From a virus: a stretch of 39,186 nucleotides of DNA. Under the pieces are notes generated by a model. It saw only the letters and a program-made list of their open reading frames with translations, was not told where the DNA came from and ran no database searches. Positions within the stretch are counted from its first letter, which is position 1, and each line of letters opens with the position of its first letter. A program made the translations under genes and the position numbers. This document shows, piece by piece, positions 1-39,186 of the stretch. The stretch spans positions 1 to 39,186 of the IMG/VR virus record IMGVR_UViG_3300044858_003666; one strand, 5' to 3'.

Positions 1-697
1 TGTCAGATCGTGGGTGTGTGGAATTACTGGTCTGGTCATCTGGCATCACCTCCTTTCCGGTGTCGATCAGGGCGCGTAGCTTGGCTTGTGCCGCATCTAT
101 CGCCCCCATCACGGCTTCCTCAACAGTGTCAGCGGCGCAGTGACCAAGCACATTTGATCCGGCACGCTCCGGCAGTTCAAAGCGGACGGTGGCTGTCGGT
201 ACGGCAGGCTCTGTCAGGATATGATGCACGACAAGCACGACATCGGAACTGTATTTCGACCAAGGCGCTAAGGTGTCCCAATGTTCAGCGCCATGTGCAG
301 CGGCGTCGGGCTGCACGGCGGGTTCCAGCGCGGACAGGATGCGGGCCTCATAGTCGGCTTGGGCTGCGGCTTTGGCGACTTCTGGAGCATTATGGCGGGT
401 GATTTTTCCGCCATAGCGCGTGCAAAAATCATCAACCCGTAGGGTCCATTGAAGCAGCCAATAGCCTAGAGAACTGTCCTCGTCTGGGGAGATATGATAT
501 GCGCCGCCGAAAGAAGGTGCGGTTTCGTGGGCGTGACATAGGCGGTCGGCTGGCGTCGGATACGTCCACACCAGCGGCTTCACCCTGGGCTGCACGGCGG
601 GAAGGGCGCGGGCGCATTGGTACTTGACGGTACACATGGGGACAGCACCGGCAGCGCAGCGCGGCCATAGGCAAATTCTAAACGGACCATCGCTCAT
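1..697 (-). CDS. Hypothetical phage protein, 3' end outside window
   Basis: An uninterrupted minus-strand frame begins at ATG 697-695 and is still open at base 1, giving at least 232 codons. The start overlaps the TGA of the upstream gene by ATGA (697-694), the junction style of the whole leftward operon. The protein opens with MSDGPFRICLWPRCAAGAVP and carries a Cys/His-bearing N-terminal part. I recognise no domain and assign no function. It is the most distal gene seen in the leftward early operon. Confidence 0.6.
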   Translation of the reverse strand, partial: MSDGPFRICLWPRCAAGAVPMCTVKYQCARALPAVQPRVKPLVWTYPTPADRLCHAHETAPSFGGAYHISPDEDSSLGYWLLQWTLRVDDFCTRYGGKITRHNAPEVAKAAAQADYEARILSALEPAVQPDAAAHGAEHWDTLAPWSKYSSDVVLVVHHILTEPAVPTATVRFELPERAGSNVLGHCAADTVEEAVMGAIDAAQAKLRALIDTGKEVMPDDQTSNSTHPRSD

Positions 698-1032
698 TTG
701 GTTTTCTCTTCGGTGTTGAGGGCGCGGCGGTACATCCTTTCGCACTCGCAGCTATCATTTCCCGGGGCGGCGCACGGCATCAGGTGGCAATTCTGCCGGA
801 TGTGAATTTGTTCTTTAAGCGCCTCCCGCAGCCGCGCGTTTTCTGCCGTCAGGGCGTCAACCTGAGCCACAAGTTCATGAAGGCGGTGGTCGATCTGTGC
901 CCGTGCGTCTGCATCTTCCGCAATCTGCGCTGTCAGGGCTTCGATGCGGTCGGCGGCAAGCCTCCCGTCTGTTATGGTAGGCCGCATTGCGGCTACGGGG
1001 TTGCGCAGCCGCTTCACCAGATCATCACTCAT
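694..1032 (-). CDS. Small coiled-coil phage protein of unknown function
   Basis: About 112 residues. I place the start at ATG 1032-1030 (MSDDLVKRLRNP) because it overlaps the upstream stop by ATGA; the frame is open further upstream but that part runs through the Ref-like gene. The motif DLVKRLRN followed by ADRIEAL and a heptad-rich segment (about residues 35-80) resembles small early proteins often seen in phage accessory operons. The C-terminal third has several Cys residues (CHLMPC, CECER). Function unknown. Confidence 0.7.
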   Translation of the reverse strand: MSDDLVKRLRNPVAAMRPTITDGRLAADRIEALTAQIAEDADARAQIDHRLHELVAQVDALTAENARLREALKEQIHIRQNCHLMPCAAPGNDSCECERMYRRALNTEEKTK

Positions 1033-1385
1033 TCGCCTTCCCTCCGTTTCGCGGTCCAGGGCGATACATACTCGCCCGCCAACATATCCCTCGTCACAGC
1101 AAGATAGTCGGTGTCCAGTCCATACGTCGCTTCCCATGCGGCCTTGTTCGCGTGGATACCCGTGGCCCCTTGGTGATGTTCGTAGCACAGCGGAATGGTG
1201 TCATAGTCGCTGGCCTTGGCTTGGGAATAGCGCCCGCTGATACAATGATGCGCGCTTGTCGGGGTGGCCCCGCAACACACGCAAGGAAGCTGCTTTACCC
1301 GGCCCATGTGCTTCAATCCAGCAGCCGTGCCGTTATTGATCTTCGGCGGCTTGAAGTTCGGACCTATCCAGCGATTGAAGGTCAT
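1029..1385 (-). CDS. Ref-like RecA-dependent nuclease
   Basis: 118 residues. The core has CVCCG, then SAHHCISGRYSQAKASD, IPLCYEHHQG and a terminal IHANKAAWEATYG segment. This is the order of the HNH-type Ref family, whose phage P1 member cuts DNA in RecA-made D-loops. Paired Cys residues (about 35-38) and the HH...HH pattern would bind the two metals. P1 Ref is longer, with a basic N-terminal tail; this is the core only. It shares an operon with Sak4-like and SSB-like genes, so a role in recombination is likely. Both neighbours overlap by ATGA. Confidence 0.8.
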   Translation of the reverse strand: MTFNRWIGPNFKPPKINNGTAAGLKHMGRVKQLPCVCCGATPTSAHHCISGRYSQAKASDYDTIPLCYEHHQGATGIHANKAAWEATYGLDTDYLAVTRDMLAGEYVSPWTAKRREGE

Positions 1386-1756
1386 GCCTTTCCCTCATAC
1401 CGGGCAAGAATTTCACGGGCCAGCGTCATTGGGTCATTGTGGCCTTCGGCAATCGCGCGGATCGCCGCTTTCGATTCTGAGGTAAACGCGGACTCTCGAG
1501 CCTTTTGATCCCATTCCCGCTTCCAAGCTGCCTCCTCTGCCACACGCTTTGCAGCAAGGGCAACGGGGTCATGCTGTTTGCAGAAAGCGCCGTCGGGGCC
1601 GTGTCCATTTTTGCGGCTGCATTGCTTTGACCCATGCCATACACTGCCCAAATAGACGCTATCCGCGCAGCGGGCAAAATCGGGCCGCTTACAGTAGCTA
1701 CCATGACCGTATTCCGGGCGGAAGTGCGCCTTGAACTCGTCACTGTATTCAGTCAT
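1382..1756 (-). CDS. Hypothetical Cys/His-rich phage protein
   Basis: 124 residues, overlapped by ATGA on both sides. The first half contains four spaced Cys and several His (GSYCKRP, ARCADS, KQCSRK, GAFCKQHDP), which could bind zinc; the second half is a charged helix (AAKRVAEEAAWKREW) followed by a short C-terminal domain. I do not recognise the family. Its position directly upstream of the Ref-like nuclease gene and coupled translation suggest that the two are made together. Confidence 0.65.
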   Translation of the reverse strand: MTEYSDEFKAHFRPEYGHGSYCKRPDFARCADSVYLGSVWHGSKQCSRKNGHGPDGAFCKQHDPVALAAKRVAEEAAWKREWDQKARESAFTSESKAAIRAIAEGHNDPMTLAREILARYEGKA

Positions 1757-2100
1757 GCTGCACTCCCATAACCACGCTCTGCCGCGCGATGGTTGGCATT
1801 GAGCGACCGCCAGTATTCAATCCGGGCAGACGCAGCTTCCCGCAGGGCGCGCAATTCCTGATACCGCTGCTCCGCCGCAACCAATTCGTTAATGGCATTG
1901 ATATATGCCGGGGAAGCCAAGGCTTCGGTTTCCTGCGCGGCAGATGATCTTTCACCGCTCTGGCGCATTGCCATTGCCTTGACGACCTTGAGCATGTGTT
2001 CCTTCTTTGTCAGTTCGGCCCGCGCCTCTGCAATGTCGGACGCGCTTTCCACAAGGTAATCCGTGGCCTTGGCTGCGCGGTTGCGTTCGGTGTCCTGCAT
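1753..2100 (-). CDS. Conserved hypothetical phage protein, helical
   Basis: 115 residues, almost entirely charged helix. A segment near the N-terminus (KATDYLVESASDIAEARAEL), the middle (SPAYINAINELVAAEQRY) and the end (RIEYWRSLNANHRAAERG) match a pattern I know from unnamed proteins in recombination operons of many siphophages, where a relative sits near annealing proteins or exonucleases. No catalytic motif is visible. An AAAGGAACG ribosome site lies just before ATG 2100. Function unknown; a partner of the Sak4/SSB system is a guess from context. Confidence 0.7.
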   Translation of the reverse strand: MQDTERNRAAKATDYLVESASDIAEARAELTKKEHMLKVVKAMAMRQSGERSSAAQETEALASPAYINAINELVAAEQRYQELRALREAASARIEYWRSLNANHRAAERGYGSAA

Positions 2101-2132
2101 GACGTTCCTTTCGTTTCAGGCGCGGATGGTGA

Positions 2133-2330
2133 TTACTCGGCGCATGGCGGTTCCGGCAGTGGCACCCAAAAAGTCGGAAAGCTGTCGCTTTCTTCGGTTT
2201 CAAATGGGCTTTCCCATCGGCCATCATTCCACCACGTTCGGACTTCATGGGATTGATCGCACCAAGCCCATAAACCGATAAATGGGCTTCCGTCCTTCGG
2301 CGCTGTTTCAATCGGTTGCCATTTCATCAT
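2133..2330 (-). CDS. DUF551-like small protein, copy B
   Basis: 65 residues from the first of two consecutive ATGs (2330-2328), which overlaps the upstream TGA. An AAAGGAACG ribosome site precedes it. The opening WQPIETAPKDG is the signature of small DUF551-like proteins common in phages and prophages; aromatic residues follow (TWWNDGRWESPF, FWVPLPEPP). No biochemical role is known for the family. The next gene upstream is a divergent copy of the same type, so this looks like an old tandem duplication. Confidence 0.7.
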   Translation of the reverse strand: MMKWQPIETAPKDGSPFIGLWAWCDQSHEVRTWWNDGRWESPFETEESDSFPTFWVPLPEPPCAE

Positions 2331-2554
2331 TCGTTCCTTTCGTGAGTTGCCCCCGGCACCGCAGGAATGGGCATCCATCCAACGCCATCAATAGGGTGGC
2401 CTTGGCCGCGCCAGCAATTTATGCCTTGATACCAGTGCCAAATCCCCCGGCTATATCCCTCCGGCCAATTCACGACAATCGGCGGCAAATCATTCCGGTA
2501 CATCAGGAAGAACGTCCCGTCCCTCGGGGCCGTGTCTATCGGTCGCAGCATCAT
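2327..2554 (-). CDS. DUF551-like small protein, copy A
   Basis: 75 residues beginning MMLRPIDTAPRDG, the same opening as its downstream neighbour. The middle is aromatic (IWHWYQGINCWRGQG) and the end reads VGWMPIPAVPG, again like DUF551-type proteins. The start is the first of two ATGs, with AGGA five bases upstream. A 10-bp GC-rich hairpin lies between this gene and the HNH gene, so copy A may be the first gene of a processed or separately controlled mRNA segment. Function unknown. Confidence 0.7.
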   Translation of the reverse strand: MMLRPIDTAPRDGTFFLMYRNDLPPIVVNWPEGYSRGIWHWYQGINCWRGQGHPIDGVGWMPIPAVPGATHERNE

Positions 2555-2575
2555 TTGTTCCTATCGTTTCAGTTG

Positions 2576-2606
2576 CCCCCGGCGTAACGCGGTGCAACGC
2601 CGGGGG
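2576..2606 (-). terminator. Strong GC-rich hairpin, possible attenuator or processing site
   Basis: CCCCCGGCGT (minus strand) pairs perfectly with ACGCCGGGGG over an 11-base loop. It lies in the roughly 95-base gap between the HNH gene and copy A of the DUF551-like pair. No U-run follows on the minus strand, so it is not a standard intrinsic terminator; an RNA-processing or attenuation role is possible. Confidence 0.45.
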
Positions 2607-2648
2607 TCTTTCCGCGCTACGGGGAGGAGACGTGCGCGGTATGGCGAA

Positions 2649-3134
2649 TTACAGCGCCTTGTTTGCGCCTTCCGTTTCGGGAAAGTTGGCGTGAAGGCGA
2701 TGGTGGCATTTCGGGCAAAGCCAGATCACGTCGAGCGGCTTGGAGTAGTCCCTGTGGTGCGCGTGAACCTCTTGCCCTTCGCAGAACAAGCACGCTTCTT
2801 TGTGCAGCCGCCCGTCGCGGATCGCGTTGGAAACGGCGGTATGCGCCTTGTAGCCAGCTTCATTGCGCGACCGCCATTGTAGGGTGATTTCCCGAGACTG
2901 TGCTTTGCGGTCTGGCGTCTTGGCGCGCAGGCGGTCATACTCTCGCACTTTCGGGTCAGTACGCGCGCGGTGCCGAACCCGCGCCTTGGTGCATTCCTTG
3001 CATTCCCCGACCAGCCCATCCTTGCGGACTTGCTTTTCATAAAAATCGGCTGGGAATTTGATGACGCCGCAGGCGCGACAGGTGATGATGGGTTGCGCTT
3101 CCGCCCATTTGGCGGATACTTGATCATTAGCCAT
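2649..3134 (-). CDS. HNH-type endonuclease with N-terminal zinc finger
   Basis: 161 residues from ATG 3134 (MANDQVSAKW), preceded by AGAGGG. A longer form from ATG 3224 (191 residues) also has an AGAGG site and cannot be excluded. The N-terminal part has a four-Cys finger (CRACG...CKECTK); the middle is basic; the C-terminal part has ACLFCEG, VHAHHRDYSKP and LCPKCHHRLH, the ββα-metal HNH arrangement with both Cys pairs and the His residues present. Such proteins are free-standing nicking or homing enzymes. It sits just downstream of the SSB-like gene. Confidence 0.75.
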   Translation of the reverse strand: MANDQVSAKWAEAQPIITCRACGVIKFPADFYEKQVRKDGLVGECKECTKARVRHRARTDPKVREYDRLRAKTPDRKAQSREITLQWRSRNEAGYKAHTAVSNAIRDGRLHKEACLFCEGQEVHAHHRDYSKPLDVIWLCPKCHHRLHANFPETEGANKAL

Positions 3135-3243
3135 GAAAGCCCTCTGACGGCTGTTGTGGTTAGGCTTGCGGGGAGTGCTGGTAACACCCCCGCTTGCCGC
3201 CCGATTGTAAGCGAAATCAAGCATTTACGCAACCTCTGACGGC

Positions 3244-3585
3244 CTAAAAAGGTATGGTATCGTCGTCCAGATCGGGCCGTCCGCCCGCGCCATATCCAGC
3301 CGGTGCCTGACGGGCCGTATCGCGGCGTGATACATTGTCGTCTTGGCCGTCCCTCGGTTTCGGGTCAAACATGCTGACAAGGATTTTGTCGCTTCCCGGC
3401 TTGAAGGCAACGCCAGCGGGATTGAATGACCGATCCAGCATCAGGAACGTGTTTCGTTCCCCCCGGTCATTGGTGCTTTCCATCATGACGCCGATATTCT
3501 TGTATCGGTTCTTTTGCTGGCCGGTGGCGCGGTCCTCATAAGTTGATACTGCCACGGCTAGTTCTTTCAGGACTTTGGTAGTCAT
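3244..3585 (-). CDS. Single-stranded DNA-binding protein (phage type)
   Basis: 113 residues. The body (about 1-75, with RYKNIGVMME and FLMLDRSFNPAG) looks like a small beta-rich OB-type domain and differs from bacterial SSB. A flexible Gly/Arg/Asp linker follows, and the last nine residues are DLDDDTIPF, the acidic tip through which SSB proteins recruit partners. The start overlaps the Sak4-like stop by ATGA. In phage HK620 the annealing activity of Sak4 is stimulated by its cognate SSB, so this pair is likely a working unit. Confidence 0.85.
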   Translation of the reverse strand: MTTKVLKELAVAVSTYEDRATGQQKNRYKNIGVMMESTNDRGERNTFLMLDRSFNPAGVAFKPGSDKILVSMFDPKPRDGQDDNVSRRDTARQAPAGYGAGGRPDLDDDTIPF

Positions 3586-4529
3586 GCCGTTTCCTTTTCT
3601 TTATCGCCAAACTCAGCGCTCGTATCCACTTCCTGCATCTGATCGAGCCAGACATACCCGCGAGTTGCAGCGTCAAATTCAAGCTGCAATTCCTCGGCCC
3701 GCGCGACAACCATCCGGCCCACGTCCCGGCCCGCCTGCTTCGCGCGGCCAAGGATCAGGTTCAATTCTTCCGGCGTTCTGATATTCGGCAGGGTTTGCGC
3801 AAACCAATCTACCTCGACCTTATGCGCAAGCTGCGCATCGGAAAGCGCGTTCAGTTTTTCCTTCACGGTCGCAATCACATCGGCCATGCAGGTTTTGAAC
3901 GCCGCCGATTTGACGTCCGGGATCGGCATGGAAAGCAAGCCCGCCGGGTCTTTCCCGAATGATGTTTCAGTCGGGGAAAAGACAAGGTGACGCTCTTTGT
4001 TGAAGATCGAAATGCGCGCAATCACGTCGCTGTCGGTCAGGATCAAGTCTTTCGATCCCCCTGGCACCTTGAGGCGTTCCTTGATTGCGTCGCTGTCCTT
4101 TTGTTCGTCCATGTGGGCAATCAGGATTACGTCCTTTCCGAAACTCCGAATGAGCCGCAGGAAAGCAGAGAAGCGGACGCCAAGTTTTCCCCAGCCCTGT
4201 TGATTGAGCGCCCCGCCGTATGCCAATCGGCTATCGCCCTTGATGACATCCTGCGCAAGCACGTCTAGGGCTTTGCCCACGGTGTCTATAATGATGGTAT
4301 CGTAATCCTTTACGTCATCCGCTTTGATACCGGCGACCTCGGCCCATTCGGTCACGCGGACCACATCGGAGCGGTTCGGTGCGCGGTGTGCGCCGTTGTC
4401 AAAGTCGAGCAACAGCGGGCGGCTTGCAGAGAATGCAAGACTGGTTTTACCCAATCCGGGCTGGCTGTAGATGGTTAGGCAAAGTGTCGTGACCTCGATC
4501 TGATCGGTGGATTTGGTGACGTGTATCAT
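3582..4529 (-). CDS. Sak4-like RecA-fold single-strand annealing ATPase
   Basis: 315 residues. Walker A is SQPGLGKTS (residues 22-30), Walker B is DTIIID (77-82), and a sensor-like segment DVILIAHMDE follows near 135. This is the AAA_24/phage nucleotide-binding family that includes Sak4 recombinases. Residues 230-315 add a helical C-terminal region with KQAGRDVGRM and an acidic end, which could contact the SSB-like protein. A 13-codon mini-frame fills the gap upstream and overlaps the start, with AAAGGG as ribosome site. Role: homologous recombination of phage DNA by annealing. Confidence 0.85.
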   Translation of the reverse strand: MIHVTKSTDQIEVTTLCLTIYSQPGLGKTSLAFSASRPLLLDFDNGAHRAPNRSDVVRVTEWAEVAGIKADDVKDYDTIIIDTVGKALDVLAQDVIKGDSRLAYGGALNQQGWGKLGVRFSAFLRLIRSFGKDVILIAHMDEQKDSDAIKERLKVPGGSKDLILTDSDVIARISIFNKERHLVFSPTETSFGKDPAGLLSMPIPDVKSAAFKTCMADVIATVKEKLNALSDAQLAHKVEVDWFAQTLPNIRTPEELNLILGRAKQAGRDVGRMVVARAEELQLEFDAATRGYVWLDQMQEVDTSAEFGDKEKETA

Positions 4530-4567
4530 CTGATGCCCTTTCGCTCGATGATGGTTGCGGGTGTCAT
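4526..4567 (-). CDS. Possible 13-residue coupling peptide (MTPATIIERKGIR)
   Basis: A 14-codon frame starts at ATG 4567, overlapping the upstream TGA, and ends in a TGA overlapping the Sak4-like ATG at 4529. It therefore bridges two genes with ATGA at both ends and contains the AAAGGG ribosome site of the Sak4-like gene. Its role may be to carry ribosomes across the gap rather than to make a functional peptide. Chance is possible at this length. Confidence 0.3.
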   Translation of the reverse strand: MTPATIIERKGIR

Positions 4568-4716
4568 TCGTCTGTTTCCTCTATCAGTGTCAGCAGTTCG
4601 GCAATCGCATCGGACTCGGTATCGCCAATGCCGAACGGGCCGCTGTCCGCGTCGGCACGCCGCGCCAGCCAGATTGAGCCAATCGACGTGTCCACAATCT
4701 CAGTTGCGATGTTCAT
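4564..4716 (-). CDS. Small acidic hypothetical protein
   Basis: 50 residues from ATG 4716, which overlaps the upstream stop by ATGA. The frame is open further upstream, but that extension is Arg-rich and lies wholly inside the previous gene. The sequence is compact and acidic (GDTESDAIAELLTLIEETDE at the C-terminus). I do not recognise it. Its place immediately before the Sak4/SSB pair suggests an early, recombination-linked or regulatory role, but this rests on context only. Confidence 0.55.
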   Translation of the reverse strand: MNIATEIVDTSIGSIWLARRADADSGPFGIGDTESDAIAELLTLIEETDE

Positions 4717-4985
4717 TCCGCAGCCTCCGCATAGGACCGCGCCGCGCCTTCGTATTCTTCGAGCAGGGACAGGCGCAAATCTTCGGTATCCAGCAGTTGC
4801 TCCAGCAGCGGGTTTTCCTGCCACTCAAATTCAGGCTTGCCCTTCACCGTGGGGTGCCGGAACCACATGTAAGACACCGACACGCCGCCGCTTTCGCCGT
4901 CCCAATAATAGTCGTATTGGATTTTGGCCTCAAACCAAGCGCCGCCGTGGGGGCCTTCCAGGTTATAAAATGTCTCGGCTATCAT
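4713..4985 (-). CDS. Hypothetical protein, acidic, aromatic-rich
   Basis: 90 residues from ATG 4985 (MIAETFYNLEG), chosen because it overlaps the upstream stop by ATGA; the nine extra upstream codons have no such support. The first half is aromatic-rich beta-type sequence (AKIQYDYYWDGESGG, VSYMWFRHP) and the second half is acidic helix (LLEQLLDTEDLRLSLLEEY). No motif recognised. It is in tight operon context with the Sak4-like gene two positions downstream. Confidence 0.65.
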   Translation of the reverse strand: MIAETFYNLEGPHGGAWFEAKIQYDYYWDGESGGVSVSYMWFRHPTVKGKPEFEWQENPLLEQLLDTEDLRLSLLEEYEGAARSYAEAAE

Positions 4986-5290
4986 GATTGCGTCACCGCG
5001 AGAAACAGCCACAGCAGCGCGAAGAACCCGGCAACGAGCAGCGCATCGGACAGATACACCCGGCGCGGCTTTTCAATGGCGACATACTCCCGAACAAACG
5101 CGCGGCGGGCCGCTATGTCCTGTTCCCACATCACAAGGCGGGCAAGTTCAACGTCGGTCATTGAGCCAAGCAGTTGCAGCGTTTGGCACGCGGCCCGCAG
5201 TTCTTCGGGGCTTACCGTCTCACGGCGCAGCACGGCGCGGGCATCGGCCAGCCCGGTTTCATTGCGGGGGAATGTGATTACGGCCCCCAT
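4982..5290 (-). CDS. Hypothetical protein with C-terminal membrane segment
   Basis: 102 residues. The first 75 are soluble and partly helical (TGLADARAVLRRETVSPEEL, DVELARLVMWEQD). One hydrophobic segment of about 20 residues (LLVAGFFALLWLFLAV) ends the chain, so the protein is probably tail-anchored in the inner membrane with its bulk in the cytoplasm. It starts one base after the stop of the 51-residue first gene of the operon. Possible roles include superinfection or cell-envelope effects, but nothing in the sequence proves one. Confidence 0.65.
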   Translation of the reverse strand: MGAVITFPRNETGLADARAVLRRETVSPEELRAACQTLQLLGSMTDVELARLVMWEQDIAARRAFVREYVAIEKPRRVYLSDALLVAGFFALLWLFLAVTQS

Positions 5291-5291
5291 G

Positions 5292-5447
5292 TCAGCGGCC
5301 CGCCGTGTCGGTCAGGTCTGCCAGATAGCGGACGGCAACCGGTGTTTTCAGCGATATGCGCGGCGCAACGGCGCGGCGGTACGCGACCAGATCGGCAACG
5401 CGCAGAACGCCCGCAATCTGGTGTACGATGAAGTCAGGGTGTTGCAT
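5292..5447 (-). CDS. First gene of the leftward operon, 51 residues, unknown
   Basis: A 52-codon frame starts at ATG 5447 with an excellent ribosome site (GGAGGAAACA before ATG) and ends one base before the next ATG. The protein begins MQHPDFIVHQIAGVLRVADL and is mildly basic; it resembles no family I know. It is the first gene behind the leftward promoter at 5495-5523, with a leader of about 40 bases, so it should be made first and strongly after induction. Confidence 0.7.
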   Translation of the reverse strand: MQHPDFIVHQIAGVLRVADLVAYRRAVAPRISLKTPVAVRYLADLTDTAGR

Positions 5448-5494
5448 TGTTTCCTCCGAAACGGGCGGCTCATGTGTCGCGCCCTGTGAGGAAG

Positions 5495-5523
5495 ACTTTA
5501 GCGATTAGCTAAACAGTATGCAA
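5495..5523 (-). promoter_or_regulatory. Leftward early promoter (PL-like)
   Basis: On the minus strand TTGCAT (5523-5518), a 17-base spacer and TAAAGT (5500-5495) form a sigma70-type promoter. Its design matches the rightward promoter base for base in layout: TTGC(A/C)T, four bases, TTTAGC, five bases, GCTAAA. The strong operator covers spacer and -10, so bound repressor would block polymerase. Confidence 0.7.
5497..5513. promoter_or_regulatory. Strong operator at the leftward promoter
   Basis: TTTAGCGATTAGCTAAA: six-base inverted arms TTTAGC/GCTAAA around five bases. The same arms occur at 6180-6196. It lies over the -10 region of the leftward promoter. Expected ligand: the XRE repressor and/or the Cro-like protein. 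Confidence 0.75.
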
Positions 5524-5530
5524 CGGATAA

Positions 5531-5547
5531 TTTAGCTTGGAGCAAAA
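5531..5547. promoter_or_regulatory. Weak operator, upstream side of the leftward promoter
   Basis: TTTAGCTTGGAGCAAAA keeps the GC-N5-GC core of the strong site but has GCAAAA as its second arm. It starts exactly 34 bp from the strong operator, matching the pair at 6146/6180. Confidence 0.6.
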
Positions 5548-5799
5548 AATTTCCACGCGACGGCGGCACCCGGTAAAGCTATGCGCTGCAATGGAAAATC
5601 CACCGGCACGGTCCCGCGCCCGCAACCTTACGGCTTGTTTTGTGACGGCGCTGCAATTTGCGGGCTTGTCGCAGCGCCGGGTTCGTGATTTGTTCTAAAT
5701 GTTCCGAAGTGGGGTGGGGCATGGTGCAGCAAGACAGCACAATCGAAACGACCGAAGCGCTTTTTGAGGCGCTTACAGGCGAGCATCGCGTTGCGGTGA
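5548..5799. other. Non-coding stretch with a 9-bp inverted repeat
   Basis: No credible gene is seen between the weak leftward operator and the repressor stop. CGGCGCTGC (5646-5654) pairs with GCAGCGCCG (5671-5679) over 16 bases; no U-run follows on either strand, so it is at best a weak terminator for the repressor mRNA or a protein site. Confidence 0.4.
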
Positions 5800-6111
5800 T
5801 CAGCTTTGCTTTGTTTCTTCTTGAGACTTCAGAAGCGCTTCCGCAAAGGCGGCAACACGTGCCTTATCGCGGGCGTCCAGGCGCGCGACAAGTTCACTGA
5901 TCTGTATGGAGTCTCTGCCGTCTGAGATCAGATCACTTGGTGTGACCCCAAGCGCGCGGGCGATACGTTCCAAAAGGTGATTGTTCAGGTTTTTCAGGCC
6001 GCGCTCAACCTCGGAGATGTGCGGGGTCGATACCGACACCTCGTCAGCAAGCTGGGCCAGCGTCATCCTTCTGGCCTTGCGGATTTCCCGTATGCGAATG
6101 TTTAGCGCCAT
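5800..6111 (-). CDS. XRE-family prophage repressor (CI-like)
   Basis: 103 residues from ATG 6111 (MALNIRIREIRKARR). The helix-turn-helix spans about 14-45 (TLAQLADEVSVSTPHISEVE), followed by LLERIARALGVTPSDL, the usual XRE layout; a short helical tail replaces the LexA-type protease domain, so induction would not go through classic self-cleavage. A longer form from ATG 6165 adds 18 unusual residues; it has an AAAGG site, but it would place the weak operator inside the gene, so I prefer the homology-based start. It stands opposite the Cro-like gene and flanks all four operators, fitting the lysogeny regulator. Confidence 0.85.
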   Translation of the reverse strand: MALNIRIREIRKARRMTLAQLADEVSVSTPHISEVERGLKNLNNHLLERIARALGVTPSDLISDGRDSIQISELVARLDARDKARVAAFAEALLKSQEETKQS

Positions 6112-6145
6112 GGGGGCATTTTGGCGGCGCGGCGGCGCGACGTCT

Positions 6146-6162
6146 ATTTGCGAATAGCAAAA
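6146..6162. promoter_or_regulatory. Weak operator, upstream side of the rightward promoter
   Basis: ATTTGCGAATAGCAAAA keeps the GC-N5-GC core; its right arm GCAAAA is identical to the weak operator at 5531-5547. It starts exactly 34 bp before the strong operator at 6180. Confidence 0.55.
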
Positions 6163-6169
6163 CATGTTC

Positions 6170-6198
6170 TTGCCTTTCGTTTAGCCATTGGCTAAAAT
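6170..6198 (+). promoter_or_regulatory. Rightward early promoter (PR-like), probably leaderless
   Basis: TTGCCT (6170-6175), a 17-base spacer and TAAAAT (6193-6198). Only six bases separate the -10 box from the Cro-like ATG at 6205, so transcription should begin at or next to the start codon. The strong operator overlaps spacer and -10. Confidence 0.75.
6180..6196. promoter_or_regulatory. Strong operator at the rightward promoter
   Basis: TTTAGCCATTGGCTAAA is a perfect 17-bp palindrome (8-bp arms, one central base). It shares TTTAGC-N5-GCTAAA with 5497-5513 and covers the -10 region of the rightward promoter. Confidence 0.8.
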
Positions 6199-6204
6199 CA
6201 CCCC

Positions 6205-6456
6205 ATGCAGACACTCAACCAGTACCTCAAACACCGCCGCAAGTCTGATTTTGCTAAGAAAATCGGAATCCGGGCAGACGTCCTTAGCCAGTACCTTTCG
6301 GGGTATCGCCGTCCCGGCTTCGATCTGATGGTTCGGATCGAGGCGGAGACAGGCGGTGAAGTCCCTGTCGGGTCATGGGCCGTCGCAACCTCACATGGGG
6401 ACACCTTAGCTGATCGTCAAGATCAGGCCCCCTTGGCGCAAGGGGCAGCGGAATGA
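6205..6456 (+). CDS. Cro-like/YdaS-type helix-turn-helix regulator
   Basis: 83 residues. The helix-turn-helix is within residues 4-50 (FAKKIGIRADVLSQYLSGYR and LMVRIEAETGGEVP), the pattern of YdaS/Cro-like proteins; the C-terminal third is low-complexity. It is the first rightward gene. No Shine-Dalgarno lies before ATG 6205 and the -10 box ends six bases upstream, so the mRNA is likely leaderless. It should bind the same 17-bp operators as the repressor and shut down early or lysogenic transcription. The stop overlaps the next start by ATGA. Confidence 0.8.
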   Translation: MQTLNQYLKHRRKSDFAKKIGIRADVLSQYLSGYRRPGFDLMVRIEAETGGEVPVGSWAVATSHGDTLADRQDQAPLAQGAAE

Positions 6457-6659
6457 CCGAGCAACGATGCACGCTTTGCGGATGCACCGCTGTCCGCCGC
6501 TTCACTTGGGTGAACAACTCAGGTTCCGACATCGGTGGCGGGATGCAGGGTGGCCCGATGTGCGAAGCCTGTATGCAATCCGTGTGGAAGACACTGGAAC
6601 GCTACCCCTCTGCGCGGGAAACCGTGACGATCTGGCCGCTTGGTGGGGTGGCAGCATGA
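6453..6659 (+). CDS. Small zinc-ribbon protein, unknown function
   Basis: 68 residues with two Cys pairs, CTLCG near the N-terminus and CEAC after MQGGPM, spaced as in a small zinc ribbon. Between them lie Arg and aromatic residues (VRRFTWVNN). Such mini-proteins are frequent in early operons and may bind nucleic acid or a host protein. Overlapped by ATGA at both ends. Confidence 0.65.
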   Translation: MTEQRCTLCGCTAVRRFTWVNNSGSDIGGGMQGGPMCEACMQSVWKTLERYPSARETVTIWPLGGVAA

Positions 6660-6865
6660 CCGACGTTGTTCCCTTCGCCGTCTTGTCTTCGGACGGCCAG
6701 TCATTCCGCCTTAGCGCGGGGGCATGGTCCGGCACGTATCGCATTGAGCATCTTGATAAGGAACTCGCCTTCTATCGCCGGATGCGGGACCGGAACGGCG
6801 GCAAGCAAGCCCGGTTTTATGAAGCGACCGTTCGCGCGCTGGAACAAATGCAGGTGCGCGCATGA
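6656..6865 (+). CDS. Small basic hypothetical protein
   Basis: 69 residues from ATG 6656 (MTDVVPFAVLSS), chosen for its ATGA overlap; the same frame is open upstream only as a shadow of the previous gene. The N-terminal half is beta-like (SFRLSAGAWSGTYRIEHL) and the second half a basic helix (LAFYRRMRDRN, EATVRALEQM). No family recognised. Confidence 0.6.
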   Translation: MTDVVPFAVLSSDGQSFRLSAGAWSGTYRIEHLDKELAFYRRMRDRNGGKQARFYEATVRALEQMQVRA

Positions 6866-7008
6866 TCCGCCGCTTCCTGTCCATATTCCGCCGCCCGCAT
6901 GTGGAAACCATCATTGCCCGCCGTGCTGTGCGGGTCTGCAACCGCGATGCCGAAGCCGTGGCACGATATGAGGCCGTGCATCGGGCGCTGGCACGGGGGC
7001 AGAAGTGA
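6862..7008 (+). CDS. 48-residue arginine-rich peptide, unknown
   Basis: A short frame between two firm genes: ATG 6862 overlaps the upstream TGA, and its TGA overlaps the GTG of the VRR-NUC-like gene. The product begins MIRRFLSIFRRPHVETIIAR and is strongly basic, with an amphipathic start. The perfect packing argues for a real gene. Function unknown. Confidence 0.55.
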   Translation: MIRRFLSIFRRPHVETIIARRAVRVCNRDAEAVARYEAVHRALARGQK

Positions 7009-7265
7009 GAGCCGCCAAAGCTGACATCAACCAACCGGAAATCGTCTCGGCCCTTCGCAAGGTGGGCTGCTGCGTCATGCACATGCATACCCTGGGCAAA
7101 GGCGTGCCGGACATACTCGTTGCCCGCCGTGGCAGGCTTTGGCTTGTCGAAGTGAAGGGGCCGAAGGGCAAGCTGACGCCGGATCAAGAGGTGTTTCACG
7201 CGGCATGGCCGGTGCATGTCGTCCGGTCGGTCGATGATGCAATCAAGCTGGTAGGTGCGGCATGA
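7005..7265 (+). CDS. VRR-NUC-like PD-(D/E)XK nuclease
   Basis: 86 residues from GTG 7005 (GTGA overlap). The core reads GKGVPDILVARRGRLWLVEVKGP: the Asp of PDIL and the E-x-K of VEVKG are the PD-(D/E)XK catalytic residues, and the short length is typical of phage VRR-NUC proteins, a family linked to Holliday-junction or flap cleavage. The following KLTPDQEVFHAAW is also characteristic. Next to the methyltransferase and replication genes, it probably resolves replication or recombination intermediates. Confidence 0.8.
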   Translation: MRAAKADINQPEIVSALRKVGCCVMHMHTLGKGVPDILVARRGRLWLVEVKGPKGKLTPDQEVFHAAWPVHVVRSVDDAIKLVGAA

Positions 7266-7939
7266 TCCGCAAGGAAGTCATCATCGGCGATTGCAGGCTG
7301 ATCCTGGGCGATTGCCTTGAGGTCATGCCGATGCTTGGCCGGGTGGATGCGGTGGTGACGGACCCGCCTTATGGGATTGGCCGCGATGGGCAAGTGAAAA
7401 CCACGGGCGGAAACGGCGGGCGCAAGGCTTACGAATTCAAGGGGTGGGACGGCAACAGGCCCGCGCCCGAAGTGTTTAGCCAAATTCTCAACATCAGCGC
7501 GGATCAGGTCATATGGGGCGGCAATTTTTTTGCCGATCTTCTGCCGCCGTCTATGCGCTGGCTCGTTTGGGACAAGGGGCAGCGCATCAATCAATCGGAC
7601 GGCGAACTTGCTTGGACTTCGCAGCAAAAGGCCCTGCGCATCACTGAGAAAAACCGCGTTGCTCTGATGATCGACGGGGCAGAACACCCGACCCAAAAGC
7701 CCGTCGCCCTGATGGAATGGTGCCTTGGCTTTCTGCCTGACGCCAAGACCATCCTCGATCCCTTCATGGGCAGCGGCACCACCCTTGTTGCCTGCGCCAA
7801 GCTGGGCCGCAAGGGCATCGGCATTGAACTGGACCCGGACTATTTCGAGATAGCGTGCAAGCGCGTCCGCGATGCCTACGCACAGCCTGACCTGTTTATC
7901 GCGCCCCCGGAAAAGCCGGTGCAGGAGGTTTTTTTTTGA
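7262..7939 (+). CDS. DNA adenine/cytosine-N4 methyltransferase, beta class
   Basis: 225 residues. The catalytic motif DPPYG is at 34-38 and the AdoMet motif DPFMGSGTT at about 166-174, so motif IV precedes motif I as in the beta class. HPTQKPVAL just before motif I is the usual motif X. The recognition part between is short, so specificity is probably a small site. It would methylate phage DNA and escape restriction or adjust regulation. No nuclease partner is adjacent, so it is an orphan enzyme. The gene ends in a T9 run that carries the stop and the start of the DnaA-like gene. Confidence 0.88.
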   Translation: MIRKEVIIGDCRLILGDCLEVMPMLGRVDAVVTDPPYGIGRDGQVKTTGGNGGRKAYEFKGWDGNRPAPEVFSQILNISADQVIWGGNFFADLLPPSMRWLVWDKGQRINQSDGELAWTSQQKALRITEKNRVALMIDGAEHPTQKPVALMEWCLGFLPDAKTILDPFMGSGTTLVACAKLGRKGIGIELDPDYFEIACKRVRDAYAQPDLFIAPPEKPVQEVFF

Positions 7940-8220
7940 TAATGACCCCCGCTGATATTGTCGCAGCCGAGGCAATCCGCTTTCCCGACGCCGGTATCCG
8001 TAAAATCGTCCGCGCCGTAGCAGCCACAAGTGGCGTGGACATCGACCGCATTTTAAGCGCAAGCCGTGTGGCGTCCGTTGTTATGGCCCGCGATCTGGTT
8101 TGCTACATGGCGCACAGGGAAGGCTATTCAATGGAGCGCATTGGCCGCTGCATTGGCGGGCGGGACCATACGACCATCGGCACCGCGATTGCGCGCGAAA
8201 AGGCGAGGCGCGGCGAGTGA
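7936..8220 (+). CDS. Stand-alone DnaA domain IV-like DNA-binding protein
   Basis: 94 residues. The helix-turn-helix region (MARDLVCYMAHREGYSMERI) and signature GGRDHTTI match the C-terminal DNA-binding domain of DnaA; the ATPase domains are absent. AGGAGG (7923-7928) is seven bases from TTG 7936 but 13 from ATG 7942, so the TTG start is favoured. The TTG overlaps the methyltransferase stop. The protein could bind DnaA boxes to open a phage origin, or titrate host initiation. It lies just upstream of the replication genes. Confidence 0.8.
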   Translation: MIMTPADIVAAEAIRFPDAGIRKIVRAVAATSGVDIDRILSASRVASVVMARDLVCYMAHREGYSMERIGRCIGGRDHTTIGTAIAREKARRGE

Positions 8221-8846
8221 GCGATTTGCATTTCCATTCCGGGCGCGTCGATGAAGCCCGCGATTTGGTGGAACGGTTCCACTACAGCGGGCGCGTCCCG
8301 TCGAACGTGCAATTCGTGGGAAGCCTGCATGAAGCGGGCGGATTGTTCGGGGATTACGGGCCTGCCGTCGCGGCCTGTTTCTTTTCAATCCCACCGACTC
8401 GCTGGTCCGAAGATGTTCTTGAACTGTCGCGTTTAGTGCGGGCGTCCTATTCTGTTCCGTTGTCTGCCTTAATTTCCAAGTCATGCAAGGAACTGCGGAG
8501 GCAGGGCCACGATCTGCTGGTTTCATTTGGTGACCGCACGCAGGGCCACCACGGCGGCGTGTATCAGGCAGCGTCGTGGACATATACGGGGGCGCGTGAA
8601 CGGCGAATGGACGGCCTTCTAGTGGACGGGACATTTATTGGAGGTAGGGCTTGCAATCATAAATTTGGCACTCAATCGCCGTCAAAGGTGACTGCGCTTC
8701 TTGGCCGCGAAGTGGCACCCCACTTTGACGAAGGAAAGCATTTGTATTGGAAAGCACTTGGCGCGCATGGGCTAAAGAAAGCTGCGCGCCTTGGATTAAA
8801 GTCGGTTCCTTATCCGAAGCCTAAAATGATGGAAGCAGCCGAATGA
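8217..8846 (+). CDS. Mom-like DNA-modification protein
   Basis: 209 residues from GTG 8217 (GTGA overlap). ELSRL (69-73), VSFGD (102-106), GHHGG (110-114) and YQAASWTYTG (116-125) are the pattern of the Mom family, GNAT-related enzymes of which phage Mu Mom converts adenine to N6-(methylcarbamoyl)adenine and blocks many restriction enzymes. Substrate here is not proven. No Com-type translational activator gene is evident, and the gene is embedded in an early operon rather than late as in Mu. Together with the methyltransferase it suggests an anti-restriction module. Confidence 0.75.
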   Translation: MSDLHFHSGRVDEARDLVERFHYSGRVPSNVQFVGSLHEAGGLFGDYGPAVAACFFSIPPTRWSEDVLELSRLVRASYSVPLSALISKSCKELRRQGHDLLVSFGDRTQGHHGGVYQAASWTYTGARERRMDGLLVDGTFIGGRACNHKFGTQSPSKVTALLGREVAPHFDEGKHLYWKALGAHGLKKAARLGLKSVPYPKPKMMEAAE

Positions 8847-9631
8847 GCGGTTTCTATAAAATGGACCCCGCCGCGTGGGATTTTGGCACTGCCGATCTGA
8901 GCCTAGAGGAAGAGGCCGCATATCTGCGAATCGTCAATGCTATTCACAAGCATGATGGCCCGGTGCCGAACAATGACCGCGTGATGGCGGGCCTGTTCCG
9001 GTCATCTACACGCAAGGCGCGGGCGCTTCTGGACGCGCTGGTTTCAGCCGGGAAAGTGGTGATCGAGGACGGCAAAATCTGGAACGAACGTGCGCGTTCA
9101 GACTTGGTTCAGCGTCAACTCACGTCAGGTTCAGCCGCAGTTCGAGGGTCGAAAGGTGGACGAAAGCGCGCTGAAATGGCCGCTAAGTCATTGGAAGATA
9201 ACGATGCGCCGCAAGCTAATGCTTCAAGCAGAATAGAAGAGAATAGAATAGAAAAGAGAGAAGCTAAAGCTTCTCCACAAAAAGGCCGGGGCAGCAGAAT
9301 TGCAGACGATTGGGTTTTGCCGATGGTCTGGGGGCAATGGGCTGTCTCTGAGGGCTTGCCCCCTGAAATCGTCCGGGCCGAGGCGGACAAGTTCAAGGAT
9401 TACTGGACGGCCAAATCCGGGCGGGATGCCACGAAAGCGGATTGGCAGGCGACTTGGCGGAATTGGGTTCGCATGGCTCTGGAGCGGCAACCTAAATCAT
9501 TTGGAGGTCACAATGGGAACGGAAGTCACAAATCTGCCGCCGACAATCCAACTTTACGGGCAATCGCTAGAGCCGCAAGCGCGTTTGAAACATCGCCTGT
9601 GGATTGGCCTGCGAGTCGAAGCCTTGCTTGA
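8843..9631 (+). CDS. DUF1376-type phage replication protein
   Basis: 262 residues. The N-terminal 100 residues (FYKMDPAAWDFGTADLSLEE, AYLRIVNAIHKHDGPVPN, STRKARALLDALVSAGKV) form the DUF1376/YdaU-like winged domain found in phage replication initiators. A Lys/Glu-rich low-complexity linker (about 125-150) follows, then a second domain with WGQWAVSEGLPPEI and KFKDYWTAKSGRDATKADW. This domain order is the phage O/replisome-organiser type. It should bind the origin and recruit the helicase loader. The last 119 bases overlap the next gene in another frame. Confidence 0.8.
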   Translation: MSGFYKMDPAAWDFGTADLSLEEEAAYLRIVNAIHKHDGPVPNNDRVMAGLFRSSTRKARALLDALVSAGKVVIEDGKIWNERARSDLVQRQLTSGSAAVRGSKGGRKRAEMAAKSLEDNDAPQANASSRIEENRIEKREAKASPQKGRGSRIADDWVLPMVWGQWAVSEGLPPEIVRAEADKFKDYWTAKSGRDATKADWQATWRNWVRMALERQPKSFGGHNGNGSHKSAADNPTLRAIARAASAFETSPVDWPASRSLA

Positions 9632-9932
9632 CGGCTATTGGCAAAACCGCCCGGACGAATCCGTGAAAGCGGAAATCGTCGGTGATTGGATTGACGGGCT
9701 GGAAGCGTTCACGCCAAAGGAAATCCGCGATGCTTGCCGGGCTTGGCTGCGCGACCATCCCCGGCAAAAGCCGAATGTCGGTGATGTGAGCCGTTTAGTC
9801 CAATACGAACGGGCGACGGCGCTTGCCGCGTATCGCGCCAGCTTGCCGCCGCCGAAGGAACGGGAACTCGCGCCCGTCGAAGAACGCCGCGCGTCTGCCG
9901 AACGTATTCTAAGCGAAATCTGGAGGGCATGA
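9513..9932 (+). CDS. Putative replication-associated protein (helicase-loader position)
   Basis: 139 residues from ATG 9513, which has a strong GGAGGT site at 9503-9508 inside the previous gene. The fold looks all-helical: LWIGLRVEALLDGYWQNRPD, AEIVGDWIDGLEAFTPKEI, ACRAWLRDHPRQKPNVGDVS. This Trp/Asp-Gly pattern with RPNVGD is one I know from unnamed proteins following initiators in phage replication modules. Its slot matches lambda P, so helicase loading is a reasonable inference, not shown by motif. Confidence 0.65.
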   Translation: MGTEVTNLPPTIQLYGQSLEPQARLKHRLWIGLRVEALLDGYWQNRPDESVKAEIVGDWIDGLEAFTPKEIRDACRAWLRDHPRQKPNVGDVSRLVQYERATALAAYRASLPPPKERELAPVEERRASAERILSEIWRA

Positions 9933-10507
9933 TGACATTCCAAACCCGCACCATCGCCAAGCGCCCTGGCACCTACATGGAAGCTGGAGAGACCAGCGTA
10001 CAGGTGAACCGCATTACTCTGCGCGCCGAGCCGTGGGATAAACCGGAACTCAAACAGGAACACCAGCGGCCCGCCCCCGGTAGGTTTGAACCTATATCGG
10101 TGCGGACCCCGACAATTGCAAAGGTTCGGTCTGAGCAGCCCGATAGGTTTGCGCAATGGGATCAGGATGTGCTGGCCGATGAATGGAAAGCCCTGTGCAG
10201 GCGGGAAGGCCACATGCGCGGGCTTCCCCTCTCCACCGACTTGCAGCGGCAACGGGGAAGCGCGGGCGGGCTTGTATCGCAGCAGCATGACGGCCTGCCG
10301 GATTACATGGCCCGCGCCTTGCGGCATTTTTCGCGCGGCGACGATACGACAAACGGAATGGCGGCGGCGATCAAGATGTCGGATTCACGGGGCAAGGAAG
10401 CGGTGCGAAAGCTGCGAAGCTACGGGTTTATCCAAAGCACGGCGCACAGTGGGGGCCGATCCTTCCATGCAATCACGCAGCTTGGCTTGGAGGCGATTTG
10501 CAAATGA
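9929..10507 (+). CDS. Hypothetical protein with C-terminal winged-helix-like domain
   Basis: 192 residues, start overlapping the upstream stop (two adjacent ATGs at 9929 and 9932). The first 90 residues are Pro/Arg-rich and probably flexible. The C-terminal part (about 120-190) has helices and a wing-like end: ALRHFSRGDDTTNGMAAAI, GKEAVRKLRSYGFIQ, GRSFHAITQLGLEAI, resembling a winged helix used for DNA binding or replisome contacts. Family unknown. Confidence 0.6.
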   Translation: MMTFQTRTIAKRPGTYMEAGETSVQVNRITLRAEPWDKPELKQEHQRPAPGRFEPISVRTPTIAKVRSEQPDRFAQWDQDVLADEWKALCRREGHMRGLPLSTDLQRQRGSAGGLVSQQHDGLPDYMARALRHFSRGDDTTNGMAAAIKMSDSRGKEAVRKLRSYGFIQSTAHSGGRSFHAITQLGLEAICK

Positions 10508-11349
10508 GCCATTACGTCCTGCCCGAAGGCAACGTACAAGTGTCGTTCAGCGGCGGGCGGACATCGGCGTACATGCTGCACCACATTCTGGAAGCTAACG
10601 GCGGGCTTCCAGATCGGGCAAATGTCGTCTTTGCCAATACGGGCCGCGAAATGCCCGAAACGCTAGACTTTGTGCAGGAGTGCAGCGACCGCTGGTCGGT
10701 GCCGATTGTATGGGTGGAGTTTGAACGGTCGGGCGAAGCTGGCGCGCGTTTCCGGCAGGTGTCGCATAACAGCGCCGCCCGCAATGGCGAGCCGTTTGTT
10801 GACCTGATCCGGCAGAAAAAGTTTCTGCCGAACCAAGCCGCCCGCTTTTGCACGGGCGATCTGAAAGTCAAGCCGACCCGCGATTATCTGCGGTCAATCG
10901 GCTGGGACCACTGGCTATCCGCATTGGGTATCCGAGCCGACGAGGCGCAGCGCGTCAATCGTGAACCCCAAGCTGAAAGATGGCAGCGCTGGTATCCGCT
11001 GGCCGATGCGGGCGTTTCAAAGCGCGACGTTATGGCGTTTTGGCAGCGCCAGCCGTTTGACCTTCGCCTCTCCAACATCGGCGGCAAAACGCCGCTTGGC
11101 AACTGTGACGGCTGCTTTCTGAAATCAGAGGCCAATATCGCCGCGTTGGCCCGCGATTACCCCGATCGGCATCAATGGTGGCAGGACATGGAGGACATGG
11201 TGGCTGAGTGGACTCTTGGGATGGGCGCGCGGTTCCGCAAGGAATACAGCCGCCGTGAAATCCGCTGGATGGTGGACAACCAAGGCGACTGGATTTTTGA
11301 CGCGCCAGAGGCTTTGTGCCAAACCAGCGGCGGGGAGTGCATGGCATGA
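10504..11349 (+). CDS. PAPS-reductase-like PP-loop protein
   Basis: 281 residues from ATG 10504 (ATGA overlap). The PP-loop SFSGGRTSAYM (14-24) marks the adenine-nucleotide alpha-hydrolase/PAPS-reductase superfamily. FCTGDLKVKPTRDYL and GNCDGCFLKS supply three Cys, as in members that hold an iron-sulfur cluster. Many siphophages carry such a gene and its substrate is unsettled: sulfate reduction, DNA or RNA thiolation of the DndC type, and sulfur relay have all been proposed for relatives. Here it lies in an operon with a methyltransferase and Mom-like protein, so nucleic-acid modification deserves thought. Confidence 0.8.
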   Translation: MSHYVLPEGNVQVSFSGGRTSAYMLHHILEANGGLPDRANVVFANTGREMPETLDFVQECSDRWSVPIVWVEFERSGEAGARFRQVSHNSAARNGEPFVDLIRQKKFLPNQAARFCTGDLKVKPTRDYLRSIGWDHWLSALGIRADEAQRVNREPQAERWQRWYPLADAGVSKRDVMAFWQRQPFDLRLSNIGGKTPLGNCDGCFLKSEANIAALARDYPDRHQWWQDMEDMVAEWTLGMGARFRKEYSRREIRWMVDNQGDWIFDAPEALCQTSGGECMA

Positions 11350-11705
11350 GGCGCGTCCTTCCTTCCCGCCGTCCCTGCATCACCGTTGACGCAGAATACA
11401 ACGGTATGCCCCTTGTCGTGACCATCGGCGTTGACCCCGCAACCGGCGCTGCAATGGAGGTCTTTGCCCACGGGCCAAGATATGGCGCAGACCTGACCCG
11501 GATACTGGACGACCATTGCACGATTGCCAGCAACGCGATGCAATACGGATCGCCGCCAGAGGCATTGGCGAAGGCTTGCGGCACTGTGCCGGTGATTGAG
11601 GACGGCCAGGAATCGACCGCCCCGGCATCGGCAATCGGTGTGGTGATGGACGCGGTGAACCGGTTGCCGGAGCATGTCAGGTGGATTGAGGAGCGCGGGC
11701 CATGA
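11346..11705 (+). CDS. TSCPD-domain-like protein
   Basis: 119 residues from ATG 11346 (ATGA overlap). The middle and end (LTRILDDHCTIASNAMQYG, PEALAKACGTV, ASAIGVVMDAV) follow the TSCPD domain best known from the C-terminus of B12-dependent ribonucleotide reductases, where it helps deliver electrons or bind partners. Here it is free-standing, and no reductase subunit is in the window. It could act on the host enzyme to raise dNTP supply. Alternative: an unrelated protein of similar pattern. Confidence 0.65.
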   Translation: MRRVLPSRRPCITVDAEYNGMPLVVTIGVDPATGAAMEVFAHGPRYGADLTRILDDHCTIASNAMQYGSPPEALAKACGTVPVIEDGQESTAPASAIGVVMDAVNRLPEHVRWIEERGP

Positions 11706-12247
11706 TGCACAAGGCAATCACCCTGGACGTACCCATAGCCCCCACATGGCTGATGCTCAAGGTTCGTAGCAACTGCGAAGTGATGACCCGCGAGGCGTTG
11801 AAGGAATGGGGCGTGGAGAGTTTCTTTCCGGGGCGACTTGTGCAGCGTCATAGGTTCGGAAAGACATGGACGGTCGAGCGCGCCGAAGTCACCGGCTATG
11901 TTTTCGCCAAGTTCGACCGCGTGCCGTTGGCGGATAACATGCGGGAGCGCTTGAAAGGCTTCTACGGCTTTGTGACGTGCAACGGCTGTATCGTGACTGT
12001 CCCGCGCCCGATTATCCAGCGGTTGCACGGGCTATCGGTCGAGGCGCAGGAATTGGAAGCGGCACGTCGGGAAATGCTGCGCGTGAAGGAGGGCGACACG
12101 GCCAAGTTCCTGACGGGCGCGCTTGCGGGTCATACCGTCGAGGTCAAGACCATCGGCAGCGTGGTGACGGTGCTGCTGAACGGGCGGGCAATCAAGACGG
12201 ATTTGGCTTCTCTGGAACGGGTTGACGTTCCCGATCTGTTGCGGTAA
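11702..12247 (+). CDS. Phage NusG-like transcription elongation factor
   Basis: 181 residues. Residues 14-105 match a NusG N-terminal domain: TWLMLKVRSNCEVMTREAL, a basic strand-rich stretch, EVTGYVFAKFDRVP and FYGFVTCNG. Residues 125-175 look like a KOW domain (VKEGDTAKFLTGALAGHTVE, VVTVLLNGRAIKTDL). NusG and RfaH use this architecture to bind RNA polymerase, prevent pausing and couple transcription to partners. It is the last gene of the rightward early operon, just ahead of the RNA zone and late genes: the position held by Q in lambda. A late antiterminator role is likely but inferred. Confidence 0.8.
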   Translation: MMHKAITLDVPIAPTWLMLKVRSNCEVMTREALKEWGVESFFPGRLVQRHRFGKTWTVERAEVTGYVFAKFDRVPLADNMRERLKGFYGFVTCNGCIVTVPRPIIQRLHGLSVEAQELEAARREMLRVKEGDTAKFLTGALAGHTVEVKTIGSVVTVLLNGRAIKTDLASLERVDVPDLLR

Positions 12248-12320
12248 TGTATTCGGTATGTCTCGGAACGGTGTGTAACCTTAGGTGCGTGACATAGGCG
12301 CGCGCAACGTAGGCCCACCG

Positions 12321-12357
12321 GGCAACGCAAAATCCCGTCACGGGAAATGCGATTGCC
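12321..12357 (+). terminator. Long nested hairpin after the NusG-like gene
   Basis: GGCAA...TTGCC, CGCA...TGCG and TCCCG-TCA-CGGGA nest in one 37-base structure, about 14 pairs in total. TCGGGGTTTTATT follows a few bases later, so it may end the early rightward transcript. It could equally be a target for the NusG-like factor. Confidence 0.5.
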
Positions 12358-12384
12358 ATGTCGGGGTTTTATTGCCGCCTGTAT

Positions 12385-12424
12385 ACCCCCGGTCGGCCTC
12401 TGCTGCAAAGCACGCTCCGGGGGT
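12385..12424. other. 8-bp inverted repeat ACCCCCGG/CCGGGGGT
   Basis: Perfect arms at 12385-12392 and 12417-12424 enclose 24 bases that contain a smaller GCTGCAAAGC hairpin. It lies between the long hairpin and the first tRNA-like element and is best read as another RNA structure of this zone. Confidence 0.4.
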
Positions 12425-12437
12425 CAGTCTGATACGG

Positions 12438-12503
12438 TGGAGCTAGAGGGGATCGAACCCTCCGGGTTGCAGGTGGGTAGCCGTCACCCGGCACCTAGCT
12501 CCA
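12438..12503 (-). ncRNA. tRNA-like element 1 (acceptor and T arm, no normal anticodon arm)
   Basis: On the minus strand a 7-bp acceptor GGAGCTA/TAGCTCC with discriminator A is followed in the right place by a perfect T arm, GAGGG-TTCGATC-CCCTC. Between them only 33 bases remain where about 41 are needed. They fold best as CCGGGT/ACCCGG with an 18-base loop, so D and anticodon arms cannot both form. The full closing stem is 9 bp. The spacer contains CTGCAAC, which would read as a Cys anticodon loop, but no stem supports it. It could be a decayed tRNA, a processing target or a tRNA mimic. Confidence 0.6.
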
Positions 12504-12517
12504 TATTGCCGCTTTCC

Positions 12518-12592
12518 GTAGATGAAGCCCTTTCCGCATGTGATCTGAAACCGGGCAAACCCGGCAAGTAGGATTGCCCCGGCTTCATCTAC
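12518..12592. ncRNA. 75-base cloverleaf-like structured element
   Basis: GTAGATGAAGCC (12518-12529) pairs perfectly with GGCTTCATCTAC (12581-12592). Inside are three small hairpins: TTTC/GAAA, CCGGG-CAAA-CCCGG and CAA/TTG. The length is that of a tRNA, but no T-loop consensus or 7-base anticodon loop is present, so it is not a tRNA on either strand. It lies between two tRNA-like elements and ends exactly where the next one begins. Strand and role unknown. Confidence 0.5.
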
Positions 12593-12672
12593 AGAGCGCG
12601 GACCCGGCGTAGCCTCAGCGGTAGAGGCCATTGCGGTCGCGGGTTCGATTCCCGCCGTCGGGACTGCGCTCT
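12593..12672 (+). ncRNA. tRNA-like element 2 (D and T arms, no anticodon arm)
   Basis: Core 12603-12663 (61 bases): acceptor CCCGGCG/CGTCGGG with one G-T pair, linker TA, D arm GCCT-CAGCGGTAG-AGGC, then only ten bases, then T arm GCGGG-TTCGATT-CCCGC and discriminator A. There is no room for an anticodon arm, so it cannot decode. The acceptor is extended outward by AGAGCGC (12593-12599) pairing with GCGCTCT (12666-12672); together 16 of 17 positions pair. CCA is not encoded. A tRNA mimic, RNase P substrate or RNA-protecting structure is possible. Confidence 0.65.
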
Positions 12673-12704
12673 AACCGCCACTAGGAACCCTAGGAGGGTT
12701 GGGG

Positions 12705-12935
12705 ATGATGCAAATGTGGGTTTCCAAGGCTAAGGCTAAGGAATTGGGGTGTACGCACCACGCCCTGTTTATGGGCATCATCCCCGGTTTCTATGGGGAT
12801 GCAGATGGGCTTTGGGTATCGCGCAGCGACTTGCTTAACCCGCTTGAAAGCCTTTTGGTTTTTCTGTGGACAAGTCTTAGGGTAATCCGTGGCGAAGAAC
12901 CGGACTTTATGTTCATGGTGTCGCGCGAAATTTAA
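12705..12935 (+). CDS. Conserved small phage protein, unknown function
   Basis: 76 residues from ATG 12705; AGGAGG at 12692-12697 is seven bases upstream. The pattern KAKELGCTHHALFMGIIPGF, a Trp-containing middle and EEPDFMFMV near the end match small unnamed proteins I know from many phages (Lys-Glu-Leu-Gly-x-Thr-His, then Gly-x-Pro, then Glu-Pro-x-Phe-Met). A central hydrophobic stretch (ESLLVFLWTSLRVI) may be membrane-associated or a core helix. It is isolated in the RNA zone. Its stop overlaps one copy of a short repeat. Confidence 0.65.
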   Translation: MMQMWVSKAKAKELGCTHHALFMGIIPGFYGDADGLWVSRSDLLNPLESLLVFLWTSLRVIRGEEPDFMFMVSREI

Positions 12936-13528
12936 CCGCTTTCTGCCATGCCGCGAATACCTGCTGGCCTTATCCGGTGGGGAAAGCTGGCCAGCATCGC
13001 GACATGGCAGAGCGCGGCGTCTACAGGGCATAGCCCGCGAGGTCGCCTATGCGGCCCGCTGCGTTCATTCAAAGCCGCTTTCTGGCGGGCAGTTCCTGCC
13101 AGACTGCCCACCAGAGCGCGGCCAAGCGTTCACGTCGCATATGCTCCCCGGCGCGGGTAGAGTTGGGAGTCCATGCCTTCCGCCTTGCAAAAGGCAGCCT
13201 GACGAGCCGAAAGGCGAAACACGCAAGTGTCGCGTAGGCCCCCACTAGGAAGGTTGGTTTGGGGGACAGGCCCGCGCTCTGATTAAACCGCTTTCTGGCG
13301 GGTGCAGATTGTCAAGTCATTGGAGACCCGACTTGGCGTGGGCTGGCAGGATGGCCTCTGTCACTGCATCCACCAGAGCGCGGCATCCTTCATACACGCC
13401 ACTCCCCCGTACAGGCACCGGATAGGCGCGCTCACTTCATGCGCCGAGGGTCGTCACTGTCTCAGACATACGCCGTCGGACACTAGGCCCCGGTCACAGG
13501 CAATCGCTCCTGGCCGGGTGCTGACCAT
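12936..13528. other. Unassigned 0.6-kb stretch with short dispersed repeats
   Basis: No convincing gene. CCGCTTTCTGGCGGG occurs at 13075-13089 and 13288-13302 (a shorter form at 12934-12945), CCACCAGAGCGCGGC at 13108-13122 and 13370-13384 (core also at 13008 and 12592), its complement CCGCGCTCTG at 13272-13281, and CCACTAGGAA at 12678 and 13242. Several of these can pair with each other. The pattern suggests duplicated RNA or regulatory modules, or decayed tRNA-cluster DNA. Confidence 0.45.
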
Positions 13529-13566
13529 ACCGTTTAGCGCAGTGGTAGCGCGTCGGTCTCCAAAAT
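13529..13566 (+). other. 5' tRNA fragment (D arm and CCA anticodon loop)
   Basis: ACCGTTTA is followed by a D arm GCGC-AGTGGTA-GCGC and an anticodon arm TCGGT-CTCCAAA with a poor 3' strand (ATCCA). The anticodon would be CCA (Trp). Instead of variable loop and T arm, the complete tRNA-Trp begins three bases later. Its acceptor strand can pair (six pairs, one bulge) with the isolated 3' fragment at 14031-14037. Confidence 0.55.
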
Positions 13567-13569
13567 CCA

Positions 13570-13645
13570 GCCGGTGTGGCTCAATGGTAGAGCGGGGGTC
13601 TCCAAAACCCCGTCCGAGTTGGTTCGATTCCAGCCACCGGTGCCA
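13570..13645 (+). tRNA. tRNA-Trp (CCA)
   Basis: All arms are present: acceptor GCCGGTG/CACCGGT (first pair G-T), D arm GCTC/GAGC with AATGGTA loop, anticodon arm GGGGT-CTCCAAA-ACCCC (anticodon CCA), variable loop, T arm GTTGG-TTCGATT-CCAGC, discriminator G and an encoded CCA at 13643-13645. Length 76. Trp has a single codon, so a phage copy may boost translation of Trp-rich proteins or replace a host tRNA damaged by defence nucleases. Confidence 0.92.
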
Positions 13646-13664
13646 AAATCATGGAACCCCATGT

Positions 13665-14006
13665 ATGCCCTCAAAAAATCCTGAGGTCCGCGCGCGGAAC
13701 TCCCGTGCTTACTATGAAAGAAGTGGTGGTTTAGTCAGAGAAAAGACTAAGGTGCGTAACGCGGCCCTTAGGGCCAGAAACAGAGCGTGGATAAATGAGT
13801 ACATTTCAGGCAAGTGTTGCGCTGAATGTTCGGAAAATCACCCAGGCGTTCTGGACTTTCATCACATAGACCCAGAAACAAAGTACAAAGAAGTTGCCCT
13901 GCTTCTCCGCAATGCAGCATTGGACACAATCCAAGCGGAGATTGCAAAGTGCATTATCCTTTGTGCCAACTGTCACCGTAAGTTTCACTGGAATCAAAGA
14001 CAATAG
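13665..14006 (+). CDS. HNH homing-type endonuclease
   Basis: 113 residues from ATG 13665 (MPSKNPEVRARN). An Arg/Lys-rich N-terminal half (NAALRARNRAWINEY) is followed by CCAEC, VLDFHHIDPETK and CIILCANCHRKFHW: two Cys pairs and the HH...N...H set of an HNH active site. It starts 20 bases after tRNA-Trp, and its TAG stop directly abuts a tRNA 3' fragment. This arrangement suggests a mobile endonuclease gene that entered a tRNA locus. It may cut tRNA genes lacking the insert. Confidence 0.85.
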   Translation: MPSKNPEVRARNSRAYYERSGGLVREKTKVRNAALRARNRAWINEYISGKCCAECSENHPGVLDFHHIDPETKYKEVALLLRNAALDTIQAEIAKCIILCANCHRKFHWNQRQ

Positions 14007-14041
14007 TCCCGGCGAGGGTTCGATTCCCTCAGCGGGTGCCA
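14007..14041 (+). other. 3' tRNA fragment (T arm, acceptor strand, CCA)
   Basis: T arm GAGGG-TTCGATT-CCCTC (14014-14030), acceptor strand AGCGGGT, discriminator G and encoded CCA (14039-14041). No D or anticodon arm precedes; the HNH stop codon does. It either completes the 5' fragment at 13529-13566 or is an attachment-site remnant of the kind that copies the 3' end of a host tRNA gene. Confidence 0.6.
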
Positions 14042-14091
14042 ATCACCGATGGGGGTCACGTTCACGGCTGAATCATGGACGGCGAGACATA

Positions 14092-14227
14092 TTAACCGCC
14101 ACCCGGTATTAACCGCCAGTGGTATTAACCGCCACCGGGTCAACGCTAACCGCCAGTGGCACTTTACCCGCCACCGGGTCAGTGCAAGTGTTAACCGCCA
14201 CGGGGTAAACGCTAGCCGCCACGGGGT
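14092..14227. repeat. Seven degenerate direct repeats, iteron-like
   Basis: Consensus TTAACCGCCAcsGGGT starts at 14092, 14109, 14125, 14146, 14164, 14191 and 14212, spaced 16-27 bp. Six copies lie in the 3' end of the minus-strand gene below, where they encode a DPVAVN-type repeat, but the first copy lies beyond its stop. The repeat is thus kept as DNA, not only as protein. Confidence 0.75.
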
Positions 14228-14408
14228 CGGCCCCGCCCGCCATGTCGGCCTCGCCCGCTGGGGTGTCGCAGATCGGCGGATCGGCCAGCGCCCGCGCGAA
14301 AGCCTTGATCGCGGCATGGTGCAGCGGCAGCGCCCATAGCTTGACCTCAACAAAGCCAGCTTCGCGTCTGCGCTGTCGTTCACGTCTCTTTCGTTCAGTC
14401 GCTGTCAT
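14109..14408 (-). CDS. Basic, possibly ribbon-helix-helix protein with C-terminal repeats
   Basis: 99 residues from ATG 14408, with AAAGGG six bases upstream. A very basic start (ERKRRERQRRREAGF) leads into VEVKLWALPLHHAAIKAFAR, which resembles a ribbon-helix-helix DNA-binding domain (short beta strand, then helices). The last 40 residues are a degenerate repeat (DPVAASV, YPVAVNT, DPVAGKV, DPVAVNT) encoded by the direct repeats. It is translated together with the helix-turn-helix gene upstream (14 bp overlap). A regulator is likely; it might bind the repeats in its own gene. Confidence 0.6.
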   Translation of the reverse strand: MTATERKRRERQRRREAGFVEVKLWALPLHHAAIKAFARALADPPICDTPAGEADMAGGADPVAASVYPVAVNTCTDPVAGKVPLAVSVDPVAVNTTGG

Positions 14409-14652
14409 CTTCTGCCCTTTCATGGCTGTCTGTGGTGATCTGTGGCATGGTCGGCCACTCCGGCGGGCGGTAGCCTGCAAGCAACCAATGCAAGACCCTG
14501 GCCGCTACGGGATTCGGCCCGCGTGCCGTGCTGCGATGGTCCGGCAATTCCCATTTGCGGATCGTGTCCGGCGCGGTATTGAGGATGTGGCCTAGCTGAT
14601 AGACGGACAGGCCGAGCGACCTGCGCCCGGCCTTGAATTGTTCTGGTGTCAC
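14395..14652 (-). CDS. Helix-turn-helix regulator
   Basis: 85 residues from GTG 14652, chosen because AAAGGAACGCA stands right before it; an ATG 39 bases upstream has no ribosome site and lies in the leader hairpin. TPEQFKAGRRSLGLSVYQLG and HILNTAPDTIRKWE form the helix-turn-helix of plant/phage-type XRE regulators, with a C-terminal AARVLHWLLAGYRPPEWP. It probably controls the minus-strand accessory block. Confidence 0.75.
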   Translation of the reverse strand: MTPEQFKAGRRSLGLSVYQLGHILNTAPDTIRKWELPDHRSTARGPNPVAARVLHWLLAGYRPPEWPTMPQITTDSHERAEDDSD

Positions 14653-14682
14653 TGCGTTCCTTTCTCTGCGGCGTATTGGATG

Positions 14683-14715
14683 CGCGCCCATGTAGGGCGC
14701 GGCACCGATACGTCA
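14683..14715 (-). promoter_or_regulatory. Repeated leader module 1 (hairpin plus TGACGTATC)
   Basis: CGCGCCC-ATGTA-GGGCGCG hairpin (14683-14701, plus strand) and TGACGTATC (minus, 14715-14707) precede the helix-turn-helix gene. Module 3 has the same loop and motif. The rest of the 100-base gap holds a GGGCGGCACC segment and the ribosome site. Confidence 0.5.
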
Positions 14716-14752
14716 TGTGGTAGGGTGACAAGGTGCCGCCCTGTGAGGGCTG

Positions 14753-14965
14753 TCAAATCCGATCCCGGTCTTCCCATTGGACCGCAACGCCGGGAATGTC
14801 GGCGCGCTTGTCTGTGGTCCATTCTGCGTAACCGCCGCCGTCGCTGTAGTTGGCGTATTCCGCTTCGGCTTCGGCCACCTTGTCCATCGGCACGCGCAGA
14901 TAGATGACCTCGTTTGCAAATCCGCGCGGGCTGACCTTGAGCGTCTTGTATTCGTTGTTCGTCAT
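14753..14965 (-). CDS. Small hypothetical protein
   Basis: 70 residues from ATG 14965 (MTNNEYKTLKVSPRGF), with GAGGAGAGAGAC as ribosome site. Beta-like start (NEVIYLRVP), an acidic helix (KVAEAEAEYANY) and a Trp-rich acidic end. Function unknown. It stands alone between two repeated leader modules, so it is probably its own regulatory unit. Confidence 0.65.
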   Translation of the reverse strand: MTNNEYKTLKVSPRGFANEVIYLRVPMDKVAEAEAEYANYSDGGGYAEWTTDKRADIPGVAVQWEDRDRI

Positions 14966-15006
14966 GTCTCTCTCCTCTCTGGTTATCATGCTTGGCGCAT
15001 GTGATG

Positions 15007-15040
15007 GGGCCGGGATGATCCGGCCCGCACAGATGCGTCA
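15007..15040 (-). promoter_or_regulatory. Repeated leader module 2 (hairpin plus TGACGCATC)
   Basis: GGGCCGG-GATGAT-CCGGCCC hairpin at 15007-15026. TGACGCATC (minus, 15040-15032) begins with the TGA stop codon of the upstream gene, exactly as in module 3. An AGAGAGGA ribosome site follows. Confidence 0.5.
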
Positions 15041-15559
15041 TGCGGCCATTGTGATCTTGTCAGATGGTGCCGCCGGGACAATTTCGACCCTTAGGCCGCG
15101 ATGTTTGTTCGCCCGGCGTTTCTTGATCCGACCATCAACAAATGCCTGCGCCCATTCCGCCCGCGTTGCAGCGTTTGCCTGATTCCTGGCCTCGGAAGCA
15201 ATCCGATAGATCGAAAACAGCAAGGCAAACTGTAGCCGTTCCGGCATGGCCAGAATGTGATCCTTTAGCGCACCGCCGTCATAGAAGGATGGAAGTCGCC
15301 AAACCTCACGGCCCGCGCCATGCTGCACCAGGAGATACAGGTCGTTGTCAAAGCCGCGATTGGCCAGCTTGATCGTATAGCTGGCATAAGTGACGCCCCC
15401 GCCACACTCGGAATCGCCACGGAAAACCCGGCTTTCGCGTCCGGCTTTCTCGTACCCCGGCAGAGGTTCCGCCAAAATTGTGAAGCCGTCAAAGGCGGCG
15501 CAACGCCCCCGGTCGCTGACCTCGTACCCGTGGCCGGATTGAATGAATACAGATTGCAT
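15038..15559 (-). CDS. Hypothetical phage protein
   Basis: 173 residues from ATG 15559; AGAGAGGAACACTAC lies upstream. The N-terminal half is beta-rich with Gly (SVFIQSGHGYEVSDRGR, GGGVTYASYTIKL, LYLLVQHGAGREVWRL); the second half is helical (LQFALLFSIYRIASEARN) with a basic end (GRIKKRRANKHRGLRV). I do not recognise the family. Its stop codon is the start of leader module 2. Confidence 0.65.
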   Translation of the reverse strand: MQSVFIQSGHGYEVSDRGRCAAFDGFTILAEPLPGYEKAGRESRVFRGDSECGGGVTYASYTIKLANRGFDNDLYLLVQHGAGREVWRLPSFYDGGALKDHILAMPERLQFALLFSIYRIASEARNQANAATRAEWAQAFVDGRIKKRRANKHRGLRVEIVPAAPSDKITMAA

Positions 15560-15619
15560 GTAGTGTTCCTCTCTCTGGCGCGCATCATTGCGCTAGGTCA
15601 TGCTCTGGCGCATGGTGCC

Positions 15620-15651
15620 GCCGCCCATGTAGGGCGGCAGTCGATGCGTCA
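15620..15651 (-). promoter_or_regulatory. Repeated leader module 3 (hairpin plus TGACGCATC)
   Basis: GCCGCCC-ATGTA-GGGCGGC hairpin (15620-15638) with the same ATGTA loop as module 1. TGACGCATC (minus, 15651-15643) begins with the stop codon of the upstream gene. The sequence TTGACG followed 15 bases later by TACATG could be a weak promoter. Confidence 0.5.
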
Positions 15652-15975
15652 ATGGCTGCGAAGCGCGCGGGTTGCGTCCCAAGCGGAGCGGGCTTCCTCA
15701 ATGGTGCCAAACAGACCCTCTAAGGTGCTGGCGCAAGGGTCTTTGATCAGTGGCGAAAATGTATTTGCCGCCGATACTGCTTCGCGCATTCTTCGGTAGA
15801 AGCCCAAAGTGGAGCCGCAAGGCGCGGTCACGCAATAACGCGCGCGGCCCAATGCCAACTCTTTGTGTATAACAAAGGGTCCGATTTTCCGCCTTATCTC
15901 TTGCGCCATGCCGCCGCAGCCGGAAACTACGATGCCGGATTCCATGTAAATCCGCGCGGGAATGGCACTGCTCAT
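15649..15975 (-). CDS. Hypothetical protein
   Basis: 108 residues from ATG 15975 (MSSAIPARIYMESG), which overlaps the upstream stop by ATGA and has AAAGGAACG upstream. It shows IVVSGCGGMAQEIRRKIGPF, YCVTAPCGSTLGFYRR and a helical end (TIEEARSAWDATRAL). Two of the Cys sit in Gly-rich turns. No family recognised. Confidence 0.6.
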   Translation of the reverse strand: MSSAIPARIYMESGIVVSGCGGMAQEIRRKIGPFVIHKELALGRARYCVTAPCGSTLGFYRRMREAVSAANTFSPLIKDPCASTLEGLFGTIEEARSAWDATRALRSH

Positions 15976-15998
15976 GCTGCGTTCCTTTCCCGGATCGT
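15972..15998. repeat. 27-bp direct repeat, copy 1 (gene end plus ribosome site)
   Basis: Identical to 16130-16156. Each copy encodes the last residues (TIRERNAA) of one gene, the AAAGGAACG ribosome site and the ATG of the next, so it acts as a movable coupling joint. Confidence 0.8.
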
Positions 15999-16133
15999 CT
16001 GGCAAACTTCCATAGGGCGACCCAAAAAGTCCAACTCACGTATTCGCTTTTCCGCATCACGTTTGAAGCTGAAAAGGCCGGAAAGTTGTTCGCCGGTTTC
16101 TGCGTCTCTTACAAACCAAAATGGCGTCATCAT
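15972..16133 (-). CDS. Small hypothetical protein ending in RERNAA
   Basis: 53 residues from the first of two ATGs at 16133, overlapping the upstream TGA. Sequence TPFWFVRDAETGEQLSGLFS and RDAEKRIRELDF suggest a small alpha/beta fold. Its last codons (TIRERNAA) are part of the 27-base repeat that also ends the upstream gene and contains the ribosome site AAAGGAACG for the next gene. Confidence 0.55.
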   Translation of the reverse strand: MMTPFWFVRDAETGEQLSGLFSFKRDAEKRIRELDFLGRPMEVCQTIRERNAA

Positions 16134-16156
16134 GCTGCGTTCCTTTCCCGGATCGT
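16130..16156. repeat. 27-bp direct repeat, copy 2
   Basis: Second copy of the repeat at 15972-15998, start to start 158 bp. A 27-bp exact match in a non-homologous pair of genes points to recent duplication or gene shuffling at the joint. Confidence 0.8.
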
Positions 16157-16711
16157 GGCAGCGTTGCACCGCGCCAGATCGGCCAGGACATTGCGGGTCA
16201 CGTCAACCGCCTCGACAATCTCAGGAACCGGCATGGATCGGGAATCCAGATCGGCCCTGCTGTCATGCGCCATCTTGTGCCGCGTGACATAGACTGTACG
16301 TCTGCCCAAGGAATCGCGCTGAAATTCCCACTCATTAAGCGCGCGCAAAACCATGTGCGCCCGCTTGGCTTTGTAGTACGACACTGCGCACCGAGCAGCG
16401 CGCGCCCAATCTGGGGCGGCTATGGTCATCTTGTGGCACAGTGAAACGGTAATCACGGTGCCATCGGCAAAAAGAAAGTCTGCCCGCCGCGATGCATGGA
16501 ATGCGCCGCCGCGCCCGCTTCGCTGCGATTGCGTGTATTCGCACCACTCGCCAGCGCTTTCGATTTTGGGGGCGCGTGCCTTGGGCTGCAGGTGTTGCGC
16601 CAGCATGGCGGCAATGGCCTGCCAATCGGCAAGATCGGGCGTCTCACAAGCTGCGGTATAGGCGGCAAGGGCGGCGGGCTTGGTAGTCGGGTTGGTGAAG
16701 TCAAGCGGCAT
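16130..16711 (-). CDS. Hypothetical protein, first gene of the minus-strand accessory block
   Basis: 193 residues from ATG 16711 (MPLDFTNPTTKPAALAAY), with AGAGAGGACACAGACC upstream. The N-terminal part is helical (LADWQAIAAMLAQHLQP), the middle beta-rich (ADFLFADGTVITVSLCHKM), followed by basic helices (ARAARCAVSYYKAKRAHMVL). I see no catalytic motif and assign no function. The last residues come from the 27-base repeat. Confidence 0.6.
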   Translation of the reverse strand: MPLDFTNPTTKPAALAAYTAACETPDLADWQAIAAMLAQHLQPKARAPKIESAGEWCEYTQSQRSGRGGAFHASRRADFLFADGTVITVSLCHKMTIAAPDWARAARCAVSYYKAKRAHMVLRALNEWEFQRDSLGRRTVYVTRHKMAHDSRADLDSRSMPVPEIVEAVDVTRNVLADLARCNAATIRERNAA

Positions 16712-16763
16712 GGTCTGTGTCCTCTCTGTGGCGGGCTTCATTGCCCTGTGTCGTGTAGGTAGC

Positions 16764-16850
16764 AACGTGACGCGTCACGTTCAATGCCTGTAACAATACG
16801 TGAACGACATTCACGCCTCGCAATATGACTGCGCCGATACCGCTTATAAT
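16764..16850 (+). promoter_or_regulatory. Candidate late control region: two palindromes and a TATAAT box
   Basis: AACGTGACGCGTCACGTT (16764-16781) is a perfect 18-bp palindrome. CGTGAA-CGACA-TTCACG (16799-16815) is a related inverted repeat. TATAAT follows at 16845-16850 without a good -35 box, as expected of an activated promoter. Both half-site types share (A)CGTGA. The terminase genes lie downstream; the accessory block runs the other way, so the sites may serve both. Confidence 0.45.
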
Positions 16851-16866
16851 GGGCACGCCACACACC

Positions 16867-17106
16867 ATGCCACGCAAGCCCTGGCACCACAGCACAGAGA
16901 GCAACACAGCGCGCGGCTATGGCAGCCAATGGCGCAAGCTGCGTGCCAGCGTCATGAAGCGAGACAAGGGCCTGTGCCAGCTATGCCTGGCATCGCACCG
17001 CGTCATACCGGCCAGCGAGTGCGGCGACACCGACAAGCTGCACAAGGCGGCACATGGACAAGGCATCAACGGGCAGATCGGCGCGGCTCCACAGCCCATC
17101 GAATGA
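16867..17106 (+). CDS. HNH-like protein beside terminase, probably degenerate
   Basis: 79 residues if started at ATG 16867 (MPRKPWHH); in-frame ATGs at 16825 and 16849 are possible and none has a ribosome site. ARGYGSQWRKLRASVMKRD and CQLCLASHRVIP are the N-terminal half of the small HNH nucleases that accompany phage terminases. The expected DH motif and second Cys pair are missing: the chain goes CGDTDKLHKAAHGQ and ends early. It may be inactive or a fragment. Family members support terminase cutting in HK97-type phages. Confidence 0.55.
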   Translation: MPRKPWHHSTESNTARGYGSQWRKLRASVMKRDKGLCQLCLASHRVIPASECGDTDKLHKAAHGQGINGQIGAAPQPIE

Positions 17107-17218
17107 GTGTAGCAAAAGAGCAACAATGTGCATCAGCGCACAGTCGGCGGGTCCTTCCGGCCAATAAACGTATACGGGGCACCGAGGCGCGTGAGTTTTG
17201 TCTGTGCAAAAATTTGCA

Positions 17219-17695
17219 ATGGGGTCCGATAACCAGATGGGGCCTACAGTTTTGATAGGGAACAAAACGGAAATGGCTGCTTGGCTTGGCGTTTCCGCTC
17301 GGGCGCTGGACAAACACGAAGACCTTATGGTTCGGGATGGCCGGGGATACGACATCAAGGCAACGGTTGTGGCCTACTGCGCGCATATGCGGGGCATTGC
17401 ATCGGGGCGCGGCGGCGAGGAACAGGTCTTGGACCTGACGAAAGAACGGGCGCGGCTTGCGAAAGAGCAGGCGGACGAAAAGGAAATCAAGAACGCCATT
17501 CTGCGCGGCGAATTGTTGCAGGCTGGTGAGGTGGAAGTAACGTGGTCGGACTTTCTGCGGGGCTTGCGGTCGCGGCTTCTGGCGCTGCCTGCAAGGGTGC
17601 AGGTGGCGGCGGGGCTGACGCAGGCGCAGACGCTTGCGGTGGACCGGGAATTGCGGACTGCGCTATTCGAGGCAGGGAGCGATGCTGACGCCTGA
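17219..17695 (+). CDS. Terminase small subunit, Nu1-like
   Basis: 158 residues from ATG 17219; a TTG at 17198 and ATG 17237 are alternatives and no start has a clear ribosome site. NKTEMAAWLGVSARALDKHE is the winged-helix DNA-binding start of Nu1-type small subunits, followed by Lys/Glu-rich coiled coil (LTKERARLAKEQADEKEIK) and a C-terminal helix bundle that would bind the large subunit. It recognises phage DNA for packaging. The large-subunit gene overlaps its end by 14 bp. Confidence 0.8.
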   Translation: MGSDNQMGPTVLIGNKTEMAAWLGVSARALDKHEDLMVRDGRGYDIKATVVAYCAHMRGIASGRGGEEQVLDLTKERARLAKEQADEKEIKNAILRGELLQAGEVEVTWSDFLRGLRSRLLALPARVQVAAGLTQAQTLAVDRELRTALFEAGSDADA

Positions 17696-19469
17696 AATGG
17701 TGCTGGATCGTGCGCGACGCGCGCTTGTCCCGCCACCAAGGCTAAAGCTATCCGAATGGATCGAGGCGCATGTTCGGCTGCCCGATGGCATGTCTGCGCA
17801 GCCGGGGCCGGTCAGACTTTGGCCGTTTCAGCGCGAAATTGCGGATGCGATTGGCGACCCCGAAATAGAACGGGTGACGATGGTAAAGCCGGTTCGGGTC
17901 GGGTTTACCACGCTGCTGACATCGGCGGTTGCGTCCTATGTGTCAAACGACCCTGCGCCGATCCTGTGCCTGTTGCCGACGGAAAGCGATTGCCGGGACT
18001 ATGTGGTTTCGGACGTGGAACCGTTGTTCGGTGCAACTGAGGTTGTGGCGCACGCGCTGCGCGAAGATGCGGCAGAGGGTGAGCGGAATACGCTTATGTC
18101 TCGCCGGTTCCCCGGTGGATCGCTAAAGGTTGTTGCGGCCAAGTCGCCACGAAACCTGCGGCGACACAACGTCCGGGTGCTGTTTATAGACGAAGCGGAC
18201 GGCATGGAAAACACGCCCGAAGGTTCGCCGATCTTGCTGGCCGAACGGCGCACTATGTCGTTCCCGGATCGCAAGATCGTCATTGGTTCGACGCCGGTTC
18301 ACGAAGATACCAGTCACGTCCTGCGCAGCTACGCGCAATCGGATAGCCGGATATTTGAGGTTCCGTGTCCGCATTGCGGGACGTTTACAGAGATTCAATG
18401 GGCGCACATCCGCTGGGAAGATAACAACCCGGACACGGCGCATTTTAGCTGCCCCGCGTGTGGTGCGGACAGCCCGGAATCGTCAAAGCCTGCGATGGTC
18501 GAAGCGGGGCGGTGGCGCGCTTTGCGGCCCGAGGTTGTGAGCCATGCCGGGTTTCGGCTGAATGCGCTTGTGTCGCTTCATGCAAACGCAAGCTGGGCGA
18601 AGCTGGCGCGGGAGTTTATCGCGGTCAAGTCGGACCCGACAACGCTACAGACCTTCATCAACACCATTCTCGGCCAGGGCTGGCGTGGGGAAGGTGATGA
18701 AGTATCGGACGCGGAACTTATGGCCCGTGCGGAGCCTATCCGAGTTGAGCCGGTGCCTGCCGAAGTGCTTGCTTTGACGCTGGGCTGCGATGTGCAGCAC
18801 GACCGGATTGAGGCGACCGCGATAGGATGGGCCGATGAAGGTTCACCATGTGTTCTTGCCCAATGGGTTATATGGGGCGCGTGGGATGATGACGAAACTT
18901 GGGGCGAATTGGATACGCTTATCGCGCGCCGGTTCGACCATGCTTTAGGCGGCAAGATCGGGTTCGATGCGGTTGCGATAGACGCTGGTGACGGCGCGAC
19001 AATGCAGCGTGTGGTTAATTTCTGCGGGCGCAGGCGGCGCATTGTGCCGGTCAAAGGCGCGGACGGAAACCGCCCGATGTTTGCGCGTGCAACGAATGCG
19101 AAGAAGGCCGGGGACCGGCTGTGCATCGTGGGCGTGGATACGGTCAAGGAAGCGTTGTTCCGGCGGCTGTCGATACCGGGTGCCATGCGGTTTTCGTCTG
19201 ATCTGCCGCCGGTCTGGTTTGAACAACTGGCATCGGAACGGATCGTGGTTCGCTATTCACGGGGCGTTCCGAAGCGGGTGTTCGAGCGGTTGCCGGGGCG
19301 CAGGGCCGAAGCGCTGGACTGCGTGGTGTATGCGTGGGCAGTGCGCCAGATGGTCAACCCGGATTGGAACCAGAGGCGGTTTGATCTGTCGCAGGCAGAG
19401 CCGCAACGGATCATCAAGCCAAAGCCTTCGGATGGCGGGTGGATCGATACAAGGGGGGACTGGCTGTAA
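17682..19469 (+). CDS. Terminase large subunit, gpA-like
   Basis: 595 residues from ATG 17682 (MLTPEMVLDRARR), with AGGGAG upstream. The Walker A region is VKPVRVGFTT (68-77), Walker B VLFIDEAD (166-173). A zinc-like CPHCG...CPACG pair lies near 230-265, and the C-terminal nuclease has LGCDVQHDRIEA, AIDAGDG and DCVVYAW. This is the lambda gpA family (PF05876), which cuts cos ends, so packaging is probably cos-type. It powers DNA translocation into the prohead with the small subunit upstream. Confidence 0.93.
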   Translation: MLTPEMVLDRARRALVPPPRLKLSEWIEAHVRLPDGMSAQPGPVRLWPFQREIADAIGDPEIERVTMVKPVRVGFTTLLTSAVASYVSNDPAPILCLLPTESDCRDYVVSDVEPLFGATEVVAHALREDAAEGERNTLMSRRFPGGSLKVVAAKSPRNLRRHNVRVLFIDEADGMENTPEGSPILLAERRTMSFPDRKIVIGSTPVHEDTSHVLRSYAQSDSRIFEVPCPHCGTFTEIQWAHIRWEDNNPDTAHFSCPACGADSPESSKPAMVEAGRWRALRPEVVSHAGFRLNALVSLHANASWAKLAREFIAVKSDPTTLQTFINTILGQGWRGEGDEVSDAELMARAEPIRVEPVPAEVLALTLGCDVQHDRIEATAIGWADEGSPCVLAQWVIWGAWDDDETWGELDTLIARRFDHALGGKIGFDAVAIDAGDGATMQRVVNFCGRRRRIVPVKGADGNRPMFARATNAKKAGDRLCIVGVDTVKEALFRRLSIPGAMRFSSDLPPVWFEQLASERIVVRYSRGVPKRVFERLPGRRAEALDCVVYAWAVRQMVNPDWNQRRFDLSQAEPQRIIKPKPSDGGWIDTRGDWL

Positions 19470-19669
19470 TGGCTTATACGCAGACACAGCTTGACGCCCT
19501 GGACGCAGCCATAGCGTCGGGGACGAAGGTTGTCATGTATGATGGCAAGCGGGTGGAGTACGCCACGCTTGACGAATTGTTGCGGGCGCGCCGGATCGTG
19601 GCGCGCGGCTTGGAGGTTTCAGCGGCGCGCGTGACGGGCTGGAACCCGTCTTACGAGCGGGGAACCTGA
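19469..19669 (+). CDS. gpW-like head-tail joining protein
   Basis: 66 residues; ATG 19469 shares its A with the TAA of the terminase gene. TQTQLDALDAAIASGTKVV and YDGKRVEYATLDELL are the gpW pattern: a helix, a short hairpin with Gly, then a second helix. Lambda gpW sits in the connector and closes the filled head. Gene order (large terminase, W, portal) is the lambda order. Confidence 0.8.
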   Translation: MAYTQTQLDALDAAIASGTKVVMYDGKRVEYATLDELLRARRIVARGLEVSAARVTGWNPSYERGT

Positions 19670-21126
19670 TGAACATTCTTGACAGGGCCATTGCTTGGCT
19701 GTCGCCGGAATCTGGATTGCAGCGGGTGCGGTCGCGCAAGGTGATGTCGCAGCTCATGCGCTATGACGCCGGATCGCGCGGCCCGCGTACCAAGGGCTGG
19801 CGCGCTGTCGGTGGTGATGCTGACGCGGTTACAGGATCGCGCAACCGGATTGCGGCGGTGGCGCGGGATATGACCCGGAATGCACCGTTTGCCGTGAAGG
19901 CGCAGCAGGTCATCGTGGCAAACGTGATCGGAGACGGGATTATCCCCAAGCTGCGCAGCACGAACAAGCGGCAGGAAAAGCGCCTTCGAGAAATGATGAA
20001 AGCGCATTTCGACACGACGGCGATTGACGCGATGGGCCGGGAAAACCTTTACGGATTGCAACGGCTGGCGCTGATGGCGGTGGTGGCAGATGGCGAGGTA
20101 CTTATTCGGCGCGTCCGGTCGGGACAGGCTATCCCGTTTCAGTTGAACGTGTTGGAGATCGACTATCTGGATGGCAGCAAGACGAGCGTAACCGGGCCGG
20201 AAATCCGGGAAGGGATCGAGTATAACGAGCGGGGCGAACGTGTCGCCTATTGGCTTTACGATCAGCACCCTGGCACGTCAAACCGCTATTATGGGCGTGG
20301 CTTGGAATCGCGGCGCGTTCCTGCATCAGAGATTGTGCATGTTTTCCGGCAGGACCGCCCCGGCCAGTCACGCGGGGTTTCGTGGTTTGCGCCGGTCGCA
20401 TTGGCAATGCAGGACTGGTCTGACCATCAGGACGCCAAGCTGCTGCAACAGAAGATTGCGGCGTGCTTTGCGGCGTTCCGCACGGGCGTAGAACCGGATG
20501 ACGAAAGCCCGAGCCAGACGGCGGAACGGTTTGCCACTCTTTCACCGGGCCGGATCGAGAATTTGGGCGTTGGCGAGGATGTGAAGTTTGCCACCCCGCC
20601 CGCAGTGCAAGGATATGACGAGTTTTCGCGGGTAACGCTGCGCGCAATCGCGGCGGGATTGGGTATCACCTACGAGGCACTCTCTGGCGACTTGTCGGGG
20701 GTAAACTTTTCGTCTGGCCGGATGGGCCGCATGGAAATGGACCGGAATGTTTCGGCTTGGCAATGGCTGATGATGATTCCGCAGATGATGCAGCCGATTG
20801 GCGAGTGGACGCTGGAAGCGGTGGCAATGCGCGCGGAAGGGCGGGGGTTTACGATTGATTGGGTGCCACCTGTGCGCTTCATCGTTGATCCAAACCGCGA
20901 AGTGCAAGCGATGGTTTCCAGCATGGATGCGGGGCTTTCGAGCCGTCAGGGCAATATCCGCGCGCTTGGGTATGACCCGGAAGAGGTTTTGGCGGAACAG
21001 ACCGAAGATGCCGAACAGGCAAAGTCGGCTGGCATCATGTTCAAGGCTGGGCCGCAGGTATTGCAGCCCGTGACGGCGCAGCCGGGTGGCGGTCAAACGG
21101 TCGAGCAACAGCCGCAGGCGGCGTGA
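19669..21126 (+). CDS. Portal protein, lambda gpB-like
   Basis: 485 residues, start overlapping the upstream stop (TGATG). Characteristic stretches are SRNRIAAVARDMTRNAPFA-like early sequence, PFQLNVLEIDYLDG, IVHVFRQDRPGQSRGVSW and ALSGDLSGVNFSSGRMGRME in the middle, all typical of the lambda portal family (PF05136). It forms the twelve-subunit ring through which DNA enters the head. A Gln/Gly-rich tail ends the chain. Unlike lambda, the head protease does not follow directly: a 1.9-kb insert intervenes. Confidence 0.92.
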   Translation: MNILDRAIAWLSPESGLQRVRSRKVMSQLMRYDAGSRGPRTKGWRAVGGDADAVTGSRNRIAAVARDMTRNAPFAVKAQQVIVANVIGDGIIPKLRSTNKRQEKRLREMMKAHFDTTAIDAMGRENLYGLQRLALMAVVADGEVLIRRVRSGQAIPFQLNVLEIDYLDGSKTSVTGPEIREGIEYNERGERVAYWLYDQHPGTSNRYYGRGLESRRVPASEIVHVFRQDRPGQSRGVSWFAPVALAMQDWSDHQDAKLLQQKIAACFAAFRTGVEPDDESPSQTAERFATLSPGRIENLGVGEDVKFATPPAVQGYDEFSRVTLRAIAAGLGITYEALSGDLSGVNFSSGRMGRMEMDRNVSAWQWLMMIPQMMQPIGEWTLEAVAMRAEGRGFTIDWVPPVRFIVDPNREVQAMVSSMDAGLSSRQGNIRALGYDPEEVLAEQTEDAEQAKSAGIMFKAGPQVLQPVTAQPGGGQTVEQQPQAA

Positions 21127-21334
21127 CCAGAAAAATAGGGTTGCCAGAAAAAATGTGTTGCGTTACGCGCGCGGGTGTGGTTGATTCGGGGTGCCTATAA
21201 CGGCGACCCGATTTGGAAGGGCCAACTTCCGCCTCGGGTCTAAACCGAAACCCGAGGTCGCGGGCGTCGGTCTGGTTTCGTGCGTAGCACAATTCCCGGC
21301 CCGATTGCTAGCGTCTCCGACAGGAGACAAGCCA
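21127..21334 (+). promoter_or_regulatory. Leader with TATAAC box and sequestered ribosome site
   Basis: A 208-base gap in an otherwise packed late operon. It holds TATAAC (21196-21201, no clear -35), an 8-bp hairpin CCTCGGGT/ACCCGAGG (21232-21257) and GTCTCC-GACA-GGAGAC (21313-21328). The last hairpin buries the AGGAGA ribosome site of the next gene, so translation should need unfolding or help. Confidence 0.5.
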
Positions 21335-22087
21335 ATGGCTGTCAAGAAGGCCGAAGCGGGATCGCTTCAAATCGACGCCCTCAAGCAAGGGCGCGTAACT
21401 CTGCGGATGATCGGCACGACGCCGCTGTATTTCAATGCGATGAGCCTGAAAGTCAGGCACACCCTGCAAGCGGGTGGCGCGAAGAAAACGGCGGCTGAAA
21501 AGCGCGAACTAAAGCACGACCCGGAAAACGAGTTTCGGGCGAGCGTCTACCGGCAAGAGCAAGGCGAGACTCTGCTTTGCTTCCCGGCTCCTGGCGTCAA
21601 GGCCGCGATGGCGACGGCGGCGCTTGAAACGGCGGGCGTGACAAAAACGAGCGTGAACCGGCTGATCTTTCTGCCCCAGCAGAAGATCAACATTTGGGGA
21701 ACGCCGCTGTTGAAGTGTGATGTTGTCCGGTCGGCGGATATGAACAAGACGCCCGACATTCGGACGCGGGCCTATCTGCCGCGCTGGTGTGCGGAGGTTC
21801 AAATCGCCTTTATCACGCCAACGCTTTCGGTGCGGTCTATCGTTTCACTGCTGGCGAATGCCGGTGTCGTGATCGGCATTGGCGACTTTCGGCAGGAAAA
21901 GGGCAAGGGCAGCTTCGGGACGTTCCGCGTGATCGGTGATGCGGACAGCGACGAGGAATGGGACGCCATTTCGCAGGAAGGCCGCGACGCGCAGGAATTT
22001 GCCCTGTTCAATCCGCAATACGCGGACGAAGACACGGCGGAACTGATGGCGATGTTCCATGCGGAAGTGGCGAGGCGGGCGGCATGA
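21335..22087 (+). CDS. Conserved phage protein of unknown function, RAMP-like end
   Basis: 250 residues from ATG 21335; AGGAGA lies seven bases upstream within a hairpin. The order is VTLRMIGTTPLYFNAMS, a Lys-rich loop, EFRASVYR, FPAPGVKAAMATAALETAGV, then IRTRAYLPRW and VVIGIGDFRQEKGKGSFGTF. I know this pattern from unnamed proteins of other siphophages, usually outside the head genes. The Gly-rich end resembles the Gly loop of RAMP/Cas7-type folds, but I cannot show homology. It interrupts the head gene order between portal and protease. The next gene overlaps by ATGA and is probably its partner. Confidence 0.7.
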   Translation: MAVKKAEAGSLQIDALKQGRVTLRMIGTTPLYFNAMSLKVRHTLQAGGAKKTAAEKRELKHDPENEFRASVYRQEQGETLLCFPAPGVKAAMATAALETAGVTKTSVNRLIFLPQQKINIWGTPLLKCDVVRSADMNKTPDIRTRAYLPRWCAEVQIAFITPTLSVRSIVSLLANAGVVIGIGDFRQEKGKGSFGTFRVIGDADSDEEWDAISQEGRDAQEFALFNPQYADEDTAELMAMFHAEVARRAA

Positions 22088-22578
22088 ATCAGCAAGAGCG
22101 GCAAGCCGTCATTGACGAATACATGACCGATACGGGCAAGGCGGTGGTGACGCCGCTTGCCTTTGTCGAATGGCTGCGACCCAAGCGAAACCATCCGGCG
22201 CACTCGTTTTTCTTCGCCAAGTCGGACGATGCGGCGGCGATGGAATACCGGATGATCCGATTTCGGCAGTTTGCAAACGGGCTGCGGATCACGGTGAACG
22301 TGACCTATACCGACCCTGTTACTAGCGTGGTCAAGGTTACGCCGCGCGAGTTTCCGACTCTGGTTTCGGTCGTTTCGGGTCGGAAAGCCGGGGGTGGATA
22401 TACGCCATTTGAGGCGGCGGACCCCGCATCTGTGGCGGAGTTGCGGCGGCAGGGCGCGGTTGCCTTGCGGTCGTGGCTGGCGCGGTATGGCGGCGTTATG
22501 GGTATGACGGGGGTTGATGTGGCCCCGATTGAGCAAATCGCGGCTTCGATTGAGGATCGTGTGGCGCTGTCCGCCTAG
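22084..22578 (+). CDS. Conserved phage protein, partner of the preceding gene
   Basis: 164 residues from ATG 22084 (ATGA overlap). A helical start (QQERQAVIDEYMTDTGKAV) is followed by FVEWLRPKRNHPAHSFFFAK, FRQFANGLRITVNVTYT and a C-terminal helix pair (SVAELRRQGAVALRSWLARY). No catalytic motif is recognised. Tight coupling to the RAMP-like gene suggests a two-component system. It ends where the GGCNN tract begins. Confidence 0.65.
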   Translation: MNQQERQAVIDEYMTDTGKAVVTPLAFVEWLRPKRNHPAHSFFFAKSDDAAAMEYRMIRFRQFANGLRITVNVTYTDPVTSVVKVTPREFPTLVSVVSGRKAGGGYTPFEAADPASVAELRRQGAVALRSWLARYGGVMGMTGVDVAPIEQIAASIEDRVALSA

Positions 22579-22978
22579 GGCGCGCTGGTCAAGGTAAGGC
22601 GGTCAAGGCGGGGCAAGGCAAGGCCAGGCGTGGCCCGGCATGGCGGGGCGGTCTAGGCGTGGCTCGGCAGGCTGAGTTGAGGTATGGCAAGGCTGGGCGT
22701 GGCGGTCAAGGCGGTCGAGGCTAGGCCCGGCGGGGCAAGGCAAGGCCAGGCGTGGTGTGGCATGGCGGTTGAGGCGCGGCGGTCATGGCTCGGTTTGTCT
22801 GCGTGAGTTGAGGCCAGTTTAGGCGGTCATGTTGTGGTCACGCTTGGCGTGTCGAGGTAGGGCGCGGCGCGGCGAGGTTTGGCGGTCAAGGCGGGGCGCG
22901 GCGCGGTCTGGCCGGGTTTGGCGGTCAAGGCGAGTTAGGGTTAGGCGGCGTAAGGCTTGGCTTGGCGCGGCAATCCAA
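22579..22978 (+). repeat. GGCNN pentanucleotide-periodic tract, about 400 bp
   Basis: GGC recurs every five bases or multiples of it (GGCAA GGCAA GGCCA GGCGT GGC and so on) with a strong G-over-C bias on the plus strand. A 27-base stretch is duplicated exactly (22607-22633 and 22729-22755), and GGCGGTCAAGGCG occurs four times (22598, 22701, 22881, 22920). The 5-base period is not coding. No gene is supported here. Similar tracts occur in other phages, with unknown function; G-rich RNA structure or R-loops are possible. Confidence 0.8.
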
Positions 22979-22994
22979 TCATCGCAAATTCTAG

Positions 22995-23020
22995 GGGCGG
23001 TCCTTCGGGGCCGCCCTTTT
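22995..23020 (+). terminator. UUCG-tetraloop intrinsic terminator before the capsid gene
   Basis: GGGCGGTCC-TTCG-GGGCCGCCC gives nine pairs (one G-U) capped by a UUCG tetraloop, then TTTTCC. It ends the cassette and stands 20 bases before the protease-capsid start. It would stop transcripts unless antiterminated, or protect the 5' end of capsid mRNA. Confidence 0.75.
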
Positions 23021-23040
23021 CCTATGGAAAGGAGGCCGCA

Positions 23041-25092
23041 GTGGCCGAAAACGAGGTGATCCTTTACGGGTCGGTCGGCGCAAGTTTTTGGGATGAAGAT
23101 TTCTTCACTGCCAAAGGCGTCAAAGAACAGCTTGACGGCATGTCTGGCGATATCACCGTTCGCATCAACAGCGGCGGCGGGATCGCGTCGGAAGGCCAGG
23201 CGATTTTCACGCTTTTGCGCGACTATGCCGGCAAAAAGAGGATCGTTGTGGACGCGGTAGCGGCTTCGGCGGCGTCGCTGATCGCTATGGCGGGCGACGA
23301 AATTGTTCTTCGGCGCGGCGCTTGGCTCTTAATTCACGATCCGGCGTCACCGTGGCTAGAAGCGCGCGGCACGGAAGCTGACCATCTGCGTGCTGCAAAG
23401 CAGCTTGGCGTTATGGCGAACGCCTATGCCGATGTTTACGCGGCGCGGGCCGGGATCAGCCGCGAGGAAGCGCGCCAGATCATGCGGGACGAAGTGGTGC
23501 TGGATGGCGGCATGGCTGTGCAGATGGGCTTTGCCACGGCCACGGATGACACCGAAGCGCTGGAAATCGCGCGCTTCGACTATCGGATTTATGCCCATGC
23601 GCCCGAAGCGGCGCGGGCGGCTTCGGAATCCTTCGGCGAAAGCCGGGGAGAATTGGCAATTCTTGCCAGCATCGCGGGCGCGTCCCGTATCTCAAAACAG
23701 GAGCCTTTCATGGCTGATGAAATCAAGGCTGTGGAGGCGACGACCCCCGCAGAAGACGTGATCGAAGCCCCGGCTGCGGTCGAAACTCCTTCGGCGGATG
23801 TTGTGGTGGCTGCTGCCACGGCAACAGAGCGCACCCGCGCCCGCCGGATCGTGGAAATGGCTGCGGCGGCGCGTCTGCCGGAAGCCTTCGCTACCGCGAT
23901 GATCGCGGATGGCGTGACGCTTGAAGATGCGTCGGATCGTATTGTGGCCGAATGGCGGAAAGGTGGCGACGTGGACAAGGCGATGATGGGCGCGCGTGTG
24001 ACCCGTGACGAGCGGGAAACCAAGCGTGAAGGCGCGGAGGCAGCTATTGTCGCGCAGTTGGGCCGCACCGACCCGACGACCGACAAGGCACGGCCCTTCA
24101 TGGGCATGAAGCTGGCCGAAATGGCGGCGGAAATCAGCGGATACAAAGGGTCGCTGCGCAACGCTGCGGACACCATCCGCGCCGTGGAAATGTCGATGCA
24201 CGCCACGTCGGACTTCCCGCTGGTGCTGGAAAACGCGCTGAACAAGCGCCTCCAGGACAGCTACGCCAAGGCAACCCCGTCCTATCAGTCGATTGCCGAG
24301 CGTATGGACTTCACCGACTTCCGCCCGCACCCGATTTCCCAGATCGGCGACTTTCCGGGGCTGACGGAAATCAACGAAGGCGGTGAAATCCAATTCGGCA
24401 CCGTCGGGGAAAAGAAGGAAACGCTGCTGCTGCGTTCCTATGGTTCGGGCTTGTCGATTTCGCGTCAGATGATCGTCAATGACGATCTGAGCGCTATCGA
24501 CCGCATCCTGTCCAACCGGGGCCAGATGGTCGCGCTGGAAGAGGACCGCCTGTTCTGGGCCATGTTCCTTTCGGGTTCCAACTCGGACGGCCCGACCCTG
24601 ACTGAAACTTCGCGTCAGGTGTTCAACACGACGGACGCGACCAAAGCAGGCACGGCAACGGCTATTACGGTTGCCGCTCTCGGCACTGCCCGCGCCGCAA
24701 TGCGCGTGCGCCGTGGGCTTGCCCCGAAGGCAGGTGCCACGGGCCAACTGCTGAACCTTACCGCGTCTATCCTGCTGGTCGGGCCGGACAAGGAAACCGA
24801 GGCACAGCAGATTGTCGCCCCGATTCAGGCGCAACAGGCGGGCAACATCAACCCGTTCTCCGGCACTTTGCGGATTGTGGTGTCGCCGTACATCACCGGC
24901 AACGCTTGGTATCTGTTCGCCGATCCTTCGGTGCTTGCCAACTTCGCGTATGGCTTCCTGCGCGGCGAAGGTGGCCCCCGGATGCGGATGGACGAGCCTT
25001 TCGGTGTCCAGGGGATGCGCTTCACCGTCGAGCAGAATTTCGCCGCGGGTGCTATCGACTTCCGCGCTGGCTGGCGCAACGCGGGCGCTTGA
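23041..25092 (+). CDS. ClpP-type prohead protease fused to major capsid protein
   Basis: 683 residues from GTG 23041, with AAAGGAGG seven bases upstream. Residues 1-200 are a ClpP-like serine protease: RINSGGGIASEGQAIF, catalytic Ser76 in VAASAASLIAMAGD, His99 in LLIHDP. A Glu/Ala-rich scaffold-like region follows (about 225-360). Residues 380-683 form an HK97-fold capsid protein (LSISRQMIVNDDLSAIDRI, SPYITGNAWYLFADP, FRAGWRNAGA at the end). Usually these are separate genes; a fusion builds protease and scaffold into each subunit and removes them by self-cleavage. Only one polypeptide, so all copies start as protease. Confidence 0.9.
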   Translation: MAENEVILYGSVGASFWDEDFFTAKGVKEQLDGMSGDITVRINSGGGIASEGQAIFTLLRDYAGKKRIVVDAVAASAASLIAMAGDEIVLRRGAWLLIHDPASPWLEARGTEADHLRAAKQLGVMANAYADVYAARAGISREEARQIMRDEVVLDGGMAVQMGFATATDDTEALEIARFDYRIYAHAPEAARAASESFGESRGELAILASIAGASRISKQEPFMADEIKAVEATTPAEDVIEAPAAVETPSADVVVAAATATERTRARRIVEMAAAARLPEAFATAMIADGVTLEDASDRIVAEWRKGGDVDKAMMGARVTRDERETKREGAEAAIVAQLGRTDPTTDKARPFMGMKLAEMAAEISGYKGSLRNAADTIRAVEMSMHATSDFPLVLENALNKRLQDSYAKATPSYQSIAERMDFTDFRPHPISQIGDFPGLTEINEGGEIQFGTVGEKKETLLLRSYGSGLSISRQMIVNDDLSAIDRILSNRGQMVALEEDRLFWAMFLSGSNSDGPTLTETSRQVFNTTDATKAGTATAITVAALGTARAAMRVRRGLAPKAGATGQLLNLTASILLVGPDKETEAQQIVAPIQAQQAGNINPFSGTLRIVVSPYITGNAWYLFADPSVLANFAYGFLRGEGGPRMRMDEPFGVQGMRFTVEQNFAAGAIDFRAGWRNAGA

Positions 25093-25104
25093 TCGCCCTA
25101 AACC

Positions 25105-25125
25105 GGGGGCGGAATGACCGCCCCC
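25105..25125 (+). terminator. Hairpin after the capsid gene
   Basis: GGGGGCGG-AATGA-CCGCCCCC, eight perfect pairs, followed by ATTTCC. The U-run is weak. With the hairpin at 22995 it brackets the capsid gene and may partly terminate or stabilise its mRNA. Confidence 0.6.
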
Positions 25126-25156
25126 ATTTCCTCTCTGCGATCAGGAGTTATCGCGC

Positions 25157-25513
25157 ATGAAAACGTATATCCAACCCGGTGATACTGTCACCGTTCTTGC
25201 GCCTGCCAACGTGTCGGCGGGCCAACTTTGCCGCGTCGGTGTTCTGGCGGGCGTGGCTGTCACGACTGCCCTGAGCGGCAACCCCGTGGAAATCCTGACG
25301 AATGGCGTGGTTGACGTGACCAAGACCGGTTCGCAGGCTTGGACCGTCGGTGCCGCTATCTATGGCACGGGCACAACCACGCTGACCGCCACGACCGCCA
25401 CGACCACGGGCAACATCCTTCTGGGCGTTGCCGTTGCCGCTGTCGGCGCGGGCGCTGGTGAAACCACGGGCCGCATCCGCCTGAACGGCGCTGCCCCGGC
25501 GGCTCTGACCTGA
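25157..25513 (+). CDS. DUF2190-like head decoration protein
   Basis: 118 residues, AGGAG upstream of ATG 25157. Beta-rich, Gly/Ala/Thr-rich sequence with YIQPGDTVTVLAPANVSAG, GVLAGVAVTT and a TATTATTTGNILLG segment follows the DUF2190 pattern. Proteins of this family sit right after capsid genes and probably decorate or cement the capsid surface. High expression is expected from its position. Confidence 0.78.
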   Translation: MKTYIQPGDTVTVLAPANVSAGQLCRVGVLAGVAVTTALSGNPVEILTNGVVDVTKTGSQAWTVGAAIYGTGTTTLTATTATTTGNILLGVAVAAVGAGAGETTGRIRLNGAAPAALT

Positions 25514-25827
25514 TGACCGCCTTTGCCTCTGCCGTAAACGTCATCTTCGCAGATGCGAATATGGCAGAGGCCGCTACTTGGCTTGAGCAGGGCTTCCCGC
25601 CCGCTACGCCATGCCGGGTTGTTCGGCGTGCGCCAGACGAGATTACCGATTTCGGGCAGGGCCGGTTTCGGTCGGCGACGACCCGCTTTGATGTCCGCGT
25701 GGCCGATTGGTCGCGGCCTGCGGCGGGGGATATTCTTGTAGTCGGGGCAGATCGGTTTCGGGTGCAGGGGGAACCAGTGCGGGACACGGAGCGGCTTGTG
25801 TGGACGATGGACGTGGTGCCGGAATGA
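25513..25827 (+). CDS. Head-tail connector protein
   Basis: 104 residues, start in TGATG overlap. SAVNVIFADANMAEAATWL, CRVVRRAPDEITDFGQGRF and WSRPAAGDILVVGADRFRVQ give a small beta-rich protein like head-completion (stopper, FII-type) proteins, including the late strand pair ending in DVVPE. Its place between decoration protein and tail genes supports head closure. Confidence 0.65.
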   Translation: MTAFASAVNVIFADANMAEAATWLEQGFPPATPCRVVRRAPDEITDFGQGRFRSATTRFDVRVADWSRPAAGDILVVGADRFRVQGEPVRDTERLVWTMDVVPE

Positions 25828-26471
25828 AGATGACGGTCTATATAGATGGCGATGTGAAGGCTCTAAGTCGCCGAATTTATCATGCCGCAGAACGCGCAGT
25901 AACCATTGCGATCCACGACGCAGGGTATGATGTGCAAATGAACTGGCGGGGCCAAGTGACGGGCGCGGGGCTGGGCCAGAGGCTTGCAAACGCTATTCGC
26001 CGAAAGGACTATCCAGAAGGCGTAAGCAGCATCAATCCTGCGACGTATCTCTACGCCCGAACAAAGACAGACATTCTACGCTCACATAACGATGGGTCAA
26101 TAATCCGGGCCAGAAACGGGGTCTTTCTGGCAATTCCGTTGCCAGCGGCGGGCAGAAATGATCGTGGTGGCCGGTGGACGCCTGGAACATGGCAATTCAG
26201 AAACGGCGTGCGCCTTCGGTTTGTAAAAACGCCCCGAGGCGGATTACTGGTTGCCGATGATTTCCGGCTGACAAAGGGCCGGGAAATTGGCATCCGAAAG
26301 CGCGGTAAAAGACGGAAAGACGGCATGTTGACGGGGGCGGCGTCTGTGCCGATCTTTGCCTTGGTGCGCCAAGTTAAAATGCCCAAGCGTCTTAACCTCT
26401 ATCCAGCCGCGCAACAGATTGCGTCCCGTGTTCCATCGGCGATTGCTGCCAAGTTTCAGGCCATGAAATGA
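25824..26471 (+). CDS. DUF6441-like tail/connector protein
   Basis: 215 residues from ATG 25824 (ATGA overlap). VYIDGDVKALSRRIYHAAER, QVTGAGLGQRLANAIR, IIRARNGVFLAIPLP and LFALV-type end (PIFALVRQVKMPKRLNLYP) match a family I know as DUF6441 from phages of Rhodobacterales and relatives, always in the head-tail joining region. It may be the adaptor between connector and tail, in the slot of lambda Z. Confidence 0.7.
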   Translation: MKMTVYIDGDVKALSRRIYHAAERAVTIAIHDAGYDVQMNWRGQVTGAGLGQRLANAIRRKDYPEGVSSINPATYLYARTKTDILRSHNDGSIIRARNGVFLAIPLPAAGRNDRGGRWTPGTWQFRNGVRLRFVKTPRGGLLVADDFRLTKGREIGIRKRGKRRKDGMLTGAASVPIFALVRQVKMPKRLNLYPAAQQIASRVPSAIAAKFQAMK

Positions 26472-26902
26472 CTTCCACCCGTGAAACCGTTATTCAGGCG
26501 CTTCATGCAACGCTAAAGGATGCGCTGCAAAAAGTGCCGCCTGTGCGCGTTCTTCGGAATGAGCCGTTGCCGGTTACAATCCCGCCGGATGGCTTGGTGA
26601 TTGTCCGCGATGGAGTGCCAGGTGAACCGGAATACACGATGTCGCCCCTGCGCTGGCACTACGAGCATAGAGCCGAAGTAGAGGTTCTGGTGCAGATCAA
26701 TGGCCGCGACGATGCCTTTGACCGCATTTGCGTCCTGATTGGCGCGGCGCTGGCGGCAGATCGGACTTTAGGCGGTCTTTGTGATTGGGCCGAGCCGGAA
26801 GCGCCGCAACCATCGGATTTGCCTGTTGAAGGCGCTGAAACCATCAAGGCCGCAGTTATCGCGGTAGTCCTTCACTATACAACCGCCGATCCTCTCGGCT
26901 GA
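26468..26902 (+). CDS. Tail terminator-like protein
   Basis: 144 residues, ATGA overlap at the start. RETVIQALHATLKDALQKVP, RVLRNEPLPVTIPPDGLVIV, HYEHRAEVEVLVQINGRD and IKAAVIAVVLHYTTADPLG follow the tail terminator/completion pattern (helix, strands, closing strand with TTADPL). It should cap the tail tube and limit its length, as lambda gpU. It lies directly before the tail tube gene. Confidence 0.7.
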   Translation: MTSTRETVIQALHATLKDALQKVPPVRVLRNEPLPVTIPPDGLVIVRDGVPGEPEYTMSPLRWHYEHRAEVEVLVQINGRDDAFDRICVLIGAALAADRTLGGLCDWAEPEAPQPSDLPVEGAETIKAAVIAVVLHYTTADPLG

Positions 26903-26917
26903 ACAGGAGCCTAGCTT

Positions 26918-27859
26918 ATGGCACGTCAACAAGGCGCGAAAACCGCCATAGCCTTTGCCTTTGAATCGACCTATGGCACGGCCCCGGTCAGCGGATACAC
27001 GCAACTGCCGTTTATCACGTCATCCCTGAGCGCCGGACAACCGCTGCTGGATGATGACATTCTGGGCCTTGGCCGCGATCCGGCAGCGCCGATCAAGGAT
27101 GCGATGACGGCAGACGGGGACCATGTGATCCCGATTGACACGGACGGCATTGGATATTGGCTGAAACTGGTGTTTGGCAACCCGGCCACGACCGGCACCA
27201 CGCCAAAGACACACACGTTCCAGTCTGGCAACTGGACGCTGCCAAGCGCTTCGATTGAAACGCAGATGCCGGATGTGCCGAGTTTCCCGATGTATTCGGG
27301 CGTGATGGCCGACCGGCTGTCATTCTCAATGACGCGATCCGGGCTGTTGCAGGCAGCGGTCGGTTTAGTGGCGCAGGGGGAAACGCTGGCTGCAACCACA
27401 GCGGCGGGTGCGCTGGGGCAACTGGCAACCCTTACGCGGTTCGGCCATTTCAACGGGGCCATTCGCCGGGATGGGTCAACGCTTGCCAATATCGTTTCCG
27501 CCGAGGTCAACTACATGAACAATCTCGACCGGATCGAAACAATCCGGTCGGACGGAAAGATTGACGGGCTTGACCCGAGCAAGGCAATGATGAACGGCAA
27601 TATCGTTGCCCGTTTTGCCGATACCACGCTGCTGACGCAGGCTGTCAATGGCACGCCTTGTTCGCTGGAATTTGCGTGGAGCATTGGTGCCAATGCCAGC
27701 CTGACAATCACGGCCCATGCGGTATATTTGCCGCGCCCGCGCCGGGAAATTTCCGGGCCTTCGGGAATGCAGGTCACATTTGACTGGCAGGCGGCAAGAG
27801 CAACATCGCCTGCGCGGATGGCAACTGCCGTTCTGGTCAATACAGTGGCGTCATACTGA
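26918..27859 (+). CDS. Major tail tube protein
   Basis: 313 residues, ribosome site AACAGGAG before ATG 26918. ESTYGTAPVSGYTQLPF near the start, GLGRDPAAPIKDAMTADGD, GYWLKLVFGNPATTGT and AEVNYMNNLDRIETIRSDGK are typical of the phage_tube_2 family of long tail tubes. Position before the frameshifted chaperones and tape measure confirms the role: stacked rings of the tail tube. Confidence 0.85.
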   Translation: MARQQGAKTAIAFAFESTYGTAPVSGYTQLPFITSSLSAGQPLLDDDILGLGRDPAAPIKDAMTADGDHVIPIDTDGIGYWLKLVFGNPATTGTTPKTHTFQSGNWTLPSASIETQMPDVPSFPMYSGVMADRLSFSMTRSGLLQAAVGLVAQGETLAATTAAGALGQLATLTRFGHFNGAIRRDGSTLANIVSAEVNYMNNLDRIETIRSDGKIDGLDPSKAMMNGNIVARFADTTLLTQAVNGTPCSLEFAWSIGANASLTITAHAVYLPRPRREISGPSGMQVTFDWQAARATSPARMATAVLVNTVASY

Positions 27860-28209
27860 TGATCCGGTTGAACCTGAAAAAAGAGCCGATCTGGATTGAT
27901 CTGACCGAAGGCGTGCGGGTGCTGGTGGCCCCGTTCACGTCGTCCATTTTGTCGGCTGCGTCCACATCGCCAGCGCTGCGGGAATTGCCGCAGGATGCCG
28001 GGGTCGATCATCGGTTCTTCGTTCTCAGCATCGAAGTGGCGAAACTCGCAATTCTGGAATGGGAAGGTGTGGGCAATGAGGCCGGGGAACCGGTGGAGCC
28101 GACACCGGAAGGCATTGCGGCGCTGATGGACATTTATGTTTTCGCCCGCGCCTTCGCACGGGATTATGTGACGCGCGGCTTGATGGTGAGTGCGGAAAAA
28201 AACGTCTGA
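27859..28209 (+). CDS. Tail assembly chaperone, short form (G-like)
   Basis: 116 residues ending ...EKNV-stop. LNLKKEPIWIDLTEGVRVLV and AIFVFAR-like helical end (ALMDIYVFARAFARDYVTRG) fit the small chaperones found between tube and tape measure. Its last codons, GAA AAA AAC GTC TGA, contain the slippery heptamer A AAA AAC, so part of the ribosomes should continue in the -1 frame into the longer chaperone. Confidence 0.8.
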   Translation: MIRLNLKKEPIWIDLTEGVRVLVAPFTSSILSAASTSPALRELPQDAGVDHRFFVLSIEVAKLAILEWEGVGNEAGEPVEPTPEGIAALMDIYVFARAFARDYVTRGLMVSAEKNV

Positions 28210-28520
28210 GCGCCCTTGCCACTTGGCATTATACCCCCGGCGGGGGCGCTGAATACTGTGCGGCCTGCCCGTCACCCTGCGAGGATTGCGCTTATACCGT
28301 CAACCGGCCCGAAACATGGGAAGGCTGGCAGGTTTGGGATTTGGCAACCCGGCTGGGTGGGCAGATCAGAGCGGTGCCAGGGGCAGTGATCGGCTTTGAT
28401 ATGACGGCGGCGCTTGCAATGGCGCGGGCCACGGGCATTGACGAATGCTGCGTAGCGGAAATGTTGCCGGTTATTGAGGCCGTGATGGTGAACCGGATGA
28501 ATGAAAAGGCGCAAGACTAA
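27859..28520 (+). CDS. Tail assembly chaperone, frameshifted long form (GT-like)
   Basis: A -1 shift at A AAA AAC (28197-28203) joins 115 codons of the short form to 105 codons from 28203 to the TAA at 28518-28520, about 220 residues. The extension starts RLSALATWHYTPGGG, carries Cys-rich EYCAACPSPCEDCAYTV and a helical end (CCVAEMLPVIEAVMVNRMNE). It has no start codon of its own near its beginning and ends overlapping the tape-measure ATG. In lambda, G and GT bind the tape measure while the tube grows. Confidence 0.8.
28197..28250 (+). promoter_or_regulatory. Programmed -1 frameshift signal
   Basis: Slippery A AAA AAC (28197-28203) is followed after five bases by AGCGCCC (28209-28215) pairing with GGGCGCT (28244-28250). 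The loop contains CCACTTGG and a competing CCCCC...GGGGG stem. Heptamer, spacing and stem are the standard parts of such a signal. Confidence 0.85.
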
Positions 28521-30361
28521 TGGCCGATAAAAGCGTTAGTTTTCGTTTGGGCGTTGTCGGTGGCGACCGGGCGCGGGCAGAGTTTGCCAGTGTCGGGGCC
28601 GCTGGCCGTGATGCCTTCCGCGACATTGACCGGTTTTCGCGGTCTGGATCGTCTGGCCTGCAAAACTTCGGCTTTCAGGTGCAGGACTTTGCCGTACAGG
28701 TCGGGGCCGGAACATCGGCATCGCAGGCATTGGCGCAACAGTTGCCGCAGTTGCTTTCCGGCTTTGGGCTTTTGGGTATTGCCCTGGGTACGGCATCGGC
28801 GGTGCTTATTCCGCTGGGCCGAGCGTTTTTTGGTGCCGGGGAAGAAGCTGTAGCGCTGGAAGAAAAGCTGAATACGCTGGAAAGCGCAATCAAGCGCCTT
28901 AAAGACGCAAATGAGAATTTCGACGTTTCAAGCCTTGATCGTCTAATTGAAAAATACGGCGAACTGGACGCGGCGATGGTGCTGATGCTGTCGCGTGAGC
29001 AGAAACTTGCGGAGTCGCAGGCGATGGCGGCGGCGCGTGGCCTTGTGGAAAGCCAAGGCAGCGCGCTAGACGATCTTATCCGCCAAGTAAACATCTACGA
29101 GCAGACACAAAAGCGCCTTGCCGAAGCGGGCGCAGAAAGCGCCGCGCGAGGGTCGCGCGAAGAGCGTTTGCTGGAAATTGTGACCGCACTAAACGATGAA
29201 TACGGCATAACGGTAAGTCAGGCGCAGGAAGTCTCAGCAGCCGTTGCCGACTTTAAGGATTCCGGGTCGTCCATTGCGGAAATGGTTCAATCAACGGGCG
29301 TTCTTGTCGATCTAATGAGCGGCACTAAGCTAGAAACTACAGCGCTGTATGGCGAACTTCTTAAATCGCAGGGCGCGCTTATGGAACTCAACGCGGCGGG
29401 CGCAGGCGTGAGGGGATGGCTTGGTGCTGCGATTGACGGGGCCGGTGATCTGGCAGGGCAGTTGTGGGAGGCCGCGCGGGCCGCGTTTAGCGTAGGGCAA
29501 AACCAATCGGCGGCGGCGGCAGCGCGCGCATCGGCGCAGATCGCGATTGATGATGGTATGGTCTATTCAGGCCGGGGCGGTGATCCACGGCAATTCATGG
29601 CCGGGGAAAGCGGCAGCTTCAACCGTGATTTTTTCGAGGTTCCGAAACCCGTGGGCGGCGGTGGCCGTGTACGCCGCAGTGGTGGCGGTGGCGGCGTGCC
29701 AAGAATTTCGGACGACGAACGTGAGGCCGCGCGCATCTTTGACGAAACGCGGACGGCGGCGGAAAAGTACGGGATTGAACTGAAAAAGCTGAACGACCTG
29801 AAAGCGTCCGGCGCTCTGGACAGCGATACTTACGCCCGCGCGATGGAAGCGCTGAAAGACAAGACCGACGAGACGGCAGACGCAATGAAGGCGCTGGAAG
29901 GCAGTGTCGGCGAAGCGTTCACCAGCTTTGTGACGGGGGCAAAATCCGGACAAGAGGCGCTAGCGGACCTGCTAGCGTCATTAGCGGACACCCTTGCCAA
30001 TCAGGCATTTCAGCAGATTGCCGGAAGCCTGTTTGGCGGCGGTGGCGGTGGTGGTAAGTTCCTGTCGGCCATTTTCGGCGGTGCCCGTGCGGGCGGCGGT
30101 CCTGTTCTGGCGGGACGATCCTACATGGTCGGCGAGAGCGGCCCGGAAATGGTGACGATGGGCGGCAACGGGTACGTGACCAGCAATGCCGCGTTGCGGT
30201 CTGCCGTTGGTGCAGGCGGCGGGACAGTAATCCAGATTGACGCGCGGGGCGCGGTTGAAGGTACGGCGGCGATGATTGCCAAGGCTATTCAGCGGGCAGC
30301 CCCGGCGATTGTAAAGCAGTCGGTTGCCGCAAACCGGGCAGCGGGTGCGAGGGGGTACTGA
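28520..30361 (+). CDS. Tape measure protein
   Basis: 613 residues, ATG sharing bases with the chaperone stop (TAATG). The early part has VSFRLGVVGGDRARAEFASV and a hydrophobic stretch (LLSGFGLLGIALGTASAVLI) likely to span the membrane at injection. Long Ala/Glu/Lys coiled coils follow, and the end has GPVLAGRSYMVGESGPEMVT, the typical tape-measure C-terminus. At about 0.15 nm per residue the tail would be near 90 nm. A Gly-rich stretch (about 375-395) separates the halves. Confidence 0.9.
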   Translation: MADKSVSFRLGVVGGDRARAEFASVGAAGRDAFRDIDRFSRSGSSGLQNFGFQVQDFAVQVGAGTSASQALAQQLPQLLSGFGLLGIALGTASAVLIPLGRAFFGAGEEAVALEEKLNTLESAIKRLKDANENFDVSSLDRLIEKYGELDAAMVLMLSREQKLAESQAMAAARGLVESQGSALDDLIRQVNIYEQTQKRLAEAGAESAARGSREERLLEIVTALNDEYGITVSQAQEVSAAVADFKDSGSSIAEMVQSTGVLVDLMSGTKLETTALYGELLKSQGALMELNAAGAGVRGWLGAAIDGAGDLAGQLWEAARAAFSVGQNQSAAAAARASAQIAIDDGMVYSGRGGDPRQFMAGESGSFNRDFFEVPKPVGGGGRVRRSGGGGGVPRISDDEREAARIFDETRTAAEKYGIELKKLNDLKASGALDSDTYARAMEALKDKTDETADAMKALEGSVGEAFTSFVTGAKSGQEALADLLASLADTLANQAFQQIAGSLFGGGGGGGKFLSAIFGGARAGGGPVLAGRSYMVGESGPEMVTMGGNGYVTSNAALRSAVGAGGGTVIQIDARGAVEGTAAMIAKAIQRAAPAIVKQSVAANRAAGARGY

Positions 30362-30945
30362 TGACCGCAGAATTGCCGTTGACACTGGTGCGCCGAATGA
30401 CGCGCCAACTGGCCTCGGCGCGGGTATTCAGCACCAGCGTTTTCACCGGCACTCAGCAAGTGCAGGATTGGGGCGGGCGCTGGTGGGCCTATGAGATTGA
30501 GTTTGCCACAACGCAGGGTGCCAGCGCGCGGCGGCTGTCGGCCTTTCTGGACGCGCTTGCGGGCGGGGTCGGCACCTTTACGTTGCGTGACCCTTCTATC
30601 CTGAATCCTTCCGGCCTTGGGTCGCCACAGGTCAATGGTGCTGGGCAATCGGGAACGTCACTGGCAACGGACGGTTGGACTGGCACGGGATTGCGGGCTG
30701 GCGATTTTTTCAGCTTAGGCGCAAGTTCCACGCTGCGGCTTTACCGGATGACCGCCGATGCCGTGCCAGTTGCCGGGGCGGTCACGCTGCAATTCGTTCC
30801 GGCCTTGCGTGCCAGCCCTGCGGACAACGCGGCGTTGAATGTCATCAATCCCGGCGTGCTGTTGCGCCCGCAAGGTGTGGTGCCAACAGAGATTGGCCGG
30901 GTGGACAAACACGCCTTCACGATTCAGGCGCGCGAGGCGCTATGA
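30361..30945 (+). CDS. Distal tail-type protein
   Basis: 194 residues, ATG overlapping the tape-measure stop. LTLVRRMTRQLASARVFSTS, QDWGGRWWAYEIEFATTQGA and SARRLSAFLDALAGGVGTFT look like the beta-rich distal tail or tail-tip proteins that follow tape measures. HAFTIQAREAL ends the chain. It would form the ring linking tube and hub. Confidence 0.65.
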   Translation: MTAELPLTLVRRMTRQLASARVFSTSVFTGTQQVQDWGGRWWAYEIEFATTQGASARRLSAFLDALAGGVGTFTLRDPSILNPSGLGSPQVNGAGQSGTSLATDGWTGTGLRAGDFFSLGASSTLRLYRMTADAVPVAGAVTLQFVPALRASPADNAALNVINPGVLLRPQGVVPTEIGRVDKHAFTIQAREAL

Positions 30946-31088
30946 GGTTGCATCGCGCGATGTTCAAGCCGGGTAAGTTCAACGTGATAGTCTTTGAGTG
31001 GCGCAGGCAATACGGCAAAGCCACAGGACGCATCGCGCATATAGCTGAGCGCCAGCGTGGCTGTGTTGAAGTGTGGTTTGAAGCATGA
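30942..31088 (+). CDS. 48-residue small protein in the tail operon
   Basis: ATG 30942 overlaps the upstream TGA and its TGA overlaps the next ATG, so it fills the gap exactly. Sequence HRAMFKPGKFNVIVFEWRRQ and AHIAERQRGCVEVWFEA is basic with beta-like strands. Unknown; the packing is the main support. Confidence 0.55.
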   Translation: MRLHRAMFKPGKFNVIVFEWRRQYGKATGRIAHIAERQRGCVEVWFEA

Positions 31089-31813
31089 GCCGGACAATCA
31101 CTCCTGCTGTCCTTGCGGAACTTGCCGCCGGGGTGGTGCGCCCTGCAATCTTTGTGGAATCGCAGTTTCCCAGCGGATACCTGCGGCTTTGGAGCGGCCT
31201 GGGTGAAATCACCTGGGGCGGGCGAACATGGGCAGGGGCGGGTACGCTTCTGAATGTCGGGACCATTGAAGAAACAACCGATGTGGTTGCCACGGGAACC
31301 ACGGTCACGCTTTCGGGCATCCCTACCGATCTGGTATCGGCCTGTATCAATGACGCGCGCCAAGGGTTGCCGGGGCAGATTTACCTTGGGTTTCTGACCG
31401 CAGCCGGAGCGGTGATTGCCGATCCCGTCATGGCCTTTGCGGGTCGGTTGGATGTGCCGACAATCATGGACGGCGCGGAACGCTGCGAAATTCAGATCAC
31501 CTATGAAAGCCGGTTGATCGACCTGAACCGGGCGCGTGAATGGCGCTACACGCACGAAAGCCAGCAGCAGATTTCGCCGGGGGACCGGGGCTTTGAATAT
31601 GTCGCTGGTCTGCAAGAGCGCGAAATCCGCTGGGGTCTGGGGCAAAGCCTTGCAGGGCAGGCATCGGCGGCGGCATCTGCCGCCGTGGGTGCGCGGATGG
31701 TCCAGAATTTCGGGGAAACGGGCAGTTTCTTCCACCAAGCACAGACAGACGCGCAGTTGCGGGAAGAACAAATTGAATGGAGCGCCAACAAGGATTGGAG
31801 CAGCGACCGATGA
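31085..31813 (+). CDS. Minor tail protein
   Basis: 242 residues, ATGA overlap. PAVLAELAAGVVRPAIFVES, LWSGLGEITWGGRTWAGAG and VTLSGIPTDLVSACINDARQ, then IQITYESRLIDLNRAREWRY, are typical of a tail-tip protein that in many siphophages stands before the NlpC/P60 peptidase and hub. It would belong to the baseplate-like tail tip. Exact role not known to me. Confidence 0.7.
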   Translation: MSRTITPAVLAELAAGVVRPAIFVESQFPSGYLRLWSGLGEITWGGRTWAGAGTLLNVGTIEETTDVVATGTTVTLSGIPTDLVSACINDARQGLPGQIYLGFLTAAGAVIADPVMAFAGRLDVPTIMDGAERCEIQITYESRLIDLNRAREWRYTHESQQQISPGDRGFEYVAGLQEREIRWGLGQSLAGQASAAASAAVGARMVQNFGETGSFFHQAQTDAQLREEQIEWSANKDWSSDR

Positions 31814-32205
31814 GGCAAGACGGATGGGAAGTCCGGCTGGCTGATGCGGTCGAGGCGGTGCGCAACGCGCCTTTCCAATGGGGCCAGCATGATTGCGCCA
31901 CATGGGCGGCAGATGTGCGGCTTGCGTTGACCGGGCAGGACGCGGCGGCAGCTTGGCGGGGGCGGTACAAGTCGGAACGGGGCGCGCTGCGCGTGATGCG
32001 GCGTATGGGTTTCAGCGCGCTGGAGGCGGGCGTGACGGGCCTTCTTGGTGCGCCGCTACCTACCCCCCTGCTGGCGCAACGTGGCGACGTGGTGCTTCAC
32101 GGTGAAGCGCTTGGGGTATGCATCGGGGCAACGGGGCTTTTCCTTGGCCCGGATGGCTTGACGGAATTGCCAATCGCGGCCTGCCGTCTGGCGTGGAGAG
32201 TATAA
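31810..32205 (+). CDS. NlpC/P60-like tail-tip peptidase (DUF6950 type)
   Basis: 131 residues from ATG 31810 (ATGA overlap). FQWGQHDCATWAADVRLAL holds the Cys of NlpC/P60-like enzymes, followed by GLLGAPLPTPLLAQRGDVVL, where GDVV is the usual strand before the His segment (HGEALGVCIG). Such proteins cut peptidoglycan during DNA entry or serve tail assembly; lambda K is the analogue. It lies between minor tail protein and hub. Confidence 0.78.
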   Translation: MRQDGWEVRLADAVEAVRNAPFQWGQHDCATWAADVRLALTGQDAAAAWRGRYKSERGALRVMRRMGFSALEAGVTGLLGAPLPTPLLAQRGDVVLHGEALGVCIGATGLFLGPDGLTELPIAACRLAWRV

Positions 32206-34788
32206 GTGCCACAGGTCATCCCTGCCATTGTTGCGTTTGCCGGAACGACCTTCGGGGCTTTTGCGCTGCAACTCGGCGGGTCTTTGCTGCTGTCTGCGGT
32301 GTCATCCAAGTTGGCGCGCAAGGATGTGGCGAAGGCAACAATGCAGGGCCGCACGGTGTCGCTGCGCGCTTCGGCTGCATCGCGTCGGATTATTTATGGC
32401 CGCGCTCGAGCGGGCGGAACGATTGTTTACATTGAATCGCGGCGCGGTGCGGACAAAGAGGATGGTATCCTTGACTTGGTGATCGTGCTGGCCGGTCGGC
32501 CTGTTCGGACCATTGGGGCGGTCTATTTCGATGGTGAAATGGCGCTGGACGCGGCGGGGGTGGCGCAGGGTCGCTATGCCGGTTTAGCCACGGTGCAGAA
32601 GCAGTATGGAACGGAAACAAGCAGCGCTTTTTCCGCCTTGATTGCCGCGTCAAGCACAAAGGTTGGCAGCAAGTGGACGGCGGAACACCGGATGCAAGGT
32701 TGCGCGGCTATTCATGTCAGCCTGACAACCAGCCCTGATGTCTACCCGTCCGGTATCCCGAATATATCGGTCGATATTGAAGGGCGGAACGACATCTTCG
32801 ATCCGCGTACCGGCACGACTGGATATTCCGAAAACCCGGCCCTGTGTCTGGCAAACTACATGGCCGATGCAAGGTTTGGGCTTGGGGCTGGTATCGGTTC
32901 CGGGGATGGCATTGAGTCTGCGGCCCTGATTGCAGCCGCCAATATCTGCGATGAAACGGTTGCCAAGGTAGGGGGCGGGACGGAGCCGCGCTATGCCTGT
33001 AATGGCATCCTGGATACGCAGGTAACGCCAAAGGCCAACATCGAAGGTCTGCTAACGGCTATGGCCGGAACCTGCGCGTGGCAGGCTGGACAGTGGCAGA
33101 TTTACGCCGGGGCCTATCGCATCCCGTCGCTGTCGCTCACGGCGGATGACGTAGTGGGCAACGGTCTGCAAATGACAACCCGCCAAAGTCGGGCGTCCAA
33201 TTTCAACGCGGTGCGGGGAACCTTTGTTGCGCCGGAAAACGACTGGCAGGAAGATGACTTTCCCGCCTATGTGTCGTCTGCATATGTGGCCGAGGATGGC
33301 GGCGAGACAGTTTGGCGCGACATCATCTTGCCCTACACAATCTCCGCGTCGATGGCGCAACGGCTGGCAAAGATCGAGGTTGAGCGCAACCGCCGCCAAC
33401 TGACTGTGTTTATGGATGGCAAGCTGCGCTGCTGGCAAGCATCGGTCGGGGATACGGTTGCGCTGACTTATTCCCGGTGGGGCCTGTCGTCTAAGCCGTT
33501 TGAAGTGTCGAGCATGGCCTTGGGGCTGGAAGGCGGCGACGGCGGGCCAGCCCTGACATCACAGTTTGCCCTGCGCGAGACTGCGCCGGGGGTATATGAT
33601 TGGGCCACGTCTGAGGCGCAAATATATGCGGCGGCACCGCGCACTACCTTGCCGAGTGCCTTTGATGTAGCGGCACCGGGCGGACTGACCGTATCGGAAA
33701 GCCTGTATCAGACCTTGAACGGGTCCGGCGTAAAGGCGCGGGTGCTGCTGTCTTGGGTTGCATCGCCTTCATCTTCGGTTTCGCAATATCAGGTGGAAAC
33801 CAGTTTTGCCGGTGGCCCTTGGGTTATTCAGGGCAGAACGTCCGACACGACGATGGAGTTGCTGGATTTTGGGCCGGGTAACTGGTCTTTCCGCGTCAAG
33901 GCAATCAGCATCCTTGGCGTTGCATCGCCATACTCCGCAATAGATCGGGAAATCCTTGGCCTTAGCGCGCCACCTGTTGCGCTTGCCAATGTCACGCTGC
34001 AATCAGCCGGTGGTTTGGCGATACTTGAATGGGCGCTTAGTCCTGATCTGGATGTTCTGGTCGGTGGGCAAATCGTCATCCGACATTCAGCGGCGGCAAT
34101 CCCGACATGGGCCAATTCCGTTTCCATGAAAACGGTTCCGGGGAACACGGCGCTTGCCGTAATGCCGTTGAAGCCCGGAACGTATCTTGTGCGCCCGGTT
34201 GATGCTTCTGGCGAACAAGGGCCAGTTTCGGCGATTGCTACTGCGGGCATTCAGGTGATGCCCTTTGCCCCGGTAACAACCTTGCAAGAGGACGCAGCCT
34301 TTACGGGCGCAAAGTCGCAGACAATTCTGGAAACTGGCGTGTTGCGATTGAACGGCAGCGGGAATGTCGATGCCGTGGCAAACTTTGATGCCATAGCAAA
34401 TGTCGATGGGCTGGGCGGCGTCTTTTTAAGTGGCACCTATGACTTTGCTGCCGGGATGAATTTCGGCTCTGTCAAGCGGGTGCGGCTGCGCAGTCTGATC
34501 GACCTGACTGTTCTGGGCATTTTGGACAATGTGGATACGCGCCCTCTGACAGTTGATGATTGGCTTAACTTTGACGGTGTGGACGGCGGCGAAGTGGATT
34601 GCGTCGTGGAATACCGGACAACGCAGACCAATCCATCGGGTTCGCCGGTTTGGTCGGGATGGCGGCGCGTGGATAATACCGAAGACTCGGCATGGGGCGT
34701 ACAGGCGCGCGCCCTGCTTTCAACCTATGATCCGGGTTTCAGCCCGGCCATTTCCCAACTTCGCTTGATTGCAGAGGAAGCTATCTAA
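32206..34788 (+). CDS. Central tail hub/host-specificity protein (gpJ-like)
   Basis: 860 residues from GTG 32206, with GGAG seven bases upstream. The N-terminus has AFALQLGGSLLLSAVSSKLA; RRIIYGRARAGGTIVYIES and LDLVIVLAGRPVRTIGAVYF follow, as in phage-tail_3-type hubs. Residues 480-700 contain fibronectin III-like repeats (LTVSESLYQTLNGSGVKARV, FRVKAISILGVASPYSA). The end (SPVWSGWRRVDNTEDSA) is beta-rich and may bind the receptor or carry fibres. It corresponds to lambda J. Confidence 0.85.
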   Translation: MPQVIPAIVAFAGTTFGAFALQLGGSLLLSAVSSKLARKDVAKATMQGRTVSLRASAASRRIIYGRARAGGTIVYIESRRGADKEDGILDLVIVLAGRPVRTIGAVYFDGEMALDAAGVAQGRYAGLATVQKQYGTETSSAFSALIAASSTKVGSKWTAEHRMQGCAAIHVSLTTSPDVYPSGIPNISVDIEGRNDIFDPRTGTTGYSENPALCLANYMADARFGLGAGIGSGDGIESAALIAAANICDETVAKVGGGTEPRYACNGILDTQVTPKANIEGLLTAMAGTCAWQAGQWQIYAGAYRIPSLSLTADDVVGNGLQMTTRQSRASNFNAVRGTFVAPENDWQEDDFPAYVSSAYVAEDGGETVWRDIILPYTISASMAQRLAKIEVERNRRQLTVFMDGKLRCWQASVGDTVALTYSRWGLSSKPFEVSSMALGLEGGDGGPALTSQFALRETAPGVYDWATSEAQIYAAAPRTTLPSAFDVAAPGGLTVSESLYQTLNGSGVKARVLLSWVASPSSSVSQYQVETSFAGGPWVIQGRTSDTTMELLDFGPGNWSFRVKAISILGVASPYSAIDREILGLSAPPVALANVTLQSAGGLAILEWALSPDLDVLVGGQIVIRHSAAAIPTWANSVSMKTVPGNTALAVMPLKPGTYLVRPVDASGEQGPVSAIATAGIQVMPFAPVTTLQEDAAFTGAKSQTILETGVLRLNGSGNVDAVANFDAIANVDGLGGVFLSGTYDFAAGMNFGSVKRVRLRSLIDLTVLGILDNVDTRPLTVDDWLNFDGVDGGEVDCVVEYRTTQTNPSGSPVWSGWRRVDNTEDSAWGVQARALLSTYDPGFSPAISQLRLIAEEAI

Positions 34789-35282
34789 TGTCTCAGACCT
34801 CGACGTGGGCAGTTCCATCTGCCCCATCTGGATTGGCTATGCGTAACACCGTCAACACTATCGTTGACGTGTTGCGGTCGAACAGTTCTGGGGCAGCCGC
34901 GCCAAGCCCTACGGTAGCTGGTATGTTCTGGTTTGATGATGGTGTCAGCCCTGCCGTGCTTCGCCAGAGAAATGCGTCAAACACCGCGTGGATCAGGATT
35001 ATCGACACGGCGGACGCTGCCGCTTCGCGTTCTGCCATTGGTGCGCCCCCGACACCGCAAACCGCAGGGGGTGCTGGGCAATGGTACAGTATCTTTGTGG
35101 CCGACAATACTGCGGCGGTTTTGCCTTCTGGTGGAACTTGGGCATGGAACACATTGCCATTTTCTACCTCTGGCGGAACTTTGGCCGCCGGCGGTTCTGG
35201 TGGGGTTAATGCGGGCGGGACAACGGTTGCTGGTGCAGTTTCTGGCCGGGTGTACGTCTTGCTTTTGTGGAGGGTCGCATGA
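34788..35282 (+). CDS. Tail fibre-type protein
   Basis: 164 residues, TAATG overlap with the hub gene. TWAVPSAPSGLAMRNTVNTI, GMFWFDDGVSPAVLRQRNAS and a Gly/Thr/Ala-rich end (SGGTLAAGGSGGVNAGG) resemble fibre proteins with a head-binding start and a short tip. Tip residues are probably exposed to host receptor. A small fibre or fibre cap is likely. Confidence 0.65.
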   Translation: MSQTSTWAVPSAPSGLAMRNTVNTIVDVLRSNSSGAAAPSPTVAGMFWFDDGVSPAVLRQRNASNTAWIRIIDTADAAASRSAIGAPPTPQTAGGAGQWYSIFVADNTAAVLPSGGTWAWNTLPFSTSGGTLAAGGSGGVNAGGTTVAGAVSGRVYVLLLWRVA

Positions 35283-35725
35283 TGCAGCTTTTGTTCAAAA
35301 GACCTGACGGAACCTTTGTCGCCGATCTTGGCACTGGCCCGTACCATGTAATCCCCGATGATGCATTTGCCCCGGCTGGCCTTTGGGATTGGGCAGTCGC
35401 AGAAGCGGCGCGGCTTGGCGATGATCTGCAATTCGAGCCGGGGCCACCCGCGCCAACGCCGGAAGAATTGCAGGCGGGATATACCGCCGCGATTGAGGGG
35501 CATGTAGAGGCCACGGCACGGGCGCGCGGATATACCTCGGCGGTATCCTGTGCGACCTACGCGACAAGCACAATCCCCGCATGGCAGGCCGAAGGCGCGG
35601 CGTTCGTGGCATGGCGTGATGCGGTTTGGACTGCGGCGCTGGCAATGCTGGCGGCGGTGCAGGCGGGCGGGGACATTCCAGAAAGCCCGATTGCGGGGCT
35701 TCCTGAAATGGAGTGGCCCGCATGA
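35279..35725 (+). CDS. Fibre-associated protein with DUF4376-like end
   Basis: 148 residues from the first of two ATGs at 35279, overlapping the upstream stop. QLLFKRPDGTFVADLGTGPY begins the chain; the second half (EGHVEATARARGYTSAVSCA, AWQAEGAAFVAWRDAVWTAA) is the DUF4376 pattern that ends many fibre or fibre-assembly proteins. It may be a chaperone for the fibre just upstream. Confidence 0.65.
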   Translation: MMQLLFKRPDGTFVADLGTGPYHVIPDDAFAPAGLWDWAVAEAARLGDDLQFEPGPPAPTPEELQAGYTAAIEGHVEATARARGYTSAVSCATYATSTIPAWQAEGAAFVAWRDAVWTAALAMLAAVQAGGDIPESPIAGLPEMEWPA

Positions 35726-35979
35726 CTTGGCTGGAACGCCTTGAGCAAATCGGAATTGCCGCAACTACTTCGATCATTGCGGCAATCGGCGCGGCGATTT
35801 GGTGGTTTGTCCGCGCGGTATTCACAGACCGGAGTCGGCTGTCGCTGCTGGAAAGGGAAATGCGCGACCGCGTGCAGCGGCATGACGATCTGCGCACCGA
35901 TGTAGCGCGGCAATTCGACAAGGTGGACGAAAAGCTGACCCGGATTGAGACGGTTCTGATTACGGAGAACCGCAAATGA
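35722..35979 (+). CDS. Membrane-anchored coiled-coil protein, lysis-cassette start
   Basis: 85 residues from ATG 35722 (ATGA overlap). One membrane segment (IAATTSIIAAIGAAIWWFVR) and a following charged helix (LSLLEREMRDRVQRHDDLRT) with coiled-coil character. Such proteins lie beside holins and endolysins; it could be a second holin, antiholin or i-spanin-like partner. The order here is this gene, endolysin, holin, spanins. Confidence 0.65.
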   Translation: MTWLERLEQIGIAATTSIIAAIGAAIWWFVRAVFTDRSRLSLLEREMRDRVQRHDDLRTDVARQFDKVDEKLTRIETVLITENRK

Positions 35980-36617
35980 GACAGCTTCTCGACTTCATTG
36001 CCGAACACGAAAGCGAAGGTGCTGCGCGCCGCTTGAATATCAGCGCCTATGACGTGATATGGGGCGGGATCAAAGGGGTGCATCGCGCGCCGAAACCGCT
36101 CACGCAAATGACCATCCGCGAAGTGCTGGCGTGGCAGGATCGTATCGACCCATTGTATCGCAGCGAAGCGGCGGGCCGGTATCAGATATTGGAAGACACC
36201 CTGCGCGATCTTTATGTCGAAGCGGGGATGACGCTGGACAGCAAGTTTGACAAAGCGGGGCAGGATCGGCTTGCAATGGCTTTGCTGAAACGCCGGGGCC
36301 TGGACAAGTTTCTTCACGGGTATTTGTCTGTCAACAAGTTCTGCAACGAGTTGGCGAAGGAATGGGCATCCCTGCCAGTAGTAGACGGGCCGAAGAAAGG
36401 CCGCAGCTATTACGCCGGGGACGGCTTGAACGCCGCCGGGGTGGACGTGGAACCTTTTGTTGCCGTGGTGCAATCAATGCGCCCGAAAGTCCCGCCCGCA
36501 ATGAACCTTGAAACCATCGGCGAGGCGCAAGCCTATGCGCCGCAACCGACCCCTTCGATGTGGGAATCCCTTATCGCCCTGATCATGGGCATGTTCGGAA
36601 AGGAACAACCGAAATGA
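35976..36617 (+). CDS. Endolysin, lambda R-type transglycosylase-like
   Basis: 213 residues, ATGA overlap. LLDFIAEHESEG has the likely catalytic Glu14 in the SEG motif; YDVIWGG (25-31), SEAAGRYQILEDTL and CNELAKEWASLP all align with the lambda R fold (YDVI-GG, AGRYQ, C-x-WASLP). It would cleave peptidoglycan glycan strands without hydrolysis. A C-terminal tail (MWESLIALIMGMFGKE) is hydrophobic and may tether it to the membrane; lambda R lacks this. The holin follows directly. Confidence 0.82.
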   Translation: MRQLLDFIAEHESEGAARRLNISAYDVIWGGIKGVHRAPKPLTQMTIREVLAWQDRIDPLYRSEAAGRYQILEDTLRDLYVEAGMTLDSKFDKAGQDRLAMALLKRRGLDKFLHGYLSVNKFCNELAKEWASLPVVDGPKKGRSYYAGDGLNAAGVDVEPFVAVVQSMRPKVPPAMNLETIGEAQAYAPQPTPSMWESLIALIMGMFGKEQPK

Positions 36618-36826
36618 ACCTTGCATCTGCTTCCCGGCTGATCGCTTACGGCGTGGGACTCGTCGCGTCGCTTCTGGCGCTGGCCGGATATGCCAAATTC
36701 GATATTCAGACCGGCACGCTGGATATTCTGCCGTTCAATATTTCGGTCGTCACGACTTGGGTTATTACGGCCTTCACCAATGCGCTTGCCGCCGTGGCGC
36801 TGCTTCGCGGCTGGGGCCGGAAATGA
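36614..36826 (+). CDS. Holin, two membrane segments
   Basis: 70 residues from ATG 36614 (ATGA overlap). Two hydrophobic segments, LIAYGVGLVASLLALAGYA and VVTTWVITAFTNALAAVALL, separated by a short polar turn (KFDIQTGTLD), with a basic tail (RGWGRK). Size, topology and position between endolysin and spanin genes support a class II-type holin that opens the inner membrane at lysis time. Confidence 0.75.
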   Translation: MNLASASRLIAYGVGLVASLLALAGYAKFDIQTGTLDILPFNISVVTTWVITAFTNALAAVALLRGWGRK

Positions 36827-37035
36827 CCTTTCCCCTGTACGCATACGCGGCGGCAGGGGGCCTTCTGGTGCTTGCCGCAGTCTATGCCATTGGAAGGCGA
36901 CATGCCCGCCAGCAGGCCAAATCTGAGGCCGCTACGGCCAAGCTGAAAACCATGAAAGAGGTACAGGCACATGCGCGCCAAGCCGAAACGCAAGATGATG
37001 ATGCTCTGGTCGCTCGGCTTACTCGCAAGCCTTAG
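36823..37035 (+). CDS. Inner-membrane spanin (Rz-like)
   Basis: 70 residues from ATG 36823 (ATGA overlap). An N-terminal membrane anchor (LYAYAAAGGLLVLAAVYAIG) is followed by a charged helix (RRHARQQAKSEAATAKLKTM) rich in Gln and Lys, the i-spanin layout. The o-spanin-like gene starts inside it in the +1 frame, as in classic embedded Rz/Rz1 pairs. It would span the periplasm and fuse the membranes at the end of lysis. Shorter than lambda Rz. Confidence 0.72.
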   Translation: MTFPLYAYAAAGGLLVLAAVYAIGRRHARQQAKSEAATAKLKTMKEVQAHARQAETQDDDALVARLTRKP

Positions 37036-37195
37036 CGCTTGTTCAGTGCCAGGTGACTTCTGCGAGGTTGTATCAGGTCCGATACAATTCCCGGAACAAG
37101 CGGCGGCGGTGGTGGTGCAAGGCGCACGCCCGGAAGCCGTGAAGATCGACACGCAAAACAGATACGGAGCCGCGCGGTGCGGCTGGAAAGGGTGA
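36971..37195 (+). CDS. Outer-membrane spanin lipoprotein (Rz1-like)
   Basis: 74 residues. A basic start (RAKPKRK) and hydrophobic stretch (MMMLWSLGLLASLSAC) end in the lipobox LSAC, so signal peptidase II would leave a lipidated Cys. The mature part (SVPGDFCEVVSGPIQF) is short and Pro/Gly/Val-rich, as o-spanins are. It overlaps the last 65 bases of the Rz-like gene in a different frame. Confidence 0.75.
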   Translation: MRAKPKRKMMMLWSLGLLASLSACSVPGDFCEVVSGPIQFPEQAAAVVVQGARPEAVKIDTQNRYGAARCGWKG

Positions 37196-37198
37196 ACT

Positions 37199-37600
37199 AT
37201 GGCTTTTCAATTTTCGGTAGCGGCACGTAACGCCGCGCTTGATGCAATCGAGACGGCGGCGGGGACTGGACCGACGCTAACAATCCGCACGGGTGCTGTC
37301 CCGGCCAACTGCGCAGCGGCGCGGACGGGTACGGTGCTGGCAACGCTGGTGCTTCCTTCGGATTGGCTTGCTGCGGCGTCGGGCGGGTCAAAGACCATCG
37401 CCGGTACGTGGCAGGACGCGGCGGCGGACGCCACGGGGACGGCGGCGCATTTCAGCATCGACCAAGGCGCAACCTGCCACCTGCAAGGCACGGTGACTGC
37501 CACGGGCGGCGGCGGCGATATGACGCTGGACAACGTGTCGCTTGCGACGGGCCAGCAGGTCACTGTCACGGCATTTACCCTGACCGCTGGCGGTGCCTGA
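37199..37600 (+). CDS. Hypothetical virion-associated protein
   Basis: 133 residues from ATG 37199, four bases after the spanin stop. FQFSVAARNAALDAIETAAG, LTIRTGAVPANCAAARTGTV and GDMTLDNVSLATGQQVTVTA form an Ala/Thr/Gly-rich beta protein of a type I know from phage late ends (often before fibre genes). Possibly a fibre or decoration module; no proof. Confidence 0.65.
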   Translation: MAFQFSVAARNAALDAIETAAGTGPTLTIRTGAVPANCAAARTGTVLATLVLPSDWLAAASGGSKTIAGTWQDAAADATGTAAHFSIDQGATCHLQGTVTATGGGGDMTLDNVSLATGQQVTVTAFTLTAGGA

Positions 37601-38046
37601 TGTTCTGGTCCATCTGGCGCGCGTTCTGGGAAGATTTGAACACGCCGGAGAATTATGCGGCGCAGCCGGTCTTAGGTTTAACCAATCAGGCGGGCCACAT
37701 GGCGGGCGCGTTCGTGTGGAGCGCCGGAATTGCATCGGCATGGACGCAGATTTTGGGCTGGGTGCCGTCGCTCTGGATCACGGCGGGCGCGGTCATTGCG
37801 GGCTATCTGATCGTAATTGAACTGGTCACGCAAAAATGGCAGGGCCGCGACACGATCAGCGACACGTCATTTTGGTCTCTTGGCGCGGTCTTGCCTGCAG
37901 TCGTGATCAGCCTGACACCATCGGGCCGCTGGATCAGGGTCGAAGAATTGTCATCCGGCTTTCTGTTCTGGCTGGCCTGCGCCACGGTGGCGCTGGTGCT
38001 TTATGTCTGGCCCCGTGCGAAGCGGGCCTATGGGGGTGATGAATGA
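37600..38046 (+). CDS. Multi-pass membrane protein
   Basis: 148 residues from ATG 37600 (TGATG overlap). After FWSIWRAFWEDLNTPENYAA come about four membrane segments (AGHMAGAFVWSAGIASAW, LWITAGAVIAGYLIVIELV, FWSLGAVLPAVVISL, FLFWLACATVALVLYVW) and a basic tail (PRAKRAYGGDE). It may act in lysis, superinfection exclusion or entry. Family not recognised. Confidence 0.65.
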   Translation: MFWSIWRAFWEDLNTPENYAAQPVLGLTNQAGHMAGAFVWSAGIASAWTQILGWVPSLWITAGAVIAGYLIVIELVTQKWQGRDTISDTSFWSLGAVLPAVVISLTPSGRWIRVEELSSGFLFWLACATVALVLYVWPRAKRAYGGDE

Positions 38047-38546
38047 CGCGCGAACAGAAGATTGCGGCAAAGGTGGCGGAAGCGCAGTTTGCCGGGATGG
38101 CGGAATCGGCTGTTGCCGCCGCGCTTAATGCGCCGGACCCGAATTTGCCCCTAACGCCGATGGCTTTCAACTGCCGGACGGTGGCAAAGCCCGCCGCCCT
38201 GAGCGGCGAACTGGGGATGCTCAAGGTGGTCGCGGAAGCAAACGCCATCCCGGCGGATATATCGCCGACCGGGCAACCAATCCCCATTCCGTCTTTGGCG
38301 ATGGCCGCCATTGAAACCTTGTTGGACGCGATAGAGCGCGAGCTTGAAGTGGACCCAACCCAACCGGGGGAAATGCTGCAGGTGTCTTCGATGTTGGACG
38401 GGATTGAAGCCTTGGGGCTGCTTTCCGCCACCACGAAAGCGGCCATTCTGGCGGGCACTGTGCGGCAGCAATCCTGGGCCGAGGCGAACGAATTTCCCGA
38501 TGGGGTAACGGCCGGTGATGTCGGCAAAGCAAGGGGGGCAATCTGA
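38043..38546 (+). CDS. Hypothetical phage protein, helical
   Basis: 167 residues, ATGA overlap. Ala-rich helices at the start (EQKIAAKVAEAQFAGMAESA), a Pro-rich middle (IPADISPTGQPIPIPSLAMA) and a helical second half (IETLLDAIERELEVDPTQPG, ALGLLSATTKAAILAGTVRQ). QQSWAEANEFPDGVTAGDV near the end recurs in unnamed late proteins of related phages. Function unknown; probably virion or fibre assembly. Confidence 0.6.
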   Translation: MTREQKIAAKVAEAQFAGMAESAVAAALNAPDPNLPLTPMAFNCRTVAKPAALSGELGMLKVVAEANAIPADISPTGQPIPIPSLAMAAIETLLDAIERELEVDPTQPGEMLQVSSMLDGIEALGLLSATTKAAILAGTVRQQSWAEANEFPDGVTAGDVGKARGAI

Positions 38547-38965
38547 TGTCGGTCGCAAAATGGGCAAGCCCCGGAAACCGCAGTTCCAACCTGGCCGGGG
38601 CCGCGCTGAACAGCCTGGCAAACGGCAGCGAAAGCGCCTTCATCGGCTATAACAACAGCACGGCGCGTGATCTTTACGCGACTGTCACCGTCAAGCTTGG
38701 GTCGCTGAACGCCGTTGCAGGCGGGTCGATCTCGCTGCGCGTCTATGCCGGGGACGGCACCGATACGCCAGACCGGGGGGCGGGGCCGTTCGACACCTAC
38801 ACGGCGGCGCTGATAGTCGGAACATCGGCCAAGGTTGCGGTCTTTCCAATGGTGCGGCTCTATCCGTTCCCCTGCCAGATGACGGTTGTCAACAACGCGG
38901 GCAACAGCACCCCGGCCAGCGGCAACGAAATCTACGTCACGCCCTTCAACGAGGATGTGACCTGA
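38546..38965 (+). CDS. Hypothetical late protein, beta-rich
   Basis: 139 residues, TGATG overlap. SVAKWASPGNRSSNLAGAAL, IGYNNSTARDLYATVTVKLG and YTAALIVGTSAKVAVFPMVR give a beta-sandwich-like pattern, with a Cys late in the chain (FPCQMTVVNNAGNS). It lies between two probable fibre-region genes and may be a virion surface or fibre protein. Confidence 0.6.
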   Translation: MSVAKWASPGNRSSNLAGAALNSLANGSESAFIGYNNSTARDLYATVTVKLGSLNAVAGGSISLRVYAGDGTDTPDRGAGPFDTYTAALIVGTSAKVAVFPMVRLYPFPCQMTVVNNAGNSTPASGNEIYVTPFNEDVT

Positions 38966-38966
38966 G

Positions 38967-39186
38967 ATGCCGCGCGGGGTTTCGCCGCTGGACGAGGCGC
39001 GGTTGCAGGGGCGGCTGTGGTCGCCGGAAGAACTGCGCCCGATTGCGTGGTACGACTCGTCTGATCTTTCGACGCTGACGCTTGGTGCCAGCGGCATCAC
39101 TGCATGGCGCGACAAACTCGGAAGGTCGGCCTTAAACTTGACCGCAACCGGCAATCCGGGGCTGGCTGCAGTCAACGCGCCTCCGG
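38967..39186 (+). CDS. Fibre/lectin-like protein, 3' end outside window
   Basis: ATG 38967, one base after the upstream stop; the frame is open to the window edge (at least 73 codons). ELRPIAWYDSSDLSTLTLG and ITAWRDKLGRSALNLTA form the start of a concanavalin/LamG-like domain frequent in phage fibres (WYDASD...W-D-KSG pattern). It probably continues into a receptor-binding protein. Confidence 0.65.
   Translation, partial: MPRGVSPLDEARLQGRLWSPEELRPIAWYDSSDLSTLTLGASGITAWRDKLGRSALNLTATGNPGLAAVNAPP

Follow-up and report, generated by a model that had tools for sequence, protein, structure and literature searches.

The present analysis identifies, with a probability of about 0.92, a moron in the head operon of a phage, the cargo being a VIPR (Viral Interference Programmable Repeat) system. 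The window that was analysed is the whole 39,186-nucleotide stretch of the viral record IMGVR_UViG_3300044858_003666. VIPR was first described in 2026 in a bioRxiv preprint (PMC13142463). According to its description, these systems are characterized by: (i) two genes, (ii) small RNAs (vrRNAs) with a GGY/NN pattern, made of 9–16 YNNGG repeats with hypervariable NN, (iii) a location in phages, and (iv) guides directed against other phages and other VIPRs. The NN pairs are read with one base skipped (1-nt-skip rule), and type II vrRNAs end in a conserved structured 3′ tail (PMC13142463). One VIPR type has been characterised so far. Our analysis documents the homology and fold of the first cassette protein, the conservation of the gene pair and of the array, the insertion of the block and the enrichment of targets. 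Sequence, fold, gene pair, array and code underpin the identification as VIPR, whereas expression and activity would be those that the preprint describes for other types.

Organization of the cassette

The portal ORF extends to 21126, and the ORF encoding a fused protease-capsid protein begins with a GTG at 23041. The interval between them contains a leader, two ORFs overlapping by ATGA, a period-5 tract and a hairpin followed by TTTT. The 1.9-kb cassette delimited in the initial annotation, with its two coupled genes and its repeat tract, was thus recovered at the same coordinates. The features are as follows:

21088..23058, + strand, imported block between portal and protease genes (DNA alignment with sibling contigs L086–L088)
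21200..21334, + strand, structured 5′ leader RNA of vipr (fold z −3.6; DNA 75–78% identical to that of the L002, L007 and L008 leaders)
21335..22087, + strand, vipr, 250-aa RAMP (Cas7-like), predicted guide-RNA-binding protein (profile, model, Foldseek/VIA, phrog_4652)
22084..22578, + strand, vap, 164-aa conserved partner (start codon overlapping the vipr stop, ATGA; phrog_15946)
22587..22975, + strand, predicted vrRNA array, opening with GGTCAAGGTAAGGC, then NNGKY pentamer blocks split by GGCGGTY
22712..22766, + strand, guide W3 (GA.TA.CC.GG.AA.AA.CA.GT.GT.AT), predicted target the sibling head-protease gene (17/20, L085–L088)
22993..23022, + strand, hairpin and T run downstream of the array, resembling an intrinsic terminator (−22 kcal/mol, z −3.57)
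23041..23540, + strand, divergent 5′ segment of the protease-capsid gene (identity to siblings per 100 nt)

The initial annotation had also proposed regulatory signals proper to the cassette. Its terminator corresponds to the hairpin and TTTT at 22993–23022 (z −3.6 after rounding), which is absent from the output of the pattern scan though its fold energy is strong. As for its promoter, TATAAC is present at ~21193, but the pattern scan found no sigma-70-like promoter there.

Insertion of the block in the head operon

In Pfam, the portal, terminase, protease-capsid and cement proteins correspond to the usual head proteins of lambda-type phages. The head protease (Clp type) and the major capsid protein are encoded by a single 683-aa ORF (23041–25092). 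DNA alignment with the sibling contigs L086–L088 revealed that 1.97 kb of the window replaces ~57 bp in these phages, in which portal and protease genes are joined directly, and that the flanks of the block are ~97% identical to theirs. Since such closely related siblings have an empty site, the block is imported cargo. As for phage morons, it is absent from near-identical phages, and the self-contained, moron-like cargo suggested in the initial annotation is borne out by these empty sites.

The two junctions differ. Identity to the siblings remains at 94–99% right to the junction on the portal side, whereas the first five 100-nt steps on the protease side show 66, 83, 93, 93 and 90%, followed by mostly 94–100%. 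This drop on the protease side only indicates that the block was acquired along with a protease-gene 5′ end of foreign origin; sequence comparison thus points to a segment (23041–23540) imported or recombined together with the cassette. The portal gene has a new C-terminal end (21088–21112) that includes GGCGGTC, the punctuation motif of the array, perhaps left over from an array or from the recombination event by which the block was imported. Another sibling, L085, carries at the same portal/protease junction (4093–4977) a different 0.9-kb two-gene insert encoding a 185-aa protein and a 104-aa HTH-like protein. As this insert is unrelated to the cassette, the junction is a general cargo hot spot.

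Vipr and its conserved partner

A profile built from 81 relatives of the first protein matches the PDB entry 36pp, "SUSP1 Vipr protein" (E 5.8e-10), and the corresponding gene in the SUSP1 genome (E 1.7e-12); hhalign against SUSP1 vipr gives a probability of 97.7%, with 29% identity over 55 columns. The AlphaFold2 model (pLDDT 89.9) has type III, III-E and VII CRISPR Cas7-type entries as its best 47 Foldseek matches, Csm3/Cas7 subunits being at the top, and the structural aligner VIA gives a Z of 10.8 against Csm3/Cas7. The Gly-rich loop, in which the initial annotation had perceived a resemblance to RAMP/Cas7 folds, holds the family-invariant residues G181, G183, R186, G192 and G195, and this resemblance is thus corroborated by the predicted structure. 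Structure prediction followed by Foldseek, set beforehand as a test, returned a Cas7-type fold and not an ordinary head component. Taken together, profile and model identify the first gene as a vipr homologue encoding a protein with a predicted RAMP fold. Its only sequence family is phrog_4652 (function unknown). No usable family was found for either gene in Pfam, NCBIfam or PADLOC, and an NCBIfam match to transaldolase (14 bits) was dismissed as noise.

The second gene, vap, adjoins vipr in 78 of the 80 relatives, the two remaining contigs ending early. The pair is also found in most actinophage loci and spans phages of alphaproteobacteria and actinobacteria. The locus has the two-gene organization (vipr and vap) of VIPR. 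The Vap model (pLDDT 95.7) has no known fold among PDB entries searched with Foldseek (best E 0.85). No similarity to SUSP1 vap1, the only one of vap1–6 compared, is recognisable (score 1.0 bit).

The predicted vrRNA array

The initial annotation mentioned a "repeat tract" but overlooked the predicted role of this tract as the guide-RNA array, the heart of the system. The pentamer of the array is NNG[G/T][C/T], with GGC in GC-rich phages and GTT in AT-rich ones, and its NN positions vary freely. Blocks are punctuated by GGCGGT[C/T] (GGCAGGC in actinophages), found in the window at 22598, 22647, 22701, 22710, 22764, 22778, 22822, 22881 and 22920. In many relatives, the array opens with TGGTCAAGG-N-AAGGCGGTC. 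The array of the window includes seven main blocks of 7–11 pentamers each; the tandem GGY/NN repeats of VIPR are therefore present, with GKY as consensus rather than strict GGY.

Of the 159 vipr loci, 145 have a period-5 NNGKY tract on the vipr strand and five have one on the other strand, compared to only one of 80 control head-gene loci devoid of vipr. The detector was relaxed from strict NNGGC to NNGKY because the strict pattern missed AT-rich members. It found no second tract on either strand of the window. The association of tract and vipr was recognised from sequence prior to the comparison with the VIPR preprint.

No identical CRISPR-length repeats or spacers were found in the tract (22587–22975), which is therefore not a class 1 CRISPR-Cas array. 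No separate structured 3′ tail was seen between its blocks, and the published staggered arrays may have none either. Neither the array nor the leader has an Rfam family; a P17 match (15.7 bits) is far under the cut-off of 45. It should also be mentioned that the guide tract of Mycobacterium phage Donkeykong (L084:4450–4836) is publicly annotated as a hypothetical protein (gene 48), and that other actinophage records may contain the same misannotation of the tract as a gene.

Predicted targets and the linked protease allele

All guides of the clade were searched for exact 16-nt matches in 3.6 Mb (both strands), after removal of tract-like targets. With a skip of 1 nt, seven distinct guides have a match, compared to a mean of 2.0 and a maximum of four for permuted guides (10 runs); skips of 0, 2 and 3 nt give one, zero and zero guides, respectively. 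A raw excess of 3-nt-skip matches (n = 42) was due to tract sequence that had escaped detection, and disappeared once this was masked. Natural targets in the clade thus follow the 1-nt-skip rule of VIPR; for the window itself, one imperfect target was found. Several of the matched sites lie in: (i) vipr genes of other phages for guides of L007, L173 and L185, (ii) an AAA_24-like (RecA-like) ATPase gene of VIPR-bearing phages for L014, and (iii) a prohead protease gene for L075. Several clade targets are in codon register, the skipped base being the third codon position. The longest natural guide match observed extends over 10 consecutive NN pairs (L189:4921–4985 to L191:4983–5021); it is located in a different actinophage contig, on its minus strand.

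Among the guides of the window, a candidate target was found for W3 only. This guide fits the head-protease codons D-Y-P-G-K-K of the four siblings L085–L088 (site GACTATCCCGGCAAAAAGCGGATCGTTGTG) at 17 of 20 bases under the 1-nt-skip rule and in codon register; the permutation P is 0.0007 for that guide alone and ~0.005 across the seven window guides. A relaxed W3 pattern, adjusted post hoc to the siblings, has seven matches in all viral contigs, four of them in these siblings. The matches in L243, L244 and L246 are out of register with any long reading frame and were taken as chance. No exact target of W1 or W5 was found in the viral contigs. In 295 genomes of one family, W5 has three one-mismatch matches against one in the reversed control, which was judged to be chance. 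Overall, the guides probably aim at rival phages, and W3 apparently at the head-protease gene of close relatives.

The window's own protease site (23221–23250) matches W3 at only 15 of 20 bases, with Ala instead of Pro, and sits inside the divergent protease stretch adjoining the cassette. Since the mismatched site belongs to this stretch, we infer that a less-matched and putatively resistant protease allele is linked to the cassette.

The leader of vipr

The hairpins noted upstream of vipr in the initial annotation belong to a leader (21200–21334) that folds better than each of 200 shuffles. In the predicted fold, its last hairpin (GTCTCC/GGAGAC) covers the Shine-Dalgarno (SD) sequence. A sister leader group (A7, n = 15 relatives) shows three hairpins and a fourth one burying the SD sequence, whose anti-SD strand (GTGYATCC) could pair instead with the loop GGATGCA of hairpin 3, forming an alternative pseudoknot. 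Double-sided pair changes in this group number 19, compared to 9.9 in shuffles and 3–8 in slid controls, and 15 compared to 8.4 when the pseudoknot replaces the SD hairpin; the pseudoknot pairs are less well supported since they vary on one side only. A covariance model (R1) has significant matches in most members only directly upstream of vipr, and it also finds the leader in L176, L033 and L034, none of which was used in building it. R1 gives no score on the leader of the window, a variant that belongs to a divergent subgroup but keeps the SD hairpin. RNAalifold on a mixed leader alignment recovered the first hairpin and nothing more. The leader may be a translational switch controlling vipr.

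Genomic contexts of the cassette and other genes of the window

Two kinds of neighbourhood are seen for the cassettes of relatives: one consists of packaging and head genes (terminase, portal, Mu F-like, S78 protease), the other of early recombination genes (RecT, ERF, exonuclease, SSB). In Gordonia and Mycobacterium phages, they are found near immunity or HTH genes. Elsewhere in the window, a DNA methylase gene (N6_N4_Mtase) is followed by a gene encoding a Mom-family protein (7262–8846), likely a DNA-modification pair directed against restriction. A PAPS-reductase-domain protein and a NusG-like protein are encoded among early genes (10498–12247), and Rfam detects a tRNA-like gene at 13570–13642 (+ strand).

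Alternative explanations

The location between portal and protease is where an ordinary head or head-assembly component (scaffold, decoration or head-tail part) would be expected. However, siblings with 97% identical flanks do without the cassette, relatives carry it in differing genomic places and the fold is that of Cas7; this explanation, which the empty sites refute, retains hardly any credibility. A self-moving mobile element, whose two proteins (P1 and P2) would be recombination proteins and whose repeats would be its ends, would account for the many different insertion places among phages as well as for the empty sites. It is nevertheless very improbable, as neither protein has a transposase or integrase fold, the 0.5-kb divergence extending into the protease gene resembles homologous recombination between phages, and the unrelated two-gene insert of L085 at the same site indicates a general cargo site. 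Among the functions envisaged in the initial annotation (defence, anti-defence or recombination), a role in phage conflict is retained but recombination is unsupported.

The tract could also consist of mere RNA- or DNA-binding sites for the RAMP protein (autoregulation, decoy or packaging), its NN varying only to counter recombination between repeats. This agrees with the free variation of NN and with the small number of window guides that have a target, the W1 and W5 searches being empty or yielding chance matches. However, the enrichment of the 1-nt skip over other skips and over permuted guides, the best targets being phage genes matched in codon register, and the experimental demonstration that homologous systems are programmable, as described in the preprint (PMC13142463), argue for guides; we consider mere binding sites unlikely, although somewhat less so than a mobile element or a head component.

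Proposed mechanism and significance

By analogy with the mechanism that the preprint describes for other types, the VIPR system of the window would operate as follows: (i) vrRNAs would be processed from the pentamer array, (ii) Vipr, a single-RRM RAMP, would be expected to assemble along them with one GKY motif per subunit, (iii) the NN pairs would read double-stranded DNA by the 1-nt-skip rule, and (iv) the bound complex would repress or block the target gene, with the help of Vap. The targets would be rival phages, through the sibling head-protease gene (W3) and, in the clade, vipr, ATPase and prohead-protease genes. The W3 target, the linked resistant allele and the control of translation by the leader are proposals of the present analysis, drawn from sequence.

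The VIPR system itself is already known; the W3 target, the linked protease allele and the leader appear to be new. We tentatively propose, at clearly less than even odds, that the block is a poison-antidote pair among siblings, combining a guide against the resident head-protease allele with a divergent, less-fitting allele, and that it also includes an undescribed leader-RNA switch of vipr, in which the anti-SD strand would pair with either the ribosome site or the upstream loop. If the poison-antidote reading is true, recombinants receiving the whole block would be spared and siblings would be hit. Overall, this locus provides further support for the gapped code in a large clade from alphaproteobacterial and actinobacterial phages, and VIPR is seen here moving as cargo between near-identical phages. 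In addition, a target is predicted in the very siblings of the phage, together with a linked allele that matches less well, and the synthesis of Vipr may be controlled by a conserved leader.

Comparison with known systems

The cassette resembles the type II system of Escherichia phage SUSP1 (Vipr, vap1 and vrRNA1–4) by its RAMP protein with a G-loop motif, its two-gene locus, its phage host and its intergenic RNAs built of pentamers, in which NN varies and G(G/T)Y is constant. It differs from it by: (i) blocks that follow each other head to tail, punctuated by GGCGGTY and devoid of individual tails, (ii) a Vipr with a longer helical C-terminus (250 aa compared to 195 aa in SUSP1), (iii) a vap not recognisable as vap1, and (iv) a structured leader proper to vipr. 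The preprint mentions VIPR types with "staggered arrays with overlapping vrRNAs" (PMC13142463), which likewise have contiguous pentamer blocks in an array, and the array of the window probably belongs to such a staggered-array type. Csm3/Cas7 of type III and VII CRISPR-Cas systems share with Vipr the RRM core, the Gly-rich loop and the filament-forming RAMP fold (Z about 10), whereas their sequence identity to Vipr is only 9–14%. Lambdoid head-operon morons are similar by the presence of cargo between conserved head genes, by a terminator-like hairpin and by siblings devoid of the cargo; unlike them, no promoter was recognised here, and the cargo is an RNA-guided system.
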